From: Prevotella sp. | Lineage (GTDB): Bacteria > Bacteroidota > Bacteroidia > Bacteroidales > Bacteroidaceae | DNA length: 42,430 bases | Direction: 5' to 3' | NCBI GenBank assembly: GCA_017474925.1 | Contig: JAFVGN010000024.1 | Location: 1 to 42,430, forward strand | Part shown: positions 1 to 42,430 of the stretch, piece by piece | Layout: each line of letters opens with the position of its first letter | Numbering within the stretch: the stretch's first letter is position 1 | Position numbers and translations under genes: made by a program | The notes under the pieces: generated by a model | The model's database searches: none | What the model was told of the DNA's origin: nothing | Seen by the model: the letters and a program-made list of their open reading frames with translations, nothing else

Positions 1-1391
1 CGAATCCGACGTTTGAGGTAACCTATAGCGGATTCAAGAACAACGAGACGGAGGCTGTGCTGACCAAGAAGCCCACCGTCACCTGCTCCGCAACGTCAAG
101 CAGTCCTGTAGGAACCTACGCCATCACGCCCTCTGGTGCCCTGGCTGCAAACTATAACTTCTCCTATGTTCAGGGTGTGCTGACGGTAACCGAAGAAAGC
201 CAGGTGAGCTTCTCAAGTAACGGTATTACTTATACCGGGTTGCCATCAACTCAGAAAGTAACAGTCGCGTCAGTGGACAACACGCTGCGGGATGTTGTCA
301 TCCCTGCAATAGTAAGCTATGGCGGAAAAGCCTATCAGGTGACCTCCGTTGCAAATAGCGCACTGAGCAACCGCACGTTCAACTATGTGTCTCTGCCGTC
401 GACCATCACGTCCGTCAGCTCTTCAACATTTGCTAATACCATGTTGGGCGCGCTGGTATGGAAGGCCAGTACGTCGTTGACGTCAAGCGTGTTCAGCAAT
501 ATGGCGATGCCAGTCAATGCGAATTTCCTGCTCTACGTGAATTCCAAGTCGTATGCGCCCTCAAATGTTGCCAATGTCGTTGTGGGCGGTTCGGCCAGCA
601 GCATCACCTTGTCCGATGCTACCAATACGTGCTTCTATTGTCCGGAGGAGTTTACGGCCCAGAACATTTCCTATACGCATCACTATGGCATGACGACAGG
701 AGGCGGTAAGGGATGGGAGACGATAGCGCTGCCCTTTGACGTCCAGAAGATAGAGCATAAGACGAAGGGAACGGTGACGCCTTTTGCTTCCTATCAGGAA
801 GGCTCAGACCAGCGTCCCTTCTGGCTTTGTGAACTGGGTAGCAACGGATTTAAGAAGACAGATGTCATCAAGGCGAATACACCGTATATCATCTCGATGC
901 CCAACAGCACCAGTTATGACAGTGAATATATTCTGTCTGGCGACGTGGTTTTCTCTGCTACCAATGTGAAGGTCAGAAACACAGGCAATGTGAATGTTGC
1001 TACGTCGAACGGAAAGACATTTAGGCCGGCTTTTGCCGTGACAAGTGCGTCGTCTGCGGTTTATCCGCTGAACGCCACGAACAATCTTGTGACGAAAACA
1101 GGTGGCTATGATCCTGGTAGCAGGTTTATCAGTAACCTCAGGATTGTTTATCCGTTCGAGGCTTATATGGAAACAGCGTCGTCGTCACGGGTTATTTCAA
1201 TCAGCTTTGATGACGAGACCACTGGGATAGAGGAAAGAATACTGTTTGCCGACCAGGGCAAGGGCAGGGTGAGAGTCTATTCTCTTGGTGGCCAGTTGCT
1301 TATTGACTCCAGCGTAGAAAGCTGGGAGCCTCTCTGGCAACAGCTCCCCGCCGGTGTGTATATCGTCAATGGGAAGAAACGCATGAAATAG
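1..1391 (+). CDS. Secreted MBG / BspA-type leucine-rich surface protein, 3' part
   Basis: The reading frame is open from position 3, so this is the C-terminal part of a larger protein whose start lies left of the window; the GTG at 57 is internal. The first ~55 visible codons form the end of an MBG-type beta domain (YSGF...GTYAITPSGA...NYNFSYVQGVLTV). A BspA-like leucine-rich stretch follows (residues such as VTSVANSALSNRTFNYVSLPS counted from the window edge), then a ~200-residue beta-rich region. The last ~50 residues (VRVYSLGGQLL...LPAGVYIVNGKK) match the shape of C-terminal sorting domains handled by the type IX secretion system in Bacteroidetes. I infer an exported, probably surface-attached protein; ligand unknown. 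The zinc-ribbon gene starts 19 bases after its stop. Confidence 0.8.
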   Translation, partial: NPTFEVTYSGFKNNETEAVLTKKPTVTCSATSSSPVGTYAITPSGALAANYNFSYVQGVLTVTEESQVSFSSNGITYTGLPSTQKVTVASVDNTLRDVVIPAIVSYGGKAYQVTSVANSALSNRTFNYVSLPSTITSVSSSTFANTMLGALVWKASTSLTSSVFSNMAMPVNANFLLYVNSKSYAPSNVANVVVGGSASSITLSDATNTCFYCPEEFTAQNISYTHHYGMTTGGGKGWETIALPFDVQKIEHKTKGTVTPFASYQEGSDQRPFWLCELGSNGFKKTDVIKANTPYIISMPNSTSYDSEYILSGDVVFSATNVKVRNTGNVNVATSNGKTFRPAFAVTSASSAVYPLNATNNLVTKTGGYDPGSRFISNLRIVYPFEAYMETASSSRVISISFDDETTGIEERILFADQGKGRVRVYSLGGQLLIDSSVESWEPLWQQLPAGVYIVNGKKRMK

Positions 1392-1410
1392 GAACGTAGA
1401 AAGAGGTATT

Positions 1411-1998
1411 GTGTATTGCAGAAAGTGTGGAACAAAACAGAAAGAGGGGCAAAATTTTTGTCCCAAGTGTGGCGAGCCATTTCTAGTGTCGACGTCAGAA
1501 AAGCCTTTCCATACAAAAAAAGAGAAAGTAGCTGTTATATTTTTTGCAATACTAATAGCCTTGAACTATGTACTACCAGATTCAAGTGAGAAAAGTTCTT
1601 TGGGGGACTTGGATGATGAGGTATACACAGAGGAATATGAGTATAGTACTCAGGAATACTTGTATAATGAGGTAAGCATGGAGGTTAATGAAAACATTTC
1701 TTCTGAAGCTGTTTATCAACCAATCTTATACTTTTCAAACGAACTCAATGTACGTTCGTATTTATGTAGCCATCGTTTTTCTTCAAGTGATGGATATACA
1801 TTGTCATTTTATAATATGGCATACGAAATGCAAGTTAACGGGATAATTATATATACGTATCTTGACATTATCTATATCACAAGTTTTTTTGTTGTAATGA
1901 AGGCTCGTGGGCCTTATGGTGATGGTACTCTTAAACTATATGTTTTAGGGTCTAATAGTGTAATAGAAGACATAAGTGATAAATACTATTCGCAATAG
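1411..1998 (+). CDS. Zinc-ribbon membrane-anchored protein of unknown function
   Basis: 195 residues from a GTG start preceded by AGAAAGAGG, 19 bases after the upstream stop. The N-terminus is a double-CxxC zinc ribbon (CRKCG...CPKCG, residues 3-21). A basic stretch and one transmembrane segment follow (about residues 42-56, VAVIFFAILIALNYVLP), then an acidic tyrosine-rich linker and a ~110-residue domain I do not recognise. This layout (cytoplasmic zinc ribbon, one membrane helix, external domain) is common among uncharacterised Firmicutes and Bacteroidetes proteins. The gene is clearly more AT-rich than its neighbours, which hints at separate acquisition. Weak alternative: a sensor of envelope state. 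No function can be assigned. Confidence 0.75.
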   Translation: MYCRKCGTKQKEGQNFCPKCGEPFLVSTSEKPFHTKKEKVAVIFFAILIALNYVLPDSSEKSSLGDLDDEVYTEEYEYSTQEYLYNEVSMEVNENISSEAVYQPILYFSNELNVRSYLCSHRFSSSDGYTLSFYNMAYEMQVNGIIIYTYLDIIYITSFFVVMKARGPYGDGTLKLYVLGSNSVIEDISDKYYSQ

Positions 1999-2087
1999 AG
2001 GTTACCCTTTGAAGAATAAAGTGTGAGATGATTTCTGGGGAATTCAATAGAATTCTTTGACAACTATTGGGCTGAAGTGTAAAAATG

Positions 2088-2130
2088 ACTGATTTCCCCC
2101 AATATGCTAAATGGAAGAAATCAGTTTTTT
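2088..2130 (+). terminator. Rho-independent terminator after the zinc-ribbon gene
   Basis: Perfect 9-bp stem ACTGATTTC / GAAATCAGT (2088-2096 with 2117-2125) followed by a T-run. It lies 90 bases past the stop at 1998. A run of T on the other strand (complement of 2081-2085) lets it also stop leftward transcription. Confidence 0.75.
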
Positions 2131-2137
2131 AATCATA

Positions 2138-2163
2138 ACTCATGCAAATATTTTTGCGTCAGT
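2138..2163. repeat. Degenerate copy of the 2202-2227 palindrome
   Basis: 26 bases that match the palindrome at 2202-2227 at most positions (ACTCaTGCAAA, TATT, TTTGCGtcAGT). The two copies are in the same orientation, 64 bases apart start to start, and flank an orphan minus-strand promoter. Confidence 0.6.
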
Positions 2164-2180
2164 AGTCCTTTAATACGCTA

Positions 2181-2212
2181 CAAAGATACAAAACAAAAGT
2201 AACTCGCGCAAA
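2181..2212 (-). promoter_or_regulatory. Orphan minus-strand promoter
   Basis: On the minus strand TTTG (complement of 2209-2212), exactly 20 bases, then TATCTTTG (complement of 2181-2188). This is a full match to the Bacteroidetes consensus, yet no annotated gene lies downstream; transcription would run into the terminator at 2088-2130. The -33 TTTG sits inside the palindrome 2202-2227, so a protein bound there would block it. Confidence 0.6.
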
Positions 2213-2227
2213 TATTTTTGCGCGAGT
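2202..2227. repeat. Perfect 11-bp palindrome with 4-base loop
   Basis: Arms ACTCGCGCAAA and TTTGCGCGAGT separated by TATT. It has no T-run, so it looks like an operator or REP-like element rather than a terminator. Confidence 0.7.
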
Positions 2228-2309
2228 CGTAAAAAATTAATTGTTTTTATCTCTTGATGACAAAAAAAATGGTCTAATCATGACTATTTGACTCGTCACG
2301 CCAGATGAT

Positions 2310-2489
2310 CGCACCATGAGCGTTTACTTTCGGAGTAATTGAATTTTCTTTCGGACTAATAAAAATTACTCTCGGAGTAATCGAAATTATGACCAGTGTA
2401 ATCCGCAATAAGCGTCCCTTATTTTGCAATAAGGGTTCCTTATTTCCCAATAACCCAGCCTTCTCGTCGAATAAGGACAGGTTATTGAA
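2310..2489. repeat. 21-bp phased repeat array, copy A
   Basis: Two linked sub-arrays keep one 21-bp phase. CGGAGTAAT-like units start at 2331, 2352, 2373 and 2394 (2310 is a weak member). CAATAA-like units start at 2406, 2427, 2448 and 2469 (the last is GAATAA), with TTATT half-sites at 2419, 2440, (2461 degenerate) and 2482. The two half-sites of a unit lie 13 bases apart, and units repeat every two helical turns. The array ends 26 bases upstream of the -33 element of the macro-domain gene. Read as protein on the minus strand it gives seven-residue repeats in an open frame (2274-2510), but that frame has no ribosome-binding site. Confidence 0.8.
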
Positions 2490-2515
2490 AGTCAGATGCT
2501 CTATAGTCAAAAAAG

Positions 2516-2547
2516 TTTGGCGGTTTCAATAATAGTTTGTATATTTG
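2516..2547 (+). promoter_or_regulatory. Promoter of the macro-domain gene, extended -33
   Basis: TTTG 2516-2519, 20 bases, TATATTTG 2540-2547. The -33 is extended to TTTGGCGGTTTCA, almost identical to the promoter at 31001-31032. The start codon lies 28 bases downstream. Confidence 0.75.
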
Positions 2548-2575
2548 CGCCATAACACTAAATGAAAATAGAAGT

Positions 2576-3070
2576 ATGAACGGAATTAGAATTGTGGTGG
2601 GGGATATCACCGAACTGGAAGTTGATGCGATAGTGAATGCTGCCAACAGGTCGCTACTTGGTGGGGGTGGCGTTGATGGTGCCATTCATCGTGCGGCTGG
2701 ACCTGGACTGTTGAAAGAGTGCAGGACGCTGGGTGGCTGTGAGACTGGACAGAGCAAGATGACGGATGCGTACAATCTGCCCTGCAAGAAGGTTATCCAC
2801 ACCGTTGGTCCGATATGGTATGGCGGAAACAATAACGAACGGGAACTTCTTGCCTCGTGCTACGATACGGCCATGAAGTTGGCAGAGGAGCATAATCTTA
2901 AAAGCATCGCGTTTTCGTGTATCAGCACAGGTGTTTATGGATTTCCCAAGGCTGAGGCTGCTGTTATAGCCCAGCGAGTACTCACAGAGCACCTGCAGAA
3001 CGGCTACGAGGGTGACATCATAGTCTGTTGCTTCTCAGAAAATGATGCCCAATATTATCGTCAAAAGTAA
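2576..3070 (+). CDS. Macro-domain protein (ADP-ribose / O-acetyl-ADP-ribose deacetylase family)
   Basis: 164 residues, essentially a single macro domain of the YmdB/MacroD type. Family hallmarks are visible: GDITELEVDAIVNAANRSLLGGGG(V)DGAIH near residues 8-33 (the Asn and Gly-rich loop that binds ADP-ribose), HTVGP near 78, and the second loop SCISTGVYGFP near 110. Known members remove acetyl from O-acetyl-ADP-ribose or strip mono-ADP-ribose from proteins or nucleic acids in the cytoplasm; the exact substrate here is an inference. I chose the ATG at 2576 because the upstream in-frame TTG lies inside the -7 element. The gene stands alone, convergent with the GT2 gene, and is preceded by the 21-bp phased array. 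Confidence 0.9.
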   Translation: MNGIRIVVGDITELEVDAIVNAANRSLLGGGGVDGAIHRAAGPGLLKECRTLGGCETGQSKMTDAYNLPCKKVIHTVGPIWYGGNNNERELLASCYDTAMKLAEEHNLKSIAFSCISTGVYGFPKAEAAVIAQRVLTEHLQNGYEGDIIVCCFSENDAQYYRQK

Positions 3071-3098
3071 TTTTTAGAGTCAGCTCGTTGTATGACCG

Positions 3099-3848
3099 CT
3101 ATATTTTGGGATATATGCGGGTCCAGCCGTCCCAGCGGAGGCGCATGACGCCAAAGAAGGCTTCGCCGAAGATGCCGCCAGACATCTTGCTGGTACCCTC
3201 ACGGCGGTTGACGAAGATGACGGGGACTTCCTTGATTTTGAAACCTATCTTGTAGGCGGTGAACTTCATCTCTATCTGGAAACCGTAGCCCTTGAAGCGA
3301 ATCTTATCCAGCTCGATGGTCTTCAGCACGCGGCGCTTGTAGCACTTGAAGCCTGCTGTGGTGTCGTGAACCTTGAAACCTGTCACAAAGCGGACATATT
3401 TCGAGGCAAAATAAGACATCAACACACGCCCGATGGGCCAGTTGACGACGTTGACACCACTGACATAGCGTGAGCCGATGGCCACATCGTAACCCTCGTC
3501 GGCACAAGCCGAGTAGAGGCGCGGCAGGTCGTTGGGATCGTGGCTGAAGTCGGCATCCATCTCGAAGATGTATTCATAGTCATGTTCCAGCGCCCACTTG
3601 AATCCGGTGATGTAGGCCGTACCCAGTCCCAGCTTGCCGCTGCGCTCGATGATGAACAGACGGTCAGAGAAATCCTCCTGTGCCATCATCCCCTTGACGA
3701 TGGCTGCCGTACCGTCGGGTGAGCCGTCGTCAATCACCAGGATATGGAAACACTTGTCCAAGGCAAATACTGCCCGGATGATTTTCTCGATGTTCTCTTT
3801 TTCGTTATAGGTTGGAATGATGACGATGCTGTCGCTTGTGTGTTGCAT
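3099..3848 (-). CDS. GT2 glycosyltransferase, polyprenol monophosphomannose synthase-like (DPM1 type)
   Basis: 249 residues, the usual length of soluble DPM1-type enzymes. It would transfer mannose (or another hexose) from a nucleotide sugar to a polyprenyl phosphate at the inner membrane face, supplying envelope glycan synthesis. The GT-A fold is plain: IIPTYNEKENI (residues 10-20), VIDDGSPDGT (38-47), the metal-binding DAD within FEMDADFSHDP (98-100), GSRYVSG (~133), and the C-terminal SKMSGGIFGEAFFGVMRLRW. There is no C-terminal membrane domain, which separates it from the GtrB/ArnC-like members. Monocistronic, with a strong promoter at 3872-3902, divergent from mfd. Substrate specificity cannot be read from sequence. 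Confidence 0.88.
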   Translation of the reverse strand: MQHTSDSIVIIPTYNEKENIEKIIRAVFALDKCFHILVIDDGSPDGTAAIVKGMMAQEDFSDRLFIIERSGKLGLGTAYITGFKWALEHDYEYIFEMDADFSHDPNDLPRLYSACADEGYDVAIGSRYVSGVNVVNWPIGRVLMSYFASKYVRFVTGFKVHDTTAGFKCYKRRVLKTIELDKIRFKGYGFQIEMKFTAYKIGFKIKEVPVIFVNRREGTSKMSGGIFGEAFFGVMRLRWDGWTRIYPKI

Positions 3849-3871
3849 ACTTTTTTAGTTGATTTTGTGTG

Positions 3872-3902
3872 CAAAGATACGAATTAGCAGGCAAAGAACA
3901 AA
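3872..3902 (-). promoter_or_regulatory. Promoter of the GT2 gene
   Basis: Minus strand TTTG (complement of 3899-3902), 19 bases, TATCTTTG (complement of 3872-3879). Full consensus match, 23 bases before the start codon. Confidence 0.8.
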
Positions 3903-3921
3903 ATATTTATTCTTTTTTTCG

Positions 3922-3929
3922 TACCTTTG
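3922..3929 (+). promoter_or_regulatory. -7 element of mfd
   Basis: TACCTTTG, 13 bases before the chosen ATG. No clear TTTG at the -33 distance. The element argues for the 3943 start over the upstream in-frame 3859. Confidence 0.6.
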
Positions 3930-3942
3930 CACGCGAATTTGT

Positions 3943-6900
3943 ATGAAGATTCAAGATTTGCTGAAACTCTATGCCAAGTCGCCTCAGGTTGGAGCGCTGG
4001 CAGAGACGCTGAGGAAAAAGTCGGTCAAGAACATTTTCCTCGAAGGACTCATGTGCTCATCGGCCCCCATGTTGTTTGGAGCATTGAAAGCAAGACTTTC
4101 AACCGTTGTGCTTTTTATCTTGCAGGATGCTGACGAGGCCGGGTATTTCTATCATGACCTGGTGCAGCTGTCAGGGGAGGGCGAGGTGCTGTTTTTCCCC
4201 AGCAGCTACCGGCGGGCTGTGAAATACGGCCAGCGTGATGCTGCCAGCGAAATACTACGTACCGAGGTGCTGTCGAAACTGGTGGAAAAGCGTGAGGAGG
4301 ACAAAGGGGACAGTCTCTATATTGTCACTTATCCGGAGGCTGTGGCCGAGTTGGTGGTTTCGAAACGCCAGCTGGGCGAGCAGATGCTGGTGTTCAGGCA
4401 GGGCGATACGCTGGATGTGGACCAGACGGCTGAGACGCTGCGCCTGCTGGGGTTCCGCGAGGTTGACTATGTGTACGAACCTGGCCAGTTTGCCTTGCGT
4501 GGCAGTATTTTGGATGTCTATTCGTTTAGTAGCGAACTGCCGTTCCGCATAGACTTCTTTGGCGACGACATAGACAGCATCCGTACTTTTGAAGTAGACA
4601 CGCAGCTGTCGAAGGAAAAGCGTGAACAGGTGGAGATTGTGCCAGAGCTGGCTGTGGCGGAAGAAAAGGTGTCGTTCCTGTCGTTCCTGCCCGCTGGGGC
4701 ATTGTTGGTGGCCAAGGATTTCAGCTATGTCTATGATGCGGTGGGGCGTACCTACGAGGATGGTTTCTCGCAGCAGGCACTGAAGGAACGGCTGGAAGGT
4801 GCCACGGAACAGGAGCAGGCCGAGATACGCAAGGAGATGAACAAGGAGGCCCAGCTGCTGACCGCGACACAGTTTGCCCGCGAGGCCGACGGCTACCGCC
4901 ATGTCGAGATTGGCGCCCATGCCACAGGCATCCCTGATGCAACCTTGACGTTTCATACGTCGCCGCAGCCTCAATTCCATAAGAATTTTGAATTGCTACA
5001 GCAGTCGCTGGCCCAGAGCAAGGTCGACGGCTACCGGCTCTGCATACTTGCCGACAGCAGGAAACAGCTGGAGCGACTGAAGGATATATTCAGTGCCGAT
5101 GGACAGGAAGCCAAGGACAAAAGCGGAATGACCGCTGTGAGCTTCGACCCCGTGGAGCGTACGCTGCATGCCGGATTTGTAGACCATGACATCAAGCTGT
5201 GTGTGTTTACCGACCACCAGATTTTCGACCGCTTCCATAAGTACAACCTGCGTTCGGACAAGGCCCGTAGCGGTAAGGTGGCGCTGACGCTAAAGGAAAT
5301 TCAGCAGTTTGAGATTGGCGACTACGTGGTACATATTGACCACGGCATCGGCAAGTTTGGCGGATTGGTCAGGATGCCTACTGCACCTACAGGCTCATCT
5401 CCTGCGAAAGGAGGGGAGAATAGGGGCTATCAGGAGATGATCAAGATACAGTACGACGGTGGCGGTACCATCTACGTGTCGATACATTCGTTATATAAGG
5501 TGTCGAAGTACAAGGCGCAGGATGGCGGCGAGGCCCCCCGCCTGTCTCATTTGGGAACGGGGCAGTGGGAACGCATGAAAGAGCGTACCAAGGAGAAACT
5601 GAAGGATATTGCACGTGACCTGATACAGCTCTATGCAGCCCGTCGTCGGCAGAAAGGCTATGCATTCTCGCCGGATTCGTTCATGCAGCATGAGTTGGAG
5701 GCGTCGTTCCTGTATGAGGACACGCCAGACCAGTTGAAGGCCACTAACGACGTGAAGGCAGACATGGAACGCAGTCAGCCGATGGACAGGCTGGTGTGTG
5801 GCGACGTAGGCTTTGGCAAGACGGAGGTCGCTGTGCGTGCTGCCTTCAAGGCGGCATGCGACTCGAAGCAGGTGGCTGTGCTGGTGCCTACCACCGTGCT
5901 GGCCTATCAGCACTTCCAGACCTTTTCTGGGCGTTTGAAGGATTTGCCCGTCAGGGTGGAGTATCTCTCGCGTGCCCGTTCAGCCAAACATACGACTGCC
6001 ATCCTGAAAGACCTGGCAGACGGTAAGATAGACATCTTGATAGGTACACACAAGCTGATAGGCAAGTCGGTGAAGTTTAAGGACCTGGGACTGCTCATCA
6101 TTGACGAAGAGCAGAAGTTTGGCGTGTCGACCAAAGAGAAGCTGCGCCAGATGAAGACCAATGTCGACACGCTGACCATGTCGGCGACCCCCATTCCGCG
6201 TACCCTGCAGTTCTCGCTGGTGGGTGCCCGCGACCTGAGCATCATCCAGACACCACCACCCAATCGCTATCCCGTTCAGACAGAGATCCATACCTTTGGG
6301 GCGGACATCATTGCCGATGCAATCAATTTTGAGATGTCGCGCAACGGTCAGGTGTTTTTCGTCAATCCGCGCATCAACGACCTGCGGCACATCCACGACA
6401 TGATACACAAGTATGTGCCTGATGCCCGCATTGCAGTGGGGCATGGGCAAATGAAGCCGGAGGAGTTGGAACGGATTATCTTTGACTTCCAAAACTATGA
6501 TTACGATGTGCTGCTCTCCACAACCATCATCGAGAACGGTATAGATATTCCCAATGCCAACACCATCATCATCAATGGGGCACACCACTTCGGACTGTCT
6601 GACCTTCACCAGATGCGAGGCCGTGTGGGACGCGGCAACCGTAAGGCCTTCTGCTATCTGCTGGCGCCTCCGCTGGCTGCACTGCCCGTAGAAAGCAGGC
6701 GGCGACTGGAGGCATTGGAGAACTTCAGCGACTTGGGATCGGGCATCCATATTGCCATGCAGGATTTGGATATCCGTGGAGCCGGCAACCTGCTGGGGGC
6801 GGAACAGAGCGGTTTCATTGCTGATCTCGGTTATGAAACCTATGTCAAGATACTGAATCAGGCGGTGGTGGAGTTGCGCAACGAGGAATCGTTTATGGCG

Positions 6901-7455
6901 GATGGCGCAGCCAGTCGTCAGTCTAAGGGAAATGCACGGCAGCAGGGTCAGCAACAGGCTAAGGCCTCAGCCAATTCTTCACTCTTCGCTTCAGATCCTT
7001 CATTCTGGGTGGCCGACTGTTCGCTGGAAAGCGACCTTGAGCTGTACTTCCCTGACAGCTATGTGCCAAGTGACTCGGAGCGTATGCTGCTCTACCGGGA
7101 ACTGGACGGACTGCATACGGACGAGCAGCTGGCAGCCTACCGTACCAGACTGGTGGACCGCTTTGGCGCTGTGCCACATGTCGGAGAGGAGCTGATGCGC
7201 GTCGTTTCTCTTCGTCGGTTAGGCAAGAATCACGGGTGCGAGAAGATTGTGTTGAAGCAGGGACGTATGGGACTTTACTTTGTGTCGCAGGCTGACAGCC
7301 CTTTCTATCAAAGTGACGTTTTCGACAGTATCATTTCTTTTGTGGGCCGAAACCCGCGACGATGTAATTTCCGTGAACAGAACGGCAAGAGGTCCATGAC
7401 CATTGCCGACATCCCCACCGTTGAGGCTGCAGTTCAACTATTATCGGAAATATAG
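3943..7455 (+). CDS. mfd: Transcription-repair coupling factor Mfd
   Basis: 1170 residues. Mfd removes stalled RNA polymerase at lesions and recruits UvrA. Domains in order: UvrB-homology region (to ~340), RNA polymerase-interacting domain (~455-540, GDYVVHIDHGIGKFGGL), RecG-like translocase with GDVGFGKTE (~620-628), DEEQ (721-724), SATPIPRTLQ, and a helicase C domain ending in the QMRGRVGRGN motif, then the C-terminal TRCF domain. The ATG at 3943 follows the -7 element; the longer frame from 3859 would place the promoter inside the gene. Two insertions stand out: a Pro/Gly/Ser-rich stretch at ~482-496 in the RNA polymerase-interacting domain, coded by a palindromic repeat, and a Gln/Ala/Ser-rich linker at ~985-1020 before the TRCF domain. 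Confidence 0.97.
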   Translation: MKIQDLLKLYAKSPQVGALAETLRKKSVKNIFLEGLMCSSAPMLFGALKARLSTVVLFILQDADEAGYFYHDLVQLSGEGEVLFFPSSYRRAVKYGQRDAASEILRTEVLSKLVEKREEDKGDSLYIVTYPEAVAELVVSKRQLGEQMLVFRQGDTLDVDQTAETLRLLGFREVDYVYEPGQFALRGSILDVYSFSSELPFRIDFFGDDIDSIRTFEVDTQLSKEKREQVEIVPELAVAEEKVSFLSFLPAGALLVAKDFSYVYDAVGRTYEDGFSQQALKERLEGATEQEQAEIRKEMNKEAQLLTATQFAREADGYRHVEIGAHATGIPDATLTFHTSPQPQFHKNFELLQQSLAQSKVDGYRLCILADSRKQLERLKDIFSADGQEAKDKSGMTAVSFDPVERTLHAGFVDHDIKLCVFTDHQIFDRFHKYNLRSDKARSGKVALTLKEIQQFEIGDYVVHIDHGIGKFGGLVRMPTAPTGSSPAKGGENRGYQEMIKIQYDGGGTIYVSIHSLYKVSKYKAQDGGEAPRLSHLGTGQWERMKERTKEKLKDIARDLIQLYAARRRQKGYAFSPDSFMQHELEASFLYEDTPDQLKATNDVKADMERSQPMDRLVCGDVGFGKTEVAVRAAFKAACDSKQVAVLVPTTVLAYQHFQTFSGRLKDLPVRVEYLSRARSAKHTTAILKDLADGKIDILIGTHKLIGKSVKFKDLGLLIIDEEQKFGVSTKEKLRQMKTNVDTLTMSATPIPRTLQFSLVGARDLSIIQTPPPNRYPVQTEIHTFGADIIADAINFEMSRNGQVFFVNPRINDLRHIHDMIHKYVPDARIAVGHGQMKPEELERIIFDFQNYDYDVLLSTTIIENGIDIPNANTIIINGAHHFGLSDLHQMRGRVGRGNRKAFCYLLAPPLAALPVESRRRLEALENFSDLGSGIHIAMQDLDIRGAGNLLGAEQSGFIADLGYETYVKILNQAVVELRNEESFMADGAASRQSKGNARQQGQQQAKASANSSLFASDPSFWVADCSLESDLELYFPDSYVPSDSERMLLYRELDGLHTDEQLAAYRTRLVDRFGAVPHVGEELMRVVSLRRLGKNHGCEKIVLKQGRMGLYFVSQADSPFYQSDVFDSIISFVGRNPRRCNFREQNGKRSMTIADIPTVEAAVQLLSEI

Positions 7456-7478
7456 GGAGATTAATGTGTTGTTTGCGT

Positions 7479-7506
7479 CATATTGTCGGTTGTTTATGAC
7501 AATATG
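7479..7506. promoter_or_regulatory. Palindromic operator candidate upstream of hsp20
   Basis: CATATTGTC, ten bases, GACAATATG. The 9-10-9 layout resembles a repressor operator (CIRCE is 9-9-9 but has a different sequence). No T-run follows, so it is unlikely to be the mfd terminator. It lies 117 bases before the Hsp20 start; no consensus promoter is evident between them. Confidence 0.4.
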
Positions 7507-7608
7507 GCATTGTTTATGGCTTTGGCATCTTAGTTGCATGATGTTGGGTGAAAGCCGAAAGGCAATCGAAAGAAAACAACAGAATGTATAACTTATAAAA
7601 AAAGAATT

Positions 7609-7614
7609 AGGAGG
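7609..7614 (+). promoter_or_regulatory. Strong Shine-Dalgarno of hsp20
   Basis: AGGAGG eight bases before the ATG. Most genes in the window have no such site, so this one marks a gene built for high translation. Confidence 0.7.
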
Positions 7615-7622
7615 TAACGATT

Positions 7623-8048
7623 ATGATGCCAATGATGAGAAGTAACAGCTGGATTCCTGCAGTGTTCAATGATTTGTTTGATACGGAGTTCTTGCCGAAG
7701 GCAAACTGCACAGCTCCCGCTATCAATGTGAAAGAATCGGACAAGGCTTATACTGTGGAGGTTGCTGCTCCGGGTATGAAGAAGGAAGACTTCAATGTAC
7801 ACATCAATGATGAGGGTAACCTGATCATCAAGATGGAGCAGAAGCAGGAAAAGAAGGAGGAAGACAAGAACACGCGCTACCTGCGTCGCGAGTTCAGCTA
7901 CTCGAAGTACGAGCAGACGCTGATTCTGCCTGATGACGTGAAGAAGGATGCCATTTCGGCCAAGGTGGAGCATGGTGTGCTGACCGTAGAGTTGCCCAAG
8001 ATTGTCGAGGAAAAGGTCAAGGTGTCACGCCAGATTGATATCGCATAA
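7623..8048 (+). CDS. Small heat-shock protein (Hsp20 / alpha-crystallin family)
   Basis: 141 residues, typical for bacterial Hsp20. It is an ATP-independent holdase that binds unfolding proteins in the cytoplasm as large oligomers. The alpha-crystallin domain covers about residues 30-125: PAINVKESDKAYTVEVAAPGMKKEDFNV, then LRREFSYSKYEQTLILPDDV, and the A-x-x-x-n-GVL motif (AKVEHGVLTVELPK). The short C-terminal tail lacks a clear IxI/V motif; RQIDIA at the end may serve. A strong AGGAGG ribosome site at 7609-7614, rare in this window, fixes the ATG at 7623. The gene is monocistronic with a terminator at 8073-8106. The palindrome at 7479-7506 is the best candidate control site. Confidence 0.95.
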   Translation: MMPMMRSNSWIPAVFNDLFDTEFLPKANCTAPAINVKESDKAYTVEVAAPGMKKEDFNVHINDEGNLIIKMEQKQEKKEEDKNTRYLRREFSYSKYEQTLILPDDVKKDAISAKVEHGVLTVELPKIVEEKVKVSRQIDIA

Positions 8049-8072
8049 TAAAGAAGTTTAGGAGGAAAAAGA

Positions 8073-8106
8073 AGAACCCCCGCCAATAGGCGAGGGCTCT
8101 TTTTTA
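8073..8106. terminator. Terminator between convergent hsp20 and trpB2
   Basis: Stem AGAaCCCcCGCC / GGCGaGGGcTCT with loop AATA and a T-run on the plus strand. The lower-case positions are mismatches. Serves the hsp20 side. Confidence 0.75.
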
Positions 8107-8130
8107 TATGCGCTCAATTTGTTTACTTGT

Positions 8131-9492
8131 CTATTGCTTGTCGAGTTCAGCAAGGTTCTGTGCTATCATCTCGTCGGTGACGGTGTAGTTCTGCAAGTCG
8201 CCCTTGATGAAGGCCTCGTAACTTGGCATGTCGATGAGACCGTGACCAGAGAGGTTGAAGAGAATGACCTTCTCCTCGCCGCTTTCCTTGCATTTCTTGG
8301 CCTCGCGGATGGTGGCAGCGATAGCGTGGCAGCTCTCAGGGGCAGGGATGATGCCCTCAGTACGGGCGAAGAGCATACCAGCCTCGAAAGTCTCGAGCTG
8401 AGGAATGTCGACGCCGTGCATCAAGCCGTCCTTGATAAGCTGTGAGATGATCATGCCTGCTCCGTGATAGCGCAGACCGCCAGCGTGGATGTTAGACGGA
8501 CGGAAGTTGTGGCCCAACGTGTACATGGGCAACAGCGGGGTATAGCCTGCTTCGTCACCGAAGTCGTAGCGGAACTGACCGCGTGTGAGCTTCGGACAAC
8601 TGTCGGGCTCGGCAGCAATGAACTCGGTGTTCTTGCCGTCCTTCAGGTTGTGACGCATGAAGGGGAACGAGATGCCACCGAAATTGGAACCGCCACCGAA
8701 ACAGCCAATCACGATGTCGGGATATTCACCTGCCATCGCCATCTGCTTCTCGGCCTCAAGACCAATGATGGTCTGATGCAGACCTACGTGGTTGAGCACG
8801 GAGCCCAGAGTGTATTTACAGTTGGGAGTAGTGGTAGCGAGCTCGACGGCCTCAGAGATGGCAGTGCCCAGTGAACCGCTATGGGTGGGATCCTTCGTGA
8901 GGATGTCCTTGCCGGCACGCGTTGACATCGAAGGTGAACCTTCGACGACAGCACCGAAGGTACGCATGATGCTGGAGCGATAGGGCTTCTGCTGCATGGT
9001 AATCTTCACCTGATAGACGGCACAGTCGAGACCGTATATTTTGGCAGCATAGCTAAGGGCTGCACCCCACTGGCCGGCACCGGTTTCGGTGGTGACATTG
9101 GTGGTACCCTCCTGCTTGGCATAGTAGCACTGGGGCAGGGCAGAGTTAATCTTGTGTGAACCTAAGGGGTTCGTTGACTCGTTCTTGAAATAGATATGTG
9201 CGGGTGTGCCGAGAGCCTCTTCGAGGGCGTATGCACGCACCAGCGGAGTTGAGCGGTAATACTTGTACTTCTCGAGCACGTCCTCAGGGATGTCAATCCA
9301 GGCATGTTCTGTGTCCAGCTCCTGTACGCAGCACTCGCGGGGGAAGATGTGTGCAAGGTCATCTACACCCAGCGGCTGTTTGGTTGCCGGATGGATGGGA
9401 GGCATGGGCTTGTTAGGCATGTCGGCCTGAATGTTGTACCACTGTGTTGGAATCTCACTCTCCTGAAGGATGAATTTCTTTTGTTTTGCCAT
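8131..9492 (-). CDS. trpB: Tryptophan synthase beta-like, TrpB2 type
   Basis: 453 residues, longer than classical TrpB (~400) and matching the TrpB2 class. It condenses indole with serine (PLP-dependent) to give tryptophan. The PLP lysine is K114 in NPLGSHKINSA, the phosphate loop is GCFGGGSNFGG near 263, and GAGQWG lies near 137. The extended N-terminus (IPTQWYNIQADMP) and the KNESTNPLGSHKIN variant are TrpB2 signatures. No trpA or other trp gene is nearby; TrpB2 enzymes often stand alone and are thought to salvage indole, since they lack the surface for TrpA. Own promoter at 9527-9557. Confidence 0.93.
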   Translation of the reverse strand: MAKQKKFILQESEIPTQWYNIQADMPNKPMPPIHPATKQPLGVDDLAHIFPRECCVQELDTEHAWIDIPEDVLEKYKYYRSTPLVRAYALEEALGTPAHIYFKNESTNPLGSHKINSALPQCYYAKQEGTTNVTTETGAGQWGAALSYAAKIYGLDCAVYQVKITMQQKPYRSSIMRTFGAVVEGSPSMSTRAGKDILTKDPTHSGSLGTAISEAVELATTTPNCKYTLGSVLNHVGLHQTIIGLEAEKQMAMAGEYPDIVIGCFGGGSNFGGISFPFMRHNLKDGKNTEFIAAEPDSCPKLTRGQFRYDFGDEAGYTPLLPMYTLGHNFRPSNIHAGGLRYHGAGMIISQLIKDGLMHGVDIPQLETFEAGMLFARTEGIIPAPESCHAIAATIREAKKCKESGEEKVILFNLSGHGLIDMPSYEAFIKGDLQNYTVTDEMIAQNLAELDKQ

Positions 9493-9526
9493 TGTTTTTT
9501 TGTTGTTGGTGAATAATTACCGTCTG

Positions 9527-9557
9527 CAAAGGTACGAAATTATTCTGAATACACAAT
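9527..9557 (-). promoter_or_regulatory. Promoter of trpB2
   Basis: Minus strand ATTG (complement of 9554-9557), 19 bases, TACCTTTG (complement of 9527-9534); 34 bases before the ATG. Confidence 0.65.
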
Positions 9558-9646
9558 TTATAATACTTATTTTTTTTCTGTCCTCGCGTACATTATTATA
9601 TATATAGGAAAAGCCTATGGTGTTTCGGACGGTGTCCCCTTTATGG

Positions 9647-11365
9647 TCACCTGGAGGCAGACTGCTCTGTTTCGGATCTCAGACGGTCGAAATACTCCTT
9701 AGGCTGCATGCCCATTTCCTTCTTGAACGAGGTGGCAAAATATTTGGGGTCTTTGAATCCGACGCGGTAGGCGATGTCGCTCACTCGCCAGTCGGGGTTA
9801 TCCTTGGCAAGCTGGCAGGCGGTCTTGATGCGTATGTCGCGGATGAAAGCCGTGACATTCATGCCCGTTAGTGTACGCAGCTTGTTGTACAAGGTGCTGG
9901 CGCTTGCCCCCATGTCTGCGGCAAAGGTCTCACGGTCGTAGTCGGAGTCGTCAATATGTTCGTTGATGCAGTTGTAGGCCTTTTGCAGGAATTCTTCGTC
10001 CATTGATAGCACTTGGGCCGTCGCTTTGTTGCTGCTTTCTGTATCAGTAGGGGTAGCACGGCGTATGCGCTGGCGGTTTTCTACGATATTGTCGATGTGC
10101 AACTGCAGGTCTTTCAACCTGAACGGTTTGGTGATATAATCGTCAGCACCTGCCTCCAGTGCTTCTTGGTGGTCTTCGCTTTGTGTCTTGGCCGTCAGCA
10201 GGATGATGGGAAGGTGGCTAAACTCCTCGTCCTGCTTGATGCGGCGGGTTAACTCGAGTCCGTCCATCTCTGGCATCATGACGTCTGAGATGATGATGTC
10301 GAGGTCATGATGGGTGATGAGGTTTAGCGCTTCCTGTCCGTTACTGGCCGTAAAAATCTGATATTTAGAACAAAGTAACTGTTGCATGAGCATGAGCAGT
10401 TCGGCGTTGTCCTCTACAATCAGCACACGATAGGCATTTTCGTCAGTTGTCGCTGTGGCGGCAATATTTGCGGGCGTAGTGATAATGGTTGTAGGGAAGT
10501 CTATGATGTTGCTCGCTGGCTGTTTTATTTGAACTTTGTTGTGCTCATCAATCTGAGAAGGCGAAAAGGCCTCCTTGCCGATGGGCAGGTCGACAATGAA
10601 GGTTGTTCCTTGCCCTTCAACGCTTTTGCACTTGATGGTACCTTTGTGTAGAAAAACCAAATCGCGTGTCAACGAAAGCCCTAACCCCGTCCCGATAGTG
10701 CGGTTGCGCCGGTAGTCGCCGTCAAAGTAACGTGTGAACAGGTTTTTCATCTTGTCCTTGGAAATGCCGCAGCCGTTGTCACTGACCCGGATGATAACGT
10801 GGTCATAAAACTGATTGGTTGATACATGAAGTGATACTTTACCATTCTGCTGGGTGTATTTGACGGCGTTGGAGAGCAGGTTGAAGATAATCTTGTCCAG
10901 TTTGTCCGTGTCAATCCACCCCATCATACTCTCCGGTTTGCAGCTGATGTCGAACTCGAGTTCTTTCTGCTCCATGAGAGGCTCAGTGCATCGTGCCGTT
11001 TCGGTGATGTACTTCATGACGTCTCCCTGGCTTACTAATAGTTTCAGACTGCCAGCCTGTGACTTGCTGGTCTCCAAGATTTGCTGCAGCAGTCTTACTG
11101 TCCGTTGGATGTTAAGATCCATCAGGTCATATTCTTTTTTTTCTGAGGGCTGGCTGTTGCGTAGATGTTCTACGGAGGCGGCTATGATGGTGAGTGGCGT
11201 CAACAGTTCGTGGGCTATATTGGTGAACAGATAACTCATCTGCAGACGGTTGCGTATTCGCATGCTGCGCAGATAAAGCCATCGGCCGATAGGAAGAATG
11301 ATGGCCATTAGGAAAATAATGGCTATCAAAATGAGTTCCTTGTTATTTAAATCAGACCAACTCAT
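9647..11365 (-). CDS. Membrane hybrid histidine kinase / response regulator / AraC (HTCS-like, no sensor domain)
   Basis: 572 residues from the ATG at 11365 (a longer frame to 11431 would place the -7-like element inside the gene). One transmembrane helix (~11-32) is followed by HisKA with H52 in NIAHELLTPLT, HATPase_c with NLLSNAVKYT, DNGCGIS and GTGLGLSL (~160-260), a receiver domain with D360 in IIISDVMMPEMDG and K412, and an AraC-type HTH at ~455-565. Classical HTCS proteins of Bacteroides carry a large periplasmic beta-propeller/Y_Y_Y sensor of over 700 residues; it is absent here, leaving only a few residues outside. The signal must come from the membrane, the kinase itself or a partner. 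No polysaccharide-utilisation genes adjoin it. Confidence 0.93.
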   Translation of the reverse strand: MSWSDLNNKELILIAIIFLMAIILPIGRWLYLRSMRIRNRLQMSYLFTNIAHELLTPLTIIAASVEHLRNSQPSEKKEYDLMDLNIQRTVRLLQQILETSKSQAGSLKLLVSQGDVMKYITETARCTEPLMEQKELEFDISCKPESMMGWIDTDKLDKIIFNLLSNAVKYTQQNGKVSLHVSTNQFYDHVIIRVSDNGCGISKDKMKNLFTRYFDGDYRRNRTIGTGLGLSLTRDLVFLHKGTIKCKSVEGQGTTFIVDLPIGKEAFSPSQIDEHNKVQIKQPASNIIDFPTTIITTPANIAATATTDENAYRVLIVEDNAELLMLMQQLLCSKYQIFTASNGQEALNLITHHDLDIIISDVMMPEMDGLELTRRIKQDEEFSHLPIILLTAKTQSEDHQEALEAGADDYITKPFRLKDLQLHIDNIVENRQRIRRATPTDTESSNKATAQVLSMDEEFLQKAYNCINEHIDDSDYDRETFAADMGASASTLYNKLRTLTGMNVTAFIRDIRIKTACQLAKDNPDWRVSDIAYRVGFKDPKYFATSFKKEMGMQPKEYFDRLRSETEQSASR

Positions 11366-11438
11366 GCTGCAAATATACACAAATTCTTCCAAATAATGAT
11401 AATTCTTTGCCTCAAAAAGTGCAAAAAGCACGTATTTT

Positions 11439-11493
11439 AGTTTAAAATCCGCTATTTAAGGTTTAAAAATCGTGTAATTCACGGATTTTAAAC
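11439..11493. promoter_or_regulatory. Three copies of GTTTAAAATCCG, operator candidate
   Basis: GTTTAAAATCCG at 11439-11450, its inverse CGGATTTTAAAC at 11481-11492, and an imperfect copy GTTTAAAAATCG at 11460-11471. The last two form a 15-bp inverted repeat (11459-11473 with 11479-11493, two mismatches, 5-base loop). The site lies 74-128 bases upstream of the hybrid regulator, so autoregulation is plausible. Confidence 0.5.
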
Positions 11494-11535
11494 CTCATTT
11501 ATCTGAATGTGAACCCGAAAGTGTGTTTTTTCTCT

Positions 11536-11543
11536 TACTTTTG
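11536..11543 (+). promoter_or_regulatory. Possible -7 element of an unassigned transcript
   Basis: TACTTTTG fits TAnnTTTG, but no TTTG is seen at the -33 distance. Confidence 0.3.
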
Positions 11544-11548
11544 CAATA

Positions 11549-11700
11549 TCAAAAATCGGATTCTGTTCCGGCTTGAATAAAAGGACGTGAGTCTTAGAAA
11601 TATTTAAGCGAGAAAAGTTTTTAATGGTTAAGGTTTATGGTTGATTAATTTAGTTTTTTTTGTAAAAGAACCCCGCTGAGAAGCGAGGTTCTTTTATTTT
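11549..11700 (+). ncRNA. Candidate small RNA or leader transcript, about 150 nt
   Basis: A possible -7 element at 11536-11543 is followed by 120 bases without a real ORF and then a strong terminator at 11663-11696. The only frame with a start is six codons long (ATG at 11623). The same terminator also serves trxB from the other side, so the hairpin alone does not prove a plus-strand transcript. No RNA family is recognised. Confidence 0.3.
11663..11700. terminator. Bidirectional terminator after trxB
   Basis: Stem TAAAAGAACCcCGCT / AGCGaGGTTCTTTTA with a short GAGA loop, T-rich on both strands. It ends the gpx-trxB operon on the minus strand. Confidence 0.8.
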
Positions 11701-11748
11701 GCATGCTTTACTTGTTGAGCAAGCTTTGCGTCTACAATGATTGATGTT

Positions 11749-12681
11749 TTATTGGTTGAGCAGGAAACGCTCTGCTTCAATGGCTGCCTGACACCCCGTT
11801 CCTGCAGCACTGATGGCTTGACGATAGGTAGGGTCGGCACAGTCGCCGGCAACAAAGATACCGGGCAACTTGGTGCGTGGGGTTCCGTCAATCTTCTTCA
11901 GATATCCTACCTCGTCGGTTTCCAGCCATTCCTTGAAGATGTCGGTGTTGGGCTTATGGCCTATAGCCAGAAAGAATCCGTCGATTTGTATGTCTACCAG
12001 TGTTTCGTCGGCCTCCCCCTTGCGCTTGACGAGGTGGGCTCCTTCTACGCCGTTCTCGCCGAAGAGTCCCAGCGTGTTGTGCTCGAACAGAATTTCAATG
12101 TTCTCATGCTCCATAACGCGTTGTTGCATGACTTTCGAGGCACGCAGGAAGGGCTTGCGGACAATCATGTAGACTTTCTTGGCGAGTCCTGCCAGATACA
12201 AGGCGTCTTCGCATGCAGTATCGCCGCCACCTACAACAGCTACGGTTTTCTTGCGGTAGAAGAAACCGTCGCATGTGGCACATGCAGAGACGCCTTGGCC
12301 ATTGTATTTACGCTCGTCGTCAAGGCCAAGGTACTTGGCTGAAGCTCCTGTTGCAATAATCACGGTGTCAGCCTCCAGTTCAGTACCATCCTCAGCCCAG
12401 AGCTTGTAGGGCTGCTGGGAAAAATCGACCTTGGTGATGCTTCCGTCACGGATGTCTGTGCCGAAACGCTCTGCCTGTTCCCGAAGGTCCATCATCATCT
12501 GGTTGCCGTCTACTCCTTGCGGATAGCCGGGGAAATTCTCCACTTCGGTGGTCTGGGTTAGCTGGCCGCCTGGTTGGATGCCGCAGTATTCAATGGGATT
12601 CAGATTGGCCCGGGCTGCATAAATGGCAGCGGTGTAACCTGCCGGTCCGCTGCCAATGATGATGCATTTAGTATGTTCCAT
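11749..12681 (-). CDS. trxB: Thioredoxin reductase
   Basis: 310 residues, the standard length of bacterial low-molecular-weight TrxB. It is an FAD flavoprotein that uses NADPH to reduce thioredoxin in the cytoplasm. The FAD site GSGPAGYTAAIYAARA starts at residue 10, the redox pair is C134/C137 in ACATCDG, the NADPH loop is GGGDTACEDA (~155), and the C-terminal FAD motif is GIFVAGDCADP. It begins five bases after the peroxidase stop, so both are one operon, and the pairing suggests that the peroxidase is recycled by thioredoxin. Confidence 0.96.
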   Translation of the reverse strand: MEHTKCIIIGSGPAGYTAAIYAARANLNPIEYCGIQPGGQLTQTTEVENFPGYPQGVDGNQMMMDLREQAERFGTDIRDGSITKVDFSQQPYKLWAEDGTELEADTVIIATGASAKYLGLDDERKYNGQGVSACATCDGFFYRKKTVAVVGGGDTACEDALYLAGLAKKVYMIVRKPFLRASKVMQQRVMEHENIEILFEHNTLGLFGENGVEGAHLVKRKGEADETLVDIQIDGFFLAIGHKPNTDIFKEWLETDEVGYLKKIDGTPRTKLPGIFVAGDCADPTYRQAISAAGTGCQAAIEAERFLLNQ

Positions 12682-12686
12682 ATAGT

Positions 12687-13238
12687 TTATTTTAGGAGCT
12701 CTTCGATTTGTAGGGCAATATTGTCAATCTTCTCGGTCGGTTCGAAGCGGGCTACAACCTGTCCTTTTTTGTTGATAAGGAACTTGGTGAAATTCCATTT
12801 GATGTCAGACTTCTGTTTGTAGTCTGGATCGGCTTTCGACAGCATGTCGTCCAGGATGTGTGCAATGGGATGTTCCATGTCCCAGCCGGCAAAGCCCTTC
12901 TGCTCCTGAAGGAACTTATATAGCGGATCGGCATCGTCACCGTTGACCTTGATTTTCTTGAAGCGCGGGAATTCGGTGCCAAAGTTCAGCTTGCAGAACT
13001 CATGGATGGATTCGTCGGTGCCGGGAGCCTGCTGTCCGAACTGGTTGCAGGGGAAGTCAAGGATTTCAAAACCCTGGCTGTGGTATTTCTTGTACAGGTT
13101 TTCCAGCTCTTCGTACTGTGGCGTGAAACCACACTTGGTAGCTGTGTTGACGATTAGCAGCACTTCGTTGGCATACTCTTTGAGGGAAACATCCTTACCT
13201 TTTCTGTCCTTGACAGAGAAATCATAAACAGTTTTCAT
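12687..13238 (-). CDS. Glutathione peroxidase family, thioredoxin-dependent Cys type
   Basis: 183 residues. The family reduces hydroperoxides. Peroxidatic C36 sits in NTATKCGFTPQ (cysteine, not selenocysteine), with FPCNQFGQQ (~63-70) and WNFTKFLI (~138) completing the catalytic Cys-Gln-Trp-Asn set. C82 in HEFCKLNFG is at the place of the resolving cysteine of thioredoxin-dependent members. Bacteroidales generally lack glutathione, and the next gene is trxB, so thioredoxin is the likely reductant (inference). First gene of the operon, with promoter at 13275-13306. Confidence 0.92.
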   Translation of the reverse strand: MKTVYDFSVKDRKGKDVSLKEYANEVLLIVNTATKCGFTPQYEELENLYKKYHSQGFEILDFPCNQFGQQAPGTDESIHEFCKLNFGTEFPRFKKIKVNGDDADPLYKFLQEQKGFAGWDMEHPIAHILDDMLSKADPDYKQKSDIKWNFTKFLINKKGQVVARFEPTEKIDNIALQIEELLK

Positions 13239-13274
13239 TGTTTTTAATTATTTGTGAAATAATGATTTTGATGC

Positions 13275-13306
13275 CAAAATTACAAAAAAACCTTGGTACT
13301 ACCAAA
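13275..13306 (-). promoter_or_regulatory. Promoter of the gpx-trxB operon
   Basis: Minus strand TTTG (complement of 13303-13306), 20 bases, TAATTTTG (complement of 13275-13282). The -33 continues as TTTGGTAG, close to the extended -33 seen at 2516, 31029 and 41705. Confidence 0.6.
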
Positions 13307-13419
13307 ACTTTTAGGATTTATTTCAGATTTCTATGTTCTCATGGTGAAGGCGCCGTTTATTGGTTCACTGGCCTTGTATGTCCGTCAGACAAGGGGTTGC
13401 GTGCTTCTCTGTTGTAAAA

Positions 13420-13483
13420 ACAAAGACGTGTCCATGGGCATATGCAACTACCCTGGACGCGCCTTAAATGTCTTGTACTAGCT
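13420..13483 (-). terminator. Long hairpin terminator of rpmE2
   Basis: On the minus strand, ACAAGAC ... GCGTCCAGGG, loop, CCCaTGGACaC ... GTCtTTGT followed by five T (complement of about 13417-13421). The stem has interior loops. It begins 10-15 bases past the rpmE2 stop. Nothing else is recognised between it and the gpx promoter apart from a 6-bp hairpin CCTTGT/ACAAGG near 13375-13397. Confidence 0.5.
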
Positions 13484-13493
13484 CAGAATTATC

Positions 13494-13748
13494 TTATTTC
13501 TTCGCAGCCTTACCGTAGCGGCTCATGAACTTATCAACACGACCTGCGGTGTCGACGAGCTTGCTCTTACCAGTGTAGAAGGGGTGAGAGGTGCTCGAGA
13601 TTTCAATCTTTACCACGGGGTAAGTCTCGCCTTCGAATTCTACGGTGTCGTTAGTTTTTGCGGTAGAACGCGAAAGGAACATATCGCCGTTGGACATGTC
13701 CTTAAACACGACGGGGCGATAGTTTTCTGGATGAATACCTTTTTTCAT
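13494..13748 (-). CDS. rpmE2: 50S ribosomal protein L31 type B
   Basis: 84 residues. [21 protein letters not shown] at the start and [22 protein letters not shown] at residues 53-73 are diagnostic for L31. The CxxC zinc site of type A is absent, so this is the zinc-independent type B form, which can replace the type A form when zinc is scarce in species that have both. It is monocistronic with its own promoter and terminator. Confidence 0.96.
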
Positions 13749-13798
13749 TTTTGCTAATTATTTATATGTTATTTGTTCATTGTGCGTAAAAGCGGGTG

Positions 13799-13830
13799 CA
13801 AAGGTACAAATAATTTCTGAACCATGCAAA
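13799..13830 (-). promoter_or_regulatory. Promoter of rpmE2
   Basis: Minus strand TTTG (complement of 13827-13830), 20 bases, TACCTTTG (complement of 13799-13806). Full consensus match, about 50 bases before the ATG. Confidence 0.8.
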
Positions 13831-13891
13831 TTATTCGATGCTTTTTTCAAACTTTCGCACGTTCCTTTGTCGATTATTCAGTTTTTTGTTG

Positions 13892-13899
13892 TAATTTTG
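13892..13899 (+). promoter_or_regulatory. -7 element of the endonuclease/phosphatase gene
   Basis: TAATTTTG, with TTTG at 13866-13869 (22-base spacer, slightly long). 25 bases before the ATG. Confidence 0.55.
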
Positions 13900-13924
13900 C
13901 GCCCAATATGACTTATTAATTGGA

Positions 13925-14974
13925 ATGAGGATGAGAAAAATACTGTTATTGCTAATGATGCTTCTCGTAGTAGGAGCTCAGATTTCCTGTGGCCAGCACC
14001 AGCAAGTCTATGGTATTGGCTTCTATAATTTGGAAAACCTGTTCGACACCTTCCACGATGAGGCTAAAAACGACTACGATTTCCTACCCGACGGACGTAA
14101 TAATTGGACGGAGAAAAAGTACAAGCATAAGCTTCGCAACATGTCACAGGTGCTTGCCGAGATGGGTACCGACGTCGTACCGGGTACGGGGTGTGCCATT
14201 ATTGGTGTCAGCGAGGTCGAGAATAAACGCTGTCTGAGAGATCTCTGCAATCAGCCCAAGTTGAAGGAACGCAACTTCAAGTACTGTCATGTAGAAGGTC
14301 CCGACCCACGTGGTATTGATTGCGCGTTGCTCTACAACCCTTCATTATTCAAGGTCCGCAACGTGAAACTGGTGCCTTTTGTGCCAGACAGGAAGAAGGG
14401 GAAGGGACGTAACATACGCGGGTTCCTGACGGTTAGCGGCACTTTGGCAGGCGAACACGTTACCGTCATCGTATGCCACTGGCCAAGTCGTGGCACGGAG
14501 GCTTACTACCGTGAGCTTGCCGGATTGCAGGTGAGGGAACTGAAAGACTCGCTCCAGCGGGAAGATCCGGGTGTGAAAATTATCATCATGGGTGACATGA
14601 ATGACGATCCTCATGACCGTTCCATGTCTGAAGTCTTAGGTGCAAGGCGCAATATCAGCGACGTAGAGGACGGTGGACTCTATAATCCTTGGTGGAAGCT
14701 GCACGATTCAGGAACAGGAACACTTACATACAAGAACAAGTGGAATCTGTTCGATCAGATTGTGGTCAGCCAAAATCTGCTGAACGTAGGAGGAAAAGAC
14801 AACTTTAACACGCTGAAATTCAGCAGTAACCAGATATTCCGCCGTGATTATCTGTTCCAGGAAAAAGGCAAGCACAAGGGTGAAATCAAGCGTACCCATG
14901 CCGGTGGTACGTGGCTCGACGGCTATAGTGATCACCTGCCGACACTTATTTTTCTGAAAAAGGAAAAGAGGTAA
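13925..14974 (+). CDS. Exported endonuclease/exonuclease/phosphatase family protein
   Basis: 349 residues with an N-terminal signal (hydrophobic residues 5-19) and a cysteine at 22 (QISC), a weak lipobox. The EEP fold is evident: FYNLENLFDT (~33-42), GVSEVENK with the metal-binding Glu (~96), VCHWPSR with the catalytic His (~179), MGDMNDDP (~220) and the final YSDHLP (SDH, ~338). Family members cleave phosphodiesters in nucleic acids, sphingomyelin or phosphoinositides. The FYNLENLFDT variant is common in exported Bacteroidetes proteins whose substrate is not known. It is followed by the lipid head-group operon, which has its own promoter, so a functional link is only a possibility. Confidence 0.88.
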   Translation: MRMRKILLLLMMLLVVGAQISCGQHQQVYGIGFYNLENLFDTFHDEAKNDYDFLPDGRNNWTEKKYKHKLRNMSQVLAEMGTDVVPGTGCAIIGVSEVENKRCLRDLCNQPKLKERNFKYCHVEGPDPRGIDCALLYNPSLFKVRNVKLVPFVPDRKKGKGRNIRGFLTVSGTLAGEHVTVIVCHWPSRGTEAYYRELAGLQVRELKDSLQREDPGVKIIIMGDMNDDPHDRSMSEVLGARRNISDVEDGGLYNPWWKLHDSGTGTLTYKNKWNLFDQIVVSQNLLNVGGKDNFNTLKFSSNQIFRRDYLFQEKGKHKGEIKRTHAGGTWLDGYSDHLPTLIFLKKEKR

Positions 14975-15035
14975 TCGGAGTATTTGTAGTTTATGACGCT
15001 TTCACCCTGAAATGAAAAGAAAAATGATTTTTCCT

Positions 15036-15066
15036 TTTGCATTTCGCTCACTTATTCGTACCTTTG
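15036..15066 (+). promoter_or_regulatory. Promoter of the head-group operon
   Basis: TTTG 15036-15039, 19 bases, TACCTTTG 15059-15066; 31 bases before the ATG. Full consensus. Confidence 0.8.
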
Positions 15067-15097
15067 CACCCGAAATTGTAAAATAGCTTATTAGATA

Positions 15098-16147
15098 ATG
15101 GAAAAACAGATGAATTATCTCGACAGAAACGAGTTTAATTTTGAGCCAAGCCAGAAGGTTATTGACGCGATAAAGAATTTTAATCCAAAAGACCTCTGCT
15201 TCTACACCCGCATTTACGATCAGGGCAAGAAGAGTGTCATCAGTGTGCGCTTGAGCGAAATCTATCACATCCCCGAGGAGCAGGTATTGCTGACATACGG
15301 TGGAGAGGATATGCTGAAAAACGCCATCCACTACTTCCTGATGTTAGGTGACAACAAGAAGATTCTCATTCCTGAGTTCTCTTGGTGGTATTACAATCGG
15401 GTAGCTTCAGAGTGTGGCGGTACGTTCGAGATGTATCCCTTGCACGAGTTGGAAGATACCTTTGCCTACGACGTTGACGAGGTGATAGCATACACCAATC
15501 GCATTCATCCCCGCATGCTGTTGCTGGCATCGCCCAACAATCCTACGGGTAACTGTCTGACAAGCGAAGAAATTGGCTGTATCATGGAGAATATTCCATC
15601 GGATACGATGGTACTCATTGACGAGGCATACGCCAGTTTCATCACCACAGACACCGACTATATTGCACCATTGGTGAACAAATATAGTAACCTGATTATC
15701 TCGCGTACCTTATCTAAATTCTATGGATTGCCCGGCTTACGTTGCGGCTTTGGCTTCATTGGTACTGGTCACGACCAGTTCCTGAGCTATGTCAACAAGT
15801 ATCTGGGTTATAACCGCTTCTCAGAGGCTGTGGCTTTGGCTGCCCTTGACAGTGACGAGCATTATCGCCGTGTAGCTGACGACATGGAGTGGGGACGACA
15901 GCTGTATAAGAAAGCACTCGGTGGACTGCCCGGCTTTAAGGTATATAAGTCGGTGGCCAACTTCATTCTTATCAAGTATCCTCTTGAAATCAAGGAACGT
16001 CTGATGGAAGCCCTGAAGATTCAGGACTACAAAATCAAGTTCATGGGCGACAAGGGGCTTGAGTCTTGCCTGCGCATCACGCTGGGTCGCAAGGAGCAGA
16101 CTCAGACGGTCGTGGACACCATCTTGCGAATCGTGAATGGGGAATAA
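15098..16147 (+). CDS. HisC/CobD-like PLP enzyme, first gene of the head-group operon
   Basis: 349 residues, fold-type I PLP enzyme of the histidinol-phosphate aminotransferase / CobD group. Visible: LTYGGEDML (~65), SPNNPTG (145-151), DEAY (175-178), PLP lysine K207 in SRTLSKFYGLPGLRCGFG, and the substrate-carboxylate arginine in LRITLG near 326. No his genes are nearby, and the next gene is a LicC/PntC-type cytidylyltransferase. I infer it makes the amino-alcohol phosphate for that enzyme, either by decarboxylating phosphoserine or phosphothreonine (as CobD does) or by transamination (as in the transaminase domain fused to some PntC proteins). Plain HisC activity remains possible. First gene, promoter 15036-15066, next start 37 bases downstream. 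Confidence 0.85.
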   Translation: MEKQMNYLDRNEFNFEPSQKVIDAIKNFNPKDLCFYTRIYDQGKKSVISVRLSEIYHIPEEQVLLTYGGEDMLKNAIHYFLMLGDNKKILIPEFSWWYYNRVASECGGTFEMYPLHELEDTFAYDVDEVIAYTNRIHPRMLLLASPNNPTGNCLTSEEIGCIMENIPSDTMVLIDEAYASFITTDTDYIAPLVNKYSNLIISRTLSKFYGLPGLRCGFGFIGTGHDQFLSYVNKYLGYNRFSEAVALAALDSDEHYRRVADDMEWGRQLYKKALGGLPGFKVYKSVANFILIKYPLEIKERLMEALKIQDYKIKFMGDKGLESCLRITLGRKEQTQTVVDTILRIVNGE

Positions 16148-16184
16148 GCGGCTGAGTCCCCAAAATCATATTAGTTAGAGTTTG

Positions 16185-16913
16185 ATGATTGGAGTTATTC
16201 TTGCGGCAGGTATGGCCAAGCGCCTGCGGCCGCTGACAGATACCAAGCCCAAGTGCTTGCTTCAAGTAGGAGAATACACATTATTGGAGCGTACTGTACG
16301 TGCCATGTATCAGGCGGGTATCAGGCAGTTTGTGGTTGTGACGGGTTATCTGAGCGACATGATACGCGACTTCCTCACTACCCATTTCCCGCAGCTCGAC
16401 ATTACTTTTATCCACAATGCCGACTATGAGCACAACAACAACATCTTCTCGCTGTGGCTATCCATGCAGGTGGTTCGTGGCAAGGAGTTCCTGCTCATGG
16501 ACAGTGACATTTTGTGCGATCCCGCTGCTGTGGTACGTATAGCCCAGGAACCCGAGCCGGCTTTGGCACTGAACCGCCATGAGTGCGGCGAGGAGGAGAT
16601 CAAGGTCATTGTCGATGCTGATGGTCGCATTACGGAAATCAGCAAGGTATGCAGCATTCAGGATGCCATAGGGGAATCGGTTGGTATTGAGAAGATGACG
16701 GCAGAATACAGTGAGGCTCTCTACCACGAACTCAGTCAGATGATTGAGCAGGAAGGGCTCATCGATGTGTTCTATGAGCGTGCTTTCGAGCGTCTCATCC
16801 CGCAAGGCCATACATTCAAGGTGGTTGACACTACGAACTATTTCTCGTACGAGCTGGACACTCCCGAGGACTTCGAGCGTGCCCAGGAACTCATGCCAAA
16901 AGAACTCTTGTAA
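16185..16913 (+). CDS. LicC/PntC-like nucleotidyltransferase
   Basis: 242 residues. Nucleotide signature LAAGMAKRLRPLTDTKPKCLL (residues ~6-26), then NADYEHNNNIFSLWLSM (~80), DSDILCD with metal-binding Asp (~105), and the C-terminal SYELDTPEDFE. The NNxxSLWL motif is characteristic of the CTP:phosphocholine / 2-aminoethylphosphonate cytidylyltransferase group rather than of sugar-1-phosphate enzymes. I infer activation of an amino-alcohol phosphate (phosphoethanolamine, aminopropanol phosphate) or phosphonate to its CDP form. No PEP mutase is visible in the window, which argues against the phosphonate. ATG at 16185 chosen over the TTG one codon earlier. Confidence 0.87.
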   Translation: MIGVILAAGMAKRLRPLTDTKPKCLLQVGEYTLLERTVRAMYQAGIRQFVVVTGYLSDMIRDFLTTHFPQLDITFIHNADYEHNNNIFSLWLSMQVVRGKEFLLMDSDILCDPAAVVRIAQEPEPALALNRHECGEEEIKVIVDADGRITEISKVCSIQDAIGESVGIEKMTAEYSEALYHELSQMIEQEGLIDVFYERAFERLIPQGHTFKVVDTTNYFSYELDTPEDFERAQELMPKELL

Positions 16914-16995
16914 TTGAAGAGTGAAGCATGTTTCTTACTTCTCACCTCTGAAAGTTGAGAATGTCAGCATGCGAAAATTGAATAAAATATTGAAA

Positions 16996-17976
16996 ATGGA
17001 TAAGAATTTTAAAGCAACACTGAAATCTTCCGAGACGGAAGACTGGCTAGATTTACACGTCATTCGTCCTTTCTGTTATTATTGTGCACTGGCTTTTGCC
17101 AAATTCGACGTGCATCCCAATACCGTTACCATTTGGTCGATGGTTATTGGTGCTGTCAGTACCATTTTCTTCGCCTGTGGCAGTTTCTACTACTCAGGAT
17201 GGTGGGGACTCGGCATGAATCTCATTGCCATCTTCTTGCTGATGGTTGCTGACATTTTTGATTGTACTGACGGTCAGCTGGCCCGTATGACCGGCAAGAA
17301 GAGCCGTCTGGGACGCATTCTCGACGGTGTGGCAGGCTTCGCGTGGTTTGTACCTATTTATCATGGATTGGTATATCGCTTCTACATGCACCACGAAATT
17401 GAGTTTTCCTGGTTGCACATTGAGGACACCCCCGAGAACGCCATCATTGCTACAGCTGTGGTTTATGCACTGGGCGTTGTATCTGGTATCATGGGTTTGG
17501 CTGGTCAGCAGCGTCTGGCTGACTATTATATACAGGTACATCTCTTTTTCCTAAAAGGCGAGAAGGACAGCGAACTGGATAATTCCCGCCGCCAGCAGGA
17601 AATCTATGACCAGATGGACAAATCAACGCCTTGGGTGGAACGCTATTTCCAGAAGTCTTACATTGGCTATACCCTGAAGCAAGAGCAGGTGACACCCCAG
17701 TTCCAGCACTTGATGACATGTCTGCGCCAGAAATACGGTTCGACAGGGAATATCCCCGACTCTATACGTCAGGAATTCCTCAAAGCTTCGCGCCCTGTTA
17801 TTACGTGGAACGGTCTTCTGACTTTCAATTTCCGCTCTTTCTGGCTTTTCCTGTTCTGTCTGCTTGACATCCCCGCCTGCAATTTCCTCTTTGAGATTTT
17901 TGTGATGGGACTGCTTGCCTTCTATGTCAACTATCGCCATGAGGCATTTTGCAAGCGTATATCGCAATCGTTATAG
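16996..17976 (+). CDS. CDP-alcohol phosphatidyltransferase family protein, altered active site
   Basis: 326 residues, several transmembrane segments (about 45-65, 70-87, 110-130, 155-175, 285-315). The family transfers a phospho-alcohol from its CDP derivative to a lipid (or the reverse pairing). The motif DxxDGxxARx8GxxxDxxxD is present as D89, D92, G93, A96, R97, G106 and D110, but the fourth aspartate is G114 (D110-GVA-G). The ATG at 16996 begins the conserved part (FKATLKSSETEDWLDLHVIRPF); in-frame starts at 16921 (GTG) and 16969 (ATG) are possible. It follows the cytidylyltransferase and probably uses its CDP product to decorate a diacylglycerol or ceramide (inference). Confidence 0.88.
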   Translation: MDKNFKATLKSSETEDWLDLHVIRPFCYYCALAFAKFDVHPNTVTIWSMVIGAVSTIFFACGSFYYSGWWGLGMNLIAIFLLMVADIFDCTDGQLARMTGKKSRLGRILDGVAGFAWFVPIYHGLVYRFYMHHEIEFSWLHIEDTPENAIIATAVVYALGVVSGIMGLAGQQRLADYYIQVHLFFLKGEKDSELDNSRRQQEIYDQMDKSTPWVERYFQKSYIGYTLKQEQVTPQFQHLMTCLRQKYGSTGNIPDSIRQEFLKASRPVITWNGLLTFNFRSFWLFLFCLLDIPACNFLFEIFVMGLLAFYVNYRHEAFCKRISQSL

Positions 17977-18002
17977 TCTCTGATGTTTTAAGTTTGTCAC
18001 CT

Positions 18003-19085
18003 ATGACTTGGACAAAGCAACGGCTCAACAATCTCTTCTTTTTCCTCGGCATTGCTGCCGTGGTAGTCATGTTGTTCACGTTCGATGTCAGCTTTGTCGA
18101 GCTATGGCAGCACCTGTGTCATGCTGGATACTGGCTCATCCCCATCATAGGAGTGTGGTTTCTCGTCTATGGTGTCAATGCCTGGTCGTGGTGGACCATC
18201 ATCCAGTCGGGTATTGCTGCTCAAAAGGAACACTCAGAGGAGAGTGACCAAGAAGAAGGTGGGACATCTGTACTTAGTTTCAAGACCGTCTATCGGTTGA
18301 CCATTACCGGCTATGCGCTCAACTATGCCACTCCTGTCGGCGGATTGGGTGGTGAGCCTTATCGCATCATGGAACTGTCGAAGTACGTTGACAAGCAGCA
18401 TGCCACGTCCAGCGTCATCCTCTATGCCATGATGCATTTCTTCGGCCATTTCATCTTTTGGTTCGTGTCTATCTTCATCTATCTGGCATTAGTGGCGGTA
18501 GGCGACATGCCGTTGACAACGGCTATCGGTACTATCTTAGGCATCATCATCCTGTTTTGTCTTGTGGCCTTCTATCTCTTTTCGCGCGGTTACCGTAAAG
18601 GCTTGGTGGTCAAGACAATCCGCTGGATAGGGAAAATACCGGGATTAAAGGGATGGAGTAGCCGATTCTCAGAGCGACATGCGGAGGCCATGCACAATAT
18701 TGACATGCAGATTGCTTCCCTGTATGGTCGCGACCGCAGGGCTTTCTATGTCAGCCTTTTTCTGGAGTTTTTCTCGCGTGTAGTGCAAAGTTCAGAGGTT
18801 TTGTTTATGCTCCTGCTCTTTGGCATTGACAATGGTGGTGGCTTTACAGGTATTCTGCTCACTTACCTGCACAGCATTCTGATAGTGGCCTTTACCACGC
18901 TCTTCGCCAACCTGATTGGTTTCCTGCCCATGCAGCTTGGAGTACAGGAAGGTGGTTTTGTACTCTCCATCGCTGCCCTGGGACTCTCTGCTGCCCTCGG
19001 CATCTTTGTCAGCATTATCTGCCGAGTACGCGAAATCATCTGGATTCTTGTCGGCATACTGCTCATGAAAGCCGACAGGTCTTGA
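18003..19085 (+). CDS. Flippase-like membrane protein (LPG synthase TM / AglD family)
   Basis: 360 residues with about eight membrane helices. The family (lysylphosphatidylglycerol-synthase N-terminal domain, also called UPF0104) shows YALNYATPVGGLGGEPYRI (~100-118), EFFSRVVQSSEVLF (~255) and the closing FANLIGFLPMQLGVQEGGF (~300-318) with a conserved Gly/Glu-rich loop. Homologues are thought to flip polar lipids. I start at ATG 18003, 26 bases after the preceding stop; the frame continues upstream to 17949 but would overlap the previous gene. As last gene of the operon it may move the product lipid across the inner membrane. Confidence 0.85.
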   Translation: MTWTKQRLNNLFFFLGIAAVVVMLFTFDVSFVELWQHLCHAGYWLIPIIGVWFLVYGVNAWSWWTIIQSGIAAQKEHSEESDQEEGGTSVLSFKTVYRLTITGYALNYATPVGGLGGEPYRIMELSKYVDKQHATSSVILYAMMHFFGHFIFWFVSIFIYLALVAVGDMPLTTAIGTILGIIILFCLVAFYLFSRGYRKGLVVKTIRWIGKIPGLKGWSSRFSERHAEAMHNIDMQIASLYGRDRRAFYVSLFLEFFSRVVQSSEVLFMLLLFGIDNGGGFTGILLTYLHSILIVAFTTLFANLIGFLPMQLGVQEGGFVLSIAALGLSAALGIFVSIICRVREIIWILVGILLMKADRS

Positions 19086-19112
19086 CGGCCAGAATCGGCA
19101 GCTCCCCTTATT

Positions 19113-19775
19113 TCACGACCCTTGCTCTGTAGGCAATGTTTCGCCTGTGCCCAATTCCGAACTGATTTCTTCGGCAACAGGCTCTTCTCTTCCTACAGGA
19201 TGACGGTCGGAGCTCTTGCGGATGCTGTGGATCTTCAGGGCGTTGATCAGTTCTATCACACCATACAACACCGAGCACCATCCCAATATCAGCAACGGCA
19301 ACTGTGCCGACTCCATGGGTTTCAACATCACGAAGAGCCCTGTCAGCAGAATCAGAGAAGGACATACCCAGTATCCCAGACCGATGCTGCCTAAGCGACG
19401 CGCGGCAATGAGGGTCATCAGCTGCGTGATACCACCGAGTATGAGAACAGCTGCTAACATATACATCAGTCCGTTAATGAAAGCATGAGGCGTCAGTGTC
19501 AGCACTAAACCCAGGATGATGCTGCCTGCCCCAACAATGGGGAAGGTAGGTTGTGTGCCGCTGATGATACGTCCCTCTTGGTCCGTGATGGTGTATTCGC
19601 CGGCATGACTTTTGGCCTGCCAGTAGGCTATCATTGCAATGATGCCCGAAAGCAGGAAAAGCGAACCGATGGCTATTGTCAGCCAGGTAACACCGTCGTC
19701 GGGAAACTTGATAATCAGTACTCCAATCACAATGGCGCACAAAGCACGGAAAATAGAACTTTGGAAAATCTTCAT
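19113..19775 (-). CDS. DUF308 / HdeD-family membrane protein
   Basis: 220 residues with six hydrophobic helices in three two-helix repeats (about 9-45, 72-118, 128-175) and a hydrophilic, acidic C-terminal tail of ~40 residues. The repeats (GVLIIKFPDDGVTWLTIAIGSLFLLSGI; GLVLTLTPHAFINGLMYMLAAVLILGGI; GLFVMLKPMESAQLPLLILGWCSVLYGVI) are the HdeD/DUF308 pattern. HdeD is linked to acid resistance in enterics, but the general role is unknown. It is convergent with the flippase gene and has two near-duplicate promoters upstream. Confidence 0.82.
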   Translation of the reverse strand: MKIFQSSIFRALCAIVIGVLIIKFPDDGVTWLTIAIGSLFLLSGIIAMIAYWQAKSHAGEYTITDQEGRIISGTQPTFPIVGAGSIILGLVLTLTPHAFINGLMYMLAAVLILGGITQLMTLIAARRLGSIGLGYWVCPSLILLTGLFVMLKPMESAQLPLLILGWCSVLYGVIELINALKIHSIRKSSDRHPVGREEPVAEEISSELGTGETLPTEQGS

Positions 19776-19800
19776 AGTCGTTTTTGTATAATATCTGCTG

Positions 19801-19832
19801 CAAAGTTACGAAAAAACGAGAGAAAAGCCAAA
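19801..19832 (-). promoter_or_regulatory. Proximal promoter of the DUF308 gene
   Basis: Minus strand TTTG (complement of 19829-19832), 20 bases, TAACTTTG (complement of 19801-19808); 25 bases before the ATG. Confidence 0.7.
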
Positions 19833-19874
19833 TATATTTGAGCTTTTCCGAGTGCTAAGTAAGTTCGGCAAAGC

Positions 19875-19905
19875 CAAAGTTACGAAAAGTCGAGTGCAAA
19901 ACAAA
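19875..19905 (-). promoter_or_regulatory. Distal duplicate promoter of the DUF308 gene
   Basis: Minus strand TTTG (complement of 19902-19905), 19 bases, TAACTTTG (complement of 19875-19882). The surrounding 30 bases are similar to the proximal promoter 74 bases away, suggesting local duplication. Confidence 0.65.
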
Positions 19906-19937
19906 ATAAATTCTTTTATTTTTTTTGCTGAGACGGA

Positions 19938-19968
19938 GTAACTTCGCGGTCTTCAGCCGCACTGTTAC
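19938..19968. promoter_or_regulatory. Imperfect inverted repeat before the histidine phosphatase
   Basis: GTAAC-ttc-GCGG-tcttcag-CCGC-act-GTTAC. It ends 12 bases before the -7 element at 19981, so it may be an operator. No T-run follows. Confidence 0.35.
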
Positions 19969-19980
19969 GAAATTATTTAG

Positions 19981-19988
19981 TAACTTTG
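19981..19988 (+). promoter_or_regulatory. -7 element abutting the histidine phosphatase start codon
   Basis: TAACTTTG, only four bases before the ATG at 19993. No TTTG is seen at the -33 distance. Confidence 0.5.
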
Positions 19989-19992
19989 CAGC

Positions 19993-20571
19993 ATGATGAC
20001 AAAAATATTTCTTGTACGGCACGGTGAGACCGTCGACAATGCCCGCCAGATTATGCAGGGACAGACACAAGGCGAACTCAACGAAAAGGGTAGGGAGCAG
20101 GCTTTCCAAGTGGCTGAACGCCTTTCCGGTGAGCACTTTGACGCCGTCGTGGCCAGTGATTTGCATCGTGCCGTCCAGACTGCAGAAATTATCAGCGCCC
20201 CGCACCAGTTACCTGTGACGACAACACCATTGTTACGCGAACGTGACTGGGGCAGTTTCACGGGCCGCTTCATACCTGACCTCCGTAACGTGCCTTGGAC
20301 CGATGACATAGAGACGGAGGGTGCACTATTGTCGCGTGCCCGTGCCTTTCTGCTCTTTCTTGCCAACCGCTATCCCGGGCAGTGTGTATTGGCCGTAGGT
20401 CACGGCATTATCAATAAAGCCATCTTGGCCGTCCATGCCCATTGTGCCATGCATGAAGTGCAGCGTATGCTCAATGCAGAGGTGCGCATTCTGAACGTGA
20501 CGCCCTCTGAATTGGATACTGATATGGGGCACACAGCATCCCCCTCGTACGACGAGGCTACCGCAGAGTAA
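19993..20571 (+). CDS. Histidine phosphatase family protein (phosphoglycerate mutase-like)
   Basis: 192 residues. The catalytic motif LVRHGETVDNARQ is at 7-19 (H10), a second arginine in VVASDLHRAVQTAEI near 58, EREW-like ERDWGSFTGR (~80) holds the acid/base Glu, and VGHG near 136 holds the second catalytic His. Size and motif fit the alpha-ribazole phosphatase / broad acid phosphatase branch (CobC-like). No cobalamin genes are near, so the substrate is open. The ATG at 19993 (or 19996) lies within a few bases of the -7 element, leaving almost no leader. Terminator at 20596-20634. Confidence 0.9.
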   Translation: MMTKIFLVRHGETVDNARQIMQGQTQGELNEKGREQAFQVAERLSGEHFDAVVASDLHRAVQTAEIISAPHQLPVTTTPLLRERDWGSFTGRFIPDLRNVPWTDDIETEGALLSRARAFLLFLANRYPGQCVLAVGHGIINKAILAVHAHCAMHEVQRMLNAEVRILNVTPSELDTDMGHTASPSYDEATAE

Positions 20572-20595
20572 TCATATGCTGATTCGCATGCCAAT

Positions 20596-20634
20596 AAAAA
20601 AATCGCCAACTCATTGAGTGTTGGCGGTTTTCTT
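20596..20634. terminator. Bidirectional terminator between convergent genes
   Basis: CGCCAAC / GTTGGCG (20604-20610 with 20620-20626), A-run before and T-rich stretch after, so it works for both the phosphatase and the efflux operon. Confidence 0.75.
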
Positions 20635-20645
20635 TAGTCCATGTC

Positions 20646-22016
20646 TTATTGCCCTGTTGCCTGCCTGTATTCAAGCATCTTTGTCTGGAATGTGGCATAG
20701 GCGTCTGTGAAACGGTCGCGAGCCTGCTGATATTGTTCTTGGGCAAAGAGCAGGTCTGTCATCTTGGTCGTGCCGACGCGGTAGTAGTCGCGGTTCAGTC
20801 GTAGGTTCTCGTCAGCTTGCTCGATGGCGTCGTGGGCTATCTGGAGCTTCTTATGGCTCGTCTCTACCGCAGCCCAGGCGTTGTTCATGCGGATGATGAG
20901 TTTCTGGCTGTTGTCCTGCAACTGCTCCTTGGCATCGTCGAGGGCGAGACTCTTCTTCTTGATATGGTGTGAACCGCCCCACCAGTTACTGATGGGTACG
21001 TAGACGGTGGCAAAGACCATGGCGCTGGATTCCTTGCCAAACCAGTCGTTGTAGCTGTAGCTGGCACCGACACCTATCCATGGCAGGTTCTCGCCGACAG
21101 CCATCGCATGCTGAAGGCGATGACCCTCAACATTCTTCTCCAACAAGCGGTACTGCGGTGTGGCAGCGAGGGCGGACTGATGGTCCTGGCGCAGGGTGAT
21201 GGGCATGTCGGGGACTTTCCCGAAGGAAAAATCGTCGGGCATGGTGACATCGATGGCTTCGCCAGCCTTGCCGACGTGCTGTGCCAAAAGTTGGTAGACG
21301 GTGGCAAGACCGTTTTCTACCTCTAACGCCGTGCTTTCCACTTCGCCCTTGCGCAGCTGTACCTGTAAGAGGTCGTTGCGGTTGACGGCGCCCACACGTA
21401 CCATATTCGCTACGTCTTTCTCTAACTGCTCTAACATGTCGTGAACAGAAGCAAGGGTCTTCAATTTCTCTTTCAGGGAGACTACCTGCCAGTAGTATTC
21501 CTCAGTAGTCTGCTCCACTTGGTCGGCCGATACTTCCATCTGCAGTTCACTGGCCTCAATGCCAACTTTCGCCAACTTGTTGCCATTGACAATCAGACCA
21601 CCCATGAAGACGGGTTGTACGGCCGAAACGGCACCTAAGATGCCCTTCTTCATCAGACTGATGTTGGCGGGAATCAAACCTTGCGGTACTAAAGAGGCAA
21701 GAGCTTCAGGCAGTTGGATATCATAGTTAATCAACGGTTTGTTGTTCTGGAACCCCAAACCCATGGCCGATACCTGGGGGAAGAACTTGGTGAATGCCTC
21801 GCTCTTCACCTCCTTCGACTGCTGGATGGCAGAGCGGGCTGAGCGGAGAGTGTAGTTGTTGTCGACGGCCAGCTGTTTCAGCTGGTCAAGTGTATAAACC
21901 GTCTGTGCTTGTGTTTTAATGGAACACAGAGATACAAAGGCACAGAGGCCGGCACAAAACATCAAAACTCTGTACCTCTGTGTCTCTGTGTTCATTATTT
22001 TATATATCTTTTTCAT
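20646..22016 (-). CDS. TolC-family outer membrane efflux protein
   Basis: 456 residues. Forms the outer-membrane channel of the tripartite pump. After the signal peptide (cleavage near TQAQ, ~38) come the two OEP repeats: LKQLAVDNNYTLRSARSAIQQSKEVKSEAFTKFFPQVSAMG and the second starting near residue 260 (ALAATPQYRLLEKNVEGHRLQHAMAVGENLPWIGVGASY), with DLLFAQEQYQQARDRFTDAYATFQTKMLEYRQATG at the end. The start overlaps the RND stop by four bases (ATGA). The signal peptide is unusual: residues ~8-33 (NTETQRYR...LCAFVSLCS) are coded by an inverted repeat of the GAACACAGAGACACAGAGG type. Confidence 0.92.
   Translation of the reverse strand: MKKIYKIMNTETQRYRVLMFCAGLCAFVSLCSIKTQAQTVYTLDQLKQLAVDNNYTLRSARSAIQQSKEVKSEAFTKFFPQVSAMGLGFQNNKPLINYDIQLPEALASLVPQGLIPANISLMKKGILGAVSAVQPVFMGGLIVNGNKLAKVGIEASELQMEVSADQVEQTTEEYYWQVVSLKEKLKTLASVHDMLEQLEKDVANMVRVGAVNRNDLLQVQLRKGEVESTALEVENGLATVYQLLAQHVGKAGEAIDVTMPDDFSFGKVPDMPITLRQDHQSALAATPQYRLLEKNVEGHRLQHAMAVGENLPWIGVGASYSYNDWFGKESSAMVFATVYVPISNWWGGSHHIKKKSLALDDAKEQLQDNSQKLIIRMNNAWAAVETSHKKLQIAHDAIEQADENLRLNRDYYRVGTTKMTDLLFAQEQYQQARDRFTDAYATFQTKMLEYRQATGQ
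21924..21994. repeat. Inverted repeat forming the TolC signal-peptide codons
   Basis: On the plus strand GAACACAGAGA-(8 bases)-CACAGAGG on the left and ACCTCTGTGTCTCTGTGTTC on the right, separated by ~25 bases. The right arm's complement is GAACACAGAGACACAGAGGT, so the two arms match except for the 8-base insert. Similar elements recur in many bacterial genomes (from memory). Confidence 0.6.
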
Positions 22017-25000
22017 ACTTCTGTAACTTCTTTAACTTCCTTAACTTCTTTAACTTCTTCTTTTCCCATCACCTTCCAGTAGGCTATCGGCATGATGGTA
22101 AGGATGAAGAACATGGTGATCAGTGCGCCATAGCAGATGACGCATCCCATCGGCGACCACAGGCCCGAACCTCCGAATACCATCGGCACCACACCCATTG
22201 AGGCGGCAGCCGACGTTAGGAAGATAGGACGCATACGGCGCTCTGCAGCCACGTGGATGGCATCCTTCAGCGTGAGGTGTTCTAGTTCGCGCACCTCCGC
22301 GGCATAGTCGAAGAGGATGACGCCGTTGCGCACGAGGATACCCATCAGCGATACGAAGCCGAGGACGGCGGTCAAAGATACGGGCACGCCTCCGAGGAGG
22401 ATACCCATAGCCGTACCGAAGACGCAGAGTGTCAGGCATATCATAATCAGCAGGGCCTCGCTGACACTCTTGAAGTGCCACAGCAGCACGAAGAAGATGA
22501 TGGCAATCGAGATAATCAGGGCATTGACAATCTTTGGAGTGGTATCTTTGTCATCATCATATTGACCACCGATCTCTACCTGCATGCCTTCGGGCAGCTG
22601 GAAACTCTCTAAACGCTTCATGACATCCTTCGTGACGAAGCCCACATTCTTGTCGCGGGCCACCTCGGCCATCACCGTCACAGTGCGCAGACCGTTTCGG
22701 TGACATATCTGACCGAACTGCCAGGAGGGTACAACCTCAGCAAACTGACGCAAAGGAACACTGGGCTGTGTCTCACCCGATGATTCCATGCTGTAGAGGG
22801 CCCCCATACTGGTAGGTATCACAGCGGCGAGTCCGATGGGTATCAATTCGTCCATGATGTTCTGCTTTGTAGCCTGGTCGGCATTGTCGGTCTTCATCTT
22901 CACCTGAACGTCGTAGTCACCCTCCCAGGCGGTGCTTACAGGAAATCCGTCGCCATAGCGGAAGGCCATCTGCATCTCTACGGCTTCGTTGGTGATACCC
23001 AGTCGCGAGGCTTTCTCGTCATCAATCTTGATACGGGTGGTAGAGAGCGGCTCCAGCATGTTGCTGCGCACCAGCAGCAGTTCAGGCATCTGGCGCATGA
23101 TGCCTACCAGACTGTCGCTGTACAGTGCCAGTTGCTCCAGGTTGTCGCTCTTCAGGCGTATTTCCACGGGTACGGCCACCGACGAATAGCTCAACTGCTT
23201 GATTTTAACGTATGCTTCAGGGAAATAGTTCGTTAATTCATCGGTACATTCATCCACCAGACGTTCGGTTGTCTTGTTGTCCTTGGTGTTCACAATGAAC
23301 TGGGCATAGTTCTCATCGGCTATTTGCGGAGCGTAGGCCGTATGGAAGCGCGGCGAGGAACAGCCCTTGAATGAGGCAATGCTCATCACGCCCTCCTTCT
23401 TGGCTATCATGTGCTCCAGCGAGTCAGCCACCACCGAAGTGCGCTCAATGCCCGTGCCGGTGGGTAAGTAGATTTCCACAGCAAACTGGTTACGGTCGGC
23501 ATAAGGCATCATGCGCTGCGGCAGCAGACTGAAGATCCATGCGCCTATGACAACACTGGCTATACCGCCTGCAATGGTCAGCCAGGGATGATCGAAACAC
23601 TTGGCCAGCAGCTTCTGGTAGTACTTGTCGAGAATGTCGAGCAGGTTGAAAGGCTTCTTGCCGTCTGCGCGTGTCTTCGTCTCCATAGGTTTGCGGATGA
23701 AGAAGTACTGCAGGATGGGCAGCAGCGTCTGGGCGATAATCATCGAGGCGAAGAGCACGATGGAGATGGCCCAGGGGAACGACAGCAGGAAGTCATGGAA
23801 CTGTCCCGTCATGACGACGAGGAACGGGAAGAACGTCACCGATATACACAGCGTGGCGGTGAAGATAGACTTCAGGAAGTGGACGGTGGCATCAATCGAA
23901 GCCTGCCAGCGCGTCTTTCCCTCGGCCATCATCTCTAAATAGGAGTCGATAATCACGATGGAGTCGTCGACTATCATACCTAACGTTACAATCAGGGCGG
24001 CCAGCGTCACCGTGTTCAGCTCGATGTCGAACATATAGAACAGACCCAGCGAGACGAAGATGGTGATGGGCATCGTGCCGGCGGCCACGGCGGCAACACG
24101 GAACGGCATAATCAGCACCACTACAAGGACAACCGTACAGATGGCTATCATCAGTTCGTGGAGGAAGTTCTCGATGGAGTCGTCCACCACCTTGGCCTGG
24201 TCGGTAATGGCATTTAGCTGCACGTCATCGGGGATGTGCTGTTTGAAGTTGGCCAGTTTCTTGTTGATGGCCTCACCCATGCTCGACACGTCCTGTCCCT
24301 TCTTGATTTCCACCGACAGCAGCAGACACTTTGTGCCATTGTTGGTGATGAACGACTTGGGTTGCGGATATTCGCGCTTTACCGTAGCCACATCTTTCAG
24401 ACGTACCGTATTGCCAGCGTCATCGGTATAGATGACGGTGTTCTCTACATCGTATATCTTGTTCAGTGCATGGTCTACATAGATAGGCGACTTGTATCCG
24501 TCGTTCTTGACACGACCGGCAGTGGTAACAAATCCCTTGCCTCGCAGTTGCTGGGCGATGGTCAGGTAACTGATGCCATAGTGCGACAGCTTGTCGGAGT
24601 TCAGGTAGATACTGATCTGGTCGTGCTGCAGTCCGGACACACTCATCTTACCCACGCTCGGTATCATGCGCAGCGAGTCGATCAGCGAGTTCATATAGTC
24701 GTTCAGCTCGCGATAGGTCTTCTCGTCCGACTCCATGGCCAGTAGCAGTGCCGAGGTGTCGCCGAAGTCGTCGTTCACCAGAATGGTCAGCACACCATCG
24801 GGCAGTTCGTTCTTGAATACCTGTACACCGTGCTTGAACTTCGACCAGAACTCGTCTTTGTTGGTCAGATCGTCGTTCAGTTCCACCTGAATGATGCTCA
24901 GGCCCTCTTTTGAGTACGATATGGTTTTCTCCTTCTTCACCTCGCGGTAGGTAAAGATGTATTTCTCCAACGGCTTTGTCACCTGCTCTTCCATCTCCTG

Positions 25001-25192
25001 GGCTGTCACGCCGGGATAGACGGCCACGACGATGCCCTGGCGGATGGTGAAGTCGGGGAACTCGTTCTTGTTGATGTTGGCCAGTCCATAAATGCCCAGA
25101 GCCACCAGGCAGCTCACCAACAGTATGATAATCTGCCGGTAGTGCATCGACCACTCCTGCAGACTCATCTTTTTCACTTTCTTTTCTTCCAT
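22013..25192 (-). CDS. RND-family efflux transporter (HAE1-like inner-membrane pump)
   Basis: 1059 residues, the normal RND size, with twelve helices: one at ~19-38, six at ~335-545, and the second half from ~550 with the last five at ~880-1045. The proton-relay DD of helix 4 is in LAALIVTLGMIVDDSIVI (~400). Porter-domain motifs include VYPGVTAQEMEEQVTKPLE (~59) and the second-half equivalent. Substrate class (drugs, bile acids, lipids) cannot be told. The C-terminus is a KEV tripeptide repeat (KEEVKEVKEVKEVTEV) made by a 12-bp tandem DNA repeat just before the tolC-like gene. Operon order: membrane-fusion protein, pump, outer-membrane protein. Confidence 0.95.
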   Translation of the reverse strand: MEEKKVKKMSLQEWSMHYRQIIILLVSCLVALGIYGLANINKNEFPDFTIRQGIVVAVYPGVTAQEMEEQVTKPLEKYIFTYREVKKEKTISYSKEGLSIIQVELNDDLTNKDEFWSKFKHGVQVFKNELPDGVLTILVNDDFGDTSALLLAMESDEKTYRELNDYMNSLIDSLRMIPSVGKMSVSGLQHDQISIYLNSDKLSHYGISYLTIAQQLRGKGFVTTAGRVKNDGYKSPIYVDHALNKIYDVENTVIYTDDAGNTVRLKDVATVKREYPQPKSFITNNGTKCLLLSVEIKKGQDVSSMGEAINKKLANFKQHIPDDVQLNAITDQAKVVDDSIENFLHELMIAICTVVLVVVLIMPFRVAAVAAGTMPITIFVSLGLFYMFDIELNTVTLAALIVTLGMIVDDSIVIIDSYLEMMAEGKTRWQASIDATVHFLKSIFTATLCISVTFFPFLVVMTGQFHDFLLSFPWAISIVLFASMIIAQTLLPILQYFFIRKPMETKTRADGKKPFNLLDILDKYYQKLLAKCFDHPWLTIAGGIASVVIGAWIFSLLPQRMMPYADRNQFAVEIYLPTGTGIERTSVVADSLEHMIAKKEGVMSIASFKGCSSPRFHTAYAPQIADENYAQFIVNTKDNKTTERLVDECTDELTNYFPEAYVKIKQLSYSSVAVPVEIRLKSDNLEQLALYSDSLVGIMRQMPELLLVRSNMLEPLSTTRIKIDDEKASRLGITNEAVEMQMAFRYGDGFPVSTAWEGDYDVQVKMKTDNADQATKQNIMDELIPIGLAAVIPTSMGALYSMESSGETQPSVPLRQFAEVVPSWQFGQICHRNGLRTVTVMAEVARDKNVGFVTKDVMKRLESFQLPEGMQVEIGGQYDDDKDTTPKIVNALIISIAIIFFVLLWHFKSVSEALLIMICLTLCVFGTAMGILLGGVPVSLTAVLGFVSLMGILVRNGVILFDYAAEVRELEHLTLKDAIHVAAERRMRPIFLTSAAASMGVVPMVFGGSGLWSPMGCVICYGALITMFFILTIMPIAYWKVMGKEEVKEVKEVKEVTEV
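22017..22064 (-). repeat. 12-bp tandem repeat at the end of the RND gene
   Basis: Repeated AAGTTAAAGAAG-like units (about four, the second and fourth slightly changed), coding KEV-KEV-KEV-TEV. Slippage would add or remove four residues without a frameshift. Confidence 0.6.
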
Positions 25193-25210
25193 AATCTTAA
25201 AGCGGTAGCA

Positions 25211-25254
25211 AATTCTTCACTCTTCACTCTTCACTTTTCACTCTTCACTTCACG
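25211..25254. repeat. Tandem TTCACTC repeat between pump and fusion-protein genes
   Basis: TTCTTCACTCTTCACTC continued as CTTCACTTTTCACTCTTCAC; a 7-bp unit repeated about five times, filling most of the 52-base gap. The first 15 bases (AATTCTTCACTCTTC) also occur inside mfd at 6973-6987. Confidence 0.6.
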
Positions 25255-26270
25255 ATTTCCACATTCATGCCGTTGCTTACCTTCTGCTGTCCGGCCACGA
25301 TGAGCTTGTCGCCTGCAGAAAGTCCGCCACTAACCTGGGCACCCTGAGCGGTCTCTTTGCTGATGATGATTTCACGCTTCAGGGCCTTGTTCCCATTGAC
25401 TACCCAGACGAAGGTCTTGTTATCGCTGTCAAGCTGTACCAGGTTGGCGGGAATGAACACACCCGTCGTACCCTGCATATAGTTGGTGAACACCTGACAA
25501 ATCATACCGGGAAGCAGTTTGCCGTCGTGGTTCTGAACGGTAGCCTTTACTTCATAGGTACGCGAACGGGGGTCTGCACTCACGCCACGCTCCGTCACAT
25601 GACCGGAAAACTCGCGGTTGGCCAGTGCGGGCACCACTATCTTCATCGACGAACTCTTGGCAATGCGCTGGATATCATCCTCAGGCACCGCTATCTTCAC
25701 CTTCACACTGCCGATGTTTACCAGTTTCGCAATGGGCATTCCAGGGGATGCGTTCTCACCAACCTCGGCAAACTTCGTAGAAATATAGCCACTTGACGGT
25801 GCATACAGTTTGGTATCGCCCAGCGCCTTTTTGGCCATTGCTTCCTGTGCAGTGGCACTCTTCAGTTGGTTCTCAATGGAAATCCACTGCATCTCGGGCA
25901 GTGAACCGGCATCGTGCAGCTCCTTCATGCGGTTGTAGGTGTCCTGCGCCTGATCCAGCGAAGTCTTGCTGATGGTATAGGCGTTCTGCAGCGTCGTAGG
26001 GTCCAGCTCTGCTATCAGCTGACCTTTGCCCACCATCTGACCCTCGTTGACATAGATACGCTTGATGGTACCAGCAGTGGCAAACGACAGTGAAATACCG
26101 TTTGCCTCCTCGATGGTTCCTGAGAAGCCTTGTTCGCCGTTCACAGCCTCGGCACGTATCTCCTGAACCTTCACTCTTACCGTCTGCTCAGCGGCAGCTT
26201 GTTTCTTCTCACCACAGCTGCATAGTGCCATCAGCACCGTTACAGCCAACATGATTTTTCTTGTCTTCAT
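25245..26270 (-). CDS. Membrane-fusion (periplasmic adaptor) lipoprotein
   Basis: 341 residues. Lipoprotein signal with lipobox LCSC (Cys ~19) followed by GEKKQ. Adaptor architecture is clear: barrel-sandwich half (GTIKRIYVNEGQMVGKGQLIAELDPT, ~68-93), alpha hairpin (~95-150), the second lipoyl half (LYAPSSGYISTKFAEVGENASPGMPIAKLV, ~152-180), beta-barrel, and membrane-proximal domain (DNKTFVWVVNGNKALKREIII...VSGGLSAGDKLIVAGQQKVSNG). It couples the RND pump to the TolC-like channel. First gene of the operon, divergent from the AraC regulator; a -7-like element (complement of 26317-26324) lies 47 bases upstream. Confidence 0.94.
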   Translation of the reverse strand: MKTRKIMLAVTVLMALCSCGEKKQAAAEQTVRVKVQEIRAEAVNGEQGFSGTIEEANGISLSFATAGTIKRIYVNEGQMVGKGQLIAELDPTTLQNAYTISKTSLDQAQDTYNRMKELHDAGSLPEMQWISIENQLKSATAQEAMAKKALGDTKLYAPSSGYISTKFAEVGENASPGMPIAKLVNIGSVKVKIAVPEDDIQRIAKSSSMKIVVPALANREFSGHVTERGVSADPRSRTYEVKATVQNHDGKLLPGMICQVFTNYMQGTTGVFIPANLVQLDSDNKTFVWVVNGNKALKREIIISKETAQGAQVSGGLSAGDKLIVAGQQKVSNGMNVEIVK

Positions 26271-26316
26271 TGCTTCTTTATCATGATTAAACTATTTGCT
26301 CCATTTTTCAACTTGG

Positions 26317-26324
26317 CAAAAATA
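26317..26324 (-). promoter_or_regulatory. -7 element of the efflux operon
   Basis: Minus strand TATTTTTG, 46 bases before the start codon. The -33 TTTG is not seen at the usual distance, which fits an activator-dependent promoter. Confidence 0.45.
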
Positions 26325-26463
26325 GGAAAAAAACACCATTCGGGAATGTTCTATTTGTCCACAACTGTGACGAAAATAACATTTTGACTATATTTTCTTA
26401 CCAATAGGATATTGTTTCTCACTTTTTTTCCCGAATTTTGTAATCGTAAAACTATATTTGAAA

Positions 26464-27399
26464 ATGGTAGATATCAAACAACTATCTTCCCGGTATAAGG
26501 AACAGTGTATCAGTCTTGAAGACAGCGATGAGATTGTGATGATCGAGAATTACATTCCGATTGGCAACAATGATGTGTATCTTGGCGATTATGGGCTGCT
26601 CATTATCTGTACTGAAGGCACGGTACACTTTAAGTACTACGGTGAAGAGATACAGCTCAACAAGAACGAAATGTTCGCCTTTAGGTTAAAGAAAAGTATC
26701 ATCAGTAACATCAAAGTATCGCCAGACTTTAATTGCCGACAGATGTGGATCACCGCCAGGGCTTTTTGGAATATTGATATGTATGAAACGAAGGGCCTGT
26801 CGGACATCTTCACGATGAACATCCCCAAAGTACGGCTCTCCGACAAAGACGCCGTCATGCTCGGGGAGTATTTCCATCTGCTATGTCAACGGATAAAAGA
26901 CAACACTCCGTACTATTTCGATAACATTGTAAGATCTGTTACCGGTGCCTTTGTGTTGGAAGTGCTGAGCCTGTTGCGGGATGAAAACACACGCTCCAAG
27001 ATGCATGATGACGGCAAAACGGCAAGCAACATTCATGGCAGGCAACTGGTAGACAGGTTTATGAGGTTGGTGGAACAGTGTGACGGCCGCATCCGTAAGG
27101 TTGAGGAGTATGCCAGCCAACTCAACGTCACCTCCAAATATCTGTCAGTACTCGTGAAGGATACGTTAGACCGCACCCCGAGCGAGATGATACGTTTCTT
27201 TACCCTCAAGGCCATTGAGCGGCGCCTTCGCTACACCGACATGACCATGCAGGAGATTACCTACGACCTGAAATTCCCCAACGCATCCTTCTTCGGCAAA
27301 TACTGCAAGGAGCATTTGGGCATGACACCTGTTGAGTATCGCAACAAGTACCACAAAAACGTTATCAACAGCCATCCGGAGCCTGAACAGACTATATGA
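26464..27399 (+). CDS. AraC-family transcriptional regulator
   Basis: 311 residues from the ATG at 26464 (the upstream in-frame TTG is the end of a TATATTTG element). N-terminal cupin-like sensing domain (~20-100), helical linker, and a C-terminal double HTH (~210-305): VEEYASQLNVTSKYLSVLVKDTLDRTPSEMI, then MTMQEITYDLKFPNASFFGKYCKEHLGMTPVEYR. It is divergent from the efflux operon and its stop overlaps the GH2 start by four bases (ATGA). It may regulate either or both; similar regulators often sit beside RND operons in this group. Effector unknown. Confidence 0.92.
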   Translation: MVDIKQLSSRYKEQCISLEDSDEIVMIENYIPIGNNDVYLGDYGLLIICTEGTVHFKYYGEEIQLNKNEMFAFRLKKSIISNIKVSPDFNCRQMWITARAFWNIDMYETKGLSDIFTMNIPKVRLSDKDAVMLGEYFHLLCQRIKDNTPYYFDNIVRSVTGAFVLEVLSLLRDENTRSKMHDDGKTASNIHGRQLVDRFMRLVEQCDGRIRKVEEYASQLNVTSKYLSVLVKDTLDRTPSEMIRFFTLKAIERRLRYTDMTMQEITYDLKFPNASFFGKYCKEHLGMTPVEYRNKYHKNVINSHPEPEQTI

Positions 27400-30227
27400 A
27401 ACGATTCCTAGTCTTTTTGTCATTGGTCATTCTTCATCATTGGCTATCCTTGAGTCCTGGAAGGGCGCAGGTGGCCGATGCCTTCAAGGGTGTCTGGCCT
27501 GTTACGGACAAGACCATGATGAAGTCGCTGAATGGCGAGTGGAAGCTAAAGGTCGTCAAGGGTATTGGCGGCGACAACAGCGTGCCGGCAGCCGATGCGT
27601 CATGGCGCACGATTCCTGTTCCCGGCTGCTGGGAAACCTATGGCTTCTGCAAGCCATGGTATGACTATCCTGACTCGCTGACGGGCTACTATCGCACGTC
27701 GTTCACTGTGCCTGAGGCATGGAAGGGGCAGCAAGTCTACGTCCGTCTGGATGGGGTGCTGCGTGGCTACGACCTGTGGCTCAACGACCAGTATGTAGGT
27801 ACATGGGAGTCTGGCTACAACACCTGCTTGTTCAATCTGACGCCTTATCTCACACGTCAGGCTTTCAAGGGCGGACGGCAGCAGCTGGCCCTGCGTGTCT
27901 ACAGCCGTTTCAAGGGCTATGAGTTCGACTGCTTCGACGACTGGGCAGCGATGGGTATCTTCCGTGACGTCTCGCTGATGGCTGTTCCCAAGACCCACTT
28001 AAGCGACCTGACGGTGACTACGCACGCGGATGGTACGGTTGTCGTGACGTCCCAGATAGCCCATGCTACGAAGCACACCTCTGTCAATTATGCCATTGCT
28101 GACGCGCAAGGCCGTATTGTCTCTACAGGGGAAAAGATTGCAAAACCCCGCCTGTGGACTGCCGAGACACCTTATTTATATACGTTATACGTATATGTCA
28201 AGGAGAAAGGTAGGACCATTCAGACGTTTACCCAAAAGATAGGCATTCGCGAAGTCAGCATCACCGGCAATGTGCTGAAGGTGAACGGACAACCCGTCAA
28301 GTTGCGCGGTGTCAACGCCCATGCTACCGACCCGCACACCGTGAAGGTCATTTCCGACAGTCTTACCCTGAAGGACATGAAGATGATGAAGGAGGCCTCT
28401 GTCAACTTCATGCGCCTGTCACATTATCCCCGCGAACCCCGCTTCTACGAATTAGCTGACTCGCTGGGCTTCTATCTCGTGGATGAGGTACCTTTCGGCT
28501 TTGGCGACAAGCATCTGTCTGACACCAGCTATCAAGATATTCTCATGACGCGTGCCCTTGCCACCGTGAAGCGCGACAAGCTGCACCCCTCGGTCATCGT
28601 TTGGAGCGTCGGCAACGAGAACCCGCTGCCTCAGACCTGTGTGGAGGTTGGCAACTACGTGGGGAGCCTCGATGCCTCACGGCCCTATTGTTTCCCGCAG
28701 GTGGGCAGCTACTTCCGTCGTTTCTGGGAGTCGAAAAGGCTGAAACCCAGTGAAGGTGCTCCGTCGCCGTTCCCCTCTGCTGCCGCCGTCTATGCGCCTC
28801 ACTATCCTACTACCAGTCAGATGGATGGTTTCTACCAGCATCTGGACCGCCCCGTCATCTTCACCGAGTACTGCCATACGCTGGGCATCTCGTTCGAGGA
28901 CCATGACCGCCAGTGGGAAATCATCGAACGCACCCCGGGCATTGCCGGAGGCGCTGTCTGGGAATGGGCCGACCAGGGTGTGCCGTTCAAGGCCCCGATG
29001 GGCGACCGCTATGGCTACGATGAGCGGGTCTTTACCTCTTCCAGTGGCGGTTTCGCCATGCATGGAAACAAAGGCACCGACGGTCTGGTCTATGCTGACC
29101 GCACGCCGTTGCCCAACTACTATGAGCTTCAGCACAACTACGCCCGTGCCTTTGTGTCAGAGGTGAAGGACGGGGTACTGACCGTCGTGAACCGCTACGA
29201 CTTCCTGAACCTGAAGGATAACGTTACCTTCCACTGGGCGCTGACCAACGACCGTGACACGCTTCTCCGGGGAACATTTAGCCCTGACTGCCAGCCCCAC
29301 GCGTCGACAGCCTACAACTTGGACCTGCCAAAACAGATGGCGACACCACACTTTGACCAGCAGTCAAACGGTGGCATCAGTCTGTTGCAGTTGGACATCG
29401 AGGATGCACAGGGTCACACCTTCCTCCACCAGAGTTTCGTACTCAGCAAACCCGCGCTGCAATGGACTGGCAAGGGCGACCCCATGACGCTGATACAGCA
29501 AGGCCCCCTTGTCCGTGTAGGCCGTAAGGCCACGATGGGTGAGTTGATGAGAGTGAGGGACAGCCGCATCGACAAGTATCTCCAGCCTTTGGAGAATCCC
29601 TATGTGAAGGCCCGTGTGGACATGACCCAGGAAGCGACGGGCATCCAGGTGAGTTATACGCTGACGCCCGACACCACCTCGCGCTTCCTCTCCGAACTCG
29701 GCATTGCCTTCCTGCTCGACAGCAGTCTCGATCGTGTTCAGTGGATAGGGCAGGGGCCGTTCCCGTCCTATCCCGGGCGCCGACAGGCTAACAGGTTCGG
29801 CTTCTGGGCCAAGCACAAGGACGACCTCTACTTCGATGGTAACCGTATGGGCGTGGATGCCGCCTATGTCAGCGACAGTCTCGGCAACGGCCTGCTCATT
29901 GTGGGAGACAGTCTGAACCTGAACTTCGAACAAACTGACCTCGGCATCGTCCTTTCCGTCAATGCCGCCGTCAGCGGTCAGGGGCCCAAGTTCGCACGCA
30001 CCGCCTTCCCCGTTATCTCCAAAGACGTTGGCACACTGACAGGCCACTTCCGCATCTACCGGGTCAGCAGCCAGGACTCATCTGCCGCTCAGGAGTCATC
30101 TGCTGCTCTCCGTCGTTTGTTCCTGCCTCCTGCTGACATACCGTCACCCTTCCGTCCGTTCGAAAAACAGTACGACACTTACAACATCCATTTCAATAAG
30201 GTTTTAGGTGGTGCCTCTGGCCAATAG
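27396..30227 (+). CDS. Glycoside hydrolase family 2, beta-galactosidase (LacZ-like), exported
   Basis: 943 residues, somewhat short of E. coli LacZ (1023). Signal peptide ends near PGRAQ (~25). Then sugar-binding jelly-roll (SLNGEWKLK...PVPGCWETYGF...YRTSFTVP), immunoglobulin-like domain, TIM barrel with acid/base E408 (VIVWSVGNENP) and nucleophile E491 (VIFTEYCHTLG), and the C-terminal Bgal_small domain (VQWIGQGPFPSYPGRRQANRFG, ~785-805). It hydrolyses terminal beta-galactosides, probably in the periplasm. Cotranscribed with the AraC gene by ATGA overlap. The signal peptide codons contain a TCATTGGTCATTCTTCAT repeat-like run. Terminator 30232-30283. Confidence 0.93.
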   Translation: MKRFLVFLSLVILHHWLSLSPGRAQVADAFKGVWPVTDKTMMKSLNGEWKLKVVKGIGGDNSVPAADASWRTIPVPGCWETYGFCKPWYDYPDSLTGYYRTSFTVPEAWKGQQVYVRLDGVLRGYDLWLNDQYVGTWESGYNTCLFNLTPYLTRQAFKGGRQQLALRVYSRFKGYEFDCFDDWAAMGIFRDVSLMAVPKTHLSDLTVTTHADGTVVVTSQIAHATKHTSVNYAIADAQGRIVSTGEKIAKPRLWTAETPYLYTLYVYVKEKGRTIQTFTQKIGIREVSITGNVLKVNGQPVKLRGVNAHATDPHTVKVISDSLTLKDMKMMKEASVNFMRLSHYPREPRFYELADSLGFYLVDEVPFGFGDKHLSDTSYQDILMTRALATVKRDKLHPSVIVWSVGNENPLPQTCVEVGNYVGSLDASRPYCFPQVGSYFRRFWESKRLKPSEGAPSPFPSAAAVYAPHYPTTSQMDGFYQHLDRPVIFTEYCHTLGISFEDHDRQWEIIERTPGIAGGAVWEWADQGVPFKAPMGDRYGYDERVFTSSSGGFAMHGNKGTDGLVYADRTPLPNYYELQHNYARAFVSEVKDGVLTVVNRYDFLNLKDNVTFHWALTNDRDTLLRGTFSPDCQPHASTAYNLDLPKQMATPHFDQQSNGGISLLQLDIEDAQGHTFLHQSFVLSKPALQWTGKGDPMTLIQQGPLVRVGRKATMGELMRVRDSRIDKYLQPLENPYVKARVDMTQEATGIQVSYTLTPDTTSRFLSELGIAFLLDSSLDRVQWIGQGPFPSYPGRRQANRFGFWAKHKDDLYFDGNRMGVDAAYVSDSLGNGLLIVGDSLNLNFEQTDLGIVLSVNAAVSGQGPKFARTAFPVISKDVGTLTGHFRIYRVSSQDSSAAQESSAALRRLFLPPADIPSPFRPFEKQYDTYNIHFNKVLGGASGQ

Positions 30228-30231
30228 GCAT

Positions 30232-30283
30232 AAAAAACAGGAAGGAGCCTCGTTGTATGAAGCCCCCTCCCGTTCTGTTTTTT
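30232..30283. terminator. Bidirectional terminator between GH2 and HU-related genes
   Basis: AAAAAACAG (30232-30240) pairs with CTGTTTTTT (30275-30283), with GGAGG-rich inner pairing. Convergent genes end on both sides. Confidence 0.75.
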
Positions 30284-30298
30284 CGAGGAAGGAGTAAC

Positions 30299-30904
30299 TT
30301 ACCCTTCTGCGCCGCCGCCACCGCCGGGCAGACCACCACCACCGTTGTCACCGCCGTTGTCGCCGGTGTTGTCGCCAGTGTTGTCACCGCCGTTCTGGGT
30401 GTTGTCACCCTCGTTGCCGCCTTCAGCGCTACCCTTGGCAGCGGCAATCTCTGCCTTGGTCTTGTCGGTCCAGGCCAGCTTGACGTCCTTCTTCAGCTCC
30501 TCGCGGGTGAAGTCGCCCGTCGACTGGGCCAGCAGCTTGACCGTCTTGACAGCGGCACCCGTCTTGGCACCCTCAGGCAGCGTACCCATGGTAGCAGAGG
30601 CCACCTTGTCGTTCTCGGCGTCGTACAGGGTCTCCAGGGCGTTGGCCTCTACGGTTGCCTTGAAGATGGCCAGGTTGTCAATCTTGACGGTGTTGCCCAT
30701 CAGGATTTGCTCGCGCACGCACTTGACGAAGTCGATGAGGATACCCGTGATGCTGCCCTCAGAGAACATCGTGTTGTGCTCCGACATGTGACGTGCCATG
30801 TCCTGGACGCTCAGCGTCTGTTTGTAACTCACGCGGGCGTACAGCTTGCCCGCCTGTTCGGTTTCCGAACCCTCGGTCACCTTGGAAAGATACAGTTCTA
30901 TCAT
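30299..30904 (-). CDS. HU-related DNA-binding protein with acidic Gly/Asn tail
   Basis: 201 residues from the ATG at 30904. Residues 1-125 fit the HU-related family of Bacteroidetes (MIELYLSKV, KLYARVSYKQTLSVQDMARHMSEHNTMFSEGSITGILIDFVKCVREQILMGNTVKI, TVEANALET). HU-like proteins bend or bundle DNA. The last ~40 residues are a tandem GGDNTGDN-type tail ending in poly-Gly; such tails are common in this family. It lies downstream of the primase cassette on the same strand but has its own promoter, with the 21-bp array upstream. Confidence 0.82.
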   Translation of the reverse strand: MIELYLSKVTEGSETEQAGKLYARVSYKQTLSVQDMARHMSEHNTMFSEGSITGILIDFVKCVREQILMGNTVKIDNLAIFKATVEANALETLYDAENDKVASATMGTLPEGAKTGAAVKTVKLLAQSTGDFTREELKKDVKLAWTDKTKAEIAAAKGSAEGGNEGDNTQNGGDNTGDNTGDNGGDNGGGGLPGGGGGAEG

Positions 30905-31000
30905 ACCGTTTGTTATGTTTTTTGTGGTATTAGAAACTCGTTGGACCAACTACATCGGGTGGCCCTTCCCGCCTTTATAATCCTATTTTGAATTATAATG

Positions 31001-31032
31001 CAAAGATACAAAAAATATCTGAAACCACCAAA
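31001..31032 (-). promoter_or_regulatory. Promoter of the HU-related gene, extended -33
   Basis: Minus strand TTTG (complement of 31029-31032), 20 bases, TATCTTTG (complement of 31001-31008). Extended as TTTGGTGGTTTCA; 26 of 33 positions agree with the macro-gene promoter. A ~95-base leader precedes the start codon. Confidence 0.8.
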
Positions 31033-31085
31033 TTTTCCCGCAATTTTTTTCTTAAAAAATGCACAATAGTAAATCATCTGATTAT

Positions 31086-31169
31086 CAATAACGCACCCTT
31101 ATTCGGCAATAACCTTGGGTTATTGCGCAATAAGGGTCGAGTATTGCATAATACCCGGCCCTTGTCTTG
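31086..31169. repeat. 21-bp phased repeat array, copy B
   Basis: Units start at 31086, 31107 and 31128 (CAATAA) and 31149 (TAATAC, degenerate); TTATT-type half-sites at 31099, 31120 and 31141 keep the same 21-bp step. The unit at 31107 is a full palindrome, CAATAA-N7-TTATTG. The array ends exactly at the DUF3987 stop and lies 53 bases upstream of the HU-gene -33. Confidence 0.8.
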
Positions 31170-33203
31170 TCAATATGACTGACTCAGTCTACCCTCGGTA
31201 GGATTGGATTTCTGACGTTTTATCTTGATATAATATCCGTGGCGCACGCGCTCTATCAACTGATAGCGGCTGATGAAATTGCCCATATAGCGTTGTGCCG
31301 TCTTGGATGGAATTCCAAGGGCTTCAGCTTTCTCGTTAAACACTTTGGTAGTGAACTCGTCTGGCAGTGACAGATAGAATTGTTGCTCACGTCCTTTCAG
31401 CGGCTGAATAGTAAGGAGCGTTTCGTCAGACGGATGTAACAGGTTCTTGTAGACGTATGCAGTATGCTCCACCAGACAGTCGATGATGGTCATGGCTGTT
31501 TCGTAGTCATCATCAGTAATGACGAAAGCCTGCTGCTTGGGATCACTCAGATTGCCTTTCTCAAAGTTGCGAACAGTGGTGAGTATCATCATCATACGGA
31601 AAGCAATAAGTGCAATGCGTACTGTGAATGCGGCAAAATCTTCGCCATAGAGACCAATATGGTCGGGCAAGAGTGGGCAGAAATGTTCATTAAAAGCCTG
31701 ACGCTTCTCATCTGAGATCAGGATTTGAATTCGGTTCTTGGAACGATTTTCCAGCTGGTCGTACATTTTCTTCACATCTTTGCCAATCTCGTAGTAGTAA
31801 TCAGCAGTAGGCTCCTTGGCTTGGAAGGGGTCGATCCACTCCTGATGGCCTTTCATACAATAGAAGAGGTCACGTGATGAAGTACCGTTTTCGCTCTGCT
31901 TGGGCGACAACATTTCTACAATCTGTTGGGGGGTACAAGTGACGAGAATGCCAAGCTGGGGTTCCTCGATGATGATGCGAAGCTTATCCTTGGTGCGCGA
32001 ACTTTCTATGCTTTCATGATGGAACGCCTGGCGGAACGAATCGGTAAACTGCCCCCATTCCTGACTAAGTGCCTGGCTCAGTGTGTCAGCCTCGGTTGAG
32101 AAAATGATACCGCGACCGCCAAAGTTATAGAGATCCTGCTTAAAGGCTGCTGCAGAAGAGTCGGCTGATATGAAGATACGACGGAACTGCGGCTCTTCAG
32201 GCTCCACTCCTGCATTCTCGGCATTCTTGCCACGTTTCGACTTCTTTTCCTCCCATGCGGCATGCTGTTCTTTATATTCCGCCAGTTGAGCATAATACTT
32301 CGCACGGATGGATTCGTCAACAGGCATTAGTATCTGCTTAGTGTCAGCAATGACACCTTTCTGACTGATACCTGCCGGACCTAAGATAAAGAGATAGAAG
32401 GGAGTGTACACACGCTTACCTCCGTAGATGCCATAGACATTAGGCTCCGCCATGGCCAAAAGGTCGAGCGTGGCAAGTAAGACCTTATCCTTGTCTGTGG
32501 CAGTTTTTTGGATGGATAGTGTACGTTGTATCGTCTGGGGTAACTTCGTTTCGTCTATGTTCTGACTAAAGGAGCGGCTGAATGAAAACCTCATTTCCTC
32601 AGTTTCCTCACCGCCATGCGTTGCTGTGTTAATAGATGTAGAAGATGTCATGTTTCTTGAGTTAATGATTTGATTATTAGTTTGTTGACTATTATTGTTC
32701 AGACTTTTTTCATGCTGTATACTCCCTGACACGGAGCCGTGAGGAAACTGAGGATTTGAGGAAAATCCTGGTGAAGGGAACTGGCGTGAGATGGCTGAGA
32801 GGTCTATCCCGGCTGTCTTCGCCATGTCGTAGAATGTGGCAAGGTGGATGCTGCTTTTGCCATTATTTCTGGCCCAACGCCACTTGTACTCGAAGTCGCG
32901 CTGTTCATACTTTGCGCTCACCTTGCACAGACTGCGACACAGCTCTTTGCCATCCTCGCCAAGTTTGGCCATGGCCTGAAGCAGACGGTAATAGTCGTCT
33001 TCATCTTCGGCAATGTTGGGACCCATGCCTAACAGGGCTTCAGTGACCGCTTTTGCCTTGTCCAGTTCACTGGCTTCCAGGTGTAAACCACCGGTTCCAC
33101 TAGAGGTGTCGATAACAACAGGAGCAATCGCTGTTTGCTTTTGCTCATTCTCATTCTCGATGTTGCCCCACTCGTTGGGGTCGAAAGTTTTTTTCTGATC
33201 CAT
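31170..33203 (-). CDS. DUF3987 protein with PriCT-2-like N-terminus (primase-helicase partner)
   Basis: 677 residues. Residues ~46-127 (DEDDYYRLLQAMAKLG...ELCRSLCKVSAKYEQRDFEYKWRWARNNGKSSIHLATFYDMAKTAG) match the PriCT-2 pattern seen behind archaeo-eukaryotic primases. After a Gln/Asn/Ser-rich linker (~130-195) comes a DUF3987 ATPase-like core: a degenerate Walker A, LGPAGISQKG (264-273, Gly in place of Ser/Thr), and a Walker B-like GRGIIFSTEAD (~354-363). A winged-helix-like segment closes the protein (~630-670). Starts 12 bases after the BT4734-type gene, so both form an operon. Role inferred: replication or repair of some mobile or defensive element. Confidence 0.82.
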   Translation of the reverse strand: MDQKKTFDPNEWGNIENENEQKQTAIAPVVIDTSSGTGGLHLEASELDKAKAVTEALLGMGPNIAEDEDDYYRLLQAMAKLGEDGKELCRSLCKVSAKYEQRDFEYKWRWARNNGKSSIHLATFYDMAKTAGIDLSAISRQFPSPGFSSNPQFPHGSVSGSIQHEKSLNNNSQQTNNQIINSRNMTSSTSINTATHGGEETEEMRFSFSRSFSQNIDETKLPQTIQRTLSIQKTATDKDKVLLATLDLLAMAEPNVYGIYGGKRVYTPFYLFILGPAGISQKGVIADTKQILMPVDESIRAKYYAQLAEYKEQHAAWEEKKSKRGKNAENAGVEPEEPQFRRIFISADSSAAAFKQDLYNFGGRGIIFSTEADTLSQALSQEWGQFTDSFRQAFHHESIESSRTKDKLRIIIEEPQLGILVTCTPQQIVEMLSPKQSENGTSSRDLFYCMKGHQEWIDPFQAKEPTADYYYEIGKDVKKMYDQLENRSKNRIQILISDEKRQAFNEHFCPLLPDHIGLYGEDFAAFTVRIALIAFRMMMILTTVRNFEKGNLSDPKQQAFVITDDDYETAMTIIDCLVEHTAYVYKNLLHPSDETLLTIQPLKGREQQFYLSLPDEFTTKVFNEKAEALGIPSKTAQRYMGNFISRYQLIERVRHGYYIKIKRQKSNPTEGRLSQSY

Positions 33204-33215
33204 ATTGTTGTTGAT

Positions 33216-33812
33216 TTAAAAATATTCGAAGAGTTCGGTTTTCAGATAGCAGTGGGCATCATGTCCGAGGAAGCACCCTGCCGACTCGTGCCCAACCTTG
33301 GCATCCACTTGTTTCTCGTCCAAGTGGTAAGTCTGCATCATGTAGTTGCGAACAGATGTAAACCACTTGCGGAAGTCGCCTTTCTGAAGGTCGATGGGTA
33401 TCCACCATTTCAAGCCGCGGCCGCGAGGCGAGCGGAACAGCAGCAGCGTCTCGAAGTATGGGTCTACAAGCAGTTTCTCTCTCAGTTCAGTCACCGGGTC
33501 GCCGTTTTCCTCGTCTATCTCCGAGGGTTGGCAGAGATAGTCTATATCCATGCAGAGACAGCTGGAGTAGGTCAGCAGCTTGTCGTCGCTGGCATAGCTG
33601 AAAGTACCGCCTGGCGTCACCCAGTCGAAGTTCCAGTTCTTGAATTGTTTCTGATCCTTTTCGTCTGTGAACGAGCGTAGCGTCTTCTGTGTCTCTACAG
33701 CACGGTTACCTGTCTCATAGCGATAGATGCCATGAAGCGACACTTCACCACAAGGGTAGTGGTTGCTGATGGGGCGTCGGAACGCCGATACTTGATACCT
33801 CTTGATCTCCAT
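33216..33812 (-). CDS. BT4734-type (VirE_N) archaeo-eukaryotic primase-like protein
   Basis: 198 residues. The family signature GGTFSYASDDKLLTYSSCLCMDIDYL (68-93) places metal-binding D89 and D91 in a hDhD motif; SPRGRGLKWWIP (128-139) is the strand with the conserved basic/Gly turn, and VDAKVGHESAGCFLGHD (169-185) the final motif. These are the palm-domain elements of AEP primases. The usual two-domain fusion is split here: this palm-only gene is followed by the PriCT-2/DUF3987 gene. No promoter of the consensus type is seen upstream; a large inverted repeat lies at 33848-33906. Confidence 0.8.
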   Translation of the reverse strand: MEIKRYQVSAFRRPISNHYPCGEVSLHGIYRYETGNRAVETQKTLRSFTDEKDQKQFKNWNFDWVTPGGTFSYASDDKLLTYSSCLCMDIDYLCQPSEIDEENGDPVTELREKLLVDPYFETLLLFRSPRGRGLKWWIPIDLQKGDFRKWFTSVRNYMMQTYHLDEKQVDAKVGHESAGCFLGHDAHCYLKTELFEYF

Positions 33813-33847
33813 AATTTTACTTGATTGTTGTTTCTATGAGGTATCCT

Positions 33848-33906
33848 TTCTCTACCTTCTACCTTAACAGCCATAAAAGTAGTTTTTATGGGTAGAAGAG
33901 AGAGAA
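33848..33906. promoter_or_regulatory. Large inverted repeat upstream of the primase operon
   Basis: TTCTCTACCTTCTACC (33848-33863) with GGTAGAAGAGAGAGAA (33891-33906), 14 of 16 paired, enclosing CCATAAAA/TTTTATGG (33871-33878 with 33884-33891). GGTAGA also recurs at about 33991 and 34014 on the plus strand. An operator for the primase operon is the simplest reading. Confidence 0.45.
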
Positions 33907-33916
33907 TACGATAAAA

Positions 33917-33966
33917 AGAAAATTGCAGATAAACCCTGAATATGAACGGGTTATCTGCAATTTTTA
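33917..33966. terminator. Terminator of the RteC-like-domain gene
   Basis: AAATTGCAGATAAaCCC pairs with GGGTTATCTGCAATTT (one bulged base), A-rich before and T-rich after, so it works in both directions. Serves the gene ending at 34024. Confidence 0.75.
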
Positions 33967-34023
33967 ATTTTATCCGAATTTTTTTCTATAGGTAGAGGTG
34001 CATGTCAGTTTTAGGTAGAGAAC

Positions 34024-35202
34024 TTACCTTTTATTCTGACGTGCAAAATCCTCTCGTGCCAACTCCTCATGACGTGCTTTTTCTGCTTCTTCCTCTCTGT
34101 CGATGGGACTTATGCCTAACAATTTTGTAAGATCAGGCTCAAACATGTTGATGATTTTGTCGAGTTGCCTCTTGATATCATCTTTAGGAGTATCCGTATA
34201 GAACTGTAGTGAATCAGCACTGATGGACACCTCCCTCTTTTTACCGTTTTTATACTCTGTCACTATCTTGAAATGACTTGCCACAATGGCCCACATAAAT
34301 TCTCCATCAGGCCAAGAGATATAGTTCTTTTCATTGAGTTTCCTGAAGAAATAGACCAACTCTCCTTTTGTACCTTTCCATATGATTTTGGCTTTCCCCC
34401 CAATCTCAACACCTGTGAACAAATCCTTTATCAGGTTCTTATTGACGTTCCCAGCCACGAATTTACCTACCAATGCTCCGACGATAAGATTCAACCGATG
34501 CTTGGAATAATTGTCCTCACTAAAACCGCTGTAAGTAAACGTGGCTGTAGTCGTGTCTTTTGTTTTCTTGCTGCTTTGTGGTTTCCCTTCTTTCTTGCCG
34601 CTAATGGCAGTAGGTTTCTCTGGCTTGTCATCCTTGTATCGCGTAAGAACATCCAAGGCTAAGTTACGTTTTGTTTGCTCAAAATGCTTCATCAGGAAAG
34701 TGTCTTTTACAAATTCCTCCATCAGACAGGTCTTCTTCCAGTATAACTTATAGAGAACATCCTTTGCTCTTTTGATTTTTTCGTCATCCTCATTTATTTC
34801 AGCTCTGAAACAGGTATATAGATAGGCAGCCCAGAGAATGACTTCCGATGTGAATGAATGCACGCCTCTTAATGCAATTTCATCGCCTAAACAGAGTAGG
34901 GTGGGCTTATTTTCATTCCATCCATGCTTGTCATTCCCCTCCTCCATACGGTGGATATAATCATTGACGTTTGTCTCTCCATATTCATCGAGAGCAAACA
35001 TAAAGATATCAGTCACAATTGACATCATGACGTATATGGGCAGCACGCCCTCCATGCAATAAAGCCAAGTACGCTCGTCTTCAAACTTGTCCTCGTCGTA
35101 AAGCCATTCGAGCGCATGGGCAAGTGACTTGTCAAATCGCAGGTGGTCGCCTTTACCAAAATCAAAAGTGCTCTTATAACGTATTCTTACTCTCAATTCC
35201 AT
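34024..35202 (-). CDS. Unrecognised protein with RteC-like C-terminal domain
   Basis: 392 residues, soluble, no signal. Residues 1-190 are helical with many acidic and aromatic residues (no family recognised). A Lys/Ser/Thr-rich linker covers ~190-222. Residues ~270-352 (AKIIWKGTKGELVYFFRKLNEKNYI...SLQFYTDTPKDDIKRQLDKII) resemble the C-terminal part of RteC-type proteins, which regulate excision of Bacteroides conjugative elements, and of several hypothetical proteins in mobile regions; the match is by eye only. A -7 element TAAATTTG (complement of 35222-35229) lies 19 bases upstream. It sits between the primase operon and the transposase gene and is AT-richer than the core genes. Confidence 0.7.
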   Translation of the reverse strand: MELRVRIRYKSTFDFGKGDHLRFDKSLAHALEWLYDEDKFEDERTWLYCMEGVLPIYVMMSIVTDIFMFALDEYGETNVNDYIHRMEEGNDKHGWNENKPTLLCLGDEIALRGVHSFTSEVILWAAYLYTCFRAEINEDDEKIKRAKDVLYKLYWKKTCLMEEFVKDTFLMKHFEQTKRNLALDVLTRYKDDKPEKPTAISGKKEGKPQSSKKTKDTTTATFTYSGFSEDNYSKHRLNLIVGALVGKFVAGNVNKNLIKDLFTGVEIGGKAKIIWKGTKGELVYFFRKLNEKNYISWPDGEFMWAIVASHFKIVTEYKNGKKREVSISADSLQFYTDTPKDDIKRQLDKIINMFEPDLTKLLGISPIDREEEAEKARHEELAREDFARQNKR

Positions 35203-35307
35203 ATTTCGTTTCTTTAGCCCGCAAATTTACAACAAATTTTCGGATTATCCGTCATTCTATATTGCAAAATTGATTTTATCGATAAAAACAAATATTCTGT
35301 TATTTGC

Positions 35308-35338
35308 TTTGTATTGTGCTCGATTATTCGTATCTTTG
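35308..35338 (+). promoter_or_regulatory. Promoter of the Y1 transposase gene
   Basis: TTTG 35308-35311, 19 bases, TATCTTTG 35331-35338. The ATG follows nine bases later, so the leader is very short. Insertion-sequence transposase genes rarely carry such a consensus host-type promoter. Confidence 0.75.
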
Positions 35339-35347
35339 CAATTCAAT

Positions 35348-36448
35348 ATGGCGGAGCAAGAGAAATGGAAATGGCAAGAGCCCAAGACGACATGGAAGGG
35401 CATCGGATTGTATCATGTCACGCTGACAATACCCGACCGTAAGCCCTTATTGGGGTGTCTTGAAGTCCCAGACAACGACCCATGCAAGGCTAAAGTCAGA
35501 CGTACGGTACTGGGTAATGCTTTAGTGGATTGTCTTTTAAGTATTCCACACTATCACCCAGAAGTACAGGTGTTGCACTTTTGCCTAATGCCAGACCACC
35601 TACATGCGGTGTTGTATGTCAGACGCATCATGCCTATGGGCATCAAAGGCTTGGTAAGGGGGTTCTGGCAGGCTGCAAAGAAATTAGGACGTGCCAGTTC
35701 CGAGGCTTCTTCTGTTGTTCCGAATGACATTCGGCGTAACAGCCAAGAAGAGACGCCCCAACAGAGCCTCCAGTCAGAGACCGCCCAGTTGGAGGCTTTC
35801 TCAGCAGAACTGCGTGAGCAGATGGGCGATGATGCATATTATCAACTTCCTCCAATCTTCACAGAGATGCCTTTTATCCGCCCTATGGGACGCAATACGC
35901 AACTGCCCAACACCATCCGTTATATAGACATGAACCCACAGCGACTGGCCACCAAACGCCTAAGGCCAGGTTTCTTCAGTGTTCAACGAAATATTGTGAT
36001 CGGTGGGCGTAGTTACGACGGGGTAGGGAATACAACCCTGCTGATGGCCGAGAGATTTATACCGGTACATGTGCGAAGCGTGATGGTGAAAGTAGCCGAA
36101 CATGGTGATGTCGAGCCACTACGAAATTACATGAACTCTTGTGTGTTGTCGGCTCGTCAAGGAGTGGTAATGGTGTCACCGTTCATTTCTGCTCATGAAA
36201 AACAGGTGATGCAAGTGTTGCTGCGAGAAAAAATGCCGTTCATCTATCTTGCTGACAATGGTTTCCGTGATTACTATAAGCCAAGCGATGCTCTTTTTGA
36301 CGCCTGTGCGGCAGGAAGTGTCCTGATATTAAGCCCATGGCCGTATGATGCCACCAAGCGGCACATTAGCCGTGCGGATTGTGTAGCACTCAACACTATG
36401 GCAGAAGAAATATGCAGCCAATATAAAAAAGAGTCGCCACGAAACTGA
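35348..36448 (+). CDS. REP-associated-type Y1 (HUH) transposase with extra C-terminal domain
   Basis: 366 residues from the ATG at 35348 (the frame extends to 35270 through the promoter). The HUH pair is H84/H86 in CLMPDHLHAVLYVRR, and the likely nucleophile is Y192 in IRYIDMNPQRL; a Gln/Glu-rich insert (~115-160) separates them. TnpA-REP/RAYT proteins are usually 150-250 residues. Here residues ~228-366 add a domain (VMVSPFISAHEKQVMQVLLREKMPFIYLADNGF; KPSDALFDACAAGSVLILSPWP; ADCVALNTMAEEI) that looks like a Rossmann fold of the DprA kind. No IS ends are seen, as expected for domesticated RAYTs. Confidence 0.82.
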   Translation: MAEQEKWKWQEPKTTWKGIGLYHVTLTIPDRKPLLGCLEVPDNDPCKAKVRRTVLGNALVDCLLSIPHYHPEVQVLHFCLMPDHLHAVLYVRRIMPMGIKGLVRGFWQAAKKLGRASSEASSVVPNDIRRNSQEETPQQSLQSETAQLEAFSAELREQMGDDAYYQLPPIFTEMPFIRPMGRNTQLPNTIRYIDMNPQRLATKRLRPGFFSVQRNIVIGGRSYDGVGNTTLLMAERFIPVHVRSVMVKVAEHGDVEPLRNYMNSCVLSARQGVVMVSPFISAHEKQVMQVLLREKMPFIYLADNGFRDYYKPSDALFDACAAGSVLILSPWPYDATKRHISRADCVALNTMAEEICSQYKKESPRN

Positions 36449-36506
36449 CAACTTTTCCAATCAGGGACACCCCAATTTGAACTCACTGAGAGTACCATGA
36501 CCAGGA

Positions 36507-37097
36507 CTACCTTTTTGTCATTACTGTCAAAGGGACAATAACGCCCAATGCAACGAGAATGAGAAAGACGTAAGGAGTGAGGCTCGATTTCGGATGTGGA
36601 GCTGAATAGGTTGTCTGATACTTCAGCATACGGTTGATATAGGCATCGACCTGGGACCAGTTCTCTGCCTCGACTTCTGCGATAAGACGTGGAAATACGT
36701 CATGGATATACTTACGGTGTTCCTTCTCTGAATGTGTGGCAATGCCATCAGCATCGATGTCGTCAGGCAGCTGTTCACAGGCGGCATACCATTTTACGGT
36801 GCCGTTGGCATTGGCATGCGGAAAGATGCGTAGTGATCGCCATCCGTCGTAATTGAAAACGTAGGTGCAGAACGACTGTGCTGCACTGAGACTGTCTTGT
36901 GTGATGGGTGATTGTCGGCGGATATAACTGTTGAGCGACTGAATGTTGCCATTGTTGTCGCATACCATCAGCTGGCAAAAATGAGCGGCTGTAGCCCTCG
37001 GCATAACAGCGCCACACTCTCGTAGGGAAAACGTACTGGCAGCGCGCATACCAAGGGCAACAATCGCTAAAAAATATGTCATGAAGAATCGTATCAT
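36507..37097 (-). CDS. Exported single-anchor protein of unknown function, last gene of imelysin operon
   Basis: 196 residues: signal peptide (~1-20), a ~140-residue external domain with four cysteines (about 28, 41, 46, 72, plus one near 106), and a C-terminal membrane helix (~172-190) followed by TKR. I do not recognise the family. Its start overlaps the di-heme gene stop by one base (TAATG), so it is translationally coupled and part of the operon. Topology suggests a periplasmic domain anchored to the inner membrane; a helper of the iron/heme machinery is a guess. Confidence 0.78.
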   Translation of the reverse strand: MIRFFMTYFLAIVALGMRAASTFSLRECGAVMPRATAAHFCQLMVCDNNGNIQSLNSYIRRQSPITQDSLSAAQSFCTYVFNYDGWRSLRIFPHANANGTVKWYAACEQLPDDIDADGIATHSEKEHRKYIHDVFPRLIAEVEAENWSQVDAYINRMLKYQTTYSAPHPKSSLTPYVFLILVALGVIVPLTVMTKR

Positions 37098-38848
37098 TAA
37101 ATCGACTCGATAAAACGGATAACGGCGTCACGGTCGGCCTTCTTCAGATGATAGAACTTCTCCGTAGCGCGATAGCCGTCCGACTGCTTGGAGTATCCGT
37201 GCCACATAATGGCCTCCAGAATGGTACGTGCACGGCAGTCGTGCAGGCGATCGTCATTACCAGTCAGCTGTCGTGACAGCCCACGACCCCAGAGGGGAGT
37301 AGTGCGGCACCAGCCCGTTCGGATGTCGTTCTTCATGAACAGTCGATGCTGTACCATATCGGTATAGGGCCAGATGGTCTGATTGGCAAAACGGGGCAGC
37401 ATCTTCGAGGCGTCCTTCCCAATGCTTTGGGCGTATGCCTTAATGGATGCGTCAATCCACATATTGTCATCGCCAGTAGTCCACGAGGGACGATGACACT
37501 GGGCACAACCCAATTCCGTGAAGAGTTCCTTACCACGCTGCACGTCGGCATCGTTCAGGTTGCGTGCAGCAGGAACAGCTAGTCCGCGATGCCAAACCAT
37601 AAACTGATAGTACTGCTTGTCGTTCATTTCCTCTTTGCCGTTATAGGGGGCACCATTGAACAGATACTTGTCGAAAGTTTCCTTCTTGGCAATTGACGAA
37701 CAGCTCAGGATTTCGTTCACACGTTCGGCGATTCCTTCGTCTGTGCCATCGGCATAGTAGGGGTGCAGGATACTCGATTCAGCAGCGCCATGCTGTTTGA
37801 TGTATGCAATGACCTCTGCATCCTTGCTCTGTGCCTTGGCCCAGGCGGGTGTGGTGTAGAGCCAATGACGGTCGCTACGGGTTACGTTGGTAATATTCCA
37901 GATGGCATTGGCACCGGCACCATCTTGTAGCGAGCCGCGCGTCATAGCGTAGGTGAAGCGCTTCAGCGGTCCGTGATCGCCGTGGAACGTACCAGTGTCG
38001 TTATAGCCTGCGGAATAGTAGGCAGAAGCCTTGAACTTGCCAGCCTCCTTGTCCCACATGGCAGGATTCAACTCGACATACTTCGATTCTGCCTTCCATT
38101 GTGCTTCGATGTCCTCGTCTGTGATGGCGTCGAGCAGACCAGTGCCATAAACGCCGATGGTCGATTCCAGGCGTACGTCGTAGTTGGTGGGCTTGGGGTC
38201 GGTGTTGAAAGCCTCCTGCGGAATGCGTACCTCAGGATAGATCAGCGCATACTGCTCACCATCCTCAAACTGCATGGGCAGACCGCTTTCCATCTCTGTG
38301 ACCGTCTTCCAGTCGATACTGATAAGGTCCTCGTTGATGGGAGCCTTGAAGGGCGACATAGCCTGAGTCTGAGGCATTCCCGTTACCTCGCTGATGTAGG
38401 CGTTGTTGTCAGGATGATAGATGACCAGCAGGTAACCGTTGCCTATTTGGTTGGCACGATATTCCGTCTGGCGCTTGCCGTGACCATAGCTGGGGTGACA
38501 GGCAATACACGAGTTGCGCACCCACGCAGGCCCCAGTCCCTTGCGAGGCTCCTGCTCGAAGGTGTAGAGCTTCTCGAAGAAGCCCTCACCTACGATGAAT
38601 TCTTCCTCCATGCCGGCCTGACTGGTCACTGCCGGAGCAGGAGCCGAATAGCTGGCTTTCTCCGTCGTTCCCATTTTTCCGCCAGGATACCATTCTTCGG
38701 CAGTGAAGTTGCCTGTTGCTTTGCCAAAAGCCTGTTCGTCAGGCGTCAGTGGTCCTAACTCTGTACCGCTGTCATCACTGTCGGAGCATGCTGACAGCAT
38801 AGGAACTGCCAGCATGCTCACGATAAATAGACGTGATAGTTTATTCAT
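37097..38848 (-). CDS. Di-heme oxidoreductase family lipoprotein (DHOR / thiol oxidoreductase)
   Basis: 583 residues with lipobox LSAC (C21). Two haem c motifs: C114-IA-C117-H118 and CAQCH near 447-451, plus family segments LGPAWVRNSC, LPRFANQTIWPYTDM and DLHDCRARTILEAIMWHG near the C-terminus (reads RLHDCRARTILEAIMWHG). The family is a periplasmic di-haem cytochrome, often coupled with imelysin genes; it may oxidise or reduce iron during uptake (inference from context). Lies 18 bases after the imelysin gene. Confidence 0.92.
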   Translation of the reverse strand: MNKLSRLFIVSMLAVPMLSACSDSDDSGTELGPLTPDEQAFGKATGNFTAEEWYPGGKMGTTEKASYSAPAPAVTSQAGMEEEFIVGEGFFEKLYTFEQEPRKGLGPAWVRNSCIACHPSYGHGKRQTEYRANQIGNGYLLVIYHPDNNAYISEVTGMPQTQAMSPFKAPINEDLISIDWKTVTEMESGLPMQFEDGEQYALIYPEVRIPQEAFNTDPKPTNYDVRLESTIGVYGTGLLDAITDEDIEAQWKAESKYVELNPAMWDKEAGKFKASAYYSAGYNDTGTFHGDHGPLKRFTYAMTRGSLQDGAGANAIWNITNVTRSDRHWLYTTPAWAKAQSKDAEVIAYIKQHGAAESSILHPYYADGTDEGIAERVNEILSCSSIAKKETFDKYLFNGAPYNGKEEMNDKQYYQFMVWHRGLAVPAARNLNDADVQRGKELFTELGCAQCHRPSWTTGDDNMWIDASIKAYAQSIGKDASKMLPRFANQTIWPYTDMVQHRLFMKNDIRTGWCRTTPLWGRGLSRQLTGNDDRLHDCRARTILEAIMWHGYSKQSDGYRATEKFYHLKKADRDAVIRFIESI

Positions 38849-38866
38849 ATAATTCTATATTATCAA

Positions 38867-40189
38867 TTACTCTTCTGTTTCCCAGTCGTTGTCATCCTCG
38901 AAGTTGATGTTCCAGATGGTACAGCAATACTTGACGAAGGGCGAAGGCATATTGCTTATAGCTTCGATAGCATTGACGTAGCCATTCTCCAGAACATTGT
39001 TAACAGTCTCGCTTTTGACACTGGCAAAGAAAGTGTGGAACGAATAGTCGTTGGCCGTTTTGTCAGTAGACCCCAACCATACGTTACGAATGGAGCGGAT
39101 GTTGTCGCGGAAGTCGGTAATGGAGTTGTAGCTATAGGGCGACTCCACGTAGCTTACGTCACCAGCTGCAAAAGGATTGGCAATCTTAGCCGTTCCCACC
39201 TCGTTGGCAATGGCTACGCACGAACCTTCGTCGTCGCTCAACACCTGGGCGATGGCAGCTTTCAGGGTAGAGAACGTACTGTTGCTTCCGCTGATACCGG
39301 CCTTCACAAGGTTGTCGCCATACGACAGACCCTTCTCCGTCTGATAGTCTAAACCGGCTGCCTTGACGACGTTTAGTCGGCTGCTGTTGACACCACCGTC
39401 CCAAGCGCACTGCAACTGGAAGCAACGTTCCTTCAGCAGCTTGCAGATGGTCTGGGCGTAAGCCAGTTCCTGAGCACCACTGACGTTCTCGAAGCCCTTG
39501 TAGGTATCGTAGCCCTGCAACTCGGCAACCTTACGGGGCTGTCCATCGCGGAAGAGAATGAACTCCAGAGCGTGGAATCCCAGAATGGTGGCATCCTCGA
39601 GCATTTCATCGTCCATGCCGTTGTTGAAGTAGCTCAGCAACAGAGAACGGTTAAGAGGCCAGGAGTCAATGGTGGGGTCGATGTCGAAATCGCTGGCAGC
39701 ACCCATGAGGAAGGCTTCTGACTGCTCCCAGTATTTACGGGCCTGCTTGAAGTCGTCGCAGGCACTGTTAATCTGAGCCTGAGTGATGCTGTTGACAGTC
39801 AGACCGTTCAGCGTCTTTTCCAGGGTTTCCGTCTCGTCAGCCAGTTTGGTATAGGTAGGAACAATCACGTTGCTTACCAACTTTTCAAGAACCTTGCGCA
39901 GATAAGCCTCCTGGTCCTCGCTGAGCTTCGAGCTGGCAATGACGGCATTGGCAGCCTCGAGTTCTCCAACCAAGCCAATGCATCCGTCAATGGCTGCCTG
40001 TCCGAAAGTCTTGTTAGAATAGTTCGCCGCTATGGTATTTAACGGGTAATTGTCCTGATCGACAATCGGAGTGGTTTTCACAATGTTAAACGAATTGTCA
40101 TCGCTACTGTTGTCATCGTTGTCACTGTTGCAGGCAGTGAATGCCATGGTGCCCATCATCAGGGCTAAAGTGTAAAAAATCTTTTTCAT
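38867..40189 (-). CDS. Imelysin-family (M75) lipoprotein
   Basis: 440 residues; signal with lipobox FTAC (C20), followed by an Asp/Asn-rich stretch. The GxHxxE motif is in ILGFHALEFILF near 203-208. A second helical-bundle segment (FHTFFASVKSETVNNVLENGYVNAIEAISNMPSPF) closes the protein. Imelysins are no longer thought to be peptidases in general; IrpA and EfeO-like members bind iron. With the porin and di-haem gene it fits an iron uptake locus. 29 bases after the porin stop. Confidence 0.92.
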   Translation of the reverse strand: MKKIFYTLALMMGTMAFTACNSDNDDNSSDDNSFNIVKTTPIVDQDNYPLNTIAANYSNKTFGQAAIDGCIGLVGELEAANAVIASSKLSEDQEAYLRKVLEKLVSNVIVPTYTKLADETETLEKTLNGLTVNSITQAQINSACDDFKQARKYWEQSEAFLMGAASDFDIDPTIDSWPLNRSLLLSYFNNGMDDEMLEDATILGFHALEFILFRDGQPRKVAELQGYDTYKGFENVSGAQELAYAQTICKLLKERCFQLQCAWDGGVNSSRLNVVKAAGLDYQTEKGLSYGDNLVKAGISGSNSTFSTLKAAIAQVLSDDEGSCVAIANEVGTAKIANPFAAGDVSYVESPYSYNSITDFRDNIRSIRNVWLGSTDKTANDYSFHTFFASVKSETVNNVLENGYVNAIEAISNMPSPFVKYCCTIWNINFEDDNDWETEE

Positions 40190-40218
40190 TGTTTCAAATT
40201 ATATCTGTTATTATTATG

Positions 40219-41496
40219 CTATAAGAAGAATCCCTCATAAGCCACACCGATGTTCACAGACGGCTCGTCGTTATAGGTGGACTTGAGAAATCGCTTGGAG
40301 TATTCGGCCTTGATGACTATCTGCGGAATGGGGTGATAGTTCATGCCAACGGCCATACGCTTCACGGCGGTGTAGTCGTAAGCCGTACCCTTGGTGTCGC
40401 TGGCATACGGATTATACGTCTCATAGCGTCCGAAAACATATAGTTTCTGGTTGTTCTGACGCATCTGCGGAATCTGTGAGAAGACATCGTAGCCAGCCTC
40501 AATGCCAACCGCGTATGCATTCTTTGACACGAAAGCCGAGTGCTTGTAAGGTGACTTCGAGTTCAGTCGGTTATACACATACTTTAACTGCTCTGCATCG
40601 CCCAGATAGCCATAGTCTGCCTGCCCACGAACAATCCAGTTATGGCCTTTATACGTAAAGTCGATAGCTCCAATAGCCACAACGCCCTTGTATTCCGCAT
40701 CTACACCATTGGCATTGCGCGGATAGCTGTTGCCGATACTGTGGCCATAGTATCCGCTGAGTCCGATGCGAAGACCAGGAACCGTGTAATTGTCCAGGCG
40801 CAGAGAGACACCGTATTTGTTGGCAACATCGAACTCCAGTGGTGACTTCGGACCTTTCTTAATCCAGCCGGTGTTGGTGAAGTTGTCGGCATTCAGTCCC
40901 GCCAACAGCTGCGCCTCATAGCGGAAGTCCTTGTAGCGCCCCCACAGCGATACACCTGTCTGGTGCCACGTGCAGGGCATGATGGTATTCTCGCCCTCAG
41001 GACGATAGACGGTGAAGAAACTTAGCGGTTCGTGGTGGGCGTTGGTCAGTCCTACGGGCACAACGACATGTCCAGCTCGGATGTTGAAAGCATGCGAGAA
41101 TGACTTCTGAATCCAGAATTGCTCCAACTCTACCTCACCGCCTTTCTCAGTTTCCTGTTCCCACTCGCCGCCTTCTTCGTCTTCCTTTTCGTAGGCGATG
41201 CCGTTTCCACCATGTTCAAACTCAACCTCGGTACCAAATGTCCAGCCTTTGCCGAAGTCGTAGCCTAAGTAGATAACGGCATGAGGAATGTCGAAGCGCC
41301 CGTGACTAGGGTCGTTTTTGTGTTCATCGGGCTGGCTATAGCGGCTCACGTGGTCACTGAAGAAGTTACGTGAAAATACTGCTTCGCCATAGCCTCCGAT
41401 GCTGAGGCGTGAACGATGGATGCTGTCTCCTTCGTTTCCGGCCCAGCAGCTTAAACAAACAAATGCTACTAATAATGTAAATCCAATTCTTTTCAT
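40219..41496 (-). CDS. Outer-membrane porin-like beta-barrel
   Basis: 425 residues from the ATG at 41496. Signal peptide (~1-20, LLVAFVCLSCWAGNEG). The remainder alternates amphipathic strands with aromatic girdles (IGGYGEAVFSRNFF; VIYLGYDFGKGWTFGTEVEFEHG; VFGRYETYNPYASD; MAVGMNYHPIPQIVIKAEYSKRF; NIGVAYEGFFL), the form of OprP/DUF-type porins. A Glu-rich loop (EKEDEEGGEWEQETEKGGEVELEQ, ~110-133) is the outstanding acidic segment and might attract cations. First gene of the operon porin, imelysin, di-haem protein, 196-residue protein. Confidence 0.87.
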   Translation of the reverse strand: MKRIGFTLLVAFVCLSCWAGNEGDSIHRSRLSIGGYGEAVFSRNFFSDHVSRYSQPDEHKNDPSHGRFDIPHAVIYLGYDFGKGWTFGTEVEFEHGGNGIAYEKEDEEGGEWEQETEKGGEVELEQFWIQKSFSHAFNIRAGHVVVPVGLTNAHHEPLSFFTVYRPEGENTIMPCTWHQTGVSLWGRYKDFRYEAQLLAGLNADNFTNTGWIKKGPKSPLEFDVANKYGVSLRLDNYTVPGLRIGLSGYYGHSIGNSYPRNANGVDAEYKGVVAIGAIDFTYKGHNWIVRGQADYGYLGDAEQLKYVYNRLNSKSPYKHSAFVSKNAYAVGIEAGYDVFSQIPQMRQNNQKLYVFGRYETYNPYASDTKGTAYDYTAVKRMAVGMNYHPIPQIVIKAEYSKRFLKSTYNDEPSVNIGVAYEGFFL

Positions 41497-41526
41497 CTTT
41501 CTTAAATGATGTTGTAAAACAGAGTG

Positions 41527-41534
41527 CAAAGATA
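41527..41534 (-). promoter_or_regulatory. -7 element of the porin-imelysin operon
   Basis: Minus strand TATCTTTG 30 bases before the ATG; ATTG (complement of 41555-41558) lies 20 bases upstream as the -33. No clear Fur box was found. Confidence 0.6.
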
Positions 41535-41583
41535 GAGAGTTTGATGAAATGTCACAATACCTAAAAATGATGAAATAATCCTT

Positions 41584-41604
41584 AAAATCCGAGGATAGGA
41601 TTTT
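41584..41604. promoter_or_regulatory. Small inverted repeat upstream of the porin operon
   Basis: AAAATCC and GGATTTT separated by seven bases, 50 bases upstream of the porin -7 element. The half-site also occurs in the operator candidate at 11439-11493. Confidence 0.35.
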
Positions 41605-41704
41605 CTTGTTACCTCGAATTATTCATTGATTATCACACTATTTATTATTTACGTGACACATGAATCAAGAAGACGGCGATAGTTCCGATATTTTTCGGTT
41701 AATG

Positions 41705-41736
41705 TTTGGCGGAAAATCGAAAAAGATGTATATTTG
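41705..41736 (+). promoter_or_regulatory. Promoter of the small lipoprotein, extended -33
   Basis: TTTG 41705-41708, 20 bases, TATATTTG 41729-41736. The -33 reads TTTGGCGG, as at 2516; 27 bases to the ATG. Confidence 0.75.
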
Positions 41737-41763
41737 CACCGTATTTTTTTAAAACATAAACAG

Positions 41764-42144
41764 ATGAAAGGTAAGAGATTGTTGATGATGCTGGCCGCCA
41801 TCTTTCTTTGCGGCTCAATGGTGACGCTGACTTCCTGCAGCAACGACGATGACGATAAGAAAACTGACGTCGGGCCTGGTCCGCTGGCTGAAAAGCTGAG
41901 CGGCGGGGCATGGTACAAGATTTATGAAGCATCGGGGATAGCCAAGGAGGAAGGACCCGGAGGCGTTAGTGAAACCTATCATTCAGTGATTGACATCTAT
42001 CACTTCCAGACAGACGGAACGGGCGATTTCCAACGCTGTTTCTTCAACGACGACAGCGTGGAGCCGGTGATAGTGCAGGGTATTCTGGGCTATGGTGTTT
42101 ATACCTACAGCTCTGTAGCTGATGGGACGGTCTTAGGTTGTTAA
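41764..42144 (+). CDS. Small lipoprotein, possibly truncated
   Basis: 126 residues from the ATG at 41764 (the in-frame ATG at 41734 lies inside the promoter region). Signal and lipobox LTSC (C~25), then SNDDDDKK and an acidic linker. The remaining ~95 residues (AWYKIYEASG...YHSVIDIYHFQTDGTGDFQRCFFNDDS...YGVYTYSSVADGTVLGC) look like one face of a lipocalin-like or DUF beta-barrel. The frame stops abruptly after ADGTVLGC, where related proteins usually continue with more strands, so truncation by a small indel is likely but unproven. Confidence 0.72.
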   Translation: MKGKRLLMMLAAIFLCGSMVTLTSCSNDDDDKKTDVGPGPLAEKLSGGAWYKIYEASGIAKEEGPGGVSETYHSVIDIYHFQTDGTGDFQRCFFNDDSVEPVIVQGILGYGVYTYSSVADGTVLGC

Positions 42145-42255
42145 GTTAATCTGTGAATTATTTGTTAATTTTAGGGGATAATATTTTAACTAAACATATT
42201 TACATATTTTAGTATATTGATTACTATTTTTCTTGTATAATTCGCTGGTTTTTAG

Positions 42256-42263
42256 TAACTTTG
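42256..42263 (+). promoter_or_regulatory. -7 element of the right-edge ORF
   Basis: TAACTTTG, 24 bases before the ATG, with CTTG 20 bases upstream. Confidence 0.5.
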
Positions 42264-42287
42264 TAGAGTTTATTATTCTATTCTGTT

Positions 42288-42430
42288 ATGGTAAAATCAG
42301 ACAAAAATGAAGAAATCAGAGCGCTCAAAAAGGCTTTGAATCAGGAAAAGAGAAAGAACAAGACTCTTGAGAAGAGATATAGCGAAGAGAAGCTGAAGAA
42401 CAAACTTCTGAAGTGCGATAGCAAAAAAAA
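42288..42430 (+). CDS. Start of a lysine-rich coiled-coil protein, cut by the window edge
   Basis: Open from ATG 42288 to the end, 47 codons visible: a charged, helical, Lys/Glu/Leu heptad-rich N-terminus (RALKKALNQEKRKNKTLEKR, KLKNKLLK). Such N-termini occur on Bacteroidales transposases and on other proteins. The window ends in a run of A. No product can be assigned. Confidence 0.5.
   Translation, partial: MVKSDKNEEIRALKKALNQEKRKNKTLEKRYSEEKLKNKLLKCDSKK

Follow-up and report, generated by a model that had tools for sequence, protein, structure and literature searches.

A dispersed 21-bp-periodic repeat family as candidate transcript-end punctuation between primase-type and HU genes in a Prevotella lineage

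An array of four 21-bp units between a primase-type gene and an HU-related gene of a Prevotella genome is best read as one member of a lineage-specific, interspersed, 21-bp-periodic family. We favor, with moderate confidence, the interpretation that these arrays are REP/BIME-like, probably bidirectional 3'-end hairpins that punctuate cassettes running from a primase or VapE gene to an HU gene. The DNA analyzed, called the window throughout, is a 42,430-nt stretch of contig JAFVGN010000024.1 (assembly GCA_017474925.1) that holds two arrays of the family, copies A and B. A preliminary description, made from the letters of the window, had taken them for a private module in which array, boundary motif, and promoter were inherited together, perhaps placing a macro-domain gene and the HU gene under one regulator. 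The association of the array with the HU-HIG gene survives from that account; the private module, the shared regulator, and the inherited boundary and promoter do not.

Results

Anatomy of the two arrays

The features of the window to which the text refers are these.

31087 to 31166, minus strand: copy B array, four 21-bp units of AATAA-N7-TTATT plus a 4-bp spacer
31087 to 31103, 31108 to 31124, 31129 to 31145 and 31150 to 31166, minus strand: the copy B units, the fourth (31150 to 31166) degenerate
31087 to 31124, minus strand: promoter-proximal unit pair of copy B, corresponding to the inverted repeat whose halves covary at HU loci
31000 to 31032, minus strand: promoter of the HU gene, TTTGGTGGTTTCA ... 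TATCTTTG, with its -7 box at 31001 to 31008
30299 to 30904, minus strand: HU-HIG gene, 201 aa, PF18291
31170 to 33203, minus strand: PriCT_2 and DUF3987 gene directly upstream of copy B, from a family scan
33216 to 33812, minus strand: gene with a BT4734-like N-terminal domain, PF08800
2323 to 2389, plus strand: array of another 21-bp family (unit TTTACTTTCGGAGTAATAGAA) next to copy A, from a TRF-type repeat listing
2407 to 2486, plus strand: copy A array, four units of the copy B family, before the macro-domain gene
2516 to 2548, plus strand: copy A promoter
2576 to 3070, plus strand: macro-domain gene, PF01661

The four units of copy B, placed earlier at 31086, 31107, 31128, and 31149, were confirmed to within one base, and the array starts 4 bp off the stop end of the DUF3987 reading frame. 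Its promoter, TTTGG followed by TATCTTTG, is of the sigma-ABfr type (TAnnTTTG at -7, TTTG near -33), the Bacteroidota-type consensus quoted in PMC7366714. Allowing at most three mismatches, GCAATAA-N7-TTATTG matched 30 times in the window against 11.9 ± 3.7 in 100 shuffles, most places being counted on both strands since the pattern is nearly symmetric, and the perfect match lies in copy B. TRF at a score of 40 listed the copy A array and missed copy B, and Rfam gave no match above gathering score in the window. Upstream of copy A, at 2136 to 2230, lie two 31-nt direct repeats that are 84 per cent identical (TAACTC..CAAATATTTTTGCG). The second, palindromic 21-bp family (ATTACTTTCGGAGTAAT type, 2323 to 2389) also adjoins arrays on contigs C7, C19, and C54 of the same genome.

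The array accompanies close relatives of the HU gene

One scan with the HU protein gave 129 relatives of the HU-HIG gene, of which the best 80 were kept; they come from Prevotella and allied genomes, almost all of them assembled from metagenomes and many bearing ruminant-sample titles. Dropping six with less than 250 bp upstream left 74 loci. Under a strict chain rule at least two units lie upstream in 47 of the 74 (shuffle mean 0.05, 20 rounds) and at least three in 37 of the 74 (shuffle mean 0, 20 rounds), while a looser rule places an array at 49 of 75 loci, the window counted in. Arrays accompany 3 of 185 further genes taken from those loci; an initial control, with none among 126 genes, drew on stretches chosen to avoid known arrays, which makes its zero partly a matter of construction. 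The proposed tie between array and HU gene is borne out at 47/74 loci against 3/185, the loci being related to one another (25 of the 49 arrays are left after deduplication). The link belongs to close relatives of the window's HU: PF18291 has 154 matches in nine genomes, ordinary HU included, and only a handful have a known array of the copy B family alongside. In many of the HU relatives the array lies 48–96 bp before a Bacteroidota-type -7 box. In another HU-HIG gene of the window's genome (L219, contig C56), a 21-bp repeat unlike these in sequence lies between promoter box and start codon.

Spread of the family

The window's own genome (2.28 Mb, 64 per cent complete) has 10 array loci by a two-unit pattern with at most three mismatches, and besides them two isolated two-unit matches that look like chance, a reversed control giving one match per strand. 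These arrays adjoin unrelated genes, some of them between convergent genes, and with ten such loci a module private to copies A and B is no longer tenable. Arrays occur in 13 of 60 genomes of a genus sample, the own genome included (two-unit pattern, at most one mismatch; in one of the 13, G030, the reversed control matches too). In an order-level sample of 393 genomes, only three of them of the genus, convincing triple units were found in the own genome alone, the other seven matches having three mismatches and being judged low-complexity or built differently. Cores are alike within a genome, sharing 4.89 of 7 positions against 3.68 between genomes, a level reached by 0 of 2000 label shuffles (43 arrays). 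A search of the literature, with subscription papers mostly beyond its reach, found no description of such arrays.

Triple units were also found on two contigs of a viral collection. On one, L330, the triple unit (2556 to 2614) begins at a stop codon and has a promoter-like TATCTTTG box behind it; on the other, L331, it sits at the stop of an open reading frame. The search for a close HU relative on known plasmids or phages found none, the best match being about 35 per cent identical. Eight loci (L026, L084, L085, L087, L090, L092, L112, and L116) carry 22-bp TTCCCA-N3-TGGGAA arrays in islands that also hold 21-bp arrays; a noncoding control of 43 kb, positioned to avoid known arrays, had none listed.

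A Y1 transposase (PF01797) was matched in 35 of the 60 genomes, 9 of the 13 with arrays and 26 of the 47 others; its presence shows no clear link with that of the arrays.

Lineage specificity, the likeness of cores within a genome, the several repeat families in the array-bearing islands, and one-off copies such as copy A might all be expected of a purely selfish REP-like or MITE-like repeat, functionless, mobilized by a transposase, and tolerated where genes end. Such a repeat would hardly stand at 47/74 HU loci, nor should its last two units covary as they do (see below), and a clear link to the Y1 transposase is missing, so that we regard this explanation as improbable.

Boundary, promoter, and the macro-domain gene

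Copies A and B do share their promoter-proximal unit and flank, as first described, with GTTATTGANANTCAGATG exact in both and a single further match in the own genome at up to two mismatches, itself carrying two. The likeness of their promoters is equally real at 26 of 33 positions, a figure reached by 2 of 278 control TAnnTTTG boxes when compared with the copy B promoter and by 1 when compared with that of copy A. Joint inheritance does not follow. CAGATG and TTTGG are 17 bp apart in copy A and 42 bp apart in copy B, so array, boundary, and promoter have no one common spacing. CAGATG stands within 25 nt behind the array in 1 of 49 HU arrays, which is the window's own, and in none of the 48 others, which speaks against an inherited boundary; the motif was accordingly abandoned as a mark of the module. 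At up to one mismatch the boundary motif matches in 99 of 200 genus genomes, mostly as variants and counted irrespective of context. One variant, TTATTGATAACCAGATG, occurs 11 times in a single genome (G163, contigs C1 and C19), perhaps within a mobile element.

The promoter pattern occurs at seven places in the own genome, five besides copies A and B; an identical pair is among the five, and a Y1 transposase gene follows one of them. Array-less HU loci have the same kind of promoter, so that inheritance of the promoter with the array is not supported.

Relatives of the macro-domain gene were fetched for 29 cases, of which 15 were opened and 14 were readable. An array of the copy A/B family precedes none of the 14, seven of which are 84–86 per cent identical, and with that result the idea of a regulator common to the macro-domain and HU genes was dropped. 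Two of the 14 have other tandem repeats, with periods of 22 and 25.

Arrays tend to lie at gene ends

Where the gene upstream of the array points the same way and was scanned, it was in all eight cases of a primase-type family: DnaG-like primase (three), VapE (three), DUF6371 (one), and DUF3987 (one, the window). Three divergent neighbors scanned at HU loci comprised two methyltransferases and one weak Y1 match, and a family scan of one gene at an array-less HU locus gave no match. The own genome yielded two VapE genes, each with arrays upstream. With neighbors called mechanically as open reading frames, so that some 'divergent' ones may be spurious, the upstream frame is codirectional at 32 of 44 array-bearing HU loci with a called neighbor against 8 of 26 array-less ones (p = 0.001). 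In 21 of 49 HU loci no more than 26 bp separate the array from the upstream stop, which in 10 of these falls inside the first unit.

A similar position is taken by arrays away from HU genes. For 40 such arrays among the matches listed, a set that excludes those of G025, G030, G039, G050, and a few more, the median distance is 32 bp to a facing stop and 236 bp to a facing start (38 of the 40 with both neighbors called), a 3'-end preference of the REP type; 20 of 39 lie within 35 bp of a facing stop and 4 of 37 within 35 bp of a facing start (Fisher 1.7e-4). Against control gaps, neither convergent (9/38 vs 12/78, p = 0.31) nor divergent settings (8/38 vs 25/78, p = 0.28) differed clearly for these listed arrays. 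At HU loci a divergent -7 motif, judged by motif alone and with five loci lacking a TAnnTTTG box excluded, is present at 2 of 36 loci with an array near the promoter against 17 of 34 other loci (p = 3e-5). In four loci where it is present (L222, L223, L224, and L229) more than 300 bp separate the array from the -7 box of HU, and a small divergent gene, as read from the sequence, may lie between array and HU.

The primase-type neighbors bring to mind plasmid iterons, which are tandem units about two helical turns apart beside replication genes. The array could then be a replication origin or priming site, iteron or hairpin, of primase/VapE–HU cassettes, dispersed after loss of the cassette; the 8/8 upstream genes and both own-genome VapE genes fit this, as do some other HU or VapE genes that have 21–23-bp arrays of other sequence (among 32 genes picked by hand, several for their known arrays). 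However, many arrays adjoin unrelated genes, and their last two units are inverted with respect to each other where iterons are direct. A terminator often replaces the array at array-less loci without a divergent motif, and the best HU match on known plasmids and phages is a distant one, making an origin quite improbable in our estimation.

Neighboring units pair at HU loci, where terminators seem to stand in for arrays

The two final units of an HU-locus array form an inverted repeat with 17-nt arms and a 4-nt loop, and the pairing of their cores exceeds that of whole-unit shuffles (0 of 5000, for 44 unique sequences and also for 31 after clustering). In 37 of the 49 HU arrays, 85.1 per cent of cells pair against 35–54 per cent in slid controls, and in 10 of 17 pairs both partners have changed. 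The HU arrays thus present the covarying hairpin by which an intrinsic terminator is judged. The preceding pair, U(n-2):U(n-1), resembles direct repeats, unlike the last. The arms of the units are far more conserved than the cores. G-U pairs are not favored over A-C beyond composition, so the counts do not single out RNA over DNA.

In the window's copy B only 3 of 7 positions pair between the last two cores, counted by eye, and a terminator scan of the window found no terminator-like site or U-tract hairpin in the copy B array; the strand is nevertheless more stably folded than its shuffles (z = -3.8). For the 40 listed non-HU arrays, mean complementarity of adjacent units is not above shuffle (368/2000), and the number with at least 6 of 7 positions complementary is (31/2000).

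A hairpin formed by the array and followed by a U-tract is present at 11 of 36 near-promoter HU loci (shuffled mean 0.2) and absent from the other 25. Among array-less HU loci, a terminator-like site scoring at least 13 occurs at 6 of 11 without a divergent motif against 0 of 13 with one (p = 0.003); the cut-off was set post hoc, and without it the comparison is 6/11 to 1/13, the one being a weak site. One of the six loci, L262, overlaps an array-like remnant.

Period and spacing

Array-to-promoter distances cluster, with a Rayleigh R of 0.63 at 11.5 bp in 17 deduplicated loci (4 of 2000 smears, many periods having been scanned). This is the result that might be expected of an operator array, in which a dimeric DNA-binding protein would read AATAA/TTATT sites two helical turns apart and control the HU promoter and others. 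TRF, unlike the pattern searches, assumes no period in advance and likewise returned 21 bp, and arms far more conserved than cores and cores homogenized within genomes (0/2000) agree with such a reader. Yet a step of 11.5 bp differs from the usual helical repeat of 10.5 bp, and it emerged from a scan of many periods over related loci; arrays lie close to stop codons and are rare beside divergent promoter motifs; and separate binding sites need no covariation between neighboring units. An operator is thus unlikely, though it has more to recommend it than the selfish repeat or the origin.

Discussion

Most likely the array marks the end of one message ahead of the next and does not tie two genes to a common regulator. 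The punctuation reading is preferred mainly because array and canonical terminator look interchangeable at HU loci. Copy B would then be one member of a dispersed 21-bp-periodic family whose members tend to sit just behind stop codons. The array hairpin would end the transcript of a primase-type gene (DnaG-like, VapE, DUF3987, or DUF6371) and would shield the separate HU-HIG promoter from read-through, and elsewhere the arrays may punctuate gene 3' ends in either direction. We infer that the array terminates or stabilizes RNA in the cell.

Several known systems resemble the arrays in part. The REP and BIME elements of enterobacteria are short palindromes scattered between genes, often at gene 3' ends, and some can stop or stabilize RNA. 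The arrays are likewise dispersed, intergenic, beside unrelated genes, and at gene 3' ends, but they are strictly tandem at 21 bp, form their hairpin between neighboring units, are of unrelated sequence, and have no clear transposase link. With intrinsic (Rho-independent) terminators they share a hairpin behind a stop and before the next promoter, and canonical terminators stand at some array-less loci; they differ in being multi-unit and symmetric, with a U-tract hairpin at only 11/36 near-promoter loci. Tandem units about two helical turns apart beside primase-type genes are what they have in common with iterons.

The nearest printed system found is the BrickBuilt MITE of Porphyromonas gingivalis, described as 23-nt intergenic tandem repeats with a leader and a tail that carry promoters and with predicted stem-loops (PMC4596501). 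BrickBuilt resembles the arrays in being made of short intergenic tandem repeats, in several copies per genome, in a member of the same phylum, and differs in that the arrays here are of 21 bp and have a separate sigma-ABfr-type promoter. By eye, no common flank of the leader or tail kind was seen beyond the promoter, and the period is 21 bp, not 23.

Termination alone leaves unexplained the 21-bp period, the spacing steps of about 11.5 bp, the homogenized cores, and the other 21–23-bp array families that share the islands, and for these reasons a protein reader stays in consideration. A sequence-specific trans-acting protein might read the 21-bp units and co-evolve with their cores in each species, the arrays at gene ends serving this Prevotella lineage as a dedicated code for termination or roadblocking that is best kept at the primase/VapE–HU junction, and cassettes with other 21–23-bp arrays having readers of their own. 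We offer this as a speculation of low probability.

Transcript-end punctuation, which we continue to prefer, would if true give a large, little-studied gut lineage a recognizable mark of where its transcripts end, and it would mean that terminators can be built of tandem units that pair with their neighbors. It would also correct a tempting misreading, since a repeat that stands before a promoter need not regulate that promoter.
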